A stretch of 64,000 nucleotides of DNA from Acinetobacter indicus CIP 110367. Its GTDB lineage: Bacteria > Pseudomonadota > Gammaproteobacteria > Pseudomonadales > Moraxellaceae. This document shows positions 1-64,000 of the stretch, in pieces. A program made the translations under genes and the position numbers. The notes below the pieces were generated by a model. That model was not told the DNA's origin. It saw only the letters and a list, made by a program, of their open reading frames with translations, and searched no databases. The stretch spans positions 372,001 through 436,000 of the forward strand of contig NZ_KI530754.1 in assembly GCF_000488255.1 (NCBI RefSeq), given 5' to 3'. The first letter of the stretch is position 1; every line of letters starts with the position of its first letter.

Positions 1-549
1 CAGCAGATGGCCCAGCAGTTAGCGATTTCTGGCGCTACGCTGGGCATTGCTGAAGGTGAAGGCCGTAACCTGATTTATCTGGCCGAGCGCGCCCGTGAAC
101 AGCAACTGCCGTTTGCCGGACTACTCTGGGATTATTCGACTGTTGCGCTTGAAAAAGCCCAAAAACATGCCCAGGCCAAACAGCTGACCTTGGACACCGC
201 TGCGGTGGATTTAATTCAGGTAGAATGGCCGGAAAACCAGTTTCAGCATGCGATTTGCGTGTTTGGTCATGTCAATCAGCCGACCCAGAAGAAATTACTG
301 CACGGCGTGCGTCATAGCCTGAAATCCGGTGGCTGGTTCATTGGCGAGGTCTATTCCAAAGCACAACTGGCCTATGCCACCGGTGGCCCGGGCAATCCTG
401 ACATGCTGTATGATCCACGTGATTTTCTAGAGATCTTCCAGCAAGATCATCTGCTGCATTTCTTTGTCGGTGAAGTGGAACGTCATGAAGGACAGCTGCA
501 TCAGGGGAAGTCGCATGTGATTCAGTTTGCCATTCAAATCCGTAAATAA
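1..549 (+). CDS. Class I SAM-dependent methyltransferase, 5' truncated by the window edge
   Basis: The reading frame is open from the first base, so the true start lies to the left; 182 residues are visible. The segment LGIAEGEGRN near the N-terminus matches methyltransferase motif I, the SAM-binding glycine-rich loop, and the rest fits a small Rossmann-fold enzyme. The glycine-rich loop and the size of about 190-200 residues resemble the TehB/thiopurine-like group. The substrate cannot be told from sequence. It ends next to the convergent copper operon; the hairpin that follows has its U-tract on the other strand, so it probably does not terminate this gene. Confidence 0.75.
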   Translation, partial: QQMAQQLAISGATLGIAEGEGRNLIYLAERAREQQLPFAGLLWDYSTVALEKAQKHAQAKQLTLDTAAVDLIQVEWPENQFQHAICVFGHVNQPTQKKLLHGVRHSLKSGGWFIGEVYSKAQLAYATGGPGNPDMLYDPRDFLEIFQQDHLLHFFVGEVERHEGQLHQGKSHVIQFAIQIRK

Positions 550-553
550 AGCA

Positions 554-590
554 TAAAAAAGGAGGATGAATCTGCATTGATTCATCCTCC
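554..590 (-). terminator. Rho-independent terminator of copA-cueR
   Basis: A perfect 12-bp stem (561-572 with 579-590) with a six-base loop is followed, on the minus strand, by a run of six T (plus-strand A at 555-560). It lies just beyond the cueR stop codon at 619. Confidence 0.85.
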
Positions 591-618
591 TGCAATTCGA
601 TTCCTGCTGCTTACTGGC

Positions 619-1026
619 TTATCCGCCTTTTTCAATCTGGTCCAAAATGGCACATTCCGCGCTGTGATTGCCCTGACAATGCTGCGCAGATTGCTGCAAC
701 AAATTGACCATGTCCTGTAAACGCTGGATTTTCTGGTTCAGCTCATCAATATGTTTTAAGGTCAGCGCTTTCACTTCTGCACTCTGGCGGCCGCTATTTT
801 TCCACAGCGAAATCAGTTCTTTCATTTGCTCGGTAGAAAAGCCCAGCTCGCGGGCATGACGAATAAAATTCAGGGTTTTTAAATCCTGCTCGGAATAGAC
901 CCGATAACCGGCAGCACTGCGCTGGGCAGCCGTGAGCAGGCCGATACTTTCATAATAACGGATCATTTTGGCAGAGATGCCCGACTGCTTTGCGGCTTGA
1001 CCAATATTCACATGCTTCTCGCTCAA
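619..1026 (-). CDS. cueR: MerR-family copper-responsive regulator CueR
   Basis: A 135-residue MerR-type activator. The N-terminal winged helix-turn-helix (NIGQAAKQSGISAKMIRYYE, residues 6-25) is followed by a dimerisation coiled coil around residues 75-110. The C-terminal loop CQGNHSAEC holds the paired cysteines that bind Cu(I)/Ag(I) in CueR. It lies 57 bp downstream of copA on the same strand and is probably co-transcribed with it. CueR proteins activate promoters with an overlong 19-bp spacer, and two such promoters are present at 3586-3670, so it probably controls both copA and copZ. Confidence 0.9.
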   Translation of the reverse strand: MSEKHVNIGQAAKQSGISAKMIRYYESIGLLTAAQRSAAGYRVYSEQDLKTLNFIRHARELGFSTEQMKELISLWKNSGRQSAEVKALTLKHIDELNQKIQRLQDMVNLLQQSAQHCQGNHSAECAILDQIEKGG

Positions 1027-1083
1027 TACGGCGGTTTAAGACCTGCCTCCGATCTTAAACCGAAAATGTCCTGACGCCAACGG

Positions 1084-3552
1084 CTATTGCAGCGGCGCGG
1101 CAAAGCGCTTCAGGCGTAAAGCATTGCCCAGCACAAACACGGATGACAGTGCCATTGCGCCTGCAGCAAACATCGGCGACAGTAAAATGCCCCACAGCGG
1201 ATACAGCACGCCGGCGGCAATCGGAATTAAGGCCACGTTATAAACAAAGGCCCAAAACAGGTTCTGGCGGATATTGCGGATAGTGGCCTGACTTAAAGCA
1301 ATCGCATTGGGAATGCCTTTTAAACTGCCGGACATCAGCACCACATCGGCGGCTTCAATGGCTACATCGGTACCGGTGCCAATGGCCAGCCCGACATCGG
1401 CCTGTGCCAGCGCCGGGGCATCATTAATCCCATCGCCGACAAAGGCCAGACGGCCATATTGCTGCTGCAATTCACGTACGCTATCGACTTTGCCTTCCGG
1501 CAGAACTTCGGCAACCACAGTATCAATTTTTAGCTGCCGGGCAATCGCTTCGGCGGTATGCCGGTTATCGCCGGTGATCATTGCCACTTTTACGCCCAAC
1601 TGATGCAAGGCTTCAATCGCGGCAAAGGTGCTGTCTTTGATTGGATCGGCCACGGCAATGATGGCCGCCAGTTGATCCTCTACCGCCACATACAGTGGTG
1701 TTTTTCCCTCCTGCCCCAAACGTACCGCAACCTGATCAAAGGCTGTGGTACTTAAACCCAGCTGATGCATATAACGGTCGGCCCCGATATGCAGCCATTG
1801 ACCATTGACCTGCCCTTTCACGCCGGACCCGACAATCGAATCAAAATCGCTCACAGCTGGTAAAGATAAGCCTTGTTGCTGGGCAGCTTCGACAATAGCA
1901 AAGGCAATCGGATGCTCCGACTTGGCTTCTACCGCCGCCACCCAGCTTAATAATTGCGTCTGCTCAAAACCGGCCTGTACATGAAAATCGGTCAGTTGCG
2001 GCTTGCCTTCGGTTAAGGTGCCGGTTTTATCCACCGCCACTACCTGCGCTTCCTGTAACAGCTGCAAGGCTTCGCCTTTACGGAACAAAATGCCCATTTC
2101 TGCCCCACGTCCAGTGCCGACCATAATCGAGGTTGGAGTGGCCAGCCCCATAGCACATGGACAGGCAATAATCAGCACCGCTACAGCATTGACCAGACCA
2201 AAGGTCAGCGCCGGTTCAGGACCAAAAATCAGCCAGACCAGAAAGGTCAGCACAGCCATTAGCATTACGGCTGGCACAAACCACATGGTGACTTTATCGA
2301 CCAGCGCCTGAATGGGCAGTTTGGAGCCTTGCGCCTGCTCGACCATGCGGATAATTTGCGCCAGCACCGAATCTGCCCCCACCGCAGTTGCGCGGATGCT
2401 CAGGCTGCCATTCTGGTTGATGGTGCCGCCCACCACGGCACTGCCTGCCATTTTTTCTACTGGCAGCGGCTCTCCGCTAATCATCGATTCATCGACATAA
2501 CTGCGGCCGTCCAGCACTTCCCCATCCACCGGAATCCGCTCTCCTGGGCGGATATCGACCTGCATACCCGAGCTGACTTCAGCCAGCGGCACTTCCACAC
2601 TTTGGCCATTACGTACTATGCGGGCGGTTTTTGGCTGCATGCCGATCAGGTGCTGAATTGCCTGCGAGGTGCGGCCTTTGGCTTTGGCTTCAAAATAGCG
2701 TCCCAGCAAAATCAGGCTTACAATCACCGCGGCAGCTTCAAAATAGACATTGACCGTGCCTTCCGGTAACAGCTGTGGCATAAAAGTCGCCACCACCGAA
2801 AAGCTGTATGCGGCCAGGGTTCCGACTGCCACCAGCGAGTTCATATCCGGCGCGAAACGCAGCAAGGCCGGAATGCCTTTTTGATAAAAACGCCGGCCCG
2901 GAAATAGCAATACCAGCGTGGTCAACACGAACTGCAACAGCCAGCTCGGCATCTGCCCGATCTGATGCATGACCCACATATGAAAAGCCGGAATTAAATG
3001 CGAGCCCATTTCCAGCACAAATACCGGAATGGCCAGCACCAGGGAAATTAACAGATCACGTTTTAGTTGCTGCTGCTCGCTGGCTTTCTGATCCGCCTGT
3101 TCAGTGGTGGTCGTGGTCTGCAGCTGGGCATCATAACCAGCCTTACGGATGGCCTGAATCAGTTTATCGGCACTGACCGTAGTATCGGCTTCGACCCAGG
3201 CCTGCTCAGTGGCCAGATTGACATTGGCTTGCTGCACACCCGGCACTTTTTTCAGGGCTTTTTCTACCCGCGCCACGCAGGAGGCACAGGTCATGCCATC
3301 AATTGACAATTCGATGGGTGCCGCGACGACCACATCATAACCGGCACGCTCAATGGCTTTGACCAAAGCGGCCCGGTCAAGTGGTGCGGAAGATTCCACC
3401 ACGGCCTGTTCGGTGGCCAGATTGACATTTGCCTGCTCGACCCCATCCACTTTTTTTAAGGCTTTTTCCACCCGGCCTACGCATGAAGCACAGGTCATGC
3501 CCTGAATAGACAATGTTTCACGAAAAACAGCAGATGAATTTGAGATGCTCAT
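1084..3552 (-). CDS. copA: P1B-type copper-exporting ATPase CopA
   Basis: An 822-residue inner-membrane Cu(I) export ATPase. Two N-terminal heavy-metal-associated domains each carry GMTCASC (cysteines near residues 21/24 and 89/92). Then come the membrane segments, the actuator motif SGEP, the intramembrane metal site CPC ([12 protein letters not shown]), the phosphorylation site [11 protein letters not shown], the SEHP motif, and [10 protein letters not shown] of the hinge. All catalytic elements are present and the length is normal for a two-HMA CopA. The start at 3552 is preceded by GAGG. It leads the copA-cueR transcript from the CueR-type promoter at 3586-3616. Confidence 0.95.
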
Positions 3553-3585
3553 GCCCTACCTCGGCCAATACCCGGATTTCCCTAC

Positions 3586-3616
3586 AGCATACAGATTGAC
3601 ATCATGGGAAGGTCAA
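3586..3616 (-). promoter_or_regulatory. CueR-type promoter of copA
   Basis: On the minus strand TTGACC (3611-3616) and TATGCT (3586-3591) are separated by 19 bp, the overlong spacing typical of MerR/CueR-activated promoters. The spacer starts with TTCCCATGATG, so the CueR operator is embedded between the two hexamers. Confidence 0.8.
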
Positions 3617-3639
3617 GTCTCTGCGCATAAAAATTTGGC

Positions 3640-3670
3640 TTGACCTTCCCATCATGACAAGCTTTAAACT
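3640..3670 (+). promoter_or_regulatory. CueR-type promoter of copZ
   Basis: TTGACC (3640-3645) and TAAACT (3665-3670) are separated by 19 bp, with the CueR-like element ACCTTCCC in between. The 21-bp block 3640-3660 is an inverted copy, with two mismatches, of 3596-3616 in front of copA. Transcription would start about 30 bases before the copZ start codon. Confidence 0.8.
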
Positions 3671-3704
3671 GAAAGCATCTTCACATGACTCATGGAGCAT
3701 CTTA

Positions 3705-3899
3705 ATGAAACTGCATATTGCCAATATGACTTGCGGCGGCTGCGCCCGCGGTGTGACAGCCACCATTCAGGATGTGGACCCGAATGCCAAAGTTGACATT
3801 GATCTGGACAGTAAAATCGTGACCGTTGACAGCAGTGCCAGCGTAGATCAGCTGGTGGCGGCGCTGAATGAAGATGGTTTCCCGCCAGAAGTGCAATAA
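3705..3899 (+). CDS. copZ: Copper chaperone CopZ (heavy-metal-associated domain)
   Basis: A 64-residue single HMA domain with the metal-binding motif MTCGGC near its N-terminus, and the expected ferredoxin-like pattern of alternating strands and helices. CopZ proteins carry Cu(I) in the cytoplasm and hand it to CopA. I chose ATG 3705 because GGAG (3694-3697) stands seven bases upstream and the encoded start MKLHIANMTC fits the family. The frame does stay open upstream to 3654, but that would overlap the promoter. It is divergent from copA and shares the CueR control region. Confidence 0.9.
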   Translation: MKLHIANMTCGGCARGVTATIQDVDPNAKVDIDLDSKIVTVDSSASVDQLVAALNEDGFPPEVQ

Positions 3900-3938
3900 T
3901 TTCCAGGCACTCTCAAAACCGCTAGCGTTTATAATATC

Positions 3939-3966
3939 GCCTCCGTGATGCGGGCATCAGGGAGGC
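3939..3966. repeat. Strong GC-rich inverted repeat downstream of copZ
   Basis: Two 13-base arms (3939-3951 and 3954-3966) pair with one mismatch around a two-base centre. No U-tract follows on either side, so it is not an ordinary intrinsic terminator. A TATAAT lies just before it at 3930-3935 without an obvious -35. Confidence 0.6.
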
Positions 3967-3975
3967 GGCAAAAGA

Positions 3976-4019
3976 CGAATGACCTATAACGGACAACGGG
4001 ACATGCAATAGGTCATTCG
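3976..4019. repeat. Perfect 12-bp inverted repeat next to the IS left end
   Basis: CGAATGACCTAT (3976-3987) and its exact reverse complement (4008-4019) flank 20 bases. It sits between the copZ hairpin and the insertion sequence. No function is recognised. Confidence 0.6.
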
Positions 4020-4057
4020 AAACCGGACAAAAAACAAAACACGCTTAAACTTAAATA

Positions 4058-5097
4058 GACTTTGTTGCACAAACCTAGCATAGACGGCTTCTTCAGCAAT
4101 ATAATTTTCAAATGAAGAAGCCTACACACAAAATCTACCGCACAACCAATTGGCCCGCATATAACAGAGCTCTCATTAATCGTGGGAATATTGCTATTTG
4201 GTTCGATCCAAACACTCAGTGGTATGCACAATCACAAGGCAAGCAAGGTCGAAGTCAAACTTACTCAGACACCGCTATTCAATGCTGTTTAATGATCAAA
4301 TCTTTATTCAGACTCTCTCTACGCATGGTCACAGGTTTTGTTCAAAGCCTGATTAAACTATGTGGATTAAGTTGGACAGCGCCAGATTACAGTACGCTTT
4401 GTCGAAGACAAAAACATATTGATATTGCGATTAGCTATCAAAAAAATAGTGATGGGTTACATCTACTTGTAAACTCAACTGGCTTGAAGTTTCTAGGTGA
4501 AGGTGAATGGAAACGTAGGAAACATGGACCTGAATATCATCGCCAATGGCGTAAGCTGCATATTGGTATCGATGCTGAAACCCTGCAAATACGTGCAGTA
4601 CAGCTTACTACAAATAATGTGAGCGATTCGCAAGTACTCGGTGATTTACTTGCTCAAATTCCTTTAGATGAACGAATTGATTCGGTCTATACCGATGGTG
4701 CTTACGATACGAAGCACTGCAGACAAGTCATTTTAGATCGAGCTGCACATGCGATCATTCCACCAAGGAAAAATGCAAAGCCATGGAAAGATCAGAAATT
4801 GAGATCTTTAGAGCGGAATGAATTACTAAAAACAGTGAAACGTTTGGGAAGAACGCTTTGGAAAAAGTGGTCTGGTTATCATCGTCGAAGTTTGGTAGAA
4901 ACTAAGATGTATTGCATTAAATTATTAGGCGATAAATTAACAGCAAGGAGTTTTCCGAGTCAGGTGAATGAGATTCATGCACGCATAGCCGTATTGAACA
5001 GATTTACAGAATTAGGTCGTCCTCATACTCAAGTGATCACTTGAGTTCTGTTCAAATGAGCAGAGTGCTGTCTTTTAAATCTTTGTGCAACAAAGCC
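4058..5097 (+). mobile_element. IS5-family (IS903 group) insertion sequence, about 1040 bp
   Basis: Terminal inverted repeats read GACTTTGTTGCACAAA on the left (4058-4073) and GGCTTTGTTGCACAAA inward from the right (5082-5097), with one mismatch in 16. One transposase gene fills the element, and the size is usual for the IS903 group. The nine bases outside each end (4049-4057 and 5098-5106) do not match, so no target duplication is visible. That suggests recombination or decay after insertion, or that the ends are slightly different from those given. Confidence 0.9.
4112..5044 (+). CDS. IS5-family transposase with an altered first catalytic residue
   Basis: A full-length 310-residue DDE transposase. 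The conserved block LLVNSTGLKFLGEGEW corresponds to the place where the family normally has VDSTGLK, the first catalytic aspartate. Here the codon is AAC (Asn). The second acidic site (VYTDGAYD) and the glutamate (RRSLVETKM) are in place. No frameshift or stop is present. Family knowledge says loss of the first Asp should abolish transposition, so this copy is probably immobile unless supplied with active transposase in trans. The substitution is read directly; the loss of activity is inferred. Confidence 0.9.
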   Translation: MKKPTHKIYRTTNWPAYNRALINRGNIAIWFDPNTQWYAQSQGKQGRSQTYSDTAIQCCLMIKSLFRLSLRMVTGFVQSLIKLCGLSWTAPDYSTLCRRQKHIDIAISYQKNSDGLHLLVNSTGLKFLGEGEWKRRKHGPEYHRQWRKLHIGIDAETLQIRAVQLTTNNVSDSQVLGDLLAQIPLDERIDSVYTDGAYDTKHCRQVILDRAAHAIIPPRKNAKPWKDQKLRSLERNELLKTVKRLGRTLWKKWSGYHRRSLVETKMYCIKLLGDKLTARSFPSQVNEIHARIAVLNRFTELGRPHTQVIT

Positions 5098-5154
5098 ATT
5101 TGTAGTGCCGTGAGCTTATTTTGAGTACGTGCCATTAGAAAAACCACGCAAAAA

Positions 5155-5184
5155 AAATGTAGTAAGTTTTAACTTACTACATTT
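5155..5184 (-). terminator. Hairpin terminator downstream of tRNA-Ser
   Basis: A perfect 14-bp stem (5155-5168 with 5171-5184) has an A-rich run at 5150-5157, giving a U-tract on the minus strand. It lies 120 bp beyond the tRNA-Ser 3' end and is the first good stop signal for that transcript. Confidence 0.6.
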
Positions 5185-5306
5185 CTTACTACTTTATAAC
5201 CGTCGATTTACGTCAAGTGTCAACGTGCGTCGTACCGTTGTATTCCAACTTTAACCAATATAATCAATCGCTTATATTGCGTTAAGCAATGTTGGACAGT
5301 GTTGTT

Positions 5307-5396
5307 TGGCGGAAGCGGTGAGATTCGAACTCACGGAGGACTCACACCCTCGTCGGTTTTCAAGACCGGTGCATTAAACCGCTCTGCCACGCTTCC
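5307..5396 (-). tRNA. tRNA-Ser (anticodon UGA)
   Basis: Read on the minus strand the 90-nt sequence has acceptor arms GGAAGCG/CGCTTCC, the long variable arm of class II tRNAs, the T-loop GTTCGAATC, an anticodon loop CTTGAAA with anticodon TGA, and an encoded CCA end. It reads UCA/UCG-type serine codons. Its 3' end faces the insertion sequence; no second copy of the tRNA 3' end was noticed, so there is no sign of an island att site. Confidence 0.95.
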
Positions 5397-5405
5397 ATGT
5401 GCGCC

Positions 5406-5434
5406 ATAATACGAAGCTTTTTTCCATCTGACAA
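5406..5434 (-). promoter_or_regulatory. Sigma70 promoter of tRNA-Ser
   Basis: On the minus strand TTGTCA (5429-5434), a 17-bp spacer and TATTAT (5406-5411) lie about 10 bases before the tRNA 5' end at 5396. Confidence 0.75.
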
Positions 5435-5483
5435 GTAAAAATTACATTCAAGTGACTCAAATGAATATTGTTTCATCAAATGT

Positions 5484-7583
<2,100 letters not shown>

Positions 7584-7624
7584 TTATGGCATTTTCAAAA
7601 AATTATCATGACAAACTGCCAATG

Positions 7625-7984
7625 TCAGTTCTGCCACTGCTTGCTGCTGCTTTTCCATAGTGCAATTGCACCGAGCACCGTGCCAATTGGAAAGCTTAAT
7701 AACATTAGCACGGCCAAAATACGCGACAGTGTGCGTCCTTCACCATCGCCCCGTTTCACTTTTAAACAGGCGCTGATATTCAGATAAATCAACAGCAGCA
7801 TCAAGGCCATCACAATCACTAAATTGACTGTGGCAATACTGCGCTGCTGATATTCCAGATACAGGAACACCACCGCACTAAAACTGAGTAAACCGGCATA
7901 AATACCATGAACCAGCGCCAGGGTTTCATTGCGGTTATTGTTGGAGATCAATGGGGGCGGTGTGACATTGGGCTGCATCGGCAT
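7625..7984 (-). CDS. Small inner-membrane protein of unknown function
   Basis: A 119-residue protein with three hydrophobic segments (about residues 25-45, 55-75 and 88-110), separated by short charged loops including KVKRGDGEGR. The N-terminus is Pro/Asn-rich and lacks a signal peptide. I do not recognise the family. A GAGG element lies two bases before ATG 7984 and eight before the next ATG at 7978, so the second may be the true start. It stands alone between fadH and the divergent argG. Confidence 0.65.
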   Translation of the reverse strand: MPMQPNVTPPPLISNNNRNETLALVHGIYAGLLSFSAVVFLYLEYQQRSIATVNLVIVMALMLLLIYLNISACLKVKRGDGEGRTLSRILAVLMLLSFPIGTVLGAIALWKSSSKQWQN

Positions 7985-8067
7985 TTCCTCTCTGTGGATA
8001 TAAATTGTTCTATCATACTCAAGCCAGGAATGGGCTGCTGTGGCCGAAAATAAACTGAAACCGATGA

Positions 8068-9540
<1,473 letters not shown>

Positions 9541-9552
9541 GTTGTCTCTATG

Positions 9553-9578
9553 AAAAAACCGCCTTCGGGCGGTTTTTT
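9553..9578. terminator. Bidirectional terminator between argG and the diguanylate cyclase gene
   Basis: An 11-bp stem (9553-9563 with 9568-9578) around a TTCG tetraloop has A6 before and T6 after, so it works for argG on plus and for the convergent GGDEF gene on minus. Confidence 0.9.
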
Positions 9579-9596
9579 GTGCTTGCTGTTTGGGAT

Positions 9597-10874
9597 TTAT
9601 TCTAAACCTTGCAGAATATCGCTGACCTGCGCGGTCTGATAATAAATCTGGTTCCGGCCGAGTTTTTTCGCCCGGTACAACGCCTGATCGGCACGGCTAA
9701 TCAGGTCATCTTTGGAAATCTCGAGCTCGCCTTTATACACGGTAAAACCCAGGCTGATGGTAATGATATCGGACACACTGGATTTTTCATGCGGAATAGA
9801 CAGCCGTTCAATCGCCCTAAAAATATTTGACGCCACCGCATAAGCACCATGTGCATCAGTTTCCGGCAGCAACACCACAAATTCTTCGCCGCCATAGCGC
9901 GCCACAAAATCCATATGCCGGATCGCATCTTTAATCGATTTGGCCACCGATGAAATAACTTCATCGCCTTTTTGATGGCCATAAAAATCATTAAACAGCT
10001 TAAAGAAATCGACATCAATAAACAGCAAGGACAACGGCCGTTCATCATGCCGCGCCTGCTCATAATAGCTATTCAGCATTTCATCGAAGTTGCGCCGGTT
10101 CGACACTTTGGTCAATGCATCATGCTGGCTTAAATGCAGCAGTTCTTCACTATTAATCCGGTTAATTTTCTCGCCGAGTTTGGCCTGCTGCATCACCAGA
10201 AAGATCATCCGCTCCCGGGTACACAGCATTTTACTCATTAAAAAACCCATCACTACGCTGCCGATGAGCACCCGCGCCATCACCATCACATCAATTGGAA
10301 TGTAAAAGGTAAACAGCATGACCATGGTCATGACTGCCGCCATTAACCCAGTCAGCAGCATATGAAACGGTTTTACCCCGGTCAGCACATAGCCCATGAT
10401 ATAAATGATACAGATGATCATCATGGCCTGATATTTCAGCGCTTCGGTATACACGGTCATGGTGAGCCAGGTCATCGACAAGATGGCCCAGAACACCAGC
10501 GCCATGGCGGCATAGGCAAAATAGCGCCGCAGAATTTTATAATGTGCAAAGAAAAACAGCGTCAGCAGACACAGGCCACCATTGAGTAGCCCGAGCAGAC
10601 AGCGGATAAAATCATGCCAGAAATGTTGCGGCTGGATAATCCAGTAATCCCCGGGAATGACCAGCATGGTCAGAATAAAATAGACCAGCACCCCCGACCA
10701 GAAATACTGGTTAATATTATGCCGGGCCCGCTCCAAATACTGCTGCCAGAATTCCTGTTCCAGCTGATTCGGAAACACCTGACCCGCGCTGCGTCGTTGC
10801 CGGGCAATCAGTACCTCTATTTTTTCCTTGTCGTATTGCAATTGGACAAGCTTATATTTGTATTCCATTGACAT
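9597..10874 (-). CDS. Membrane-bound diguanylate cyclase (GGDEF)
   Basis: A 425-residue protein. Roughly residues 50-215 hold about six transmembrane helices forming an uncharacterised membrane sensor. A GGDEF domain follows (about 250-415) with active-site signature GGEEF. The motif RHMD five residues before GGEEF matches the RxxD inhibitory I-site, so product feedback is likely. The domain makes c-di-GMP from two GTP. There is no EAL domain. ATGs at 10874 and 10868 are both possible starts; neither has a clear ribosome binding site. Signal and targets are unknown. Confidence 0.88.
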   Translation of the reverse strand: MSMEYKYKLVQLQYDKEKIEVLIARQRRSAGQVFPNQLEQEFWQQYLERARHNINQYFWSGVLVYFILTMLVIPGDYWIIQPQHFWHDFIRCLLGLLNGGLCLLTLFFFAHYKILRRYFAYAAMALVFWAILSMTWLTMTVYTEALKYQAMMIICIIYIMGYVLTGVKPFHMLLTGLMAAVMTMVMLFTFYIPIDVMVMARVLIGSVVMGFLMSKMLCTRERMIFLVMQQAKLGEKINRINSEELLHLSQHDALTKVSNRRNFDEMLNSYYEQARHDERPLSLLFIDVDFFKLFNDFYGHQKGDEVISSVAKSIKDAIRHMDFVARYGGEEFVVLLPETDAHGAYAVASNIFRAIERLSIPHEKSSVSDIITISLGFTVYKGELEISKDDLISRADQALYRAKKLGRNQIYYQTAQVSDILQGLE

Positions 10875-10954
10875 AAAATATAATTTTTATAGTCGCTTAA
10901 AAATAACACAAAATGATAAAAATTAATTCAATATAAGGCATCTTTTGTCTAGAT

Positions 10955-10982
10955 TTGACGTTATCATTGTCAGGTTTATAGA
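10955..10982 (+). promoter_or_regulatory. Probable pyrC promoter
   Basis: TTGACG (10955-10960) and TATAGA (10977-10982) with a 16-bp spacer lie about 35 bp upstream of the TTG start at 11017, which argues against any start further upstream. Confidence 0.5.
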
Positions 10983-11016
10983 TTATCATTCCATTTATTT
11001 TTCGATCGGCATCACC

Positions 11017-12051
11017 TTGAATACGATTACTCTTTTACAGCCAGATGACTGGCATGCTCACTTACGTGACGGTTTAGCATTAAAACGTACAGTTCCAGAT
11101 CTTGCCAAACAGTTTGCACGTGCGATCTGTATGCCGAATCTTGTCCCGCCTGTAAAAACCGTGGAAGAAGCGATCAGCTATCGTGAACGCATTATGGCGC
11201 ATGTGCCAGAAGACGTGGCGTTTGATCCGCGCATGGTACTGTATTTCACCGATCAGACTTCGCCAGCCGAAGTGAAAAAAATTAAAGACTCCGAGCATGT
11301 CAATGCCATCAAGCTGTATCCGGCTGGTGCAACCACCAACTCGGACAATGGCGTCAGCGACATCCGTAAAGTCTATGCGGTGATTGAACAGTTAGAAGAA
11401 CATCAGGTGCCGCTGCTGTTACACGGCGAAGTGACCCATCAGCATGTCGATATTTTTGACCGTGAAAAACGCTTCCTCGATGAAGTATTGGCACCTTTAT
11501 TAAAACAGTTCCCGAAACTGAAACTGGTGCTAGAACACATCACCACCAGCGAAGCAGCACACTTTGTCCTGGAGCAGGACCGTAACGTAGCGGCTACCAT
11601 TACTCCGCAGCATTTGCTGTTTAACCGCAATGACATGCTGGTTGGTGGAGTTAAACCGCACTTCTACTGCCTGCCTATTTTAAAACGTCAAACCCATCAG
11701 CAGACTTTGCTGGAAGTGGCGACCAGTGGCAACCCGAAATTCTTCCTCGGAACCGACAGTGCGCCGCATTCTAAAAATGCCAAAGAAAATGCCTGTGGCT
11801 GTGCCGGCTGCTATAGCGCACCAACCGCCATTGAGCTGTATGCGCAAGCCTTTGACCAGGTCGGTAAACTGGACCGCCTAGAAGGTTTTGCCAGCCACTT
11901 TGGCGCAGACTTCTATGGTTTACCGCGTAATACTGGTACGATTACCCTGGTTAAAGAAGACCAAGTGATTCCTGCAAGTTTAGACTATTTGGATGGTGAA
12001 CAGATTGTTCCGCTATATGCCGGTCAAACCATCCAATGGAGAAAAGTGTGA
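11017..12051 (+). CDS. pyrC: Dihydroorotase
   Basis: A 344-residue zinc amidohydrolase that closes carbamoyl-aspartate to dihydroorotate in pyrimidine synthesis. The metal-binding DWHAHLRDG sits near the N-terminus; later ligands are in [12 protein letters not shown] (carboxylated lysine), LLLHGEV and LEHITT, and the catalytic Asp is in GTDSAPHS. Size and motifs match the E. coli PyrC class. The start is taken as TTG 11017 because [15 protein letters not shown] matches family N-termini and the likely promoter lies just upstream. The next gene, rnt, begins within its last codons. Confidence 0.93.
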
Positions 12052-12695
12052 CAGACGAAACTCTACCTTTAATTGGTCAGCGTTTCCGTGGATTCTTACC
12101 TGTTGTGGTCGATGTCGAAACAGCAGGTTTTAATTCGCAAACCGATGCCTTACTTGAAATAGCCGCCATTCCGATTGTGTTTAATGCGGAAGGCCATTTT
12201 GTTCCGGGTCAGGCCTATCATGCGCATATTAATCCGTTTGAAGGGGCCAATCTGGACCGTCGTTCACTCGACTTTATCGGGATTGATCCGTTCAACCCGA
12301 TGCGTATGGCCATGGCTGAAGATGAAAAAACGGCGCTGAAACGTATTTTTAAATCCGTGAATGAAGTGCGTCGCCAGCAGAACTGTACTCATGCAGTGCT
12401 GGTCGGCCACAATGCGCATTTTGATCTGGGCTTTTTACAGGCGGCCATTGCCCGTACCAGTACCAAAAACCAGAATCCGTTTCACAGCTTTTCCGTACTC
12501 GATACCGTAACCTTAAGCGCGGTGATGTTCGGTCAAACAGTACTGGCCAAATCCTGTATTCAGGCCGGCATTGAATTTGATGGCAAAGAAGCGCACTCTG
12601 CCCTGTACGACACACAAAAGACCGCGGAACTGTTCTGTTATATTTTAAACAAACTCACCCCGCATCTACTTGACACCTTGGTGGCGGATCAATAA
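12048..12695 (+). CDS. rnt: Ribonuclease T
   Basis: A 215-residue DEDDh 3'-5' exoribonuclease that trims tRNA and other stable RNA 3' ends. Exo I (VVDVETAGF), Exo II ([11 protein letters not shown]) and Exo III ([10 protein letters not shown]) motifs are all present. GTG 12048 is preferred over ATG 12036 because GGAG at 12038-12041 lies six bases before GTG, and nothing suitable precedes the ATG. The GTG overlaps the pyrC stop codon, suggesting translational coupling. Its stop codon TAA (12693-12695) doubles as the first half of the -10 hexamer of the downstream tRNA-Glu. Confidence 0.92.
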
Positions 12696-12698
12696 GAT
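12670..12698 (+). promoter_or_regulatory. tRNA-Glu promoter embedded in the end of rnt
   Basis: TTGACA (12670-12675), exactly 17 bp, then TAAGAT (12693-12698). The -35 hexamer is coding sequence of rnt and the -10 begins with its stop codon. The tRNA starts at 12716. Confidence 0.75.
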
Positions 12699-12715
12699 AC
12701 CGCCATCTTCTAAAC

Positions 12716-12791
12716 GTCCCTATCGTCTAGAGGCCTAGGACATCGCCCTTTCACGGCGGTAACCGGGGTTCGAATCCCCGTAGGGACGCCA
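12716..12791 (+). tRNA. tRNA-Glu (UUC), copy 1
   Basis: A 76-nt tRNA with acceptor stem GTCCCTA/TAGGGAC, anticodon loop CTTTCAC (anticodon TTC), T-arm GGGGTTCGAATCCCC and encoded CCA. It is identical to three more copies in this window. Confidence 0.95.
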
Positions 12792-12864
12792 TCTCATTTC
12801 TCTCCCCTCCTGTTTGTTATTCATTCTTCTTTGCACAGCACTGTTGTTTATTTAAGCTGTTATT

Positions 12865-12925
12865 GCAAATAATTCTCATTTCTATTGATTAAGTCCATCA
12901 AGTTAATGATAATCGCTTGCATTAT
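12865..12925 (+). promoter_or_regulatory. Two Fur-box-like sites before the TonB receptor
   Basis: The segments GCAAATAATTCTCATTT (12865-12881) and ATGATAATCGCTTGCATTAT (about 12905-12924) resemble Fur operators: GATAAT/ATTATC half-sites and the AATNATTCTCATT pattern. They lie directly upstream of the receptor start at 12947 and suggest repression by iron-loaded Fur. Confidence 0.55.
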
Positions 12926-12946
12926 CTTTTACAAAAAACACATCTC

Positions 12947-15442
12947 ATGCGTTTTGCCTATTCCAGCTTGTCTGTGGCCATTTTAAGCAGCTTCAGCTCC
13001 CTTAGTTTTGCTGAACAGATTCAAGAATCAGAACCTACCACCCTCTCTCCCTCGCTCAAACTGTCGACCATTGTGGTCGAGGCCAAAGAGGAAAATGCGC
13101 TGGGAAAAACAGTCTATAAACAGGAAGATTTAAAGAAAAGCCCGAATAGCAGCAAGAACATCACCGAATTTTTAAAGGTGAATCCGAACGTGCAGCTCGG
13201 TCACCGCTTTCGCAGCAGCTTGCAGCAAGGTGAACTGAACGCGGCCGATATCAGTATTAATGGCGGATTGGCTTACGATAACAAGATTCTGATCAATGGC
13301 CTCTCCATCAACAATACGATTAATCCGGTGGGCGCACAGCAATCCAATCATCCCAACCAGCTGATGGGCAATTCACAGGCCGCTGCCATCAATACCGACC
13401 TGCTGTGCAAACTGACCGTGTTAGACAGTAATATCGGGGCGGAATATGGAGAATTTTCCGGTGGCGTGATTTCTGCCGAAACCTGCGCTCCGCAAACCGA
13501 AATTGGTAAAATTCACGGTTCGCTCAGTTATGACTACACCTCGAATGCCTGGTCAAAAGTCAATTTCCCCTCTCAGGACAGCCGGGATGCTTTTGAAGAT
13601 TCGACCGATGAGTCGGCACAGCCCTACTTCACCAAACAGGGCATTAGCCTGAACAGTTATGGTCGGCTCAGTGAGCAATGGGGTTTTAATGCCTTTGCTT
13701 CATACCGGCATTCAGCCATTCCCTTAAAAACAGATTTTGCCGAATCAGGGCAATTTGAACAGCAGCGTCAGGCCCGCAATGCCGGTGTGAAATTATTTTA
13801 TGATCCCTCTGAACGTACTTCGTTTAAGCTGGGTGCGAGCTTTTTGGAAAATGATGGACTGTATTTTAAATCCAATATCCGTGATTCTGAATCGACCCAG
13901 CACTCGAACAGCCAGAACCTGTATTTTAATCTGAACAACCAGCTCGACAGTGTCTTGCTGACCCAGCAGCTGAACTATCAACGCCAGCAAGCGGGACGTC
14001 AGGCTGCCCAGAATCACTATAGCTGGCTCAACTCGAGCAGCAAAAACTGGGGCAAGGACAAATATAGCTTTGAAGGTCATATGGGCGCCTTAAACCAGCA
14101 AGAAAGCCGGCTGAAATACACCATTAAAGCCCTGTTTGAGCCGATTGAAACCGCATCTTTACGGCATCAGTTTAAAATCGGGGCCGGCTATGGCCATTAT
14201 AAAGCCTACTGGCAACGTCCTGAAACTGCCCACGTATATGCTACGCCTTTAAATTTAAACGGTGCCGACTGCCAGTCTGATAATGGTACAAGTTATGATG
14301 CCTGTGATACTGCACCGAGTCTGGATGGTAAATATCAGGGCCAGTATTTAAGTAGCAAAACCAGCTATTATGCCGGTCAACTGGATATCCGTCAGGATCG
14401 CTGGCATGCCTTTATTGAAGACCAGATTCACTGGAATCACTATCTGACCGCGACCCTGGGCTTCCGGAATGACTATGACTCCATTCACAAACAGAACAAT
14501 GTTGCCCCCAGAACCGCACTAGAAATCCGTCCTTTTGGTAATGAGCGCTTAACCCTGTTGGGTGGCTGGAACCGCTATTACGGGCTAAATGCGTTTGTGA
14601 ATGAACTGAATGACCGGATTGACCAGTTTGAGCAAAAATATACACGCGCGCAGCTGGAACAGGGCTGGACACCCAAAACCGCAGGAAAGACCAGTTTCAC
14701 CTATCGTTCCGAGCTGAAAACCCCGTATAGCGATGAAACCGTACTCGGCCTGAGTTCCAAACTGAACAATACCGCACTCAGCCTGAAATGGGTCAACCGT
14801 GACAATCAGGACCAGTTACGTAAAACTAAAATGAATCTGGAAGATCTGAGTTATAGCTATGACAATCGCGGTCGCTCTGCATCCGATATTTATTCACTTT
14901 CCATCCGCAACCTGGCGCCACTGGCATTTTTAGGTGCACAGCATCGTCTGGCCCTGAATGCAGACTATACTGAAACCACGCGCAATTTTGATCATTACGA
15001 CAGTACCGATATTCTGACCGCCACCCCGCAAGTCTATTATAAGGGGCAACTGATTGATGCCGAGGATCGCCCTGCCCATGAGTTTCATGTGCCGTGGACC
15101 GTGCGTCTGAACTGGGAGATGCAGTTTGACCGCCTGCCGCTAACGCTCAGCCATTTCCTGAGTTATCAGGGTAAAGTTGATGCCCTAAAACGTGAGGCCA
15201 AAGGCTATACCGACGCACAGGGCGTGCAGCATGATGCCTATACGCCGTACACCACCCAGAACAAGTTTTATTGGGACTTGAAAGCCAGCTACCGGATTCC
15301 GTCTGTTAAAAATACTCAAACCATTTTGGGTCTGACTATTAACAATGTCACCAACCGCGCCAACAGCTTTATTGACAGCAGCGGCAGCGCCCAGCCCGAC
15401 ATTGGCCGGCAGTTTATTGCCGATGTGACCTTTAAATTCTAG
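12947..15442 (+). CDS. TonB-dependent outer-membrane receptor, probably iron-regulated
   Basis: An 831-residue outer-membrane protein. A signal peptide (MRFAYSSLSVAILSS...SFA) leads into a plug domain around residues 40-190, then a long beta-barrel rich in aromatic/polar alternation that ends in FKF with a C-terminal Phe, the usual barrel signal. Such receptors import siderophores, haem or other scarce nutrients using TonB energy. The ligand is not evident. ATG 12947 is preferred to an in-frame TTG at 12917 because the latter lies within the Fur-like operator. The receptor is alone between two tRNA-Glu genes, without siderophore or TonB partners. Confidence 0.85.
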   Translation: MRFAYSSLSVAILSSFSSLSFAEQIQESEPTTLSPSLKLSTIVVEAKEENALGKTVYKQEDLKKSPNSSKNITEFLKVNPNVQLGHRFRSSLQQGELNAADISINGGLAYDNKILINGLSINNTINPVGAQQSNHPNQLMGNSQAAAINTDLLCKLTVLDSNIGAEYGEFSGGVISAETCAPQTEIGKIHGSLSYDYTSNAWSKVNFPSQDSRDAFEDSTDESAQPYFTKQGISLNSYGRLSEQWGFNAFASYRHSAIPLKTDFAESGQFEQQRQARNAGVKLFYDPSERTSFKLGASFLENDGLYFKSNIRDSESTQHSNSQNLYFNLNNQLDSVLLTQQLNYQRQQAGRQAAQNHYSWLNSSSKNWGKDKYSFEGHMGALNQQESRLKYTIKALFEPIETASLRHQFKIGAGYGHYKAYWQRPETAHVYATPLNLNGADCQSDNGTSYDACDTAPSLDGKYQGQYLSSKTSYYAGQLDIRQDRWHAFIEDQIHWNHYLTATLGFRNDYDSIHKQNNVAPRTALEIRPFGNERLTLLGGWNRYYGLNAFVNELNDRIDQFEQKYTRAQLEQGWTPKTAGKTSFTYRSELKTPYSDETVLGLSSKLNNTALSLKWVNRDNQDQLRKTKMNLEDLSYSYDNRGRSASDIYSLSIRNLAPLAFLGAQHRLALNADYTETTRNFDHYDSTDILTATPQVYYKGQLIDAEDRPAHEFHVPWTVRLNWEMQFDRLPLTLSHFLSYQGKVDALKREAKGYTDAQGVQHDAYTPYTTQNKFYWDLKASYRIPSVKNTQTILGLTINNVTNRANSFIDSSGSAQPDIGRQFIADVTFKF

Positions 15443-15525
15443 CGTGGAAATATGCACAGGCTTGCGCTTTTAGACTGTGCATCCGCTATAATTGCAGTAA
15501 TTTCCCATGCTTTTTTTATAAGACA

Positions 15526-15684
15526 ATGTTAAAAAAGATTTTTCTGGTCCTGATTATTTTGCTGCCTTCGGCACTTTATCTGTACATTGTGTCGCGTGAT
15601 AGTAAAGCACCGCAAGCGCCCGCACCGGCTGAACAGGCCGCGCCGCAGCCACAAGCACCTGAGTACCAAACCCCGGACCACTAA
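15526..15684 (+). CDS. Small membrane-anchored peptide with a Pro/Ala/Gln tail, 52 residues
   Basis: MLKKIFLVLIILLPSALYLY forms one N-terminal membrane helix or uncleaved signal anchor. It is followed by a tail of about 30 residues built from Ala, Pro, Gln and Glu, ending EYQTPDH. No family is recognised. The intrinsic terminator at 15676-15698 overlaps its last codons and stop, strong evidence that a transcript ends exactly here. The ribosome binding site is weak. It could be a periplasm-facing envelope peptide. Confidence 0.65.
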   Translation: MLKKIFLVLIILLPSALYLYIVSRDSKAPQAPAPAEQAAPQPQAPEYQTPDH

Positions 15685-15698
15685 ATGTGGTCTTTTTT
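15676..15698 (+). terminator. Terminator overlapping the stop codon of the small peptide gene
   Basis: GACCAC (15676-15681) pairs with GTGGTC (15687-15692) around a five-base loop containing the TAA stop; T6 follows (15693-15698). Confidence 0.8.
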
Positions 15699-15867
15699 AT
15701 CTCCAGTACGATGAGTCGTGCAGATGCTCATGGGTTAAAATCCGGTGCAGATTGAAGTGCTTATTAAAAACCGGGCGGCCATCATCAAACGATAAATTTT
15801 CCAACAGCCTAAACAGATACTTTTTAGACAAATAAATCCAAATCATGGAATTATTCCCGTCATCAAA

Positions 15868-15896
15868 TTGACATCTTTGGGGCAAATCCCTAATAT
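15868..15896 (+). promoter_or_regulatory. Promoter of tRNA-Glu copy 2
   Basis: Perfect TTGACA (15868-15873), a 17-bp spacer and TAATAT (15891-15896) stand 18 bp before the tRNA. Confidence 0.85.
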
Positions 15897-15913
15897 AGCC
15901 CTCACCTCGCAAC

Positions 15914-15989
15914 GTCCCTATCGTCTAGAGGCCTAGGACATCGCCCTTTCACGGCGGTAACCGGGGTTCGAATCCCCGTAGGGACGCCA
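15914..15989 (+). tRNA. tRNA-Glu (UUC), copy 2
   Basis: Identical in all 76 bases to the copy at 12716; it has its own consensus promoter. The flanking sequences differ from the other copies beyond a few bases. Confidence 0.95.
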
Positions 15990-16102
15990 TCTAAATCGCG
16001 CCAGACGATTACTTCTAACCCAATTGTTTTGATTATTGATTGCAGATTTGTAGTTTTTCTCTACAATAGCCTGCTTCTCTATTCTTTTATTCTCCTACTC
16101 TT

Positions 16103-17521
16103 ATGCAGACATCTCATTCTCCGAATGATGCTACGCATCAGGGCAATTCTGCGCCTTTAAAACGCGCTATGAGTACTCGACATCTGGTTATGATTTCACT
16201 TGGTGGTGCAATCGGAACCGGTTTATTTTTAGGTTCGGGTGAAGTCATTGCACAAACGGGGCCTGTAGGTGCCATTCTTGCTTATTTTCTGGGCGGCGTG
16301 ATCGCTTACATGGTTATGCTGTGTTTGGGCGAACTGGCTGTCCATATGCCTGAATCCGGTTCTTTTGGTGCTTATGCCAAACGTTATATTGGACCCGGAA
16401 CAGGCTATACCGTCACCTGGCTGTACTGGCTGACCTGGTCAGTCACCCTGGGGACTGAATTTACCGCAGCCGCCCTGCTGATGCAGGAGTGGTTCCCGCA
16501 CATCTCGATGTGGTTATGGACCATTATTTTTGGGGTATTTGTCTTTACCTTAAATATGGTGTCTAGCCGCTGGTTTGCTGAATCGGAATTCTGGCTGGCA
16601 CTGGTCAAAGTCGTGACCGTGGTGGCCTTTATTCTGCTCGGTCTGCTGGCCATTTTCGGCGTGATCGGCTATCAGGGCTATGAATCTGCGCCGCTGTTTA
16701 GCAATTTAACCGCACAGGGCTGGTTCCCGGAAGGTTTATTCCCGATTTTCACCACCATGCTGATTGTCAACTTTGCCTTCTCTGGCACCGAACTGATTGG
16801 TGTGGCCGCTGGTGAAACCAAAGACCCGGCCAAAAACGTTCCAAAAGCCATCAACACCGCGATTTTCCGCCTGCTGATTTTCTTTGTCGGAACCATTCTG
16901 GTGGTGACTGCGTTATTGCCGCATCAGGAAGCCGGTCTGGCCGCTGAGGGCGTGAGTAGCAGTCCATTTGTGACCGTGTTCCAGCACATCGGGATTCCAT
17001 ACGCAGAAGATATTATCCGCTTCGTGATCATTACCGCCTTACTGTCTGCCGCCAACTCAGGTTTGTTTGCAGCATCGCGGATGATGTGGTCATTGTCGTA
17101 TCAGAAGCAGTTGCCGCAGGTTTTCTCCAAGGTCAACTCGCGTGGTATTCCTTATGTGGCAGTGATGGTCACCATGCTGGGCGCAATGCCAGGCTTGCTG
17201 TCTGAGCAGTTTGCACCTGAGCTGATTTTTACCAACCTGCTCGGTATTGCGGCCTTTACCATGGTGGTGGTCTGGATGAGTATCTGCTTAAGTCATTTCA
17301 ACTTCCGCCGTGAATGGTATAAACAGGGTCGTAGCGTGAAAGAGCTGGGCTTTGCCGCACCATTGTTCCCGATTGTGCCAATTCTGGGCTTTGTATTCTG
17401 TCTGATTACCTGTTTGAGTATGGTATTTGATCCATCCATGCGCATCAGTTTCTTTGGCTGTTTAATCTTTATTGCAGCCTGCTATATCAGCTATTACCGT
17501 TTTTATCATAAAAAAATCTAA
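16103..17521 (+). CDS. APC-family amino acid permease, MmuP-like
   Basis: A 472-residue inner-membrane transporter with about 12 helices. The N-terminal signature SLGGAIGTGLFLGSGEVIAQ and the run AYMVMLCLGELAVHMPESGS are characteristic of the amino acid-polyamine-cation family. They are closest in my memory to the S-methylmethionine permease MmuP; LysP/AroP-type basic or aromatic amino acid permeases are the alternative. The segment NFAFSGTELIGVAAGET is the conserved helix 6 region. No biosynthetic or catabolic partner such as mmuM is adjacent, so the substrate is open. A strong terminator follows. Confidence 0.85.
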   Translation: MQTSHSPNDATHQGNSAPLKRAMSTRHLVMISLGGAIGTGLFLGSGEVIAQTGPVGAILAYFLGGVIAYMVMLCLGELAVHMPESGSFGAYAKRYIGPGTGYTVTWLYWLTWSVTLGTEFTAAALLMQEWFPHISMWLWTIIFGVFVFTLNMVSSRWFAESEFWLALVKVVTVVAFILLGLLAIFGVIGYQGYESAPLFSNLTAQGWFPEGLFPIFTTMLIVNFAFSGTELIGVAAGETKDPAKNVPKAINTAIFRLLIFFVGTILVVTALLPHQEAGLAAEGVSSSPFVTVFQHIGIPYAEDIIRFVIITALLSAANSGLFAASRMMWSLSYQKQLPQVFSKVNSRGIPYVAVMVTMLGAMPGLLSEQFAPELIFTNLLGIAAFTMVVVWMSICLSHFNFRREWYKQGRSVKELGFAAPLFPIVPILGFVFCLITCLSMVFDPSMRISFFGCLIFIAACYISYYRFYHKKI

Positions 17522-17535
17522 TCAGGATTTGCAGT

Positions 17536-17560
17536 AAAGAGCGGCCCCGGCCGCTCTTTT
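17536..17560 (+). terminator. Terminator of the permease gene
   Basis: An 11-bp GC-rich stem AAAGAGCGGCC (17536-17546) pairs with 17549-17559 and runs into a T-tract. Confidence 0.85.
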
Positions 17561-17611
17561 TTTATTTATACTGTTAAATAAAGCCATTCTCATTCACATG
17601 CTGGCCCGACA

Positions 17612-18516
17612 ATGAATATTATTTGCATTCATGGGATGAATCAGCAACACCAGACTGCCGATTCACTGCGTCGACTGTGGTTATCAATACTGGAGCAGGG
17701 TTTAAAACGCAGCCAGCAGTCCCATTTTTTGCCGATTTAAAACAGGCCATCTGTATGCCGTTTTATGGCGATTTGCTCTCCAAACATCATCTGCAAAACA
17801 CTTTAAATGCCAGCACCCTGATGCCGCAGCACTGGCCGCATTTTCCACTGCTGCATCCAGTCAAAATTCAAAAACCGACCACAGTGGTGGAAGAACATCG
17901 CCCCGGCGATTGCAATATTCCGCATCTGCAAGTCTATGATGCACTTAACTTTAACCAGAAACTGAAATGGCTTAGTGCTTTAAGCCGGGATATTGCACTG
18001 CGTGATTTTGCCCGGCTCATCAATTATTTTCCCAAACTGTATGCCAGCTTGTTGCATAAATTTCTGGTCGAAGCCTATTTATACCTGGCTGATCCGCATT
18101 TTATTCAAGAGGTACACAGCCGGATTTATGCCCAGCTCTGTCAGGATGACACCCATATTATTCTGGCGCATTCCTTAGGCACGGTAATTGCCTATAATCT
18201 GTTAATTCAGCATCCGGAACTGAATATTGCACGCTTTATTACCCTCGGTTCGCCGCTGGCCTTTCGGGTGATTCAGGAGCATTTACAACAGCCGATTCAG
18301 CGCCCCACTGCCCTGCATGGCGACTGGATTAATTTTTATTCTCCGGATGATTTTCTGACCGCCTTTCCACTGTCGGAACCACCGTTTCATTTTAAACCGG
18401 CCATTCTGAACCAGCAGGTACAAACTCCGGTAGATCGTCCTCATGAAGTCTATGGCTATTTACAGCATCCCCAAGTCTTAGAGGCCTTGGTCGAGTTACT
18501 GCCAGAAAGTGCTTAA
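17612..18516 (+). pseudogene. Alpha/beta-hydrolase-like gene with a -1 frameshift in a T6 run
   Basis: From ATG 17612 the product begins MNIICIHGMNQQ, a hydrolase beta-strand with the HG oxyanion motif, but it meets a stop at 17738-17740. The rest of the protein continues in another frame as DLKQAICMPFYGDLL and onward, including the nucleophile elbow ILAHSLGTVIAYN (HSLG), to 18516. Adding one T to the six-T run at 17725-17730 joins the two frames into SHFFADLKQ and a product of about 300 residues. The split is therefore a single-base deletion, a sequencing error, or a slippery switch. Catalytic serine and likely C-terminal His (DRPHEVYG) are in the second part. Confidence 0.75.
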
Positions 18517-18603
18517 ATTGAGGGAATTTTCACCTGATTTATGCAAATTGTTCTAAATTTATTCGCTTAAAAGCCTTGCAGCCAGAAAATTGTAGAAAAG
18601 CGT

Positions 18604-18632
18604 TTGACACCCTCCTTTTTTCACCCTAATAT
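18604..18632 (+). promoter_or_regulatory. Promoter of tRNA-Glu copies 3 and 4
   Basis: TTGACA (18604-18609), 17 bp, TAATAT (18627-18632), 18 bp before the third tRNA. The fourth follows 44 bp after the third with no clear promoter, so the two are probably one transcript. Confidence 0.85.
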
Positions 18633-18649
18633 ACGCCCACCTCTGAAAC

Positions 18650-18725
18650 GTCCCTATCGTCTAGAGGCCTAGGACATCGCCCTTTCACGGCGGTAACCGG
18701 GGTTCGAATCCCCGTAGGGACGCCA
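18650..18725 (+). tRNA. tRNA-Glu (UUC), copy 3
   Basis: Identical to the other copies over all 76 bases, anticodon TTC, CCA encoded. Confidence 0.95.
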
Positions 18726-18769
18726 CTTCCTCCAATCAATAGAAGCGGTTTAAAATATTCTTCTGCACT

Positions 18770-18845
18770 GTCCCTATCGTCTAGAGGCCTAGGACATCGC
18801 CCTTTCACGGCGGTAACCGGGGTTCGAATCCCCGTAGGGACGCCA
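18770..18845 (+). tRNA. tRNA-Glu (UUC), copy 4
   Basis: Identical to copies 1-3. It lies 44 bp after copy 3 and just before a strong terminator, so it is the end of a two-tRNA transcript. Confidence 0.95.
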
Positions 18846-18870
18846 TATTCGGGTCACACACGTGATTCAT

Positions 18871-18904
18871 AAAAAAGCCCAAGCATTGCGACTTGGGCTT
18901 TTTT
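18871..18904. terminator. Terminator after the tRNA-Glu pair
   Basis: A 13-bp stem (18871-18883 with 18892-18904) includes A6 and T6 arms, so it can act in both directions. It also stands downstream of the convergent oxidoreductase gene, which ends at 19102. The remaining 200 bp to that gene hold nothing recognised. Confidence 0.85.
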
Positions 18905-19101
18905 ATTGCTGCAACTTTTTATTTGTACAGAACGGGAGCTAGGAAAAATACTATCACCCGTTTAAAACAGTCATACCACCTGCACCCAGATCCTCATCCA
19001 CTTCATACAATCTCCTGTGAATATGGATGGAAATGCTCAAAAAGGCTGAATAAAGCGTAGATGGGGAATTGGAATGAATCACCCTCATTCCCCATTTCTG
19101 T

Positions 19102-20346
19102 TTAGGCCGATTTACGCGAGTTAATCTGCCCTTTAATTACCGCGGTCAAATTGCCTTTTAAATATTTAAAAAATACTTTTAAAGGCGAGAGTTTTGGATT
19201 CGGCTGTTTGCCTTGGGCAATGTCCTTGAACTGCGCGGCATACCAGATAATTTCCATAATTGCCATTTTATCGACCAGTGGAATGCCGGTCTTAATTTTA
19301 TCGACACCATAACGCACGTCTTGCCCTGCCAGCAAACGATGTGCCAGATCTGGCTCTACCGCAAATGGGCGAGCAATCCCGATAAAATCACAGGCGCCGC
19401 TGGCCAGTGCCGTATTCATGCCTTGTACGGTCCGGAAACCGCCGGTCACCATTAAATGACAACGAACTTCCTGGCGGATCCGCTCCGCAAACTCCAAGAA
19501 GTAGGCTTCACGCGCTAAAGTCGAGGCTTTGCGTTTTTCCGCTTTTACTCCGGCCATGGCCGGTGCTTCATAAGTCCCCCCCGATACTTCAATCAGGTCA
19601 ATTCCGGCAGCATCAATCGCTTTAAAGACCTGAATCACATCTTCCTCACTAATACCACCGCGCTGGAAATCCGCCGAGTTCAGCTTGACTGAGATGATAA
19701 AATCTTCAGAGGTCGCAGCGCGCACCGCCTGATAAATTTCCAGCAAAAAGCGCATCCGGTTGTCAATCGAGCCACCCCAACGATCTTGGCGTTTATTGGT
19801 TAGCGGTGATAAAAACTGGCTGATTAAGTAGCCATGTGCGCCATGCAGCTGCACCCCTTCAAAACCGGCCTGTTCGCAGATCTGCGCAGCGCGGGCAAAG
19901 CGCTGGATAATATCCAGAATCTCATCTTCACGCAGTTCGCGCGGTGTGCCAAAGGTGGCGGCCAAGGCCGGGCTAAACGGTACCGCGGAAGGCGCGACGG
20001 TTTCTTTGTTCAGGCCTTTCGGACATTGCCGCCCCGGATGCGATAACTGCACCAGTTGCACCATGCCATACTGCTTGCCAATCTGCGCCCACTGTTGCAA
20101 CTTGGCCAGATCACGTTCTGATTCAATGGCCACCACGCCCGGTTCATTTTTGGCACGAATATCCACCATGACATTGCCGGTAATGGCACAGCCCAGCCCA
20201 CCCTTGGCCCAGGCCTCATATAAGCCCAAATGTAACTGGTTCGGCTGACCAGCCGTATTGGCCAGCGCCTCACTCATAGCGCCTTTAATGATGCGGTTTT
20301 TAAATGTGGTCTTTCTAATTTGAAGCTGATCTGCAATCTGGCTCAT
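19102..20346 (-). CDS. Old-yellow-enzyme family NADH:flavin oxidoreductase
   Basis: A 414-residue FMN-dependent TIM barrel. The N-terminal KNRIIKGAMSEALA, the active-site stretch GVQLHGAHGYLISQFLSP with the paired histidines, and the phosphate-binding GGFRTVQGM/FIGIARPF segments define the family. Unlike FadH in this window it has no Fe-S cluster or second nucleotide-binding domain, so it is the single-domain type that reduces activated alkenes, enones or nitro compounds. The physiological substrate is unknown. ATG 20346 has AGGA seven bases upstream. It is on the same strand as the yej genes, about 100 bp downstream. Confidence 0.85.
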   Translation of the reverse strand: MSQIADQLQIRKTTFKNRIIKGAMSEALANTAGQPNQLHLGLYEAWAKGGLGCAITGNVMVDIRAKNEPGVVAIESERDLAKLQQWAQIGKQYGMVQLVQLSHPGRQCPKGLNKETVAPSAVPFSPALAATFGTPRELREDEILDIIQRFARAAQICEQAGFEGVQLHGAHGYLISQFLSPLTNKRQDRWGGSIDNRMRFLLEIYQAVRAATSEDFIISVKLNSADFQRGGISEEDVIQVFKAIDAAGIDLIEVSGGTYEAPAMAGVKAEKRKASTLAREAYFLEFAERIRQEVRCHLMVTGGFRTVQGMNTALASGACDFIGIARPFAVEPDLAHRLLAGQDVRYGVDKIKTGIPLVDKMAIMEIIWYAAQFKDIAQGKQPNPKLSPLKVFFKYLKGNLTAVIKGQINSRKSA

Positions 20347-20446
20347 TGGTCAATCCTGACATTGTGGTCTAGAGCAAATACTCTATTGAATTACCCCAAT
20401 GGTCAAGCAAATTTTGACAACTCGTAATGTCAAAAATAGTCACAGA

Positions 20447-22033
20447 TCAATATTGACTGGCCTGAATCAGCTGCCGGGTATAGTCAGTTTGTGGCTGTGC
20501 AAACAGATCTTCAGTACGCTGGAATTCCATCACCTTGGCATGTTTCAGCACCAATACCTTCTGACACAAGGCCTTGACCACCTGCAAATCATGGCTGATA
20601 AACAGATAGCTCATCTGCTCCTGCTGCTGCAAACGCCGCAACAGTTTAACGATGGCGCGTTGTGTGGTGCGGTCCAGCGCCGAGGTCGGCTCATCCAGAA
20701 TCAGCAGTCTCGGTTTCAGCACCAGCGCACGTGCCAGTGCAATCCGTTGCCGTTGTCCACCAGATAGTTCATGCGGATAACGGGTTTTAAAACTGACCGG
20801 TAATTCAACTTTTTCCAGTGCCAGATCAATACGCTGCTGAATTTCGGATGCTGACAGCTTTTGTAAGGCCAGCCCTTCGCCAATGGTCTGCTCGACATTT
20901 AAACGCGGATTCAGACTGCTAAACGGGTCCTGAAATACAATCTGAAATTCACTGCGTAATGGCCGCAGCTGCTTTTCCGAAAGCTGGTTCAGGTCCTGGC
21001 CCAGCAAATCTATTTTGCCCTCACTGGCAGTTAAACGCGAAATCGCCAAGGCCAGCGAGCTTTTACCGGAACCACTTTCCCCGACAATACCGATGGATTC
21101 GCCTTGAGCCAGATTTAAATCCAGCGGCTCCACCGCGACAAAATAATCTTTGACTCGATTGAGTAAACCCTGCTTGATGGGAAACTTCACACCCAGTTGT
21201 TGCAGTTGCAATAAAGGCTGAGTCGCCTCTACCTGCAAAGCCTGACCAAAATCATGATACAGCAGCTCCCGAGTATAGGCCTGCTGCGGCGCATGAAAGA
21301 CCTGTTCAACCGACCCCTGCTCCTCGACTTGGCCTTTATTCATAACAATGACTTGGTCGGCATAATGCCGCACCAGATTCAAATCATGGCTGATTAAAAT
21401 CATGGCCATCTGCCGGCTACGCTGTAAACTTTGCAGCAGATCCAGAATTTGTGCCTGTAAAGTTACATCCAGCGCAGTGGTTGGTTCATCCGCAATCAGA
21501 ATGTCCGGATCAAGCGCCAAGGCCATGGCAATCATCACCCGCTGGCGCTGCCCGCCAGACAGTTCATGCGGATAACGCTTCAGTTTATCTTCCGGCTGGG
21601 GAATGCCAACATCTTGCAGCAATTGCAGCACACGTTGCCGGGTTTCCGCCTTGGAATGACCCTGTAACAGCAGGCTTTCACCAATAATTTTTTCTACCCG
21701 ATGCAGCGGATTTAATGCGGTCATCGGTTCCTGAAAAATCATGGCAATGCGCTGGCCGCGAATCTGGCGTAGTTGTACCGGATTCAGCTGTAGCAGATCC
21801 TGCCCCTGAAACAGTGCCTGCCCCTGAATCTGTAGCTGACTCGGCAACAAGCCCAGCAAGGCCAGACTACTCACCGATTTACCCGAACCACTTTCACCGA
21901 CCAGCGCCAGTGTTTCGCCAGCGTGCAATTCAAAATTTAAATTGTGCACCAATAGCTGCTGTTGATGCTGAATCTGGAGCTGCTGTACCGTCAGCACCGG
22001 CGTGCGCTTACTGGCGTCTTGGATCGAATGCAT
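20447..22033 (-). CDS. yejF: Peptide ABC transporter ATP-binding protein (YejF-type, two ATPase domains)
   Basis: A fused tandem ATPase of about 528 residues. Each half has a Walker A (GESGSGKSVS and GESGSGKSSL), a signature LSGGQRQR and a Walker B (ILIADEPTTALD and LLILDEPTSALD). It powers uptake of oligopeptides through YejB/YejE. ATG 22033 is chosen over a TTG at 22051, because the latter would lie deeper in yejE; the overlap with yejE is then 26 bp, suggesting translational coupling. It is the last gene of the yejABEF-like set. Confidence 0.9.
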   Translation of the reverse strand: MHSIQDASKRTPVLTVQQLQIQHQQQLLVHNLNFELHAGETLALVGESGSGKSVSSLALLGLLPSQLQIQGQALFQGQDLLQLNPVQLRQIRGQRIAMIFQEPMTALNPLHRVEKIIGESLLLQGHSKAETRQRVLQLLQDVGIPQPEDKLKRYPHELSGGQRQRVMIAMALALDPDILIADEPTTALDVTLQAQILDLLQSLQRSRQMAMILISHDLNLVRHYADQVIVMNKGQVEEQGSVEQVFHAPQQAYTRELLYHDFGQALQVEATQPLLQLQQLGVKFPIKQGLLNRVKDYFVAVEPLDLNLAQGESIGIVGESGSGKSSLALAISRLTASEGKIDLLGQDLNQLSEKQLRPLRSEFQIVFQDPFSSLNPRLNVEQTIGEGLALQKLSASEIQQRIDLALEKVELPVSFKTRYPHELSGGQRQRIALARALVLKPRLLILDEPTSALDRTTQRAIVKLLRRLQQQEQMSYLFISHDLQVVKALCQKVLVLKHAKVMEFQRTEDLFAQPQTDYTRQLIQASQY

Positions 22034-23021
22034 CACGGGTCGCCTCTCCAATATAAATCAGTAAAGATAAAACAATTGCCAGGGTAAAAAAGCCCGACAA
22101 TGCCAGCCACGGCGCATTTAAATTATTCTTGCCCTGTAGCAGCAGTTCGCCTAAAGATGCAGCATCGGGCGGCAAACCATAACCGAGGAAATCCAGTGCA
22201 GTCAGCGCGGTAATATTCGCAGTCAGCATAAAGGGTAGTTGTGACAGACTTGAACTCATGGCATTGGGCAAGATGTGCCGGAACATGATGGTACGGTCGC
22301 TCACACCCAGGCTGCGGGCAGCACGGACATAATCAAAATTACGTGCCCTTAAAAATTCGGCCCGGACCAGTCCAACCAAGGTTGGCCAGCCAAACAGCAG
22401 CATAATCAGAAACAGCCAGTACACACTCGGACTAAACATACTGACCAGAATCATTACCATGAACAGCATTGGTAAACCGCCCCAGACTTCCAGAATCCGC
22501 TGTCCCAGCAAATCGACCCAGCCGCCATAATAGCCCTGTATCGCCCCGACGATAATGCCAAGCGCAGCAGAGGCCAGCGTTAAGGCAAATCCGAATAGCA
22601 TTGATACCCGCAGGCCATAGAGAATCCGCGCCAGTACATCCCGGCCCTGATCATCGGTCCCGAGCCAGTTATCGCTGGTCGGTGGTGACGGCACTGGCAC
22701 AGCCAGCTCTAAATTCGGCGACTGATAAGAATATTCAATTAGTGGCCAGATGGCCCAGCCCTGGTCCTGAATCAGTTGCTGCACGGCCGGGTCCTTATAT
22801 TCCGCTTCGGTTTCAAAGACCCCGCCAAAAGTGGTTTCAGGATAAGCCTTGAACACCGGCATATATAAGCTGTTTTCATATTTGACCAGCAGTGGCTTGT
22901 CATTGGCGATCAGCTCGGCTGCTAAGGACAAGATAAAAATCAGGGCAAAAACAATAAAACAGCCAAATCCCAACCGGTTCTGTTTAAAACGCTGGAGTCG
23001 CGCCTGCATTAAGGGAGACAT
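22008..23021 (-). CDS. yejE: Peptide ABC transporter permease (YejE-type)
   Basis: A 337-residue inner-membrane permease with an N-terminal helix (FGCFIVFALIFILSLAAELI), a periplasmic insert around residues 45-110, and about five further helices. The cytoplasmic EAA loop is seen in ARSLGVSDRTIMFRHILPNA. The segment TDDQGRDVLARILYGLRVS is typical of DppC/OppC-like permeases. It follows yejB with a one-base overlap and overlaps yejF, so the genes form one translation-coupled operon. Confidence 0.9.
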   Translation of the reverse strand: MSPLMQARLQRFKQNRLGFGCFIVFALIFILSLAAELIANDKPLLVKYENSLYMPVFKAYPETTFGGVFETEAEYKDPAVQQLIQDQGWAIWPLIEYSYQSPNLELAVPVPSPPTSDNWLGTDDQGRDVLARILYGLRVSMLFGFALTLASAALGIIVGAIQGYYGGWVDLLGQRILEVWGGLPMLFMVMILVSMFSPSVYWLFLIMLLFGWPTLVGLVRAEFLRARNFDYVRAARSLGVSDRTIMFRHILPNAMSSSLSQLPFMLTANITALTALDFLGYGLPPDAASLGELLLQGKNNLNAPWLALSGFFTLAIVLSLLIYIGEATRDAFDPRRQ

Positions 23022-24091
23022 TATTTGGCCCCCCGTGATTCAAAATTAATCCGTGGATCAATGACCTGATACAGCACATCACTGATCAGTCTGAGGACTA
23101 ATCCTAACAAGGTAAAAATAAACAGCGTGCCAAAAATAACCGGATAATCACGCTGTACAATCGCTTCAAAGCCCAGTAGTCCCAGACCATCGAGGTTAAA
23201 AATAATTTCAATAAACAGGTTGCCGACAAAGAAAATCCCAATTAATGCTTCCGGAAGACCAGCAATCACAATTAGCATCGCATTACGAAAAACATGGCCA
23301 TACAGCACCCGCGATTCGGTCAGGCCTTTGGAGCGTGCCGCCAGCACATACTGTTTATTCAGTTCTTCCATAAACGAGTATTTGGTTAAGTAGGTCAACC
23401 CGGCAAATCCACCAATCACCATCGCCAGCAGCGGCAAGGTCATATGCCAGAAATAGTCTTTGATTTTACCGAGCAGACTCAACTGATCGAAGTTTTCCGA
23501 AACCAATCCCTGTAGCGGGAACCACTGAAAATAGGAACCACCGGCAAAAAATACAATCAATAAAATCGCAAAAGCAAAGGCCGGAATGGCATAGCCAATG
23601 GCCAACAAAATAGACGTGGCTTTATCAAAGATCAGACCATGTTGACGGGCTTTTTTTATCCCCAGTGGAATAGACACCAGATAAATCAGCAAGGTGCTCC
23701 ACAATCCCAAAGACAGCGATACCGGCAGTTTTTCCCACAGCAGCTGGGTCACCGGCTTGTCTTTAAAAAAGCTGGTGCCAAAATCAAATTGCAGATAGCT
23801 GCTCAGCATTAGCCAGAAACGCTCATGAATCGGTTTATCAAACCCATATTGCGCTTCAATTTTAGCCACCATTTCATCACTCAGACCTTTGGCGCCCTGA
23901 TAGGGCGTTGAACCGGCCGCTGCGGTTTCAGCACTGCCACTCCCGCCCATGCCCTGAAAGGCTTCTGCCTGCTGAATTGCCTGCTCGACCGGACCGCCCG
24001 GGGCAATCTGGATCACAATAAAGTTAATCAGCAAAATCAGAAACAGTGTGGGAATAATCAGCAACACACGTTTCAGGATATAGGTTCCCAT
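23021..24091 (-). CDS. yejB: Peptide ABC transporter permease (YejB-type)
   Basis: A 356-residue partner permease of the DppB/OppB family. The opening [20 protein letters not shown] is the usual first helix. The EAA loop is [22 protein letters not shown] Gly/Ser/Ala-rich stretch near residues 45-65 is characteristic of YejB's periplasmic region. It starts 29 bp after yejA ends and overlaps yejE by one base. Confidence 0.9.
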
Positions 24092-24120
24092 GCGCTCAGC
24101 ATCCTTGTGGCAAAGCCAGC

Positions 24121-25959
24121 TTATTGTTTACGCAGATACTGGGCTACTTTTTGCGCCCCGGCTGCATCACTCCACCAGTAATCAAGTCCAATGGAAAGTT
24201 TTGGTTTTATTTTCGGTTGTTGGTACATATTCCAGTAGGCCAGCCAGTGCTCGCCTTTGCCATAGGTCGGAATCTGGTAATAACCAGCGCGTAATAAGCG
24301 GTCCAGCACTTTGGTCCGGACAATCAGCTGCTGGCGGTCAGGCGCGTAAATAATTTTCTGAATGATGTCATCAATGACCGGATTCTTGATGCCGGCATAA
24401 TTATAATTGCCCGGCTGATCTGCCGCGGCACTGCTCCAGAATTGCGCCTGTTCATTGCCCGGACTTAAGGACTGTGGCAAGACCATGGTGCTTAAGTCAA
24501 ATTCTGCCCGGCGCATCCGTTCAATATATTGCGGCACATCGACCTGACGGATATTCACCACAATCCCCAGACGTTTTAAATTGCGCACAAAAGGCATTAA
24601 GGTACGCTGCAAGCCATCCTGATGAATTAGAAATTCCAGCTGGATGGTGTTGCCTTTCGGATCAAGCAAACGGCCATCCTTGAAGCGATAGCCGGCATTC
24701 AGCAGGATCTGCCGGGCTTTGAGCAGACCGCTGCGGTTAAAACCGCTGGCATCACTGACCGGGAATTTCCAGTTGGCCAGCACCCCCTGACGCTGCACCG
24801 GATGCAACTGTTTTAAATACGGCTTTAACAGTGCCAGCTCCGCCGCGCTTGGACGACCTTTGGCTTCCAGTTCGCTATTGCTAAAATAACTTTGCAAACG
24901 CTGATACTGTCCGTAAAACAGGGCTTTATTCTGCCATTCAAAATCATAGGCATGGCTGAGCGCCTGACGGAAATGAATATCCTGCATCGGTGCACGCCGG
25001 GTATTAAACACAAAACTTTGTGTTGGCACCGGGTTTTCATGCCGGAACTTATATTTCACCACCATCCCCGCTTTCACTGCCGGGAACTGATATTCCGTCA
25101 CCCATTTGCGCGCGGTATATTCTTCATGCAGCGTGTATTGGCCCGACTTAAAGCCTTCAAAGGCCACATCCATATTGCGGTAATAGACAAATTTAAGCCG
25201 GTCAAAGTTATAACGGCCCTTATTTACCGGCAGATCTTTGCCCCAATAGTTCGGATTGCGCTTATAAGTAATACTGCGTCCGGCATCAATCCGTTCAATC
25301 AGATACGGGCCTGACCCCAGCATCGGCTGCAAGGTAATCCGGTTAAAGTCCTTGCCCTGCCAGTCTTTCTGGGAATAAATCGGTAAGGCCGATAAAATCA
25401 GCGGCATTTCACTGTTGTTATCGGATTTAAAGGTCATTTTGACCTGATGTCTGGATAAGACCTCGGTTTTATCCAAATCGGCAATATACATCTGCAAACC
25501 CGGATTAGATTTGCTCTGGAAGGTATCAAAACTGAATTTGACATCAACCGCGGTGACCGGTGTGCCATCACTAAAACGTGCTTTTGGATTCAGATGAAAA
25601 ATGACAAACTTGGTCTGCTTCGGATCATAAGTCACTTTTTCTGCCAGCAGTGGGTACATCACCCCCGGCTCATCTAGCGAGCTGGTCATGAGCGAATCAA
25701 ACAGATAATTCACCCCATCGGTCGCACTGCCCTTACCGTTCATGCTGTTCAGGTTGTCAAAAGTGCCATTGCTGGACTGACTCAGTATGCCACCTTTCGG
25801 TGCTTGCGGATTGGCATAGGGCATGGCCGCAAGCTGGCTGTATTTCGGGCTGCTGTGCAGCGCGATATACGGCGTGGTCTGCAGCGCAGCCCAACTCCAG
25901 CTTGAGGTCAAGGCCAGTGCTGTTGCCACAGCACTCAAGCCATATAAAGATCTGTTCAT
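24121..25959 (-). CDS. yejA: Periplasmic peptide-binding protein (YejA-type)
   Basis: A 612-residue extracellular solute-binding protein of family 5. A signal peptide [20 protein letters not shown]... ends at about SWA. Conserved stretches include [15 protein letters not shown] near residue 80 and the [18 protein letters not shown] segment typical of oligopeptide-binding proteins. It delivers peptides to YejBE; E. coli Yej also imports microcin C. The start at 25959 gives a proper signal sequence and has AAGGAG about ten bases upstream; the frame continues upstream but without a better start. It sits 27 bp downstream of mltD. Confidence 0.9.
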
Positions 25960-25986
25960 GCGGTCACGACTCCTTGTGCCCGGCAA

Positions 25987-28900
25987 TTACAGGTTCGGAA
26001 CCTTGATGATCTCTCCAATACGCAGCTGCGTATTCGGTTTAATCTCGTTCATATCAGCCAGTTCACTGGTTTCCAGACCATAACGGCTGGCCAGCCCAAT
26101 CAGGGTATCACCGCGCTTGACCTTATATTCTGTCATGGTTTTTGGCAATTGCAGGGTTTGTCCCACTCTTAAACCGGCACGCGGACTCAGGCCATTCAAG
26201 GCCGCCAGTTCAGCGACCGAAATACCGGTACGGCTGGCAATGGCATTTAAGGACTCACCGGCTTTAACGGTATAGGCTTCGGTTGCTTTACCCGTGCTGG
26301 CGCTGCTCACCGCTGCACTTTCCGCGGCACGGTTGCTACTGCTGTCCAGATCACCTTCAATTTTTAAACGCTGGCCAATCCGCAGTGCAGCAGTACGTGG
26401 CAGATCATTTAGTGCGGCCAGATAGTTCAGCTGCAAATGATATTTACGCGCAATACTATTTAAGGTCTCACCCGATTTTACAATATGAATATCAGAGTTT
26501 GCCGCAGTTGTGCTGACCTTACTTTCTTCCACTAGCGCTGGCTCACCGCTGAGTTTCAGGCGCTGGCCGGTACGTAAACCGGCAGTCCGGCTGATGCCAT
26601 TTAAACTGGCAATCTGCTCCAGACTCAGGTTATAGCGGTTGGCAATGGCAGTTAAGGTATCTCCCGACTGTACTGTATAACTATCCGGGATGGTCGAACC
26701 GGCGGGAATTTTTAAAGTTTGCCCAATTCGCAGGCCGGTATTGGTCGAAATCTGGTTTAAGGCGGCCAGATCAGCCAGACTCATTTTGCTTTGTGCGGCC
26801 ACACTCGATAAGGTGTCGCCGCGCTGGACAGTATAGTTTTCCGTTTTAATCTCAGCTGTTGATGTACTTGGCACTGCACGACGACTCTCTGCGGCCGTTT
26901 CAGTTTTTGCTTCGGCTTTCGAGTCACTTACAGGCACATTAATCCGCTGTCCAACCAGCAAACTGCTGCCCGCAGTCAGACCCGGAGTTAAGGCTGCCAG
27001 TTCTGCATTGGACAAGCCATGACGGTCCGCAATCAGTTTCAGATATTCACCGCGCTTCACCGTATAGCTTTGCGTGGCCACTTTGGTTTCAGCCACTTTC
27101 TGCTCAGCTGCCTTGGCACGCATCTCTGCTGTTTCTTGCAGATTCAGCTTCTGGCCGACAAACAGGCCACTGCTTGTGTTCAGATTATTGTAATCCCCCA
27201 GTTGCTTGACCGATAAACCAAACTGATTGGCCACGCCGGTTAAGGTATCGTTAGCTTTAACCACATAGGATTCCGGCTGCTCTTTGGCTTTGGCTGGCGC
27301 GGCAGCTTGTGGTTTGGCATCATATAAATAGATGGTGGTACCGGCATATAAAGTCGAGTTTGGATCAATCTGGTTCCATTTCGCCACATCACGCCAGTTC
27401 ACCCCATTTTTCATGGCAATCAGCACCAGGGTATCGCCGGCCTGTACCGTATAGGTACTGCGCTTGCCTTTTGGCGGCACCACCACCACTTCAGTGTCGG
27501 TCTTGATTACGTTCTTGCCCTGGTTCCGCTGGGCTTCATCTGAATCTGGACGGGTGCTATCCGCGACACTTTTCGGGTAAGCAAAACCTTTGGTCAGCTC
27601 TTTGCCTTGCTGCTCGGCCACCGACAGACTGGTCTGAATCGCGGTCAGCTTAATTTTGCCATCATAAGGATCGACAATTTCAGTGCCTTGTGGTGCAATT
27701 TCTTTTAACTCGGCCACTACCTGCGCCTGTTCAGCCTGAGAGGCCACCGGCTGCAACACCTCTTCTACCGTTTTGTTCTGGTCTTCAGTTTTCACTGCCG
27801 CCAGAATCTGTTCACGTTCTGCTGCTGAAATTGGCGGTTCGACCTTCACCGGCTGAATATTCTGTGCCGGGGTAATGGCCACCGGAATACGTGGAGCACT
27901 TGGAATATCTGAATTGGCCGCAAAAGAGGCCAAAGCCGATGAACCGCGTGGCGTACTGATCCGTTTGGTGCTGGTTGTAGTCGTGCTGCTAGCAGTTTTG
28001 GCTGTGCTCGCTGGTGTAGTCGTAGCAGTACGCTGAGTCACACTGGCCGTCAAAGCGGGTGTGGTGGTTTTTGTAGCTGGGGCACTGGTCGTGGTCTGCG
28101 TCGTCACACTAGGACGAGTGTTGCTGGCCAGCAATCCACCCCCTTGCAGGTTTTTCAGACGTTCATCGACTGTTGGGCTTAAATCGGCTGGAATCAGAAT
28201 CCGCATCGGGCTGGCACTGTCAATTCGGTCAGTACGATGGCCCGGGTTCAGTGCATATAACTCGGCACGGCTAAGACCAGTAATATTGGCCACATCATTT
28301 AAATTCACCGCTCCGACCGTCACTTCACGGAAATGGGGACGGTTGGCAATTGGCGGCAAACGCACCCCGTAGGCACCTGGATTTTTAATAATTTGCGCCA
28401 CTGCCAGGAAACGCGGCACATAGTTCATGGTTTCCTGTGGCAATTTCAGTGACCAGTAATCGGTCGGTAAACCGGCAGCCTTGTTACGGTTAATCGCCTG
28501 CTGAATACGGCCCGGTCCGGCATTATAAGCGGCCAGAGCCAACTCCCAGGAACCAAACTGGTTATACAGGCTACCGAGGAATTCATAGGCAGCACGGGTC
28601 GATTCGACCACATCACGGCGGCCATCATACAGCGGGGTCTGTTTCAGACCATAAATACGTCCGGTACTTGGAATAAACTGCCATAAACCGGCTGCAGCAG
28701 CGCTACTGGTTGCTGCCGGGTCGTACGAACTTTCAATGACTGGTAATAATGCCAGTTCGGTCGGCATGCCACGGCGCTCGGCTTCTTTAACTGTGTGATA
28801 CAGATAACGTGAAGCACGCGCACTTAAACGGTCAATATACGGCTGACGTGAAATAAACCAGCCGCGCTGCGCTTCAATACGCGGATTCCAGTGTTCCAGA

Positions 28901-29196
28901 TCCATTTTGAAACCTACGGTCATACGCTTCCAGACATCACCGTGTTTTAAAATCAGTAAACGGTCGCCTTCTACCGCGCGCATGTCGGTGGCCGACAATA
29001 AATCTTCCAGTGAATCTAAACTGCTGGCGTCCAGATAACCTGAACCAACCTGACTCGACGTTGACGCTTTGCTGGCACTTTGTGTAGAGGTACAGCCGGT
29101 GCTGATGCCGAGCGCGGCCAGCGCTGAACCCAAAACTGTAATTTTAAATAGTGCCGGGACCATAGGCTGCCACATGCGTGTGGTTGGTTTATACAT
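25987..29196 (-). CDS. mltD: Membrane-bound lytic transglycosylase MltD with eight LysM repeats
   Basis: About 1069 residues, more than twice E. coli MltD (452). After an N-terminal signal with a possible but atypical lipobox (STGC), an SLT domain carries the catalytic glutamate in PVIESSYDP, then AAGLWQFIPSTGRIYGL and AAYNAGPGRIQ. A degenerate LysM-like stretch follows, then a low-complexity Thr/Ser/Ala linker and eight C-terminal LysM modules (for example YTVQAGDTL, YVVKANDTL, YTVQRGDTL, YKVKRGDTL). It cleaves peptidoglycan glycan strands with 1,6-anhydro ends; LysM modules bind glycan. ATG 29196 is preferred over TTG 29211 because GGA lies six bases before it. Confidence 0.93.
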   Translation of the reverse strand: MYKPTTRMWQPMVPALFKITVLGSALAALGISTGCTSTQSASKASTSSQVGSGYLDASSLDSLEDLLSATDMRAVEGDRLLILKHGDVWKRMTVGFKMDLEHWNPRIEAQRGWFISRQPYIDRLSARASRYLYHTVKEAERRGMPTELALLPVIESSYDPAATSSAAAAGLWQFIPSTGRIYGLKQTPLYDGRRDVVESTRAAYEFLGSLYNQFGSWELALAAYNAGPGRIQQAINRNKAAGLPTDYWSLKLPQETMNYVPRFLAVAQIIKNPGAYGVRLPPIANRPHFREVTVGAVNLNDVANITGLSRAELYALNPGHRTDRIDSASPMRILIPADLSPTVDERLKNLQGGGLLASNTRPSVTTQTTTSAPATKTTTPALTASVTQRTATTTPASTAKTASSTTTTSTKRISTPRGSSALASFAANSDIPSAPRIPVAITPAQNIQPVKVEPPISAAEREQILAAVKTEDQNKTVEEVLQPVASQAEQAQVVAELKEIAPQGTEIVDPYDGKIKLTAIQTSLSVAEQQGKELTKGFAYPKSVADSTRPDSDEAQRNQGKNVIKTDTEVVVVPPKGKRSTYTVQAGDTLVLIAMKNGVNWRDVAKWNQIDPNSTLYAGTTIYLYDAKPQAAAPAKAKEQPESYVVKANDTLTGVANQFGLSVKQLGDYNNLNTSSGLFVGQKLNLQETAEMRAKAAEQKVAETKVATQSYTVKRGEYLKLIADRHGLSNAELAALTPGLTAGSSLLVGQRINVPVSDSKAEAKTETAAESRRAVPSTSTAEIKTENYTVQRGDTLSSVAAQSKMSLADLAALNQISTNTGLRIGQTLKIPAGSTIPDSYTVQSGDTLTAIANRYNLSLEQIASLNGISRTAGLRTGQRLKLSGEPALVEESKVSTTAANSDIHIVKSGETLNSIARKYHLQLNYLAALNDLPRTAALRIGQRLKIEGDLDSSSNRAAESAAVSSASTGKATEAYTVKAGESLNAIASRTGISVAELAALNGLSPRAGLRVGQTLQLPKTMTEYKVKRGDTLIGLASRYGLETSELADMNEIKPNTQLRIGEIIKVPNL

Positions 29197-29241
29197 AGGA
29201 AATCCAAACAACTCGTCTATAAATTATTTTTTAGATTTGAC

Positions 29242-29269
29242 ATTGTAGTGAAGCATCACTACGACACAA
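29242..29269 (-). promoter_or_regulatory. Probable mltD promoter with an internal palindrome
   Basis: On the minus strand TTGTGT (29264-29269), a 16-bp spacer and TACAAT (29242-29247). A 7-bp inverted repeat with a four-base centre (29245-29262) fills the spacer, looking like an operator. Confidence 0.5.
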
Positions 29270-29402
29270 GGTTTTACTCTAGCGCGATTCTAATATAAAT
29301 GTTACAAGAAATTAAAAAATTGACGTCTTCGGCGTTTCTGATCTGCAATTGCGTTATACAATAGCGGCTCGGTTTTTATTTGGCTCTTTTTGGATCTGGC
29401 TT

Positions 29403-30890
<1,488 letters not shown>

Positions 30891-31015
30891 AAAACCGACG
30901 ATTGTAATTTTTTGTATTTAATCTGTTCCTAGTTCAGTTATAGTTAAGATAAACAGGTCTGCTGTTTTTGCAGCAGCCCCATAAACAGATAAAACACTAG
31001 GAAAGGTGCAGATAC

Positions 31016-32659
31016 ATGTCTTACCAAACCTCTATTCATTTTGATCCGACTGCGTTACTGATAATAAAAAATGAGGTTGATAATTCAATCAAATTGGTGG
31101 AATCCGCAGTCAGCACCTTGGCAGAAGATCAGACTTTACCTTTCGGGATTGATGATGCCCTCAACCAGTTTGAGCAATGTGCCCAGGTACTGGCCCTGAT
31201 TGATATGTCGAGCCTGGCAAAAATTGCCCAATATTCAGCAGAATTAATGCGCAAGATTATGGGGAATCCGGCGCAAATTAAAACTGAAGACGTGATTGCC
31301 TTAAGTGAAGGCACCACCATGCTCAAGCGCTACATCGAATTTATTTGTCTGCGCGAAGTTAAAATTCCACAGTTCCTGCTCGATACCTTAAACCGTCTGG
31401 AACGTACCTTGGGTAAACCACTCACCCAGGAAGGCCAGCATATTGAATCTCTGCTGGACTGTATTCACCCGGAATTCAAATTGCCGCAAGCACCCGGTCT
31501 GGAAAAATCAGGCTATGTACATCAGCTGTATAAACTGTCACTGTACAAGTTACTGAAGCAGGAAGAATCCGAGCTGGATCTGCAAGCCATGAAACTGGTC
31601 GGCACCTATTTAGCCGGTCTGTCCGCCCAGCATCCAAGCCAACAATACTGGAATCTGGTCTATGTGGCGTTAAACCAGATTGATAACCTGCTGCTGAATG
31701 AACCGCGTTTACGTACCTTAATCAGTATTGAACTGAATATGCGTCAATACTTTGCCGCGCCAGACAGCTTCCAGGCCCAGTTAAGTGATCTGGCCAACAT
31801 CCTGAGCCTGTGCATTAGCCAGGAAGATCAGGTGGCCCAGCACATCCGCGAACAGCTGAATATTGGTGAAGATCTGCTGACTGACACCCAGTTACAGGTC
31901 TTCAGCCGTCATCTGTATGGTCCGGATTTTGAAACCATGCAGACCATCAGTGCTCTGGCGACCAGCGAAATGGCGCAGATTCGCAATGACATCGAATACA
32001 ACTACCAGAACATGACCCCTGAAAAAACCCAGGAGTTGCAAGCCAAGCTCAAAGATCTGGCCAACATCTTTAAAGTACTGAACCTGAATGAAGCCCACCG
32101 TGATCTGCTGGTTCAGGCCGACGCCTTGAGTCAGGCCGAAGTGCTCAAAGAAGAAAGCTTTGCCCAGCAGCTGATGAACACCATTTTATCAGCGATGAAC
32201 TCGATTGGGGTGCTGGAGCGTCATCATACCTCTAGCCGTTTACAGCTGCGCGTTAACAACATGCACATTTCGCTGGACCGTTTAGATGAAGCGCATGAAG
32301 TATTGCTGAGCGAAACCAAAACCTTAATTGATCTGGCTCAGCAGATTCTGGTGCAGCACGTTCAGGATCAGGATGTGCGCTTACTGGAAAACACCTGTAC
32401 CCAGCTGCGTGAAGTGGCCGGTGCCCTGCTGTTCCTGAATGAAGAAAAAGGCCAGCAGGCGCTGCTGACTGCCGCTGACTTTATCTATCGTAAATGCGAA
32501 GCCGGTGAAACGCTCAGTAGTGACGAGCTGAATGCCGTGTTAGACACCCTGGCTGGTGCCGACATGCTGATTGACAATTTAAAAAACAAACAGCCTGTTT
32601 TACAGTCGATGTTTGATGTAGCATTGGCAAGTAGCGAAAAACTGAAAGCTGTAGCCTAA
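31016..32659 (+). CDS. fimL: FimL-like protein related to the N-terminus of ChpA
   Basis: A 547-residue, almost entirely helical protein without signal peptide, membrane segment or obvious catalytic motif. Length and composition fit FimL, the Pseudomonas pilus/virulence protein that resembles the N-terminal part of the chemotaxis-like kinase ChpA but lacks phosphotransfer histidines. FimL helps type IV pilus function and cAMP signalling. I assign it by overall pattern rather than a short motif, so the name is moderately secure. No pil or chp genes are adjacent. AAGG precedes ATG 31016. Its stop codon overlaps the nudC start by one base, so the two are co-translated. Confidence 0.65.
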   Translation: MSYQTSIHFDPTALLIIKNEVDNSIKLVESAVSTLAEDQTLPFGIDDALNQFEQCAQVLALIDMSSLAKIAQYSAELMRKIMGNPAQIKTEDVIALSEGTTMLKRYIEFICLREVKIPQFLLDTLNRLERTLGKPLTQEGQHIESLLDCIHPEFKLPQAPGLEKSGYVHQLYKLSLYKLLKQEESELDLQAMKLVGTYLAGLSAQHPSQQYWNLVYVALNQIDNLLLNEPRLRTLISIELNMRQYFAAPDSFQAQLSDLANILSLCISQEDQVAQHIREQLNIGEDLLTDTQLQVFSRHLYGPDFETMQTISALATSEMAQIRNDIEYNYQNMTPEKTQELQAKLKDLANIFKVLNLNEAHRDLLVQADALSQAEVLKEESFAQQLMNTILSAMNSIGVLERHHTSSRLQLRVNNMHISLDRLDEAHEVLLSETKTLIDLAQQILVQHVQDQDVRLLENTCTQLREVAGALLFLNEEKGQQALLTAADFIYRKCEAGETLSSDELNAVLDTLAGADMLIDNLKNKQPVLQSMFDVALASSEKLKAVA

Positions 32660-33426
32660 TGTCTGAACTCTCACTTGCCTATATTTTTCACCAACAGCAA
32701 CTGCTGGTCGATGAACAGTTTCAACTGCCCCGAGTTGAAAAATTAGCAAGTGACCTGTCTACGGGCAATCAGGTGATTGCCCGCGACTTACTCCCCGATG
32801 AGCCCATTCCTGAAGGCTATCAATTATTGCCAATTCGCCAGCTGTTACAGTTCTGGAACAGTGCCGAATTTGAACAGGCCAGCCGTGCAATCCAGTTGCT
32901 AGAATGGCGTCGTAATCACCGTTTTTGCAGCCACTGCGGCCATCCAACCGAAGCGCATGCCACCGAATATGCCATGGTTTGCCCGGTCTGCCAGTATCGC
33001 CAATATCCACGTGTACAACCCTGTGTCATTACCGTCATTACCCACGGTGAAGATGAAATTCTGCTGGCCAAAAATGCGCGAAACACCACCAATATGTATG
33101 GCCTGATTGCCGGTTTTGTTGAGGTGGGAGAAACCTTGGAAGAAGCGGTACGCCGTGAAACCGCGGAAGAAGTCGGTATCCAGCTAAAGAATATTCAGTA
33201 TCTGGCCAGTCAGCCCTGGCCTTTTCCAAGCAACCTGATGATTGCCTTTAAAGCCGAATATGCCGGTGGTGAACTGCAGTTACAGGAAGAAGAAATCAGC
33301 GATGCGCAATTCTTTAAATTTGATCAACTGCCGAATATTCCGTTCAAAGGCAGTATTGCCCATGCCATGATCAAACACGTGACCGAAGGCTCTGCCGTCG
33401 CCGACGACAGCAAAGCCTGGCTCTAA
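32659..33426 (+). CDS. nudC: NAD(+)/NADH pyrophosphatase NudC
   Basis: A 255-residue Nudix hydrolase. A zinc ribbon (FCSHCGHP ... CPVCQYRQYPR) precedes the Nudix box GFVEVGETLEEAVRRETAEE. The downstream SQPWPFP matches the NudC-specific array SQPWPFPxS. It cleaves NADH to NMNH and AMP and removes NAD caps from RNA in E. coli. The start overlaps the fimL stop (TAATG). It converges on the esterase gene with only 11 bp between the two stops and no terminator. Confidence 0.93.
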   Translation: MSELSLAYIFHQQQLLVDEQFQLPRVEKLASDLSTGNQVIARDLLPDEPIPEGYQLLPIRQLLQFWNSAEFEQASRAIQLLEWRRNHRFCSHCGHPTEAHATEYAMVCPVCQYRQYPRVQPCVITVITHGEDEILLAKNARNTTNMYGLIAGFVEVGETLEEAVRRETAEEVGIQLKNIQYLASQPWPFPSNLMIAFKAEYAGGELQLQEEEISDAQFFKFDQLPNIPFKGSIAHAMIKHVTEGSAVADDSKAWL

Positions 33427-33437
33427 AGAGACGCTAC

Positions 33438-34322
33438 TCAGGAACTTAGTGTTTCTTCCAGCGCCTGCATAATCGTGTGCTTGGTCTTAAAATAACGGCT
33501 AAACAGACTCGATACCGAGCCCATAATACTGACATGCCCGGTGCGTGGAATGGTGATCAGCTGACTATGATTGCCATGCTTGTTTAGCACATGATCAAAA
33601 TCAACCGCATTACTCAAATGCACAATCTGGTCATTCTCAGCCACCAGCAAATAGTGACGAATGTGATTACTTTCCACAAAGTAATACGGCATCACATCAT
33701 GATAAGGAATGGTCTGATCAAATGCATCGGCACAAAGCGGATCATCTTTATAGTCAAAATGATAGGGACCAGCCAAGCCAATCGCAGCCCGAATATTGTC
33801 TCGGCAGTTCAGCGCATAAGGCTGCGGATGATACAGCACCGACATGATATTAAATGCACCGGCCGAGTGCCCCATCAGGATAATCTGATCAGTGTTAATC
33901 CTTAACTCTGCCTGCTGATCATGCATATAGTTTAGTGCCAAAGTCAGGTCATCAATATAGACCGGAAAAATATTCTGCGGCGCCAGTTGATAATTAATGA
34001 CGGCAACATCAAAACCCTGCTGGGCAAAAGCTTCGCCAACAAAGCGGTAGTCTTTTTTATCGCCCCGTGACCAGGCACCACCATGGACAAAAACAATTAA
34101 CGGCTGCTGGGGACGTGGCTGGGCAGTCCGGTACAAATCCAGCTGATGGCGTTCATTCGCTCCATAAGCCAGATCGTTCTCTACCGTATAGCCCTGTCGT
34201 GGAGTCAAACGGTTCAGGGCATAACTGCCAAAATCATACAGGCGGAATTCCTGATATACACTTTTGGCCTGAACCAGACGATATTGCAGCTGCGTTTTAA
34301 ACTGGAACAACTTAGAGCGCAT
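33438..34322 (-). CDS. Alpha/beta-hydrolase, carboxylesterase (HSL-like)
   Basis: About 294 residues. The oxyanion-hole motif HGGAWSRGDK, nucleophile elbow LMGHSAGAF, acid region AENDQIVHLSNA and histidine in RTGHVSIMGS give a complete Ser-Asp-His triad of the hormone-sensitive-lipase/esterase type. No signal peptide is seen. Start ATG 34322 overlaps the end of dolP by 11 bp, so it is likely translated from the dolP transcript. The frame is open to 34382, which would give 20 more basic residues inside dolP. The substrate is unknown. Confidence 0.85.
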   Translation of the reverse strand: MRSKLFQFKTQLQYRLVQAKSVYQEFRLYDFGSYALNRLTPRQGYTVENDLAYGANERHQLDLYRTAQPRPQQPLIVFVHGGAWSRGDKKDYRFVGEAFAQQGFDVAVINYQLAPQNIFPVYIDDLTLALNYMHDQQAELRINTDQIILMGHSAGAFNIMSVLYHPQPYALNCRDNIRAAIGLAGPYHFDYKDDPLCADAFDQTIPYHDVMPYYFVESNHIRHYLLVAENDQIVHLSNAVDFDHVLNKHGNHSQLITIPRTGHVSIMGSVSSLFSRYFKTKHTIMQALEETLSS

Positions 34323-34995
34323 TCGTTGGCTCGATCTGGTCCGGATCAATGGCGACCGGGGTTTGTACATCCGGCTGTACATTCATCATCGGGCTGGCAA
34401 AACCAGAAGATGTGGCCTGTGAGGCTTCAATATTGTCAATTAAGGTCACAATTTTGGTGACATTACCAACCTGCTGTAACACCTGATTTAAATCGGCGAT
34501 TTCCGCATTATTCAAACGGCCCATCACATACAGCACGCCATCTTCGGTGTGAATTCGCACTTTACTGTCAGAAACCACCGGCGCTTTCATAATCAGGCCA
34601 CGGGTATTGGCGGTCACGGTGGTGTCCTGCATGATGGTGCTATAACCAATCTGGTTGCCCACGGTAATATAGTTGTGTACGGTTTTAACATCGCTCATGG
34701 CGCGTACATTGTCTTCCGCCAACTGCTTCAGATGTGCATCTGGCACCTGACCGGTCAGCAATACATTGCCGTGGAAACTTTCAATATTAACGCGTGACTG
34801 TTTAAAACGGGCATCCAGCTTATATAAATTAATTTTTGCTGTACGTTCAATGGAGTTATCAATAAAGACCTGGCCAAGTGAGCGTGCGCCACTTTCCGTT
34901 CCTACAGGTGCAGAACCCGTACCACTGGAAATAAAGCTTGCACAGCCGGATAAACTTGCCACACACAGCACTGTGATTGCGATACGATTTAACAC
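34312..34995 (-). CDS. dolP: Outer-membrane lipoprotein with two BON domains (DolP/YraP)
   Basis: A 227-residue lipoprotein: the signal MLNRIAITVLCVASLSGC has a good lipobox. Two BON modules follow (about residues 45-115 and 125-195), with patterns VNIESFHGNVLLTGQV and VRIHTEDGVLYVMGRL. A Pro/Gln-rich tail ends the protein. DolP binds anionic lipids and supports outer-membrane integrity and amidase regulation. Its place next to yraN and lpoA repeats the E. coli rsmI-lpoA-yraN-diaA-dolP neighbourhood; diaA is absent here. Confidence 0.9.
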   Translation of the reverse strand: MLNRIAITVLCVASLSGCASFISSGTGSAPVGTESGARSLGQVFIDNSIERTAKINLYKLDARFKQSRVNIESFHGNVLLTGQVPDAHLKQLAEDNVRAMSDVKTVHNYITVGNQIGYSTIMQDTTVTANTRGLIMKAPVVSDSKVRIHTEDGVLYVMGRLNNAEIADLNQVLQQVGNVTKIVTLIDNIEASQATSSGFASPMMNVQPDVQTPVAIDPDQIEPTNAL

Positions 34996-35056
34996 TCAGC
35001 AAGACTCCTCATTACTTATTCATTTCTGTTTTCAAGCATCTTTGCTTCAATTCTCT

Positions 35057-35479
35057 TCAAAGATTAATGAACTCTGAATCAAAAGTAAAAGCATTTTCAA
35101 TCCATTGCAGATCATACGTGAAATTGGAAAAATCTTGCTGTACTGTTTTTGCAATTTGTTCAGTAAAATCAAAACAAATCACATCAAATCGACAATAAAA
35201 ATCCTGTAATTGTGCAGAATTGCTCAAATAGGTCAGCGCAGTTTTAATCAGCTTTTGCTGCTTGGAGATAGAAACCACCTCCACCGCCCGGCCATAATCG
35301 CTAAAAGATCGCGCCTTTACCTCCACAAACACCAGCTGCTGATCCTGCCGGACAATCAGGTCAATTTCACCATAACGGCAATGGTAATTGGCCGCCAGAA
35401 TCTGATAACCTTGCTGCTCTAATAACACTGCGGCCTGCTGTTCGGCCCACTGCCCCAAACGCGCGCGCTGACTGGCCAT
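35057..35479 (-). CDS. yraN: YraN/UPF0102 endonuclease-like protein
   Basis: A 140-residue UPF0102 protein with a restriction-endonuclease-like core: [17 protein letters not shown], then [22 protein letters not shown] with the D...EVK nuclease pattern. The biochemical role is not established. Its ATG immediately follows the lpoA stop codon without a gap, so the two are one operon. Confidence 0.88.
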
Positions 35480-36448
35480 TTACAGGATCTGTACCAGCTG
35501 TTTCTGCTGCACATAGCATTTCGGAATACGCTGAATCTGGTTGTCCTGAATCCGGATTAAACCAGTTCGCCCTTCAAACTCGATGCGGTTTAATTGCGGC
35601 TGCTTCAGATAATAATTGGCGATCTGCCAGGCATCTCCACCAAAGGCCACCAGCCGCTGAAAAGAAAAGTGTTCCGCCTTGGCCGCCTGAATTCCGGCCT
35701 GTACATCTGCCCAGTGGGACTGATACAAGGCCGGCGCATCACAAAATTGCAGGCCTTGCGGTAACTGCTGCTGTGACTCGACGGCATTGGCCAGGCTGTA
35801 TAAGCGCTTTTTGGGCAACCTGTTCTGGCGATTGATCCAGCCATTTGAACCCAGCAATAACACCCCCTGCTGACGTTTCAGCCATCTCGGCGGACTGTCC
35901 ACCACCTCCACCGGATAGTCCAGCTGCGACACCAGAGACATTAATAACAGTTCGTGTTCAGCTTCGGTGCCGGGTTCACGCAGAATATACAGATGATTAA
36001 TCTGATCTTTCTGGAACAGCTGTTTTAAGGTCTGTGCATCATCTTTTTTTGACAGGCTAAACTGTAGCACCCGTGGATACTGCTGGATCACCTCGTTTAA
36101 GGCCAGTGTACGCACTTTGGGCCGCAGCGCAATTAACTGCTCAACATCGGCACGTGCCAAAGGTCCAATCACCACCCGGGTCTTGGCATTGACATGCTGA
36201 CGCAGCAAGGGACCAATTTTGCGCTGCTCGGAATTAATCAATTTAACCGGCATCTTCTCACCCGATGCATGATAAGCGTGCATAAAACCCTGCTGAATAC
36301 TGAAACCGGCTCGCGCCATAGGACCCGATTCAGGTAGAATGACCAGAATCTCGGCCTGGGCGACTGAAAGTCCTGCGCCCAACAGCGCCGTGGTAATGAT
36401 TGCTTTTTGAAGCTGTCTTTTATTGTTATTAATAATTTGCCTAAACAT
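35480..36448 (-). CDS. lpoA: Short LpoA-like penicillin-binding protein activator
   Basis: A 322-residue protein matching only the C-terminal, periplasmic-binding-like domain of LpoA (E. coli LpoA is 678 residues and has an N-terminal TPR domain). The start EILVILPESGPMARAGFSIQQGF and the end EFEGRTGLIRIQDNQIQRIP are LpoA-like. The N-terminal signal ends GLSVAQA, a signal-peptidase-I site without a lipobox cysteine, so the protein would be soluble in the periplasm. LpoA stimulates PBP1a; whether this short form does is unknown. It is divergent from rsmI with 11 bp between start codons and leads lpoA-yraN-dolP. Confidence 0.8.
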   Translation of the reverse strand: MFRQIINNNKRQLQKAIITTALLGAGLSVAQAEILVILPESGPMARAGFSIQQGFMHAYHASGEKMPVKLINSEQRKIGPLLRQHVNAKTRVVIGPLARADVEQLIALRPKVRTLALNEVIQQYPRVLQFSLSKKDDAQTLKQLFQKDQINHLYILREPGTEAEHELLLMSLVSQLDYPVEVVDSPPRWLKRQQGVLLLGSNGWINRQNRLPKKRLYSLANAVESQQQLPQGLQFCDAPALYQSHWADVQAGIQAAKAEHFSFQRLVAFGGDAWQIANYYLKQPQLNRIEFEGRTGLIRIQDNQIQRIPKCYVQQKQLVQIL

Positions 36449-36459
36449 GGAGAAACCTT

Positions 36460-37305
36460 ATGAGTGCTCAGTTATTTGTTGTAGCCACCCCAATTGGGCA
36501 CTTAGACGACATGACCTACCGGGCGATTGATGTTCTAAAGTCTGTAAATATTATTGCGGCAGAGGATACTCGGACCTCCGCTCAATTATTAAAGCACTAT
36601 AATATATCAACTCCGTTAACGGCGTGCCATGAACATAATGAAAGTAACAAAATTGATATATTGGTTCAGCGCCTGCTGAACGGCGAAAATATGGCCCTGA
36701 TTAGTGATGCCGGTACTCCGCTAATTAGCGACCCCGGTTTTAAACTGGTCCGCGCCGCACAAGAACACAATATCCGGGTGATTCCGGTTCCGGGAGCCTG
36801 TGCCGCAATTGCAGCGCTGAGTGCGGTTGGTTTACCGAGTGACCGCTTTAGCTTTGAAGGCTTTTTATCGTCAAAACAGTCACAGCGTATCTTGAGTCTG
36901 GAGAAACTTAAAGACCAGACTGCGACCCTGATTTTTTATGAAGCGCCACACCGGATTCTGGACAGCGTTAAAGATATGGCCAGTATTTTTGGCGCCGAGC
37001 GTCCGGTCGGTTTTGCCCGTGAAATTACCAAAACCTTTGAAACCATCAAGAAGATGACACTGGGTGAGCTGGTCAGTTTTATTGAAGCCGATCATCATCA
37101 GCAAAAAGGTGAAATTGTACTGGTGGTGGGTGGTGCAACCGCGGAAAAAGATCTGGAGCAGGAAAAGCTGGATCAGCTGCTAACCCGACTATTGCAGGAT
37201 TTATCGGTGAAAGCCGCGTCACAGCTGGCCGCCGATTTAACCGGGATCAAGAAAAAAGTGGCCTATCAGCGTGCGCTGGAACTGAACCAGAACAATGATG
37301 ACTGA
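36460..37305 (+). CDS. rsmI: 16S rRNA 2'-O-ribose C1402 methyltransferase RsmI
   Basis: A 281-residue tetrapyrrole-methylase-fold enzyme. The N-terminal VVATPIGHLDDMTYRAI, AAEDTRTS and the segment ALISDAGTPLISDPG are hallmark RsmI motifs. It methylates ribosomal C1402 with RsmH. GGAG (36449-36452) stands eight bases before ATG 36460. Its control sequences must lie within the 5' coding part of the divergent lpoA. A bidirectional terminator follows. Confidence 0.93.
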   Translation: MSAQLFVVATPIGHLDDMTYRAIDVLKSVNIIAAEDTRTSAQLLKHYNISTPLTACHEHNESNKIDILVQRLLNGENMALISDAGTPLISDPGFKLVRAAQEHNIRVIPVPGACAAIAALSAVGLPSDRFSFEGFLSSKQSQRILSLEKLKDQTATLIFYEAPHRILDSVKDMASIFGAERPVGFAREITKTFETIKKMTLGELVSFIEADHHQQKGEIVLVVGGATAEKDLEQEKLDQLLTRLLQDLSVKAASQLAADLTGIKKKVAYQRALELNQNNDD

Positions 37306-37326
37306 TTCTGGCTGTTGATTCACAAT

Positions 37327-37357
37327 AAAAAAAGCATCACCGGAGTGATGCTTTTTT
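37327..37357. terminator. Bidirectional terminator between rsmI and the SutA-like gene
   Basis: GCATCAC (37334-37340) pairs with GTGATGC (37345-37351) around CGGA, with A7 before and T6 after. Confidence 0.9.
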
Positions 37358-37358
37358 C

Positions 37359-37607
37359 TTATTCGCGTGCAGCCTCATCTGGTGGGACTTCAGTAATTTT
37401 TCCCCCACGTGCCAAGAAGGCCGCAATTTCATCTTCTAACGCTTGGCGTTGCTTCTGTTTAGCGGTTACGGTTAAGGTTTCTGCTTCCGCCACATCACCA
37501 TCGTTTACGGCATCTTCGCTGTCCAGTGCACCTTTTTCAGCCGCTTTTGCCTCATCGTCATCGACGGTGGTATCTTCTACATCATCATAATCGTTCATAT
37601 CCGTCAT
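37359..37607 (-). CDS. SutA-like small acidic RNA-polymerase-associated protein
   Basis: An 82-residue protein. The first 50 residues are strongly acidic and likely disordered (DYDDVEDTTVDDDE and similar); the C-terminal half ALEDEIAAFLARGGKITEVP matches the helix-plus-FLxRGGKxxEVP core of SutA, the Pseudomonas protein that binds RNA polymerase in slow growth. It lacks the longer basic tail of Pseudomonas SutA. ATG 37607 is chosen for its excellent GGGGAG six bases upstream; an upstream in-frame extension to 37661 exists but is unlikely. Assignment rests on the C-terminal pattern only. Confidence 0.6.
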   Translation of the reverse strand: MTDMNDYDDVEDTTVDDDEAKAAEKGALDSEDAVNDGDVAEAETLTVTAKQKQRQALEDEIAAFLARGGKITEVPPDEAARE

Positions 37608-37783
37608 TTTAATCTCCCCGCAAATGACCTCAATTGAGTCCTGGTGAACGTTGTCATGCAATTAGGAAGAAATTTATCAATCTCTGCGCCTTTCGCCTAG
37701 AGGTAAAGACAAAAAAATCGTGTCTTTTTTAACCAAATTCGTAATCATGTATTAATGAGTGTTTAAAAAATAACTATTTCTAG

Positions 37784-39025
37784 CTAGACCGCATACCGCG
37801 TGTCTTTCAGCAGATGCAAACCATTGGCCTGCGCCATAAAAGCATCCTTTAACACCGGCAGCTGTTCAACCTGCTTCAAGCCAAAATTACGTCCCCAAAC
37901 CAGCGGGAATAACTGGGTGGTTTCCAGCCAGCCAATTGCAGACATGCTGTGCATCATTGCGTCATTTTGACCTTTACGACGATGCTCATAACGCTTCAAG
38001 GTCTGCTCATGCGCCCAGACCCCACGTGCCCGGTCATGCAGCAGAACATCACACAAGACTGCGGCATCCAGACAGCCAATATTGACGCCCTGCCCGGCCA
38101 GCGGATGAATCACATGCGCCGCATCGCCAATGAGTGCCAGTCCCGGCTCGACATAGTGCTGCGCAGCACGGGCTTTTAAAGGGAAACGGGCACGTGGTGT
38201 AGCTTCCAGTACTTGACCCAACATATGATGGCTTTCACGGGTCAACAGCTGGGTAAATTCCTGATCGGATAACGCGGCATATTCTTCTGCATAATCCTCT
38301 GGTAGCGTCCAGACAATAGATTGCCAATGGCCATCCTGTTCAGGCTTGAGGCTGCTCATTGGCAGGTATGCCAGTGGACCGGTTTCCAGAAAAATCTGGC
38401 GAGCCACATGCTGATGCGGCTGGGCAGTTCGGATGGCACAACTGATGCCTGCCTGCTGATAATCCAGCACATCCAGATCAATAAAGGCCTGTTCACGGAC
38501 AAAGGAATTGGCCCCATCTGCACCAATTAACAGTTTGGTGCTGAGCTTCGTACCATCGGCCAGGAAAATATGCCAGACGCCAATGCCCTGCTCAATCCGG
38601 GTCACTTTGACCTGGGTGCGATAATCCTGAATCTGCGTCAGCATGGTTTGCTGAATGGCCAGATTTAAAATACTCGGCTCCACCATCGAACCCAGCGCCT
38701 GATCCACTCCGGGTGTTTTTTCTGCCGGCTGACCAAAATTGATTTCGCCATAGCCATTTTTATTCCAGACCTGCATGCCGGTATAAGGTTGCTGACGCGC
38801 CAGTTTATCCCAAACACCCACATTTTTTAGCAGGTGGATGGTGGCTTGGCTTAAAGCCAGTACGCGCGGATTGGCCACGCTTAAGGTTTTTTCTGTATCC
38901 AGAATTGGTGCGGCATCCAGCACAGTGGCCTGTACCCCACCTTGGGCCAGTAATAATGCAGTTAAGCCACCGACCAAACCACCACCCACAATAACGGCAT
39001 CTAATACGTGTGCTGTCTGGTTCAT
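37784..39025 (-). CDS. ubiI: UbiH/UbiI-family FAD monooxygenase (ubiquinone biosynthesis)
   Basis: A 413-residue flavoprotein hydroxylase. The N-terminal dinucleotide motif AVIVGGGLVGGLTALLLA, the middle LLIGADGANSFVRE and the C-terminal GDAAHVIHPLAGQGVNIG define the UbiH/UbiF/UbiI/VisC family. By position after ubiH in the pepP-ubiH-visC order it is most likely UbiI, the C5-hydroxylase; UbiF is the alternative. It overlaps ubiH by four bases (ATGA). Confidence 0.82.
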   Translation of the reverse strand: MNQTAHVLDAVIVGGGLVGGLTALLLAQGGVQATVLDAAPILDTEKTLSVANPRVLALSQATIHLLKNVGVWDKLARQQPYTGMQVWNKNGYGEINFGQPAEKTPGVDQALGSMVEPSILNLAIQQTMLTQIQDYRTQVKVTRIEQGIGVWHIFLADGTKLSTKLLIGADGANSFVREQAFIDLDVLDYQQAGISCAIRTAQPHQHVARQIFLETGPLAYLPMSSLKPEQDGHWQSIVWTLPEDYAEEYAALSDQEFTQLLTRESHHMLGQVLEATPRARFPLKARAAQHYVEPGLALIGDAAHVIHPLAGQGVNIGCLDAAVLCDVLLHDRARGVWAHEQTLKRYEHRRKGQNDAMMHSMSAIGWLETTQLFPLVWGRNFGLKQVEQLPVLKDAFMAQANGLHLLKDTRYAV

Positions 39026-40230
39026 GCTTTTAGTCCCATGGCATAGTTGGCAACAAGTGGTTTAATTCCCGGAATGGTATCAAAGGCAATCAGACCGGTA
39101 TTTCTGAGCAGTTTCAGCACCGGATTCTGGTTACTAAAGCCACGCACCACGCTATCACAGAATTTGATCACGCGCTGCTGATCGGTCAGACGGGATTTTT
39201 CATAATCTTGCAGCATGGCGGCATCGCCCAAATCGGCCTGTTGAGCCAGCTGTTCTTTTAAATAACGCACCAACACATAAGCATCGCGCATACACAGGTT
39301 AAAGCCCTGTCCGGCCACCGGGTGAATGGTATGTGCCGCATTACCCATCAGTACTACTCGGCCCACTGCCTGTTTTTCTGCCAGCACCTGCGAAAGCGGG
39401 AAGCTAAAACGGCGTCCGGTTTTCTGGAATTTTCCAGCCCGATCGCCATAAGTCTGCTGCAAGGCATTAAGGAAATGCTGGTCATTGTCTTCCCCCACCC
39501 ATTCATGTTCCGTGCCTTTTTTCACCGGCCAGACCACCGAACGACGATATTCGCCCGGCAAAGGCAATAACGCCAGCGGACCTAAAGGACTGAAACGCTC
39601 AAAACCGACATGATTGTGTGGTTTAGAAGTTTGTACGGTGGTCACAATGGCGACCTGATCATAATCATGTTCATCCACCCCAATGCCTAGGGCTTTACGG
39701 CAGAATGAATCGCGGCCATCAGCAGCAATCACCAGTTTGGATTGCAGTTTTAAGACTTCACTTCCACGCTGCGCTTCCAGATAAGCCAGATCTGCATCTT
39801 GGTTCAGCGAGGTGACTTTTACCCCATCAATCAGTTCAATTAAAGGCTCTGCGCGCACCTGAGTCAATAACACCCGGCCTAACCAGGCATTTTCAATCAC
39901 CTGTCCAAAACTTTCGACTTTTTCCTGTTCGGCTTGCAGACGCGCTTTCCCAAAACTGCCCTGCTCGGTAATGTGCACTTCCAGAATCGGGACGGCATGT
40001 TCCTGCAAGGCATCCCATAGGCCCAGTTCCTGATAAATCTGTACGCTACGACGCGACAGCGCACTGTTTCGTGCATCAAAACTGGAGTGATACGGGGCAA
40101 GATTGGCATCATCATAATTCGGGTATTGAATTGCTTCGAGCAGTTTGACCGCAATATTGGATTTGGCCAACATGAGCGCCAAACTCAGCCCCACCATACC
40201 GCCGCCCACGATGATGACTTCTTGTTGCAT
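39022..40230 (-). CDS. ubiH: 2-octaprenyl-6-methoxyphenol hydroxylase UbiH
   Basis: A 402-residue FAD monooxygenase of aerobic ubiquinone synthesis. Motifs are VIIVGGGMVGLSLALMLA, LVIAADGRDSFCRKALGI and LMGNAAHTIHPVAGQGFNL. The spelling FDARNSALSRRSVQIYQELGL near residue 52 is typical of UbiH. It is the first gene of the pair ubiH-ubiI here and is separated from pepP by about 800 bp holding small plus-strand genes, unlike the contiguous E. coli operon. Confidence 0.88.
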   Translation of the reverse strand: MQQEVIIVGGGMVGLSLALMLAKSNIAVKLLEAIQYPNYDDANLAPYHSSFDARNSALSRRSVQIYQELGLWDALQEHAVPILEVHITEQGSFGKARLQAEQEKVESFGQVIENAWLGRVLLTQVRAEPLIELIDGVKVTSLNQDADLAYLEAQRGSEVLKLQSKLVIAADGRDSFCRKALGIGVDEHDYDQVAIVTTVQTSKPHNHVGFERFSPLGPLALLPLPGEYRRSVVWPVKKGTEHEWVGEDNDQHFLNALQQTYGDRAGKFQKTGRRFSFPLSQVLAEKQAVGRVVLMGNAAHTIHPVAGQGFNLCMRDAYVLVRYLKEQLAQQADLGDAAMLQDYEKSRLTDQQRVIKFCDSVVRGFSNQNPVLKLLRNTGLIAFDTIPGIKPLVANYAMGLKA

Positions 40231-40554
40231 GCTTGAATCCTTATTTGTGATATCTCAAAAGTTTAGATACATCTTAATCATGATTGATTTTATATTACAT
40301 CAAGGGATTGGATTTTTATAATGATTCGTGTGGATGGCTGGAATTTCTGAGCTTCAGCGCTTGCGTGTTCTGACCATAAATCCCGTTTAAAAGATGTTAT
40401 TCCATAAGATGACACTGGAATGGTATGCAATATAACATCTATACAAAGCCTGGAGCGCTAGACTTAAGCTGAGCAAGCGACAGCCCTAACGTAGATAAAA
40501 TAAATTAAAGAATTCGTATCAGCTGTATGCTATTCATTGTAGAAAATTTAAAAC
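40231..40554. other. Non-coding interval upstream of ubiH
   Basis: No gene or RNA is recognised in these 324 bp. The ubiH promoter must be here on the minus strand. A 9-bp inverted repeat (40392-40400 and 40432-40440) encloses a shorter one; it has no U-tract. Confidence 0.5.
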
Positions 40555-40650
40555 ATGAAGAAATTAGAACTTATCTTTTTAGTCGTTTTAATCTTGGTTC
40601 TGTTGTGGGGCATACAATGGATGTTTCATGGCTTTCCGGCCGCAAGTTAA
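40555..40650 (+). CDS. Possible 31-residue hydrophobic peptide
   Basis: MKKLELIFLVVLILVLLWGI forms one membrane helix, followed by a short tail QWMFHGFPAAS. There is no clear ribosome binding site. The composition is that of genuine single-pass small membrane proteins, but no family is known to me and the call is tentative. Confidence 0.4.
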   Translation: MKKLELIFLVVLILVLLWGIQWMFHGFPAAS

Positions 40651-40718
40651 GTCTTCTATTATTCAATCTAAAAGCTATACTATAATTTCTTAAAATAATT
40701 AGAATGTTAGGATAATAA

Positions 40719-40940
40719 ATGGATCATACTGAACGTTTTATTACAGCATTTTACTACGCTGTCGCCGGGATTTTTTTGGGGCTAGGATTAGCAATTTTTT
40801 CATCCCTCTATCTCAGCCTTACAATAAGCTCAGCCCATATTGTAATTTTTACAGTCATTTGCTGTTTTGTTTTAGGCTATGTATTTCCTCATAGCGTTGG
40901 CAATATTTTTAAATGGGTTTGGCATATTTTCGTTCATTAG
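40719..40940 (+). CDS. Small two-helix membrane protein, 73 residues
   Basis: Two hydrophobic segments (about residues 10-35 and 38-60: IFLGLGLAIFSSLYLSLTI and IVIFTVICCFVLGYVF) are followed by a short aromatic tail. AGGA six bases before the ATG gives a good ribosome binding site. No family is recognised. It lies between ubiH and pepP on the opposite strand and converges on the pepP terminator. Confidence 0.55.
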   Translation: MDHTERFITAFYYAVAGIFLGLGLAIFSSLYLSLTISSAHIVIFTVICCFVLGYVFPHSVGNIFKWVWHIFVH

Positions 40941-40986
40941 TCTGGATGTCTATCTCTATTTAACCCATTAACGCTGATTCAAAATC

Positions 40987-41014
40987 AAAAAAGCCGATCT
41001 TCTGACCGGCTTTT
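40987..41014. terminator. Terminator between the small membrane gene and pepP
   Basis: AAAAGCCG (40989-40996) pairs with CGGCTTTT (41007-41014). On the minus strand it is followed by a T-rich run, closing the ygfB-pepP transcript; it may also act on plus. Confidence 0.7.
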
Positions 41015-41028
41015 GACCTGTACGGCTT

Positions 41029-42357
41029 TTATTTGGTAGCAGCCATCAACGCTTCAATCTCGTCTACAGTTTTCACTACTTTCGCAGTTAAGTTCAGTGG
41101 TCCATTTTTGGTCGCGACAATATCATCTTCAATCCGGATGCCAATGCCACGCCATTTTGGATCTACCGTTTCATCATCCGGGGCAATGTATAGACCCGGC
41201 TCAACCGTAACCACCATACCGGCTTCATAAGCACGCCATTCGCCATCAACCTTATAAGTTCCGACATCATGCACATCCATGCCCAGCCAGTGGCCTGTAC
41301 CATGCATATAGAACTGACGATAGCTTTCTGACGCAATAATCTCGTCCAGATCACCCTGCATAATGCCTAAATCAAGCAGGCCCTGCACCAGAATACGTAC
41401 CGCAACATAATGCGGTTCTTTATAGGAGTTGCCAATCTGTACGGCATTAATTGCTGCAAGCTGAGCATCTAGTACAAGGTTATACAGCGCTTTTTGCTCG
41501 GGGCTGAATTTGCCATTCACCGGAAAGGTCCGGGTAATATCTGAAGCATAGAACTGATATTCACAGGCGGCATCAATTAACACCAAATCGCCATCTTTCA
41601 GTTCTTTGTCATTTTCTACATAGTGCAGAATGCAGGCGTTTTCACCACCACCGACAATACTGTTATAGGATGGAACACAGCCATTTCGGCCAAATACATA
41701 GTTCAGTTCGGCTTCCAGCGCATATTCCATCATACCTGGCTTAACCGTTTGCATGGCCCGGGTATGTGCTTCGGCAGAAATATCTGCGGCAATTTGCATC
41801 AGTTCCAGCTCGTTGGCGTCTTTGTGCAAACGCATTTCATCGACCAGCCGGTCGAGCTGCACCACCTGCGCTGGTGCCGAGGTACCACGGCGGCTTTCGC
41901 CATTGGCAGCTGCAATCCATTTGGCCACCCGCGCATCAAATTCGGCATTCTGTCCAATACGGTAAAAGAGCTGGTTTTTATCCAGCAGTTTTTCCAGAAT
42001 TTCTTCATCGAGCAGGTCAATGGCATAGGCTTCATCGGCCTCATACTGTTCAATGGCGCCATCAATACCGGCGCGATAGCCATTCCAGATTTCCATCTCC
42101 CGGTTACGTTCGCGGCAAAACAGGCTATAGGTATAGCCTTCATCTATAGATTCATAGGTTTCAATGACCGCGACCGCTTCAGGTTCTGCAAAGCCGGTCA
42201 AGTAGAAGAAACTGCTGTCCGTTCGATATTTATAGTCAGCATCCCGGTTACGCATGGCCACCGGACTGGTGGCAATAATGGCAATACTGTGTGGTCCCAT
42301 CAGTTCAGCCAGACGGTCACGACGTTCTTTAAATTCTACCTGGGTCAGTTTCTTCAT
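41029..42357 (-). CDS. pepP: Xaa-Pro aminopeptidase PepP
   Basis: A 442-residue dinuclear manganese peptidase of the M24 fold, removing N-terminal residues before proline. The N-terminal domain opens RRDRLAELMGPHSIAIIAT. Metal ligands sit in VLIDAACEYQFYASDITRTFP (two Asp), HGTGHWLGMDVHDVG (His), VVTVEPGLYI and GIGIRIEDDI (two Glu). Length matches E. coli PepP (441). It lies 47 bp downstream of ygfB on the same strand. Confidence 0.93.
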   Translation of the reverse strand: MKKLTQVEFKERRDRLAELMGPHSIAIIATSPVAMRNRDADYKYRTDSSFFYLTGFAEPEAVAVIETYESIDEGYTYSLFCRERNREMEIWNGYRAGIDGAIEQYEADEAYAIDLLDEEILEKLLDKNQLFYRIGQNAEFDARVAKWIAAANGESRRGTSAPAQVVQLDRLVDEMRLHKDANELELMQIAADISAEAHTRAMQTVKPGMMEYALEAELNYVFGRNGCVPSYNSIVGGGENACILHYVENDKELKDGDLVLIDAACEYQFYASDITRTFPVNGKFSPEQKALYNLVLDAQLAAINAVQIGNSYKEPHYVAVRILVQGLLDLGIMQGDLDEIIASESYRQFYMHGTGHWLGMDVHDVGTYKVDGEWRAYEAGMVVTVEPGLYIAPDDETVDPKWRGIGIRIEDDIVATKNGPLNLTAKVVKTVDEIEALMAATK

Positions 42358-42404
42358 TAATTTTTCTTCGCAGCCTAAATAAAGGGAGGATGGTATCGCC
42401 CGAA

Positions 42405-43034
42405 TCAGCTCGGACGATGTGGGGTAAACATTTCAACAATACTGCCACTTTCTGGCGCAGCCACCTGACGTGACTTGGCATGTACGTTTTGTAACAAAGA
42501 ACTTTCATCAACCGCTATTTTCTTGCGGCCAACCGACAGGCTGACCGGAATCAGGCGGACAAATTCATATAATTCCTGATAGCTTTCTTCGCCTTCTTCG
42601 TCATTGTCCGAGTCTTCAAACTCGACTGCTGCCACATCTTGCAGATGTTCAATCAGCTCCAGCTCATCACTGCGGATATGTCCGGACGCCAGGCCAAAGC
42701 CCAGAACTACGCCGGCACACCAGTCGGCCAGCGCCTGTACCCGCTCCTGTAATATGTGTTCATCATCCGGTAACAGGGGCAGATAATCCAGTTCATCTTC
42801 AGATAAAGCATGCGCTACATCTTTCGTTTCACCGGTTAAAATATCCAGCGCTTCCGGGCTAAGTTCGGGCACATTCAGGGTCGCCAGAATCTGTTGCCAC
42901 TCGGTTTCAGTTGGTGCATTTGTCACACAAACTATACCGGTCAGTAAACCATGTAACTCACTTGGACTTGAAATTTCTTCAATCGTGAAAAAATTGCGGT
43001 ACCATTCGGACCAACCTGAAATATCGTCTTGCAT
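42405..43034 (-). CDS. ygfB: YgfB/UPF0149 family protein
   Basis: About 209 residues, acidic and helical. The family pattern is seen in SELHGLLTGIVC near the N-terminus and WCAGVVLGFGLASG in the middle, with the acidic stretch FEDSDNDEEGEESYQELYEFVR. The role is poorly known; in Pseudomonas YgfB affects AmpC/autolysin regulation. ATG 43034 is preferred to the TTG at 43046. It is divergent from the coiled-coil gene and zapA, as in many gammaproteobacteria. Confidence 0.85.
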   Translation of the reverse strand: MQDDISGWSEWYRNFFTIEEISSPSELHGLLTGIVCVTNAPTETEWQQILATLNVPELSPEALDILTGETKDVAHALSEDELDYLPLLPDDEHILQERVQALADWCAGVVLGFGLASGHIRSDELELIEHLQDVAAVEFEDSDNDEEGEESYQELYEFVRLIPVSLSVGRKKIAVDESSLLQNVHAKSRQVAAPESGSIVEMFTPHRPS

Positions 43035-43098
43035 TCGCTTATCCAATCTCTATACTTCGTATATATTACCTTTGTTTGCAAGACTGTGCGACCACGAT

Positions 43099-43650
43099 AT
43101 GTTAGAAGAATTACAGCGTCTACAGGCGCATATTGGTGTTTTAAAAACACGACTTGCGCATTATGAGAGTGAAACTCAATCTTTAGCTGAAGCCAAGCAA
43201 CAGGCTGAAGAGCAGCATCATGCACAAATTGTGCAAAGAAATGGGGTGATTACCCAAAAACAAGAAGAAATTGAGTCTTTAAGTGAACAGCTCAGCACCA
43301 GTCAGGCCCAATTTCAGCAGTTGAATCAGGATGCGACCGCATTGGCGGACCGTTATAGCCGTCTGGAAAAAAGCTGCACCGATCTTAAAAACCGCTTTCA
43401 GGAATTGCTGGCCGAACGTAACGAGCTACGCGTCATTAAAGAAAAGTTGCAGAATGAACAGCGTCAGACTTTGCAGAATGTGCAATCTTTGCAGCAAGAA
43501 CGTGAGCGTTTATTGCAGAAGAATGAACATGCCAAAGCCAAAGTCGAGGCAATTATTCAGCGTCTGGCTATTTTAGGAACTGCACAAGACCAGCATGCCC
43601 AGGAAATTCAGCAATTGGCCCATCCAACTGATGTCAGCGAGGAAGCTTAA
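43099..43650 (+). CDS. Coiled-coil protein upstream of zapA (ZapB-like)
   Basis: A 183-residue, Gln/Glu-rich protein predicted to be coiled coil from about residue 2 to 160 (MLEELQRLQAHIGVLKTRL, repeated Leu heptads), with no membrane segment. The position, divergent from ygfB and two bases before zapA, is that of the small TIGR02449-type coiled-coil proteins of Pseudomonas, though this one is longer. A role with ZapA at the FtsZ ring is inferred from context. The frame is open upstream to 42985, but that part overlaps ygfB. Confidence 0.7.
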   Translation: MLEELQRLQAHIGVLKTRLAHYESETQSLAEAKQQAEEQHHAQIVQRNGVITQKQEEIESLSEQLSTSQAQFQQLNQDATALADRYSRLEKSCTDLKNRFQELLAERNELRVIKEKLQNEQRQTLQNVQSLQQERERLLQKNEHAKAKVEAIIQRLAILGTAQDQHAQEIQQLAHPTDVSEEA

Positions 43651-43652
43651 GC

Positions 43653-43940
43653 ATGAGTGAACAAATTCCTGTAGATTTACGCGTTTTAGGACACAGTTTC
43701 AAGCTGGCCACGACTCTTGAAAAACGGGCGGATCTGGAACGTGCAGCAGAATTGCTGAATGAAAAATATGATGAATTCCGTCGTAAAGCACCACGCATGG
43801 AACCAAGCAAGCTGATTATTATGGTGGCTTTAGAGCTGATGCAGGAAGTGCTGTCAATGAACAAGTCCCTGCAGGAATATGCCCATTGTGAACGCTTGCT
43901 GGCCACAATTCTGGAAGAAGTCGAAACACTGACCGACTAA
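43653..43940 (+). CDS. zapA: Cell division protein ZapA
   Basis: A 95-residue protein with the ZapA pattern: N-terminal VDLRVLGHSFKLATTLEKR and a C-terminal coiled coil from about residue 50. ZapA cross-links FtsZ filaments. It starts two bases after the coiled-coil gene, with AGGAAG in that gene's last codons. The 6S RNA gene follows, the usual zapA-ssrS order. Confidence 0.9.
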   Translation: MSEQIPVDLRVLGHSFKLATTLEKRADLERAAELLNEKYDEFRRKAPRMEPSKLIIMVALELMQEVLSMNKSLQEYAHCERLLATILEEVETLTD

Positions 43941-44005
43941 GGCTTTGACTTGCATAAAGCCTGTGCAAATGACACTTAAATTTACAGTTCTGTAGGCCGA
44001 TAGGT

Positions 44006-44033
44006 TTGCGTCTAAAGCTGAATCCTTTATACT
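44006..44033 (+). promoter_or_regulatory. Promoter of 6S RNA
   Basis: TTGCGT (44006-44011), 16 bp and TATACT (44028-44033), about seven bases before the inferred RNA start. Confidence 0.6.
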
Positions 44034-44039
44034 GAGTCT

Positions 44040-44221
44040 AACTCTGAGGTGTTCGCCAGCAGGTCTATTCCCCTGCCGATACTTAAACTTATGGATTGCG
44101 TTCTGTATATTTAGAGTGCATGCCCACCCTGAGTGGGAAGCCCAGCAAGTATACGTCGCGTCCACCTTGAACTCATCGGGTTCAGGGTAACGACACATGC
44201 AGCGGCACCGTCGGAGGGTTT
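44040..44221 (+). ncRNA. ssrS: 6S RNA
   Basis: About 182 nt directly after zapA. The 5' end ACTCTGAGGTGTTCGCCAGC and the 3' part with CCACCTTGAACTCATCGGG, then GGTAACGACACATGCAGCGG and CACCGTCGGAGGGTT, resemble the conserved ends of E. coli 6S RNA. The two ends pair into the closing stem of the long rod that mimics an open promoter and sequesters sigma70 RNA polymerase in stationary phase. End points are approximate. In E. coli fau (ygfA) follows immediately; here fau is at 55903. Confidence 0.88.
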
Positions 44222-44430
44222 AGCTGATTTATCCTCTATTCAGTCCTCAGAATTTCTATATTTCCTCTTTTTTATAAGTAATGATTCTCTCGCTCTAATC
44301 TTTTAAAGCTTCCAACTAACCGTTAAGCCCTCTTGTAGATACAACCCATCTTAAAAGAACGCCATCCCGAATTAAATCAGTAAGATCGATTTGATTAACA
44401 TCTTCACAAGATTGCAGTTCAGCAAAATTT

Positions 44431-46038
44431 TTAAGCAGACGACTTGACTGTAGAACGGATGCAATTCCGCCCACTATGTTTTGCTTCATAAAGTTTATTA
44501 TCTGCAATTTTTAGTACTGCAGCCACATCGACGGCATCTTTTGGCCAGAACGCGATGCCAATAGAAATCGTGATTTGTCCCATCTGATTAATCGTAGTTT
44601 CCTGCATGGTTTTTCTAAGCCGCTCTGCAGCTTTATATGCCACACTTGCATCTGCAGTCGTCATTAAAACCAAAAATTCTTCACCGCCACTACGACAGCA
44701 AATATCCTGCTCCCTAAAATTAGTTCGCATTATTTGCGCGAGCGTTTTAAGGACCACGTCACCCTGATCATGCCCATACTGATCATTAATTTTCTTAAAA
44801 AAATCAATATCAATGGCTAATACTGCAAATTCCGTACGAGTCTCTAGCAGTTCATTTAAAAATAATTGCATACCACGACGGTTATATATACCTGTCAATG
44901 GGTCCGTATTGACACGATGTTTTAACTCCGCAATCCGATGACTAAAGCTTTCCGAACTCATTAATAATGAGGTTCTGAACTTTAAAACCTCGAAATACCA
45001 CGGATCAACTTCTTTAATTTTATCTTCAATTTCAGCCTGATTGAGCATACTTGCCATACGTGCCAAGTGGTTCAAAGGTGAAGAAATAAAGCTTGAGATA
45101 TACCAAACCAATAAGAAAATAAAAAAGTAGAAAATGAAGATTCCAATCGATACTTTTAAAATCAGCGTATTCGCTTGTGCAAGTAAATCCTCTGTCGGTT
45201 GTTGAGAAACCACTATCCAATTTACACTTGGAATATGTGCAAAACCTGCCAAATTATCTATACCTAAACTATTTTTTAAACGGATTGAGCCATTTTTATG
45301 CTGATTAATAAAGTCTAAACCCGTATTGTTGATAATTTTTTCACCGATGCGATTTTTATCTGGATGGAAAATAATACGGTTATGTTGATCAATCACATAC
45401 ATATAACTTTTTTTATAGTCATATTGCGTATTAAGCATTGTATTTAATAAATTTTTCCGTTGTAAATAAATCGTACCACTGATCATGCCTAAATATTGAT
45501 GTTTTGCATCATGAATAGGTTGTGACATCATGACAACTAAATTATTAGTTACTGACCAATAGGGAGATGAAATATAAGTTTTCTTTTTCTCAATAGATTC
45601 AATAATACCAACAGAACTATAAGCCTGATTAAAATTTAGCTTTAATGTATTAGGTGCATAAGCTAAAATATGTTTATTCTGTCCCACCAATAAAATACTA
45701 TTAAAATTATTAGATTGATTTTTTAAGCGTAGTACTTCTTCTTTTCTAAGTTGTGTATTATAAAAATTTGTTTCTAATAAACGTGCACTATAATCCAACT
45801 CTTGCAGCATATCTGCAAAGTGTTGATTGGCACTGGTCGCAATTTTTTCTGCATATTTTTCATTGATCGAAAGTGAATTTTGAATTAATTGTTCTTTAAT
45901 TACATAATTCAAAATAAATACACTTACGACAAATAAGCCGGATACACTTAAAATTGTCGAAATTAAAATAAGTTTACGCAGATCCAATCCGAGTCTTAGT
46001 AAAAAACGCTTCAACAGTTCCAACCCCAAAAAATTCAA
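44431..46038 (-). CDS. Cache-sensor diguanylate cyclase (GGDEF)
   Basis: A 535-residue membrane sensor. One helix near residues 20-45, a periplasmic Cache-type domain (about 50-300: ISSPYWSVTNNLVVMMSQPI, GMISGTIYLQ and MYVIDQHNRIIFHPD are typical), a second helix at about 308-330, and a C-terminal GGDEF domain (about 375-530) with signature GGEEF. REQD five residues before it is an RxxD I-site. It makes c-di-GMP in response to an unknown small ligand. No ATG start exists; TTG 46038 or a nearby TTG must be used. The gene is visibly more A+T-rich than most of the window. Confidence 0.85.
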   Translation of the reverse strand: MNFLGLELLKRFLLRLGLDLRKLILISTILSVSGLFVVSVFILNYVIKEQLIQNSLSINEKYAEKIATSANQHFADMLQELDYSARLLETNFYNTQLRKEEVLRLKNQSNNFNSILLVGQNKHILAYAPNTLKLNFNQAYSSVGIIESIEKKKTYISSPYWSVTNNLVVMMSQPIHDAKHQYLGMISGTIYLQRKNLLNTMLNTQYDYKKSYMYVIDQHNRIIFHPDKNRIGEKIINNTGLDFINQHKNGSIRLKNSLGIDNLAGFAHIPSVNWIVVSQQPTEDLLAQANTLILKVSIGIFIFYFFIFLLVWYISSFISSPLNHLARMASMLNQAEIEDKIKEVDPWYFEVLKFRTSLLMSSESFSHRIAELKHRVNTDPLTGIYNRRGMQLFLNELLETRTEFAVLAIDIDFFKKINDQYGHDQGDVVLKTLAQIMRTNFREQDICCRSGGEEFLVLMTTADASVAYKAAERLRKTMQETTINQMGQITISIGIAFWPKDAVDVAAVLKIADNKLYEAKHSGRNCIRSTVKSSA

Positions 46039-46436
46039 AAAACTGCGACAAGCGCCAACTTTAACACATAATTTTATAACTCAATCACATGATTTGAAAG
46101 CGATACAGTTGAGTTTTGGTTGTCTATTTTTGATGTTCAATTGCATAAATTAGATAGTTCGTTTGTTGCTGACCACCACCTAAATCAGAAATATATCCTC
46201 TAAATACAATTTCTATCACACACTTCCTCAGAATGCACTGACTAATAACAAATAATGACAACTTGAGTTTTTTCGTACTTATTTTTTTGCTAAAAACCGT
46301 GTCTATTCGATAAATTTTTTAGGGTCAATTACTCATAAAATTACAAAAAATAAATATCTTTTCATGCTTAAAATTTATATAACCACTTAATAAATAGGTT
46401 TTTTCTTATATTTAAGCAATATTTTAATTTAAGCGG
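46039..46436. other. A+T-rich interval upstream of the Cache-GGDEF gene
   Basis: About 400 bp, strongly A+T-rich, with no convincing gene on either strand. It probably holds the promoter of the GGDEF gene (minus) and perhaps lost 5' parts of the lectin pseudogene. Confidence 0.4.
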
Positions 46437-46814
46437 TTGCTCATTTTTAACAGTCTTTTTTTTTGTGGACACATTAGCATCAGCAATGCTCGCTGCGTCG
46501 ATTTTAGTCATAGAAATCAACTTAGCTTTCAGATTTCGCATTGTCATGATGCTACTCATCCGGATTTTATTTTCCATCCTGATCAAAACATTAGCGTGCA
46601 AGACAAATGTCTAGATGTAGCAGAAAAACAGAAACATGATGGTGCTGAAGTTATTGCTTATAACTTTAATGGACAAAGTAACCAAAATGGTATCTCGATA
46701 GTCAGTGTATTCGTAATGCTGATACAGGCGAATGTTGAGACATTTATATCGAAAAATGAAAATGTATAGCTGCAATCTAAATCGTGGTCAGAAATTCAAT
46801 TTTATTGCATCATA
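46437..46814 (+). pseudogene. Remnant of a ricin-type beta-trefoil lectin domain gene
   Basis: The first frame reads NARCVDFSHRNQLSFQISHC, FHPDQNISVQDKCLDVAEKQ and HDGAEVIAYNFNGQSNQ, two units in the style of QxW ricin-B repeats (CLDV...GAxVxxYxxxGxxNQxW). At the expected Trp the frame breaks. The next frame continues WYLDSQCIRNADTGEC, then a TGA where the repeat should have Trp, then DIYIEK. A third frame resumes near 46760 with YSCNLNRGQKFNFIAS and stops at 46812-46814. At least two frameshifts and one nonsense codon are present, so the gene is dead. The 5' end is uncertain. Confidence 0.65.
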
Positions 46815-46918
46815 AATAAAAATCACTCATCCGATTAACCTAGTCTTTTCATTTAAAAATGGGGGAATTAGCGAATGATGATTTAAAAACAACTTATAAA
46901 AAATTTAAACACAATTAA

Positions 46919-47824
46919 TTAAGGATGCTGGCTAAACAAATCAAAAATCACTTTTCTTAACCACTGATGACTGGTTTGGTGATGACAAGACGTATGCCAA
47001 TACTGTCGTACAGGATAAGTTGGAAAATTCAACGGCGCACTTACTACTTGTAAATTCCCACGTGCCAACAATACTTCACTTAAATAATAAGGTACTGTCG
47101 CAATCATATCGGTTTCTTGCACAATTAAACCAACGCCCAAATAACTTGGAATACTCATTAAAATATTACGTCTTAAACCGCGATTGCTTAGTTCATTTTC
47201 AATATGGTAGTGACCTATACTGGTATCCACATCAACATGCGATTCACGAATATAAGCTGCAACATCTAAACTTTTTTCACTAATACGTGGATGATCTTTA
47301 CGACTAATCACCACATAATATTGTAAAAATAATTGCTGCTGATAAAAACCCTGTTCTAATTCAGGTAAAAATCCAATCGCAAAATCAATTTCACCATTTG
47401 CCATTTGATAACTGGTTTCACGGCTAATAGGACGAATTTTAATCCGTACCGAAGGCGCATATTTTTTTAAAAACTTTGTCAGCTTTGGCAATAAAACCAA
47501 ATGCGAAACATCGGTCATTGCCAAGGTAAATAACTGATCGGAATGGGTCGGATCAAAATCGACTTTAAAGTTATTGACCGTTTCAATTTTATTAAGAATT
47601 TCACTAATCGGTGAAAAAATCTGTTTCGCCAACTCAGTTGGCAACATTTCATTGCCCACCCTTAAAAATAATGGGTCATTAAAATGCTGACGAATCTTAT
47701 TTAAACAGTTACTGACCGCAGGCTGACTCATGCCCAACGCATCCGCGGCAGCAGACACATTTTTTAATTTATACACATAATAAAAAATCTGTAGCAGTCT
47801 GCTGTCTAACTTAAACATATCCAT
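46919..47824 (-). CDS. LysR-family transcriptional regulator
   Basis: A 301-residue regulator. The N-terminal winged HTH (LLQIFYYVYKLKNVSAAADA, then LGMSQPAVSNCLNKIRQHF) and an effector-binding type-2 periplasmic fold (about residues 95-300) are complete. The start MDMFKLDSRLL has AAGG four bases upstream. It follows dld by 42 bp on the same strand, so it may be co-transcribed with or control D-lactate use, but the lactate operon already has LldR. The inducer is unknown. Confidence 0.85.
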   Translation of the reverse strand: MDMFKLDSRLLQIFYYVYKLKNVSAAADALGMSQPAVSNCLNKIRQHFNDPLFLRVGNEMLPTELAKQIFSPISEILNKIETVNNFKVDFDPTHSDQLFTLAMTDVSHLVLLPKLTKFLKKYAPSVRIKIRPISRETSYQMANGEIDFAIGFLPELEQGFYQQQLFLQYYVVISRKDHPRISEKSLDVAAYIRESHVDVDTSIGHYHIENELSNRGLRRNILMSIPSYLGVGLIVQETDMIATVPYYLSEVLLARGNLQVVSAPLNFPTYPVRQYWHTSCHHQTSHQWLRKVIFDLFSQHP

Positions 47825-47866
47825 CTTTCCTTAGCATCAGTTTCACTGCTCAGTTTTCATCCTTAT

Positions 47867-49582
47867 TTAGCGCCATGCTTTTAATTTAGAGCTATGTCCA
47901 ATGCCTACATTAAAACAATTGGTCGGATCCAATTTTTTATAGTGCTGCTTCAGAGCAGGCTTCGCCACATATAAATGCCCAACATTATGTTCTGCAGGAT
48001 ACTCTGCCCCACGTGCATCTAGCAATGACCACATTTGATGTTCCATTGCCAATGGGTCTAGACCTTTTTTAATAATATAGTCCTGATGAAAGACATGACA
48101 TAAAAAATGACCATAATACAACTTATGTATAATCGCCTGCTCCAACTCTTCGGGCAAAGTTTCAACCCATTGCTGATCATTACGTCTTAACGCAATATCT
48201 AAAGCAACAATGTCTTCCACTTCATTTCGATGTGTATCACGATAACGGATTGCAGCACCTGCCACTGCAAAGCGATGCAGAAAAGCCTTACGGCCTTCAT
48301 CTTCATTACATAGAAAAAAACTGCCAGAATTGCGCGTGATAAAATAATCCAATAAAAACTGCTGTACTGCCGCAACATCTTGCTGCTCAATGCGCAAAAT
48401 TAAATGATGTTCATACAAATCACGAAATTGGTTCATGCGTTCTGGTAAATGGTTTGGCAGTAGTTTCATGAACATTTGCAAAACTTTATCCGACAATCCA
48501 CGCATGCTCCAACGGGTTAGAAAACCATCAACTTTGTCTTTCATGGCGAAAGCTGCAGGTACTTTACTGGTGCCAAACTTCTCGATAAACAAGAAGCTGT
48601 CTTTGCCGTATTCTGCACCAATGTCATAGGCATCTCGATGAATATACTCACCTGCAATCGGTACACGCGGCAAATCACGTAATAAAAAACGGCGAATCGC
48701 GGTTAAATCATCCTGATGATTACTGCCGATATAAAACACCTGACTTGGAATTTTCTCAAACGTATCCAAACGCACTGCAAACACACAGATTTTACCCGCC
48801 GAACCCGAAGCTTCGAATAAACGGCTCGGGTCGGCATTAAAACGTGCAGGCGTATCGGCGTCGACTTGCGCAACATCATGCACGTAACGCTGATCTGAAG
48901 CACAGCAATGTTCTGAATATTCAATATCTTCAGGGCGATATTGTTGTTGCTCAAGTTTGGTTAAAATTTCTTCTGGCGAGCTTCCTAAATTCACCCCCAA
49001 ATGATTGATAAGTTGCAACTCGCCCAGTTCATTGACCTGGGCATATAAAGCCAACTCAGTATAGGCTGGGCCACGTCTGACCAATGCACCACCTGAATTA
49101 TTACATACCCCGCCCAACACCGAAGCACCAATACAAGACGAACCAATGACTGAGTGTGGCTCACGCTGATGCGGCGCCAAATTTTGTTCCAAAGCATCTA
49201 GTGTTGCACCAGGCAAGCAAATCACTTGCTTGGCATCGTTGATGAGCTGAATACCTTTTAAACGTTGGGTGTTAATCAAAATCACAGGACGATCATAGTC
49301 ATCACCAAAAGGGGTAGAGCCACCCGTGAGTCCTGTATTGGCGGCTTGCATAATAATAATGCAATCTGCGGCCACAGCCACTTGTAACACTTGCCACTGC
49401 TGCAATAAAGTACCTGGCGTGACCACCGCAAAAACTTGTCCTTGGCCAAAACGCCGCCCTTGACGATATAAACGAGTATCCGATTCATGGGTCAATACAT
49501 GCGCTTTCCCCACAATATCAACTAGATTTTTAAGGGTTGCGGCAGCATCAAATTGTGTTATTGAAGAAATTGTCTGTGGCAT
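47867..49582 (-). CDS. dld: Quinone-dependent D-lactate dehydrogenase
   Basis: A 571-residue membrane-associated FAD enzyme, the same length as E. coli Dld. The FAD-binding PCMH domain is seen in VVTPGTLLQQWQVLQ, IIMQAANTGLTGGSTPFGDD and GASVLGGVCNNSGGALVRRG. It oxidises D-lactate to pyruvate and passes electrons to quinone. ATG 49582 is preferred to an upstream TTG at 49618. It follows lldD by 91 bp in the lldP-lldR-lldD-dld order, allowing use of both lactate isomers. Confidence 0.93.
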   Translation of the reverse strand: MPQTISSITQFDAAATLKNLVDIVGKAHVLTHESDTRLYRQGRRFGQGQVFAVVTPGTLLQQWQVLQVAVAADCIIIMQAANTGLTGGSTPFGDDYDRPVILINTQRLKGIQLINDAKQVICLPGATLDALEQNLAPHQREPHSVIGSSCIGASVLGGVCNNSGGALVRRGPAYTELALYAQVNELGELQLINHLGVNLGSSPEEILTKLEQQQYRPEDIEYSEHCCASDQRYVHDVAQVDADTPARFNADPSRLFEASGSAGKICVFAVRLDTFEKIPSQVFYIGSNHQDDLTAIRRFLLRDLPRVPIAGEYIHRDAYDIGAEYGKDSFLFIEKFGTSKVPAAFAMKDKVDGFLTRWSMRGLSDKVLQMFMKLLPNHLPERMNQFRDLYEHHLILRIEQQDVAAVQQFLLDYFITRNSGSFFLCNEDEGRKAFLHRFAVAGAAIRYRDTHRNEVEDIVALDIALRRNDQQWVETLPEELEQAIIHKLYYGHFLCHVFHQDYIIKKGLDPLAMEHQMWSLLDARGAEYPAEHNVGHLYVAKPALKQHYKKLDPTNCFNVGIGHSSKLKAWR

Positions 49583-49673
49583 AGTGTACAAATCCTGAAA
49601 ACAAGGTGAAAAATACAATTGAGCGATTCAGCCAAACACATCGGTTGATGGCTTGATCGCTCTTGCTGGCAAT

Positions 49674-50828
49674 TTAGCCTTTCAGTTCACGCTCAAGTTG
49701 TACCAAGCAATCTGAGTTAATCGCTTGAATATTTTTAGCCCCTGTTAAGGTCATTGCGACGCGCATTTCTTTATCAATCAATTCGAGTAAATTACTCACA
49801 CCCGCCCCGCCTGCAGCGCCTAGTGCATAAATAAAGGCTCGTCCGAGCATACAAGTATCCGCTCCCATCGCCAACATGCGCACCACATCTAGGCCATTAC
49901 GAATACCTGAATCCACTAAAATTTTTAGATCCCCTTTCACTGCATCAGCAATTGGCGGTAAAGCACGTGCAGTTGAGAGCACACCATCTAACTGACGGCC
50001 ACCGTGGTTGGACACCACAATTCCGTCAGCCCCAAAACGAACAGCATCCTTAGCATCTTCTGGGTCTAAAATGCCTTTAATGACCATTGGGCCATCCCAG
50101 AATTCACGAATCCACTCCAAGTCTTTCCATGAAATAGATGGGTCAAAATTATTGCCTAACCAACCAATATAATCTTCAAGTCCTGTTGGTTTGCCCAAGT
50201 ATTTAGAGATATTGCCCAAGTCATGCGGACGACCAAGTAAGCCAACGTCCCATGCCCAGTTTGGATGCATCACTGCCTGCATATAGCGGCGCATAGCAGC
50301 ATTTGGCCCACTCATGCCCGAATGTGCATCACGATAACGTGCGCCAGGCACAGGCATATCTACTGTGAAGACCAAGGTTGAACAGCCTGCTGCTTTGGCA
50401 CGCTCCAAAGCATTGCGCATAAAACCACGGTCACGTAATACATAGAGCTGAAACCACATTGGGCGTGAAATGGCAGGCACCACTTCTTCAATAGGGCACA
50501 CCGACACGGTAGATAAGGTAAACGGAATGCCTTTTTTGTCAGCCGCAACTGCAGCCTGTACTTCACCACGGCGTGCATACATGCCTGTTAAACCCACAGG
50601 TGCCAACGCCACAGGCATTGACAAGGTTTCATTAAATAAGGTGGTTTCTAAACTCAAAGCCGACATGTCATTCAAAACACGTTGGCGCAAGGCAATTTGT
50701 GAAAGGTCTTCAACATTTCTTTTCAGCGTTTGTTCCGCGTACGCACCTCCATCAATATAGTGAAATAAAAATGGCGGTAAACGGCGTTTAGCTGCTTCGC
50801 GGTAATCATTCGCAGAAGAAATAATCAT
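49674..50828 (-). CDS. lldD: L-lactate dehydrogenase (cytochrome/quinone type)
   Basis: A 384-residue FMN-dependent alpha-hydroxy-acid dehydrogenase. The conserved features are [12 protein letters not shown], the active-site stretch [13 protein letters not shown] with catalytic His, and [21 protein letters not shown] with the FMN-phosphate site. It oxidises L-lactate to pyruvate at the inner membrane. Its ATG overlaps the lldR stop by four bases (ATGA), so the two are translationally coupled. Confidence 0.94.
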
Positions 50829-51574
50829 GGCGCTATCCTGTTTAATCGACTCGCACGCTGACGACGCGCATCTTCCTCGTCGATCATGCGTACTTGTTGA
50901 ACTACAAATTCAATATGTCCACACACTGCCGCACGGGCAGCTTCTGGATTCTGACGTTCAATTGCATCCATCACTTGAAAATGCTGATCATGCAACTGAT
51001 CGAAACGGTGGGCTTCGGTATAAACTTTACGTCGACCCAAAACCACGTTGTATTGCAACAAATCAAATAAGCCGCGCATCATTTGAATAAGCACCAAATT
51101 GTGCGATGCCTCGGCAATTGCCAAATGAAACTTGGCATCGGCAATTGCCGCCTGATCATCATCACCCAAAATTTGAAAATGGGCGATTTGCTCATAACAA
51201 GCACGGATTTTTTTCAAATCCTCAGCGGTTGCCCGCTGTGCGGCATACCATGCCGTACCACCTTCAAGCACCATTCGTGCTTCCTGCACATCAAAACGAT
51301 AAGCAGGATCTTCATCAATCAGGTTACTTAAAGGCTGCACAATTTGATATTGCGACCAATTGGTTGGCAGCTGTTGCAAAAAAGTACCCGCTCCAACTTT
51401 GCTGACCAGCATGCCCTGACTGGTCAATTGCTGAATAGCCTCACGCAAAGAGGAACGGGAAACCCCGAGTTGTTCACACAACTTTCTTTCGGCAGGCAAT
51501 CGGTCTCCGACTTGCATCTGATTTTTTTCAACCAGTGTGCGCAGGTCTTGAACAACTTTGTCGGAAACTTTCAT
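50825..51574 (-). CDS. lldR: GntR/FadR-family lactate-operon regulator LldR
   Basis: A 249-residue GntR protein of the FadR subfamily. The winged HTH is at residues about 10-75 ([20 protein letters not shown]), with an all-helical FCD ligand domain at about 90-230. LldR binds TTGGT-N3-ACCAA-type operators and is relieved by L-lactate. Three matching sites lie in front of lldP at 53331-53450. The gene lies between lldP and lldD, as in E. coli lldPRD. Confidence 0.92.
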
Positions 51575-51598
51575 GCGGCTATCCTCTTGTGCATGTGG

Positions 51599-53263
51599 TT
51601 ATGGAATCATCCATGGGAACACATAAGCTTGTAGAGTGATAATAATACCGATCATTACGGTGAACGTGATACTGTGTTTCACGGTAAAGCGGAATAAATC
51701 CGATTCTTTACCGACTAAACCGACTGCCGCACAGGCAATTGCAATCGATTGCGGCGAAATCATTTTGCCTGTAACACCACCACTGGTATTGGCAGCAACA
51801 AGTAACACTTCTGGCACACCAATTTGCTGTGCAGTTGTGGCTTGTAAGGCTGCGAATAACGCATTGGCTGATGTGTCTGAACCAGTCAGGAATACTCCAA
51901 TCCAGCCTAAAAATGGCGAGAAGAAAGTAAATGCATTACCTGTATGAGCCAAAGCCAATGCCAAGGTCGCAGACATACCTGAATAATTGGCGATAAAAGC
52001 AAAGGCCAGCACCATACCAATGGAATAAATCGGTGTTTTTAATTCATTGATGGTTTCTGCAAAGGTTTTGACAGCTTCACGTGGTTTCATTTTTAAATAA
52101 ATGATGGTGATGAAAGCCGCAATCATAATTGCAGTACCCGTGGCACTCAGCCAGTCAAACTTAAAGATGGCATCGTAGTCTTTGACGTCTGCCACCACAG
52201 GCGGCATTTTTTGTACCAGTTGATGTAAAAATGGCACCTTGATGGAAATGACCCAATCATGCATTGCACCATCTTTAGCAAATAAATCTTTGAACGGTTT
52301 GATGCTCCAAATGGTGACCATCACCGTTAACACTGCAAAGGGTGACCATGCTTTAACAATCTGCCCTATGCTGTATTTTTGCTGTTGTTCTGCAACCAAG
52401 TTGGCATCTACTTTTGTGTCTGCATCGCTAAAACGGAAAATGTGTTTTGGCTGCCAGAATTTAAATAAGACCGTTAAACTAATCAAAGAGGCAATTGCAG
52501 CTGTAATGTCTGGTAACTCAGGCCCAACAAAGTTAGAGGTCAAGTATTGTGCAATCGCAAAAGCACCACCACCCACCAACACTGCAGGCCAAGTTTCTTT
52601 CACACCGCGCCAGCCATCCATAATTGCCATAATCCAGAACAGCACAATAGGCACCATAAATGGCAACTGACGTCCAACCATCTGGCTAATTTCCATGGTT
52701 TCTACACCCGAAACCTGACCCGCCACAATAATTGGAATCCCCATTGCGCCAAACGCAACAGGTGCGGTGTTCACAATCAGACATAAACCCGCAGCGTATA
52801 AAGGCTTAAAGCCCAAACCCACCAATAAAGCTGCAGTAATTGCCACTGGCGCCCCAAAGCCCGCTGCACCTTCTAAAAATGTCCCAAACGCAAAGCCGAC
52901 TAATAGCATCTGGAGACGCTGATCTTCTGTAATCGAAAGAATAGATGAGCGAATAATGTTAAATTGCCCTGTTTTTACAGAGATTTTATATAAGAATAAT
53001 GCGCCAATAATAATCCATGCGATTGGCCACAAACCGTAGAAAAATCCATAGATCAATGAAGCAAAAGCCATTGGTGCAGGCATGCCATAGGCAAATAAAG
53101 ACACTAATAACGCCAAAATCACCGTAATTGTTCCCGCAACACTTCCCTTTAAGCGAAATACAGCTAGTGCCAAAAAGAAAAAAATAATCGGGATTGATGC
53201 AATAAGACTCGAAATCCAAATATTTGCCATTGGATCATAGATCTGTTGCCAATGTTGAAGCAT
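51599..53263 (-). CDS. lldP: L-lactate permease LldP
   Basis: A 554-residue inner-membrane proton/lactate symporter (E. coli 551) with about 12-14 helices. It opens [20 protein letters not shown], the family N-terminus, and carries [16 protein letters not shown] and [19 protein letters not shown], conserved in lactate/glycolate permeases. ATG 53263 has AAGGAG six bases upstream. It is the first gene of the lactate operon under the LldR operators. Confidence 0.94.
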
Positions 53264-53330
53264 TGTCATCTCCTTGAAATGCTCACTCAAACGTAAACAT
53301 AGGTCTAAGCATAGAGGTAAAATTCTAATT

Positions 53331-53343
53331 TTGGTCTGACCAA
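53331..53343. promoter_or_regulatory. LldR-type operator, promoter-distal side
   Basis: TTGGTCTGACCAA is a perfect 5+3+5 palindrome of the FadR/LldR type, 68 bp before the lldP start and downstream of the promoter hexamers. Confidence 0.7.
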
Positions 53344-53384
53344 TATTGAAATAAAAATCAAAATACCCTCAATATTTGCAACAA

Positions 53385-53412
53385 ATAATAGTTTTATACA
53401 AATAAATGTCAA
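53385..53412 (-). promoter_or_regulatory. Probable lldP promoter
   Basis: On the minus strand TTGACA (53407-53412), a 16-bp spacer and TATTAT (53385-53390). A degenerate LldR half-site (TTGGTCTGATTAT, 53415-53427) touches the -35. Confidence 0.55.
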
Positions 53413-53434
53413 TATTGGTCTGATTATTTATTTA

Positions 53435-53450
53435 AATGGTCATACCAATT
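53435..53450. promoter_or_regulatory. LldR-type operator, upstream side
   Basis: AATGGTCATACCAATT contains TGGT-N3-ACCA, centred about 105 bp from the other operator. The pair brackets the promoter, as O1 and O2 do in E. coli lldPRD. Confidence 0.65.
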
Positions 53451-53716
53451 TAAATTAAGATGATCTATGTTTGCAGCATAAAAAATGCGGTGAAGAAAAA
53501 TTTAAACTTTGTTTTTTCTGTAGTTTTTAAAAGGAGGGAAAAACCAAATTTATTTCGCACAGCTTTATACAACTTTAGTCCAATACAATGGAATCAGTGT
53601 GCTTTCTTCTAAGATGAATTGAACGCTTGATAAAATGAATCGTAGATAAATTCAGCTCAAGTGGCCGCTATTCGGTTTAGAAAACATGTTGGTTAAAGAA
53701 TATTTTAGACAAAAAA

Positions 53717-53750
53717 ATAATGCCATTGTTGACTGCAACAATGGCATTAT
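53717..53750 (-). terminator. Strong terminator downstream of the membrane-anchored unknown gene
   Basis: A perfect 15-bp stem (53717-53731 with 53736-53750) around ACTG is followed on the minus strand by a run of seven T (plus 53711-53717). The stretch 53451-53710 between it and the lld operators holds no gene that I can support. Confidence 0.9.
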
Positions 53751-53782
53751 CGTGTATTTATAACAGCAGATCATAAGCTTAT

Positions 53783-54292
53783 CTATGGGCTTAGCCTGTC
53801 ACCCCCCACGTTTAGACGTTTTAAACGCGAAATATGCAAATCAATTTGCCCTGCAATTTCAGGTAAAATTTGCTTTAAGAACTGGCTATAGTTCATTGCA
53901 TCTTCTGCTCTTAATACGCCTGCTTGTACCAATTGTTCCTGCTGTAGCAACATACTTTGTACACGGTTTAAATCAGGTTTTTGCCCTTGGCTTAACCCTG
54001 TACTAATTTGCTCAAAGCCTAAATACAACTGATCACGTTGCTGGATTAATTGCTGCATTTCAACTGCAGATACAGCAGCACGCTCTAGCATAGCGTTTGT
54101 TTCAATTACATTTTCAGATTCATCTGAAAATAGACTTTGCGTTGTTTCTATCTCTGTGGAAGCTGCGTTCGGTTTCACCCATACTGTTTCCGAAACAGTC
54201 TTATTCGGCGGTTGAAACATATACACCACGGTAAACAACACCGCGACAGCCAAAACAAAAAAGCCAATACCGAGCCATCGAGTCCCTTTCAT
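53783..54292 (-). CDS. Membrane-anchored helical protein of unknown function
   Basis: A 169-residue protein. One N-terminal membrane helix (WLGIGFFVLAVAVLFTVVYM, residues about 6-25) is followed by a polar region and a Gln-rich, probably coiled-coil C-terminal half (QQLIQQRDQLYLGFEQ..., MLLQQEQLVQAG). It would face the periplasm. No family is recognised. ATG 54292 is preferred because GGAG stands seven bases upstream. It lies downstream of the broken beta-propeller gene and ends at a strong terminator, so it is probably a real transcription unit. Confidence 0.65.
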   Translation of the reverse strand: MKGTRWLGIGFFVLAVAVLFTVVYMFQPPNKTVSETVWVKPNAASTEIETTQSLFSDESENVIETNAMLERAAVSAVEMQQLIQQRDQLYLGFEQISTGLSQGQKPDLNRVQSMLLQQEQLVQAGVLRAEDAMNYSQFLKQILPEIAGQIDLHISRLKRLNVGGDRLSP

Positions 54293-54389
54293 GTGCATGC
54301 TCCATAGGTAAACCATTCTAAAATGCGCTCATTTCAAATATCGTCTTGAGCGCTTTAGTATGTTTTGCCTGTTATGATCGGCTTAAAAA

Positions 54390-55640
54390 TTACGGCGTCG
54401 ACCAATCGCTTGGTGCATAACCCAAACGTACTCGCTGTGGGTGATTCCCTACTGGCACACTGCGGACTTTTTCTCCTGTAGCGAAGTCAATCACCGTGAC
54501 CACATCGGTTTCACTTTCTGAAATTACACAGCTTTTGCCATCCGGACTGCGCGTAGCCCAATACGGTTTACCGGCCGGAATGAGCTTGGTGGCCTGCAAA
54601 GTACGTCGGTCCACAATAGTGGCATAGTCATCCATGGTGCCTGCCACACAGAGCTTTTCGCCATCGGCACTAATGGATAAACCATGATGGCGCGAGTCAT
54701 TAACCCATTTGGTCCGGTCTTTAGGAATAGTGCTACTACCCGGCAGTTGGGCGATGCGAGTAATTTTGTCCTGATTTAAATCATATTCCACCAGACCATT
54801 AAAGAAAGATACCTGCGCATAGAGCTTGCTTTCATCTTTACTGAACACCATCGGACGTACCGAGTTCGACAGGTCTTTACGTCCAAAAGCATCTAAAGCC
54901 GGACGAAAATCAATTTTTTTCAGCACCTTATAGGTATTGGCATCGGCGATGGTGATATAGCGTTTGCCCTTGGTGAAATCCTGCCATTGAGCATCCATGG
55001 AAGTTTCCACATTGCCAATTGCCGAGTTCAGAATTTTACTGCCATTAGCAAAATAGATATTTTCATGTGGCTTATCGCCCGTTGCAAAACGGCCCAGCTC
55101 TTTCCCGGTATGAATGTCCAAGACATGCACCACATTACCTGAAGATGCAGATACGGCCACACGCTGCCCATCTGGTGAAACCGCCATGTGGTCTGCACGG
55201 AAACCTTCGACTGGCGTACGCCAATTAATTTTGCCCGTTTTAATGTTGATGGATACCACATCGGCAAAACTTGGACGTGAAGCTACAATGGATTGTCCAT
55301 CTGGGGTGGAATACATATCATCCACCAACTGGTCATTGCCCTTACCTGCAGTTTGTTGAATGTAAGTGTAGGCAATTAATTTCACTGGATTTAAATGAAT
55401 TTCTAATAAGCGTTCTTTGCGGTCAGGAATCATATTGACCACGCCCACTTTGCCAAAATCACCGGAAGGACGAATCACCGTGACCGTTCCATCTCAGTTA
55501 TTGCCAACAAAGAAAACCTGTTTGGAATTGGCCGGTGCAGGCATTTCTGTAGATGCTGCCTGAGCAACGCTAGCGCTGAGTGCCGTGACAGCACAAACGG
55601 CCGGCAGCAGATATTTACGCAGGGTATTTTTATAGCCCAT
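54390..55640 (-). pseudogene. Periplasmic YVTN-type beta-propeller gene interrupted by an opal codon
   Basis: From ATG 55640 (AGGA upstream) the frame encodes a signal peptide ending near SASVAQA, then VFFVGNN, then TGA at 55494-55496 (codon 49), then DGTVTVIRPSGDFG and about 365 more residues to 54390. The distal part carries propeller repeats such as HMAVSPDGQRVAV, VHVLDIHTGKELG and PYWATRSPDGKSCV. The same frame continues on both sides of the TGA, and a Trp (TGG) would fit there. So it is a nonsense mutation or an error. Without readthrough, only a 48-residue signal fragment, or a cytosolic propeller from GTG 55478, would be made. Substrate and function are unknown. Confidence 0.75.
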
Positions 55641-55902
55641 GTTATTGTTTTCCTAACCATGTGTTCATTTTTAATTTGTTCTTGTCATACTCACGTCTCA
55701 ACACTGCATCAGCATAAAGACAACAGGCCCTAGAAATCTATCCGCTTGCTGTAAAATCCGACGGAAGTCCATCTGATCTTGCAAATTGAGCATCAATAAG
55801 CTCCGGTTTTTGCAATACATCTTATTAGTGCAAATCCGTAGCAGCCGTGTGCCCTTTGCAAGTTGTGCAGAAAGGATTAAACTGCGGGCACCACTTGTTT
55901 TT

Positions 55903-56523
55903 ATGCCCTGCTCTGTGACCCATGACCTGATCCAGCTCCGTAAACAGCTGCGCAAACAACGCCGCCAGTTAAACCGCTTTCAGCAACGTCAGGCTGAGCA
56001 GCAGGTATTGCAGCGGTTACGTGCATGGCCGGCGTATCGGCAGGCTCAGAAAATTGGCGTGTATTTACATGCCTTTGGTGAAATTCATACCACTAAAATC
56101 ATTGAACTCTGTTTTGCCCAAGGTAAACAGGTGTATTTACCAATGATCTGTAATATGAATGACCGGCTGGTCTGGGTGCGTATCCAGCAAGGTCAATATC
56201 GTAATAAACGCTTTGCCTACCATCGTTTGGGTATGCAGGAACCGATGGCCAGTCGTGGCCAGCATGTCTCCGAACTTGATCTGCTCTTGATGCCTTTACT
56301 GGCCTGTGACCGGCACGGAACCCGGATTGGGATGGGCGGCGGCTATTATGATAAAACGCTGGCCAGCGCCCCGACCACACCGCTGCGGGTCGGGCTGTGT
56401 CATGATTTCCAGATTGTGGATGTCCCTTTGGCGCGTGAGGCCTGGGATCAGCCGTTAGATGCCCTGATCAGTCCACATTTCCAGTATTCTTTTCAGCGCA
56501 AGTTTGCGATTTATAATCATTAA
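55903..56523 (+). CDS. fau: 5-formyltetrahydrofolate cyclo-ligase
   Basis: A 206-residue ATP-dependent enzyme converting 5-formyl-THF to 5,10-methenyl-THF. The N-terminal LRKQLRKQRRQLNRFQQRQ (substrate-binding basic helix) and the C-terminal RIGMGGGYYDKTLA (ATP loop) are the two hallmark motifs. ATG 55903 gives the normal length; the frame extends upstream to 55786 without similarity. In E. coli the gene (ygfA) directly follows 6S RNA; here the two are about 11.7 kb apart. Confidence 0.9.
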   Translation: MPCSVTHDLIQLRKQLRKQRRQLNRFQQRQAEQQVLQRLRAWPAYRQAQKIGVYLHAFGEIHTTKIIELCFAQGKQVYLPMICNMNDRLVWVRIQQGQYRNKRFAYHRLGMQEPMASRGQHVSELDLLLMPLLACDRHGTRIGMGGGYYDKTLASAPTTPLRVGLCHDFQIVDVPLAREAWDQPLDALISPHFQYSFQRKFAIYNH

Positions 56524-56579
56524 CAATGAATTAAAATCATCAACTTAGCTAAATTTCCAACAATTTATAGGCTTCGGCC

Positions 56580-56602
56580 CTTGTAATTTTTAAATTACCC
56601 AT
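56580..56602 (+). promoter_or_regulatory. Possible sigma32 (heat-shock) promoter of lon
   Basis: CTTGTAA (56580-56586) and CCCAT (56598-56602) are spaced by 11 bases, resembling CTTGAAA...CCCCAT. lon is a heat-shock gene in relatives. Confidence 0.45.
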
Positions 56603-56649
56603 CACTATAAAAAACATGGCAACACCGTTGTCACTCATTAGGAGTGCCC

Positions 56650-59076
56650 ATGTCTGAAATTATTATGAATGAACAAACCTTAGAGCCTCAGGTTCCAAGT
56701 GTATTACCGCTTTTAGCGCTACGTGACGTGGTGGTTTATCCGCACATGCAAATTGCGCTATTTGTAGGTCGTGAAAAATCGATCAATGCAGTTGATGTGG
56801 CTCGTAACAGTGACAATCTAGTATTTGTAGTTGCGCAAAAAGATTCGCTTACAGAAGAAATTGATCACGACAATTTATATCAATACGGTACTGTCGCGAA
56901 GATTGTGCAAGTTGTGAATCACGAAAATGATGAGAACTGCATCAAAGTCCTGATTGAAGGTCTGCATCGCTCGAAGCTGGTCGAAATTATCGAAGAAGAG
57001 GACCATCTAAAAGCAGAACATCAGTTAAGCCCAATGACGGTTGCGGTAGACAGTGAGGTTCAGGCCACACGTGTGCTCGAATTGCGTGCCCTGTTTGCAC
57101 AATATGCCGAAGCAAAATTACGGAATGCGCGTGAACTGATTGCTGCGGTCAACAAAATTGATGACCTGCTGCAATTGCTGTTTTTTGTGGCGACCCGCGT
57201 TCCACTGAATATCGAAGTGAAACAGAAATTCCTGGAACACGACGAGTTTGAAGCACATTTACAGGAACTCATGACCTATTTGCTGCAACAGTCTGAAGAA
57301 CAGCAGATTGAGCAAACCCTGCATGATTCTGTCAAACGCCAGATGGAAAAAAACCAGCGCGAATACTTCCTGAATGAAAAAATGAAAGTCATTCAGCGCG
57401 AACTTTCCGATATGAATGGCGGTGCGGAAGATGACGTTGCGGAAATTGAAAAACGTTTGGCCGAAGCTGATTTACCAGAACACGTGCGTAAAAAAGCCGA
57501 ATCTGAACTGCGCAAGTTAAAAGCCATGCAACCGGCGTCGAGTGAAGCGGCGGTGGTCCGTAACTATCTTGAAGTAATTCTGGATACGCCGTGGAACAAG
57601 GCCAGCAAAGTCAGCATCAACCTGAATAAAGCGCAGGAAATTCTGGATGCCGATCACTATGGTCTGGACGAAGTCAAAGAACGCATTGTGGAATATCTGG
57701 CAGTTCAATCACGCGTGAAAAAACTGCGTGGCCCGATTCTGTGTCTGGTGGGTCCTCCGGGTGTTGGTAAAACCTCTTTGGGTGAATCAATTGCCAAAGC
57801 CACTGGCCGTGAATTTGTGCGCATGGCGCTAGGCGGGGTCCGTGATGAAGCGGAAATCCGTGGTCACCGTCGTACCTATATTGGTGCAATGCCGGGTAAA
57901 ATTGTGCAGTCTTTAACCAAAGTTGGCGTCAAGAACCCGCTGTTCCTGCTCGACGAAATTGACAAGATGGCGCAAGACTACCGTGGCGATCCTGCCTCGG
58001 CGATGCTGGAAGTACTCGATCCATCACAAAACAACAAGTTCAATGATCACTATTTAGATCTGGACCTGGACCTGTCTGAAGTGATGTTTATCTGTACCGC
58101 CAACAGCATGAATATTCCTGAAGCACTTCTGGATCGTATGGAAGTGATTCGTCTTCCGGGTTATACCGAAGAAGAAAAAGTGAATATCGCCGATCGTTAC
58201 CTGGTGCCAAAAGCCATCAAGAATAACGGTTTACGTGGCAAAGAACTGACCGTACATGAAGAAGCGATTCGTGACATTGTACGTCGTTATACCCGTGAAG
58301 CCGGTGTGCGTAGCCTGGAACGTGAAGTCTCTAAAATTGCACGTAAAGTGGTCAAAGAAGCGGTCAGCAAAAAAGCCAAAAACCTGCAGGTTGAGGTCAA
58401 CGCGGGCAACTTGCCAGACTACTTGGGTCCACACAAATTCGACTTCGGCATGGCGGAAGAAGAAGCAGAAGTGGGTCGCGTAAATGGTTTGGCCTGGACC
58501 TCTGTGGGCGGTGAATTACTGACCATTGAAGTGGCGACCATGAAAGGCAAAGGCACTTTCATTACCACCGGTTCACTCGGTGATGTCATGCAGGAGTCGA
58601 TTAAAGCAGCCATGACTGTGGTGCGTACCCGTGCCGACTCTTTGGGCATTGAATCTTCAGTCTTTGCTGAAACTGATGTACACGTGCATTTACCTGAAGG
58701 TGCAACACCAAAAGATGGTCCATCGGCAGGTCTGGCGCTGACTACCGCGCTGGTGTCGGCATTTACCGGTATTCCAATCCGTCCGGATATTGCCATGACC
58801 GGTGAAACCAGCTTGCGTGGTCGTGCTATGCGCATTGGTGGCTTGAAAGAGAAACTGTTAGCCGCACACCGTGGTGGTATTAAACTGGTGTTTATTCCAC
58901 AGGAAAACGTCCGTGACCTGGCGGAAATTCCGGATAACGTCAAAGACGGTCTGGAAATTAAAGCAGTGAAATCCATTGATGAGATTTTACCGCTGGCATT
59001 AACCTCAATGCCAAAACCGCTGGTGAAAGCGCCGATTGTAAAACCGGTAGAAGAAGGTAAGGCTGCACGTCACTAA
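56650..59076 (+). CDS. lon: ATP-dependent protease Lon
   Basis: An 808-residue AAA+ serine protease degrading misfolded and regulatory proteins. The N-terminal substrate domain starts LPLLALRDVVVYPHMQIALF. Walker A is GPPGVGKTSLGE and Walker B FLLDEIDKM; sensor elements follow. The protease domain has the Ser-Lys dyad in PKDGPSAGLAL and GGLKEKLLAAHRG. ATG 56650 has GGAG five bases upstream. The gene ends in an intrinsic terminator at 59101. Confidence 0.96.
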   Translation: MSEIIMNEQTLEPQVPSVLPLLALRDVVVYPHMQIALFVGREKSINAVDVARNSDNLVFVVAQKDSLTEEIDHDNLYQYGTVAKIVQVVNHENDENCIKVLIEGLHRSKLVEIIEEEDHLKAEHQLSPMTVAVDSEVQATRVLELRALFAQYAEAKLRNARELIAAVNKIDDLLQLLFFVATRVPLNIEVKQKFLEHDEFEAHLQELMTYLLQQSEEQQIEQTLHDSVKRQMEKNQREYFLNEKMKVIQRELSDMNGGAEDDVAEIEKRLAEADLPEHVRKKAESELRKLKAMQPASSEAAVVRNYLEVILDTPWNKASKVSINLNKAQEILDADHYGLDEVKERIVEYLAVQSRVKKLRGPILCLVGPPGVGKTSLGESIAKATGREFVRMALGGVRDEAEIRGHRRTYIGAMPGKIVQSLTKVGVKNPLFLLDEIDKMAQDYRGDPASAMLEVLDPSQNNKFNDHYLDLDLDLSEVMFICTANSMNIPEALLDRMEVIRLPGYTEEEKVNIADRYLVPKAIKNNGLRGKELTVHEEAIRDIVRRYTREAGVRSLEREVSKIARKVVKEAVSKKAKNLQVEVNAGNLPDYLGPHKFDFGMAEEEAEVGRVNGLAWTSVGGELLTIEVATMKGKGTFITTGSLGDVMQESIKAAMTVVRTRADSLGIESSVFAETDVHVHLPEGATPKDGPSAGLALTTALVSAFTGIPIRPDIAMTGETSLRGRAMRIGGLKEKLLAAHRGGIKLVFIPQENVRDLAEIPDNVKDGLEIKAVKSIDEILPLALTSMPKPLVKAPIVKPVEEGKAARH

Positions 59077-59100
59077 GTGGTGCCTTCATATCTTCTCCAC

Positions 59101-59124
59101 AAAAGAGAGCTTCAGCTCTCTTTT
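59101..59124. terminator. Terminator of lon
   Basis: A 10-bp stem (59101-59110 with 59115-59124) around TTCA ends in T4, then GTTGTTTT. Confidence 0.85.
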
Positions 59125-59189
59125 GTTGTTTTCGGGTGATGAAATGTTCCACTTGAAAAATTTCCGTTCATCTCCATCTATAATAATAC

Positions 59190-59304
59190 AGAGCATATTG
59201 CTGTAAGTTTCTTTTTTTATTCCTGCTCATCGAATGGCCATTCAAACTCCAGATGAATGGCCTGTTTGACCGCAGTCCTACTCTATTTCAGGGCTGCGTT
59301 TTTT
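59190..59304 (+). ncRNA. Candidate small RNA downstream of lon
   Basis: Between the lon terminator and the convergent peptidase gene there is a TATAAT (59179-59184), a T-rich stretch (59208-59219), a hairpin GGCCATTC/GAATGGCC (59236-59243 with 59255-59262), and a second complete intrinsic terminator (stem 59271-59279 with 59290-59298, then T6). This terminator is not needed by lon and has no U-tract for the minus-strand gene, so an independent RNA of about 115 nt is a reasonable reading. The -35 is weak (TTGAAA at 20 bp). No known RNA family is recognised. Confidence 0.45.
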
Positions 59305-59312
59305 ATGGCCGC

Positions 59313-60275
59313 TTATGGCGTCGCCCCGAGCAGTTGATGAATCAGCCCATCAATCACCTGGCCCATTTTGGTGACATTTAAAGTATCCAGCGTATCCTTT
59401 TCGGTATGATAATTCGGATTACGATAATGCGAAGTATCGGTAATCAGCAGTGCTGGAATATCATGCTGCCAATAACTGCGATGATCCGAAAACCCGGCTG
59501 CACTGACAAACGCCGGCATCACCAGCCGTTCACACTGCAATTTATCTAACAGGCGCATCTGCTGACAGTATTGCTCACCCAGCGCATTGGACTGAAAATT
59601 ACTGATCGCGGCAATATAATTGCCATGACTTGGATAAATCCATTTTAACCCCATCGGATACTGCTGGATTAAACGCGAATCATAGTAGCCAATCATTTCC
59701 AGCACATAGACTGCCTGAATATGCTCTTTTTCGGCCAGAATAGATTTGGCATGTACCTGACTGCCCATAAACTCGGTCTGATAATACGGTGCTTCTTGCA
59801 GGGTATAAAAAACAAACTCGACATTATGCGGCAGCTTGGTTTTTTCCTGGCTTAAGATACGCGCTATTTCAATTAATCCGGCCACACCGGAAGCATTGTC
59901 ATCGGCGCCCTTCTGGTTGCCATGCACATCATAATGTGCACCTAAAATCACCCGATCTGAACGGCCCACCTTTAAATGACAGACCACATTGCGATAACTT
60001 TTTCCATTGACCGGATAAGTCTGGTACTGGCATGGAATGCCGAATAAACGCATCTGCTCTTTAATCCAGGCCGAAACCCGGTTCAATTCTTCAATATTTT
60101 TATGATTGCGGTACACACCCGGCGGCCCGATAATCTGCTGCAAATAGACTTTCAAATTTTGCGGATCAGCCGGTTCATATAATGAAATGGCGGCGGATAG
60201 CGGCTGCATCCAGCCCAGCAGCAAAGTACAACCCAATATCCCTAAACCGTTTTTAATCTGTTGAAATAACCACAT
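59313..60275 (-). CDS. Secreted M28-family zinc aminopeptidase
   Basis: A 320-residue protein with a signal peptide (hydrophobic GLGILGCTLLLGW, cleavage near PLSAA). The M28 metal ligands are visible: GAHYDVHG (His), KGADDNASGVAG (bridging Asp), LQEAP (Glu), EMIGYYD and the C-terminal NYHTEKDTLDTL (His). It would act in the periplasm or outside the cell as an aminopeptidase; the substrate is unknown. The start codon lacks a clear Shine-Dalgarno element. Confidence 0.88.
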   Translation of the reverse strand: MWLFQQIKNGLGILGCTLLLGWMQPLSAAISLYEPADPQNLKVYLQQIIGPPGVYRNHKNIEELNRVSAWIKEQMRLFGIPCQYQTYPVNGKSYRNVVCHLKVGRSDRVILGAHYDVHGNQKGADDNASGVAGLIEIARILSQEKTKLPHNVEFVFYTLQEAPYYQTEFMGSQVHAKSILAEKEHIQAVYVLEMIGYYDSRLIQQYPMGLKWIYPSHGNYIAAISNFQSNALGEQYCQQMRLLDKLQCERLVMPAFVSAAGFSDHRSYWQHDIPALLITDTSHYRNPNYHTEKDTLDTLNVTKMGQVIDGLIHQLLGATP

Positions 60276-60427
60276 TTATTATTGTTCCATACAAAAGCAG
60301 GTTTTATTGTCCTGTGGCTCATTAAAGCAACAGCAGCATACAGATTACAATTTCAAATTGTGTCTTTTCTCCTGCACAAGCGGCTTTCAAGGTTATAATT
60401 ACTTTTCATTTTCTTGCCTGTTTTATT

Positions 60428-60910
60428 ATGAAAATCCGTATTCTGACCATTGGTCAAAAAATGCCGGCTTGGGTACTGACTGGTTTTGAAGATTATTTCA
60501 AACGTATACAGCCTTTTGTACAAACCCAGATTATTGAATTGCCGATGGCCAAACGTGGCAAAAATGATTCAGAAGCCGATATTTTAAAATACCGGCAGAT
60601 TGAAGGTGATAGCATCTTAAATGCTCTGAAAGCCAATGAAACCCTGATTGCACTGGAAGTGGGTGGGCGTGAATTCAGCACCGAAAAACTGGCTGAAACC
60701 ATGAAAGGCTGGATGCTGGAAGGCAATGATATTGCCCTGGCCATTGGCGGCCCGGATGGTCATTCGGAAGCAGTGCGTAAAGCTGCAGCATGGCACTGGT
60801 CTTTATCTAAACTGACCCTGCCACATCCACTGGTGCGAGTGATGCTGATTGAACAGCTGTACCGGGCCATGAGCATTAACCATAATCATCCTTATCATCG
60901 GGCGGGTTAA
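60428..60910 (+). CDS. rlmH: 23S rRNA pseudouridine-1915 N3-methyltransferase RlmH
   Basis: A 160-residue SPOUT-fold enzyme. The opening MKIRILTIGQKMPAWV, the middle ALEVGGREFSTEKLAETM, AIGGPDGHSEAVR (trefoil-knot SAM site) and the ending MSINHNHPYHRAG are hallmark RlmH features. It methylates pseudouridine 1915 in helix 69 of 23S rRNA. No clear ribosome binding site precedes the ATG. Confidence 0.95.
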   Translation: MKIRILTIGQKMPAWVLTGFEDYFKRIQPFVQTQIIELPMAKRGKNDSEADILKYRQIEGDSILNALKANETLIALEVGGREFSTEKLAETMKGWMLEGNDIALAIGGPDGHSEAVRKAAAWHWSLSKLTLPHPLVRVMLIEQLYRAMSINHNHPYHRAG

Positions 60911-61022
60911 GAAAACCCTACCCATTGTTTCGTATTTAGAACATTCTGTTGAACCCGACCCGGTTTAATAAAGCATGTCGCTTTGACATGATAGGACCAG
61001 AATCGTGACATAGGCTTTCATT

Positions 61023-61799
61023 ATGAATTTACAGACCCTTCCCGGCTTATTTATATCGCATGGTTCGCCTATGCTCGCGCTCAATCCTGAACAGGTCGGG
61101 CCGGCACTTGCACGTTTAAGCACCAATCTGCCGAAACCGCAGGCGATTGTGGTGATGTCGGCGCATTGGGAAAGTCGCAGTCTTGAAGTCAACACCGGTA
61201 TTCGTCCAGAAACTTGGCATGATTTCCGCGGCTTCCCGGAAGAGCTGTACCAGATTCGCTATCCGGCGCCAGGACAACCGGAACTGGCCGAAGAAATATT
61301 ACAGCTACTGGCCAATGCCGGTTTTAATGCGCATGCCAACAGCACCCGCCCGCGCGATCATGGGGTATGGATGCCATTGCTGCATATGTATCCTGAAGCC
61401 GACATTCCGGTAATTGAAGTGTCGTTGCCGATGCATCTGCAAGCTGCAGATCTGTACAAGATTGGCCAGACCTTGGCGGTGTTACGTGAACGCCAAATTC
61501 TGCTGATTGGTTCAGGTAGTATTACCCACAATTTAAGAGAGCTATCTTGGGACAACCAGCACAGCGCGGTGCCGGAATGGGCTTCGACCTTCCGTAATTA
61601 TGTGGTCAGCAAACTGGCACATCAGGACTATGATGCGGTACTGGACTGGCCGACCATTCCGTATGTGCATCGCAACCATCCAACCATCGAACATCTGGCC
61701 CCCCTGTTTTTTAGCATGGGCACCGGGCATCGTTTTAGTATTGTGCATAGCAGCTTTACCATGGGCGCACTGGGTATGGATATTTACCGCTTTGACTAA
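61023..61799 (+). CDS. DODA-type extradiol ring-opening dioxygenase (YgiD-like)
   Basis: A 258-residue class III extradiol dioxygenase homologue. Metal-binding histidines are in FISHGSPMLAL, VVMSAHWES, RPRDHGVWMPLLHMYP, with GSGSITHNLREL downstream. The family includes plant DOPA dioxygenase and E. coli YgiD; bacterial members cleave catecholic rings such as L-DOPA. No aromatic-catabolism partner is nearby, so the substrate is open. Confidence 0.88.
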   Translation: MNLQTLPGLFISHGSPMLALNPEQVGPALARLSTNLPKPQAIVVMSAHWESRSLEVNTGIRPETWHDFRGFPEELYQIRYPAPGQPELAEEILQLLANAGFNAHANSTRPRDHGVWMPLLHMYPEADIPVIEVSLPMHLQAADLYKIGQTLAVLRERQILLIGSGSITHNLRELSWDNQHSAVPEWASTFRNYVVSKLAHQDYDAVLDWPTIPYVHRNHPTIEHLAPLFFSMGTGHRFSIVHSSFTMGALGMDIYRFD

Positions 61800-61955
61800 A
61801 ATCTAGCGCGACCAAACATAATTTTTTCTTATTTATTAACAAAAAATTATTTATGGATACATTTTGCAACCGGAAAAGGGCAAATGTATCCATTTTTTTT
61901 AAATAGCAAATCGGTTATATTCTGATGAATTTCCGATAAGTGCTTTATTTATAAA

Positions 61956-62717
61956 ATGAAACTCAAATATTTAGCCATTTTACTTTTCCCTTTAAGCTTG
62001 GCCGCTTGCCAGAGTAGTGATCTGCAACGTGCGGGAGATCTTGCAGTGTCTGTATTACAACAACAAAATACCGATAAGATTGTCAGCGCTTACCAATGGT
62101 CTTTAGATACCGGTGCAGCCAAACCCCTGACCCTGAATTTTAATGACAATGGCCGTTTAAGTATTGGCACCAGCTGTAACCAGATGGGTGGTAACTGGCA
62201 GATTAACAACAACCAGTTACAGGTGGGTATGTTAATCAGTACCGAAATGGCCTGTGAAGCCAGCGCCATGCAGCAGGAACGTTTTGCTGCTGCCCTGTTC
62301 CAAAAACCTGTCAGCGTGCAGCTGGACATGAAAAATACGCAACAACCGAGCTTAATCTTGACCGCTGCAGATGGCCAGCAACATACTTTTCAGGGCAAAA
62401 TGACACCGGAAACCAAATACCAGTCGGCCGGTGAAACCATCTTCCTGGAAATTTCCCCGGAAACCAAAGCCTGTACCGGCGTTGCTCCACAAACCTGCTT
62501 GCAGGTACGCGAAGTCAAATACAATGAACAGGGTCTGAAAACCCAAGTTGATCAGGACTGGACTTTATTCTATGACCAAATTGAAGGCTTTCAGCACAAT
62601 CCGAATGAACGCCAGATTATTCGGGTCAAGCGTTATGAACTGAAAAACCCGGCGGCTGATCAATCCAAATATGCCTATGTACACGATATGACGGTTGAAA
62701 CTGGCCGGATCAATTAA
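61956..62717 (+). CDS. META-domain and DUF4377 lipoprotein
   Basis: A 253-residue lipoprotein: the signal MKLKYLAILLFPLSLAAC has a clear lipobox. A META/HslJ-like domain (about residues 40-140: LNFNDNGRLSIGTSCNQMGG, with an internal Cys pair) is followed by a DUF4377-type domain with ACTGVAPQTCLQVREV. HslJ-like proteins are associated with stress and novobiocin resistance, but the molecular role is not known. A bidirectional terminator follows. Confidence 0.85.
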   Translation: MKLKYLAILLFPLSLAACQSSDLQRAGDLAVSVLQQQNTDKIVSAYQWSLDTGAAKPLTLNFNDNGRLSIGTSCNQMGGNWQINNNQLQVGMLISTEMACEASAMQQERFAAALFQKPVSVQLDMKNTQQPSLILTAADGQQHTFQGKMTPETKYQSAGETIFLEISPETKACTGVAPQTCLQVREVKYNEQGLKTQVDQDWTLFYDQIEGFQHNPNERQIIRVKRYELKNPAADQSKYAYVHDMTVETGRIN

Positions 62718-62744
62718 CAGCAGATCTTTAAAAAATAACCCATA

Positions 62745-62774
62745 AAAAAACCGAGGTCAGTGCCTCGGTTTTTT
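62745..62774. terminator. Bidirectional terminator between the META lipoprotein gene and gdhA
   Basis: A 12-bp stem (62745-62756 with 62763-62774) includes A6 and T6 arms around the loop TCAGTG. Confidence 0.9.
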
Positions 62775-62795
62775 CAGCTTATACGCAGTTAAAAC

Positions 62796-64000
<1,205 letters not shown>

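Follow-up and report, generated by a model that had tools for sequence, protein, structure and literature searches.

C-rich, anti-Shine-Dalgarno small RNAs (sRNAs) include AbcR1/2 and the CCUCC-loop sRNAs of rhizobia, CcsR of Rhodobacter and LhrC of Listeria. In Acinetobacter baumannii few sRNAs have a known target, and PtaZ and HemZ have been described there as sRNAs derived from 3′ UTRs (PMC12802169, in part). Aar (sRNA21, ABUWs016) is approximately 100 nt long with conserved 3′ hairpins, and its CUCC seed, which has been tested, masks the ribosome sites of carO, bfnH, and other messages (PMC11472050, in part). The Aar seed lies in a single-stranded 5′ region, at nucleotides 29-32 (PMC11472050, in part), and its gene is at position 861,839 in strain AB5075 (PMC5320573 Table 1, in part). 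In Hi-GRIL-seq, sRNA76 accounted for 30.6% of chimeric reads (PMC11472050, in part). Also in A. baumannii AB5075, art50/ABUWs054 is an RNA-seq transcript of 148 nt (PMC5320573 Table 1, in part), which is encoded on the same strand as 6S RNA and begins 5.2 kb beyond the annotated start of 6S, and for which the consulted part of that paper gives no function (PMC5320573).

Here we describe a predicted sRNA gene downstream of lon in a 64,000-nt stretch of the Acinetobacter indicus CIP 110367 genome (the window, to which all coordinates refer). Judging from the comparison of relatives, this is almost certainly a real and conserved sRNA gene, and the observations as a whole are best explained, with good probability, by an autonomous Acinetobacter sRNA gene of approximately 105-145 nt whose CUCC loop masks Shine-Dalgarno sites. 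The literature consulted on Acinetobacter lon/rlmH, art50, sRNA76, and mscL described no function for such an RNA; a 2018 dRNA-seq paper may list it. Within the portions consulted, PMC12802169 reports no lon gene as an sRNA neighbor and leaves mscL unmentioned in its main text, while PMC5538643 contains no rlmH and, for “lon,” a single match to the name of a cited author.

Organization of the lon-downstream locus

The predicted sRNA has as its upstream neighbor lon, encoding the ATP-dependent protease (56644..59076, plus strand; Pfam Lon_C, LON_substr_bdg, and AAA), and is followed by a convergent gene for an M28 family peptidase (59313..60275, minus strand; Pfam Peptidase_M28) and then by rlmH (60428..60910, plus strand; Pfam SPOUT_MTase), its downstream neighbor in relatives. 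Between the lon stop codon at 59076 and 59313 the plus strand carries, in this order, the lon terminator, TTGAAA, TATAAT, a U-rich stretch, a hairpin, and a terminator ending in T6. The intrinsic terminator of lon (59099..59130, plus strand), with a 12-bp stem and a T-rich tail, was detected by the terminator scan, and a similar stretch is present 3′ of lon in relatives. Beyond it, the separate TATAAT, U-rich stretch, hairpin, and second full terminator of the preliminary description can all be read directly on the plus strand, the TATAAT at 59179-59184 and the rest at 59207-59304. The predicted RNA (59191..59304, plus strand), which is supported by its folding z score and a covariance-model match, would be approximately 114 nt long. 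Its U-rich stretch GTTTCTTTTTTTATTCC (59207..59223, plus strand) is a putative Hfq contact, read from the sequence.

The loop-presenting hairpin (59236..59262, plus strand) had been described with 8 bp and an 11-base loop, and this is correct for the arms GGCCATTC (59236-59243) and GAATGGCC (59255-59262); with an extra A-T pair the stem has 9 bp and the loop, AACTCCAGA, 9 nt. At the core of the loop is CTCCAG (CUCCAG in the RNA; 59247..59252, plus strand), the proposed seed against CUGGAG. The sRNA’s own Rho-independent terminator (59271..59304, plus strand), present by sequence and alignment, consists of a 9-bp stem with the arms CGCAGTCCT (59271-59279) and AGGGCTGCG (59290-59298), followed by TTTTTT (59299-59304). 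It is absent from the automatic terminator scan of the window because its loop has 10 nt and the scan accepts at most 8. The stretch 59186-59304 has a folding energy of −37.3 kcal/mol (z = −4.73), and 0 of 200 shuffles folded as well. No Rfam 15 family (4227 families) reached its gathering threshold at this locus in a scan of the whole window, and the best sub-threshold match within 59000-59400 was sraA, on the opposite strand, with 19.1 bits against a threshold of 56.

The TATAAT (59179..59184, plus strand) is a likely −10 element that was read in the sequence and is unsupported by the consensus-based promoter scan, which gave no plus-strand sigma-70 match at the sRNA. The conserved TTGAAA upstream (59153..59158, plus strand) is the −35 candidate where relatives read TTGAAA-16-CATAAT; in the window the spacer between TTGAAA and TATAAT is 20 nt, a poor spacing, and transcription would be expected to start near 59191. 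In 72 of 76 Acinetobacter loci a TTGAAA occurs no more than 190 nt 5′ of the loop, compared with 210 of 1560 random windows. The full predicted promoter TTGAAA-16-CATAAT is found in 40 of the 76 loci and in 3 of the 1560 random windows, and these three may be real ones because the random windows were drawn from the same loci as the sRNA. In the 40 loci the predicted RNA measures approximately 105-143 nt. By sequence comparison, the −10 region is shifted in the window’s group and the promoter is less clear there. The promoter is a predicted one, conserved in 40/76 loci and oddly spaced in the window.

Several features near the sRNA or elsewhere in the window were recorded in passing. A second box, approximately GCTGTAWGTTTCT (59200-59212), lies in the 5′ part of the RNA and is kept in the window’s group only; it is possibly a second functional segment. 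At four loci (L008, L009, L018, and L216) a gene for a VOC/glyoxalase-like small protein, named by reading, starts between the lon terminator and the sRNA. In the window, 6S RNA (44038-44221) and fau (55786) are approximately 11 kb apart, and the interval (44038-55800) holds an apparent L-lactate use operon with a permease, a GntR-type regulator, and lactate dehydrogenases (all by reading), as well as other genes; less than 1.5 kb separates 6S from fau in A. pittii and A. calcoaceticus. Four copies of tRNA-Glu (TTC) lie within approximately 6 kb, at 12716-12791, 15914-15989, 18650-18725, and 18770-18845.

Structural conservation, distribution, and synteny

A gapped DNA pattern matched 78 stretches in a collection of 84,980 species genomes, and 76 of these are from Acinetobacter; at the remaining two, none of the neighboring genes was found. 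Among the 76 loci, lon is upstream in 74, rlmH is downstream in 71, and both are present in 69; the two loci without lon are L083, where the stretch is too short, and L099, where there is none in almost 4 kb. The M28 gene is beside the sRNA in 34 loci and not in 40, with two undecided, and where it is missing rlmH starts approximately 120-190 nt downstream of the loop on the same strand. A separate DNA search of 58 relatives matched 21, with the best match outside the window’s genome at 59235-59307 and other matches at the lon terminator; in its lon-bearing loci rlmH follows with or without M28 in between.

The preliminary description had proposed covariation of the hairpins in relatives as a check, and this was found. 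Alignment A3 (74 rows, MAFFT) combines 55 of 74 pattern rows with 19 of 20 rows chosen by score, hand-picked for spread; the pattern search had given 75 rows, of which one was spurious (L108, 30 nt). The RNAalifold consensus structure has 17 pairs, 15 of which show two-sided changes, including 9 of 9 helix pairs in the loop-presenting hairpin and 6 of 8 in the terminator, where 99.2% of cells are paired. Overall, 96.1% of 1258 cells pair, compared with 82.2% in shuffles, and the covariation score of 0.498 compares with 0.229 for shuffles (sd 0.010; 0/500 reach it) and drops to 0.102 or less once one side is slid. The secondary structure is thus conserved and covarying on A3. Furthermore, A3 has 86 G-U cells and 12 A-C cells, an asymmetry that identifies the plus (lon) strand as the RNA and rules out an RNA from the minus strand. 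One locus is present twice in A3 with different ends (L116 and L294), and removal of L294 (73 rows) leaves 96.2% paired and G-U and A-C counts of 85 and 12.

The loop CUCCAG is unchanged in 74/74 rows of A3, a constancy that is partly built in because the regular expressions that gathered the rows require CTCCAG. CTCCAG was also present in 20/20 opened copies scoring 51-64 bits, which were picked by the score of a model itself built from loop-bearing rows; the stems of these copies differ from that of the window in most pairs. In the same score range, separate inspection of G014, G112, and G035 also showed the loop, while G173, G180, and G122 are left out of this count. An exposed CUCCAG loop thus appears to be conserved by these comparisons, and its role would be that of a seed.

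Covariance model R1, built from 19 orthologues, matched the window at 59220-59304 with 75.6 bits (E = 3.0e-17); the second-best match in the same genome reached 18.7 bits, so there is one strong match only. In Acinetobacter, 137/175 genomes were matched at E ≤ 0.1, of which 129/175 were strong (E ≤ 1.9e-10; 91.5 to 51 bits) and eight weak. In the family sample, 91/199 genomes were matched at E ≤ 0.1, and in the order sample, under stricter filters, 2/293 at E ≤ 1e-4, both of Acinetobacter. Convincing matches beyond the genus came from four genomes of one genus (g31; 56-58 bits) and one of another (g29; 47 bits), and the copies opened (three of the four g31 genomes and the g29 genome) have the same loop and lie right after lon. 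Matches in a further genus, g30, were weak (20-34 bits): CTCCAG was absent from those of G264 and G303, and no copy of it was seen ahead of a T run in G298. Eleven weak matches of 25-35 bits, second or distant ones from Acinetobacter and other genera, were considered as paralogues and rejected; they lack CTCCAG and resemble terminators or chance matches.

Absence was checked downstream of lon in 38 genomes, 31 drawn from the 38 that gave no match and seven from the eight that gave a weak match only, and in two controls. The RNA was present at lon only in the control G035 and in G074, where the copy is diverged (35.8 bits) and keeps the loop. In G117 and the control G014 the copy sits elsewhere, and the contig of G133 ends too early to show the sRNA site; in the remaining genomes R1 did not find the sRNA downstream of lon. 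In total, five genomes carry the sRNA away from lon, so the element is also retained at a distance from this gene. It is 113, 117, and 211 kb from lon in G014, G112, and G117, respectively, while the sRNA-bearing stretches opened in G031 and G136 have no lon, M28, or rlmH. Beside the copies away from lon (L258, L278, L280, L292, and L305), four genomes have an FKBP-like gene and three a LysR-like gene, both named from reading the protein sequence.

These results bear on the antisense roles first suggested for the RNA. It cannot be antisense to readthrough from lon, as had been supposed, because the two are on the same strand. Complementarity to the M28 message holds for the DNA here, for a 3′ extension of that message only, and fails as a conserved function, with 40/76 loci having no M28. 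A cis-antisense RNA of M28 was rejected on the same ground: in those 40 loci no M28 gene lies between the sRNA and rlmH, so the RNA is not always opposite this gene. Since it persists without M28 and, in five genomes, away from lon, it is not antisense to M28. What the comparison shows, at the level of sequence, is a structured 3′ part (hairpin and terminator), its strand, its conservation, and its independence from M28. The proposal of a small RNA at this site is strongly supported by position, covariation, the constant loop, the terminator, and the promoter predicted in 40/76 loci.

Candidate targets of the CUCCAG loop

CUCCAG is complementary to CUGGAG, i.e., a Shine-Dalgarno sequence with two extra letters. 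In the window’s genome, TCTGGAG occurs 4-9 nt before ATG in 50 rows and the reversed pattern in 11; by reading, the 50 rows include copies of a ribosomal RNA stretch. Real gene starts by inspection were those of ompA, mscL, a DUF3015 gene, ahpF, and a DcaP porin, with Pfam support for all except ahpF, which was named by reading. Candidates were chosen because the window’s genome has the CTGGAG site, and the sRNA-bearing group is therefore favored in the comparisons with sRNA-lacking genomes, to which G020 and G175 were assigned by model searches only.

By support from these site counts, mscL comes first and the gene for the DUF3015 protein second among the predicted targets. CTGGAG lies just upstream of the mscL start in 25/38 sRNA-bearing and 0/23 sRNA-lacking genomes (19/23 vs. 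0/7 in the first set; 6/15 vs. 0/16 in the second), and in the second set six control genes neighboring mscL had no CTGGAG in either group. The site was absent in 9/15 bearing genomes of the second set, several of which have diverged stems and read GTGGAG at mscL. A typA tree, for which a typA stretch was required, covers 59 of 61 genomes having an mscL start and leaves out G014 and G031, both of which have the sRNA and the mscL site. On this tree the site is present in 23/36 bearing and 0/23 lacking genomes, and the states change at least 7 times for the sRNA and 9 times for the mscL site. The mscL contrast depends on a small number of independent losses, with four independent pairs on well-supported branches and seven on all branches. 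Across 200 pairings the mscL site differed in 0 to 2 of 4 pairs, always in the expected direction (p ≥ 0.5). The link between the sRNA and the mscL site is thus not significant after tree correction; these sequence counts are suggestive and do not establish it, and we propose mscL only tentatively as a direct target.

The DUF3015 site was present in 15/22 bearing and 1/6 lacking genomes, with G019 and G031, in which the start was unplaced, counted as misses. For ahpF there is little support: the site was present in 4/23 bearing and 0/7 lacking genomes, counted at a single copy although there are often two. The window’s genome has two ahpF-like starts (G000:C10:238832 and G000:C10:324743) whose N-terminal 60 aa are identical, and many relatives also have two ahpF matches. 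For ompA the site was present in 22/22 bearing genomes, a count that took G133 as bearing even though its contig ends before the sRNA site, and in 17/18 lacking genomes; ompA was therefore rejected as a specific target. One earlier look at lacking genomes had found the site in 11/12 readable ones (G133 among them), and another had found it kept in G009, G002, and G012 and lost in G015. Such a ribosome site evidently needs no sRNA, because ompA keeps CTGGAG in lacking genomes. The ompA leader around TCTGGAGGAT (L145/L190 and relatives) is near letter-for-letter identical in most copies examined, also in genomes without the sRNA, and another factor, perhaps Aar or some other sRNA with a CUCC seed, may maintain it.

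Alternative readings and comparison with described sRNAs

As we picture it, a promoter of its own beyond the lon terminator would start transcription and the sRNA terminator would end it. The stem would hold out the loop CUCCAG, whose CUCC would pair with GGAG of CUGGAG Shine-Dalgarno sequences, so that ribosomes could not load and translation of certain messages would go down. Hfq binding is plausible from the U-rich linker and the U tail, which would recruit it. Action in trans through the CUCC loop on ribosome sites is, on balance, likely. Alternatively, the loop could be a site for protein binding or sRNA sponging and not an mRNA seed, which we consider unlikely. A protein or a second RNA could equally well recognize a short, constant loop presented by a covarying stem, and the evidence for mRNA targets is modest. 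Against this alternative, CUCC matches the Shine-Dalgarno core by exact complementarity, and Aar has it as its tested seed (PMC11472050, in part). A small peptide was rejected as the function. The window has a frame of 11 residues spanning the hairpin (MAIQTPDEWPV), and an ATGG start in the stem occurs in 26/76 relatives, with frames of 3, 7, 11, or more residues; ten of these share an 11-residue frame (MVIYISRWMTF in nine, with one change in the tenth) that is unlike that of the window, and the frames were counted as a by-product of conserved DNA. A clade-specific peptide may nevertheless exist.

Other explanations tie the element to its neighbors. The hairpins could be a second, back-up pair of lon terminators, in a structured 3′ UTR that has no role in trans. 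This is rather improbable, although lon and the sRNA share a strand, the same hairpins come close after the lon stop codon in three g31 genomes and one g29 genome, and no separate lon terminator was seen in the g31 stretch: lon’s own terminator comes first in the window and most relatives viewed, the loop is constant while the stems turn over, which termination does not need, the element is found away from lon in five genomes, and it has its own predicted promoter in 40/76 loci. That promoter, found in many species, and the intervening lon terminator also make it improbable that the sRNA is cut from the lon message as a 3′-UTR-derived RNA without separate transcription, a route for which PtaZ and HemZ of A. 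baumannii set a precedent (PMC12802169, in part) and which would suit the sister-genus copies directly after lon. A leader or attenuator of rlmH would fit the 40/76 loci without M28, where rlmH is approximately 120-190 nt downstream of the loop on the same strand, but is very improbable given the opposite-strand M28 gene that intervenes in 34/76 loci, the element’s position elsewhere in five genomes, and the lack of rlmH in the stretches searched in G014, G031, and G136.

The reading as an autonomous, trans-acting sRNA gene can be carried further. A Moraxellaceae-specific sRNA family might act through a constant anti-Shine-Dalgarno loop to control MscL, the emergency valve, together with other envelope proteins, having arisen beside, and perhaps from, the 3′ region of lon and having been lost several times, with the CUGGAG of mscL fading alongside. 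One sister-genus arrangement hints at an origin as the lon 3′ end, but taken together we regard this scenario as doubtful. The six-base loop is constant in every copy opened and the sRNA spans most genomes of the genus, and it would provide Acinetobacter with a core sRNA family suitable for inclusion in Rfam. One transcript previously detected in A. baumannii would perhaps gain a function, and the list of testable targets is short and includes the osmotic safety valve MscL.

That transcript is art50/ABUWs054, which may well be the same gene, matched by strand, size, and distance from 6S RNA. The loop lies 5160 nt from the 6S start in A. pittii and approximately 5169 nt in A. calcoaceticus, like the 5.2 kb of art50, and the predicted sRNA has 137-143 nt in the A. 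pittii/A. calcoaceticus group compared with 148 nt for art50. The spacing from 6S varies, being approximately 5.96 kb in Acinetobacter sp. B51 (L115) and approximately 15 kb in the window. In G062, the loop and fau are separated by approximately 11.7 kb rather than 3.6 kb, and a 6S-like match of 49 nt, lying at approximately 13.2 kb, was unconfirmed by Rfam.

Identity with Aar was rejected. As far as the consulted descriptions allow comparison, the two differ in locus, and the lon-side sRNA, placed between lon and rlmH, has its CUCC in the apical loop of a hairpin while that of Aar is in a 5′ single-stranded seed (PMC11472050 and PMC5320573, in part).

The CU-rich loops or unpaired stretches of the C-rich sRNAs AbcR1/2, CcsR, and LhrC mask ribosome sites, and the lon-side sRNA would act likewise. 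It differs from these anti-Shine-Dalgarno sRNAs in being single-copy with one loop, and is likened to them by its proposed mode of action.
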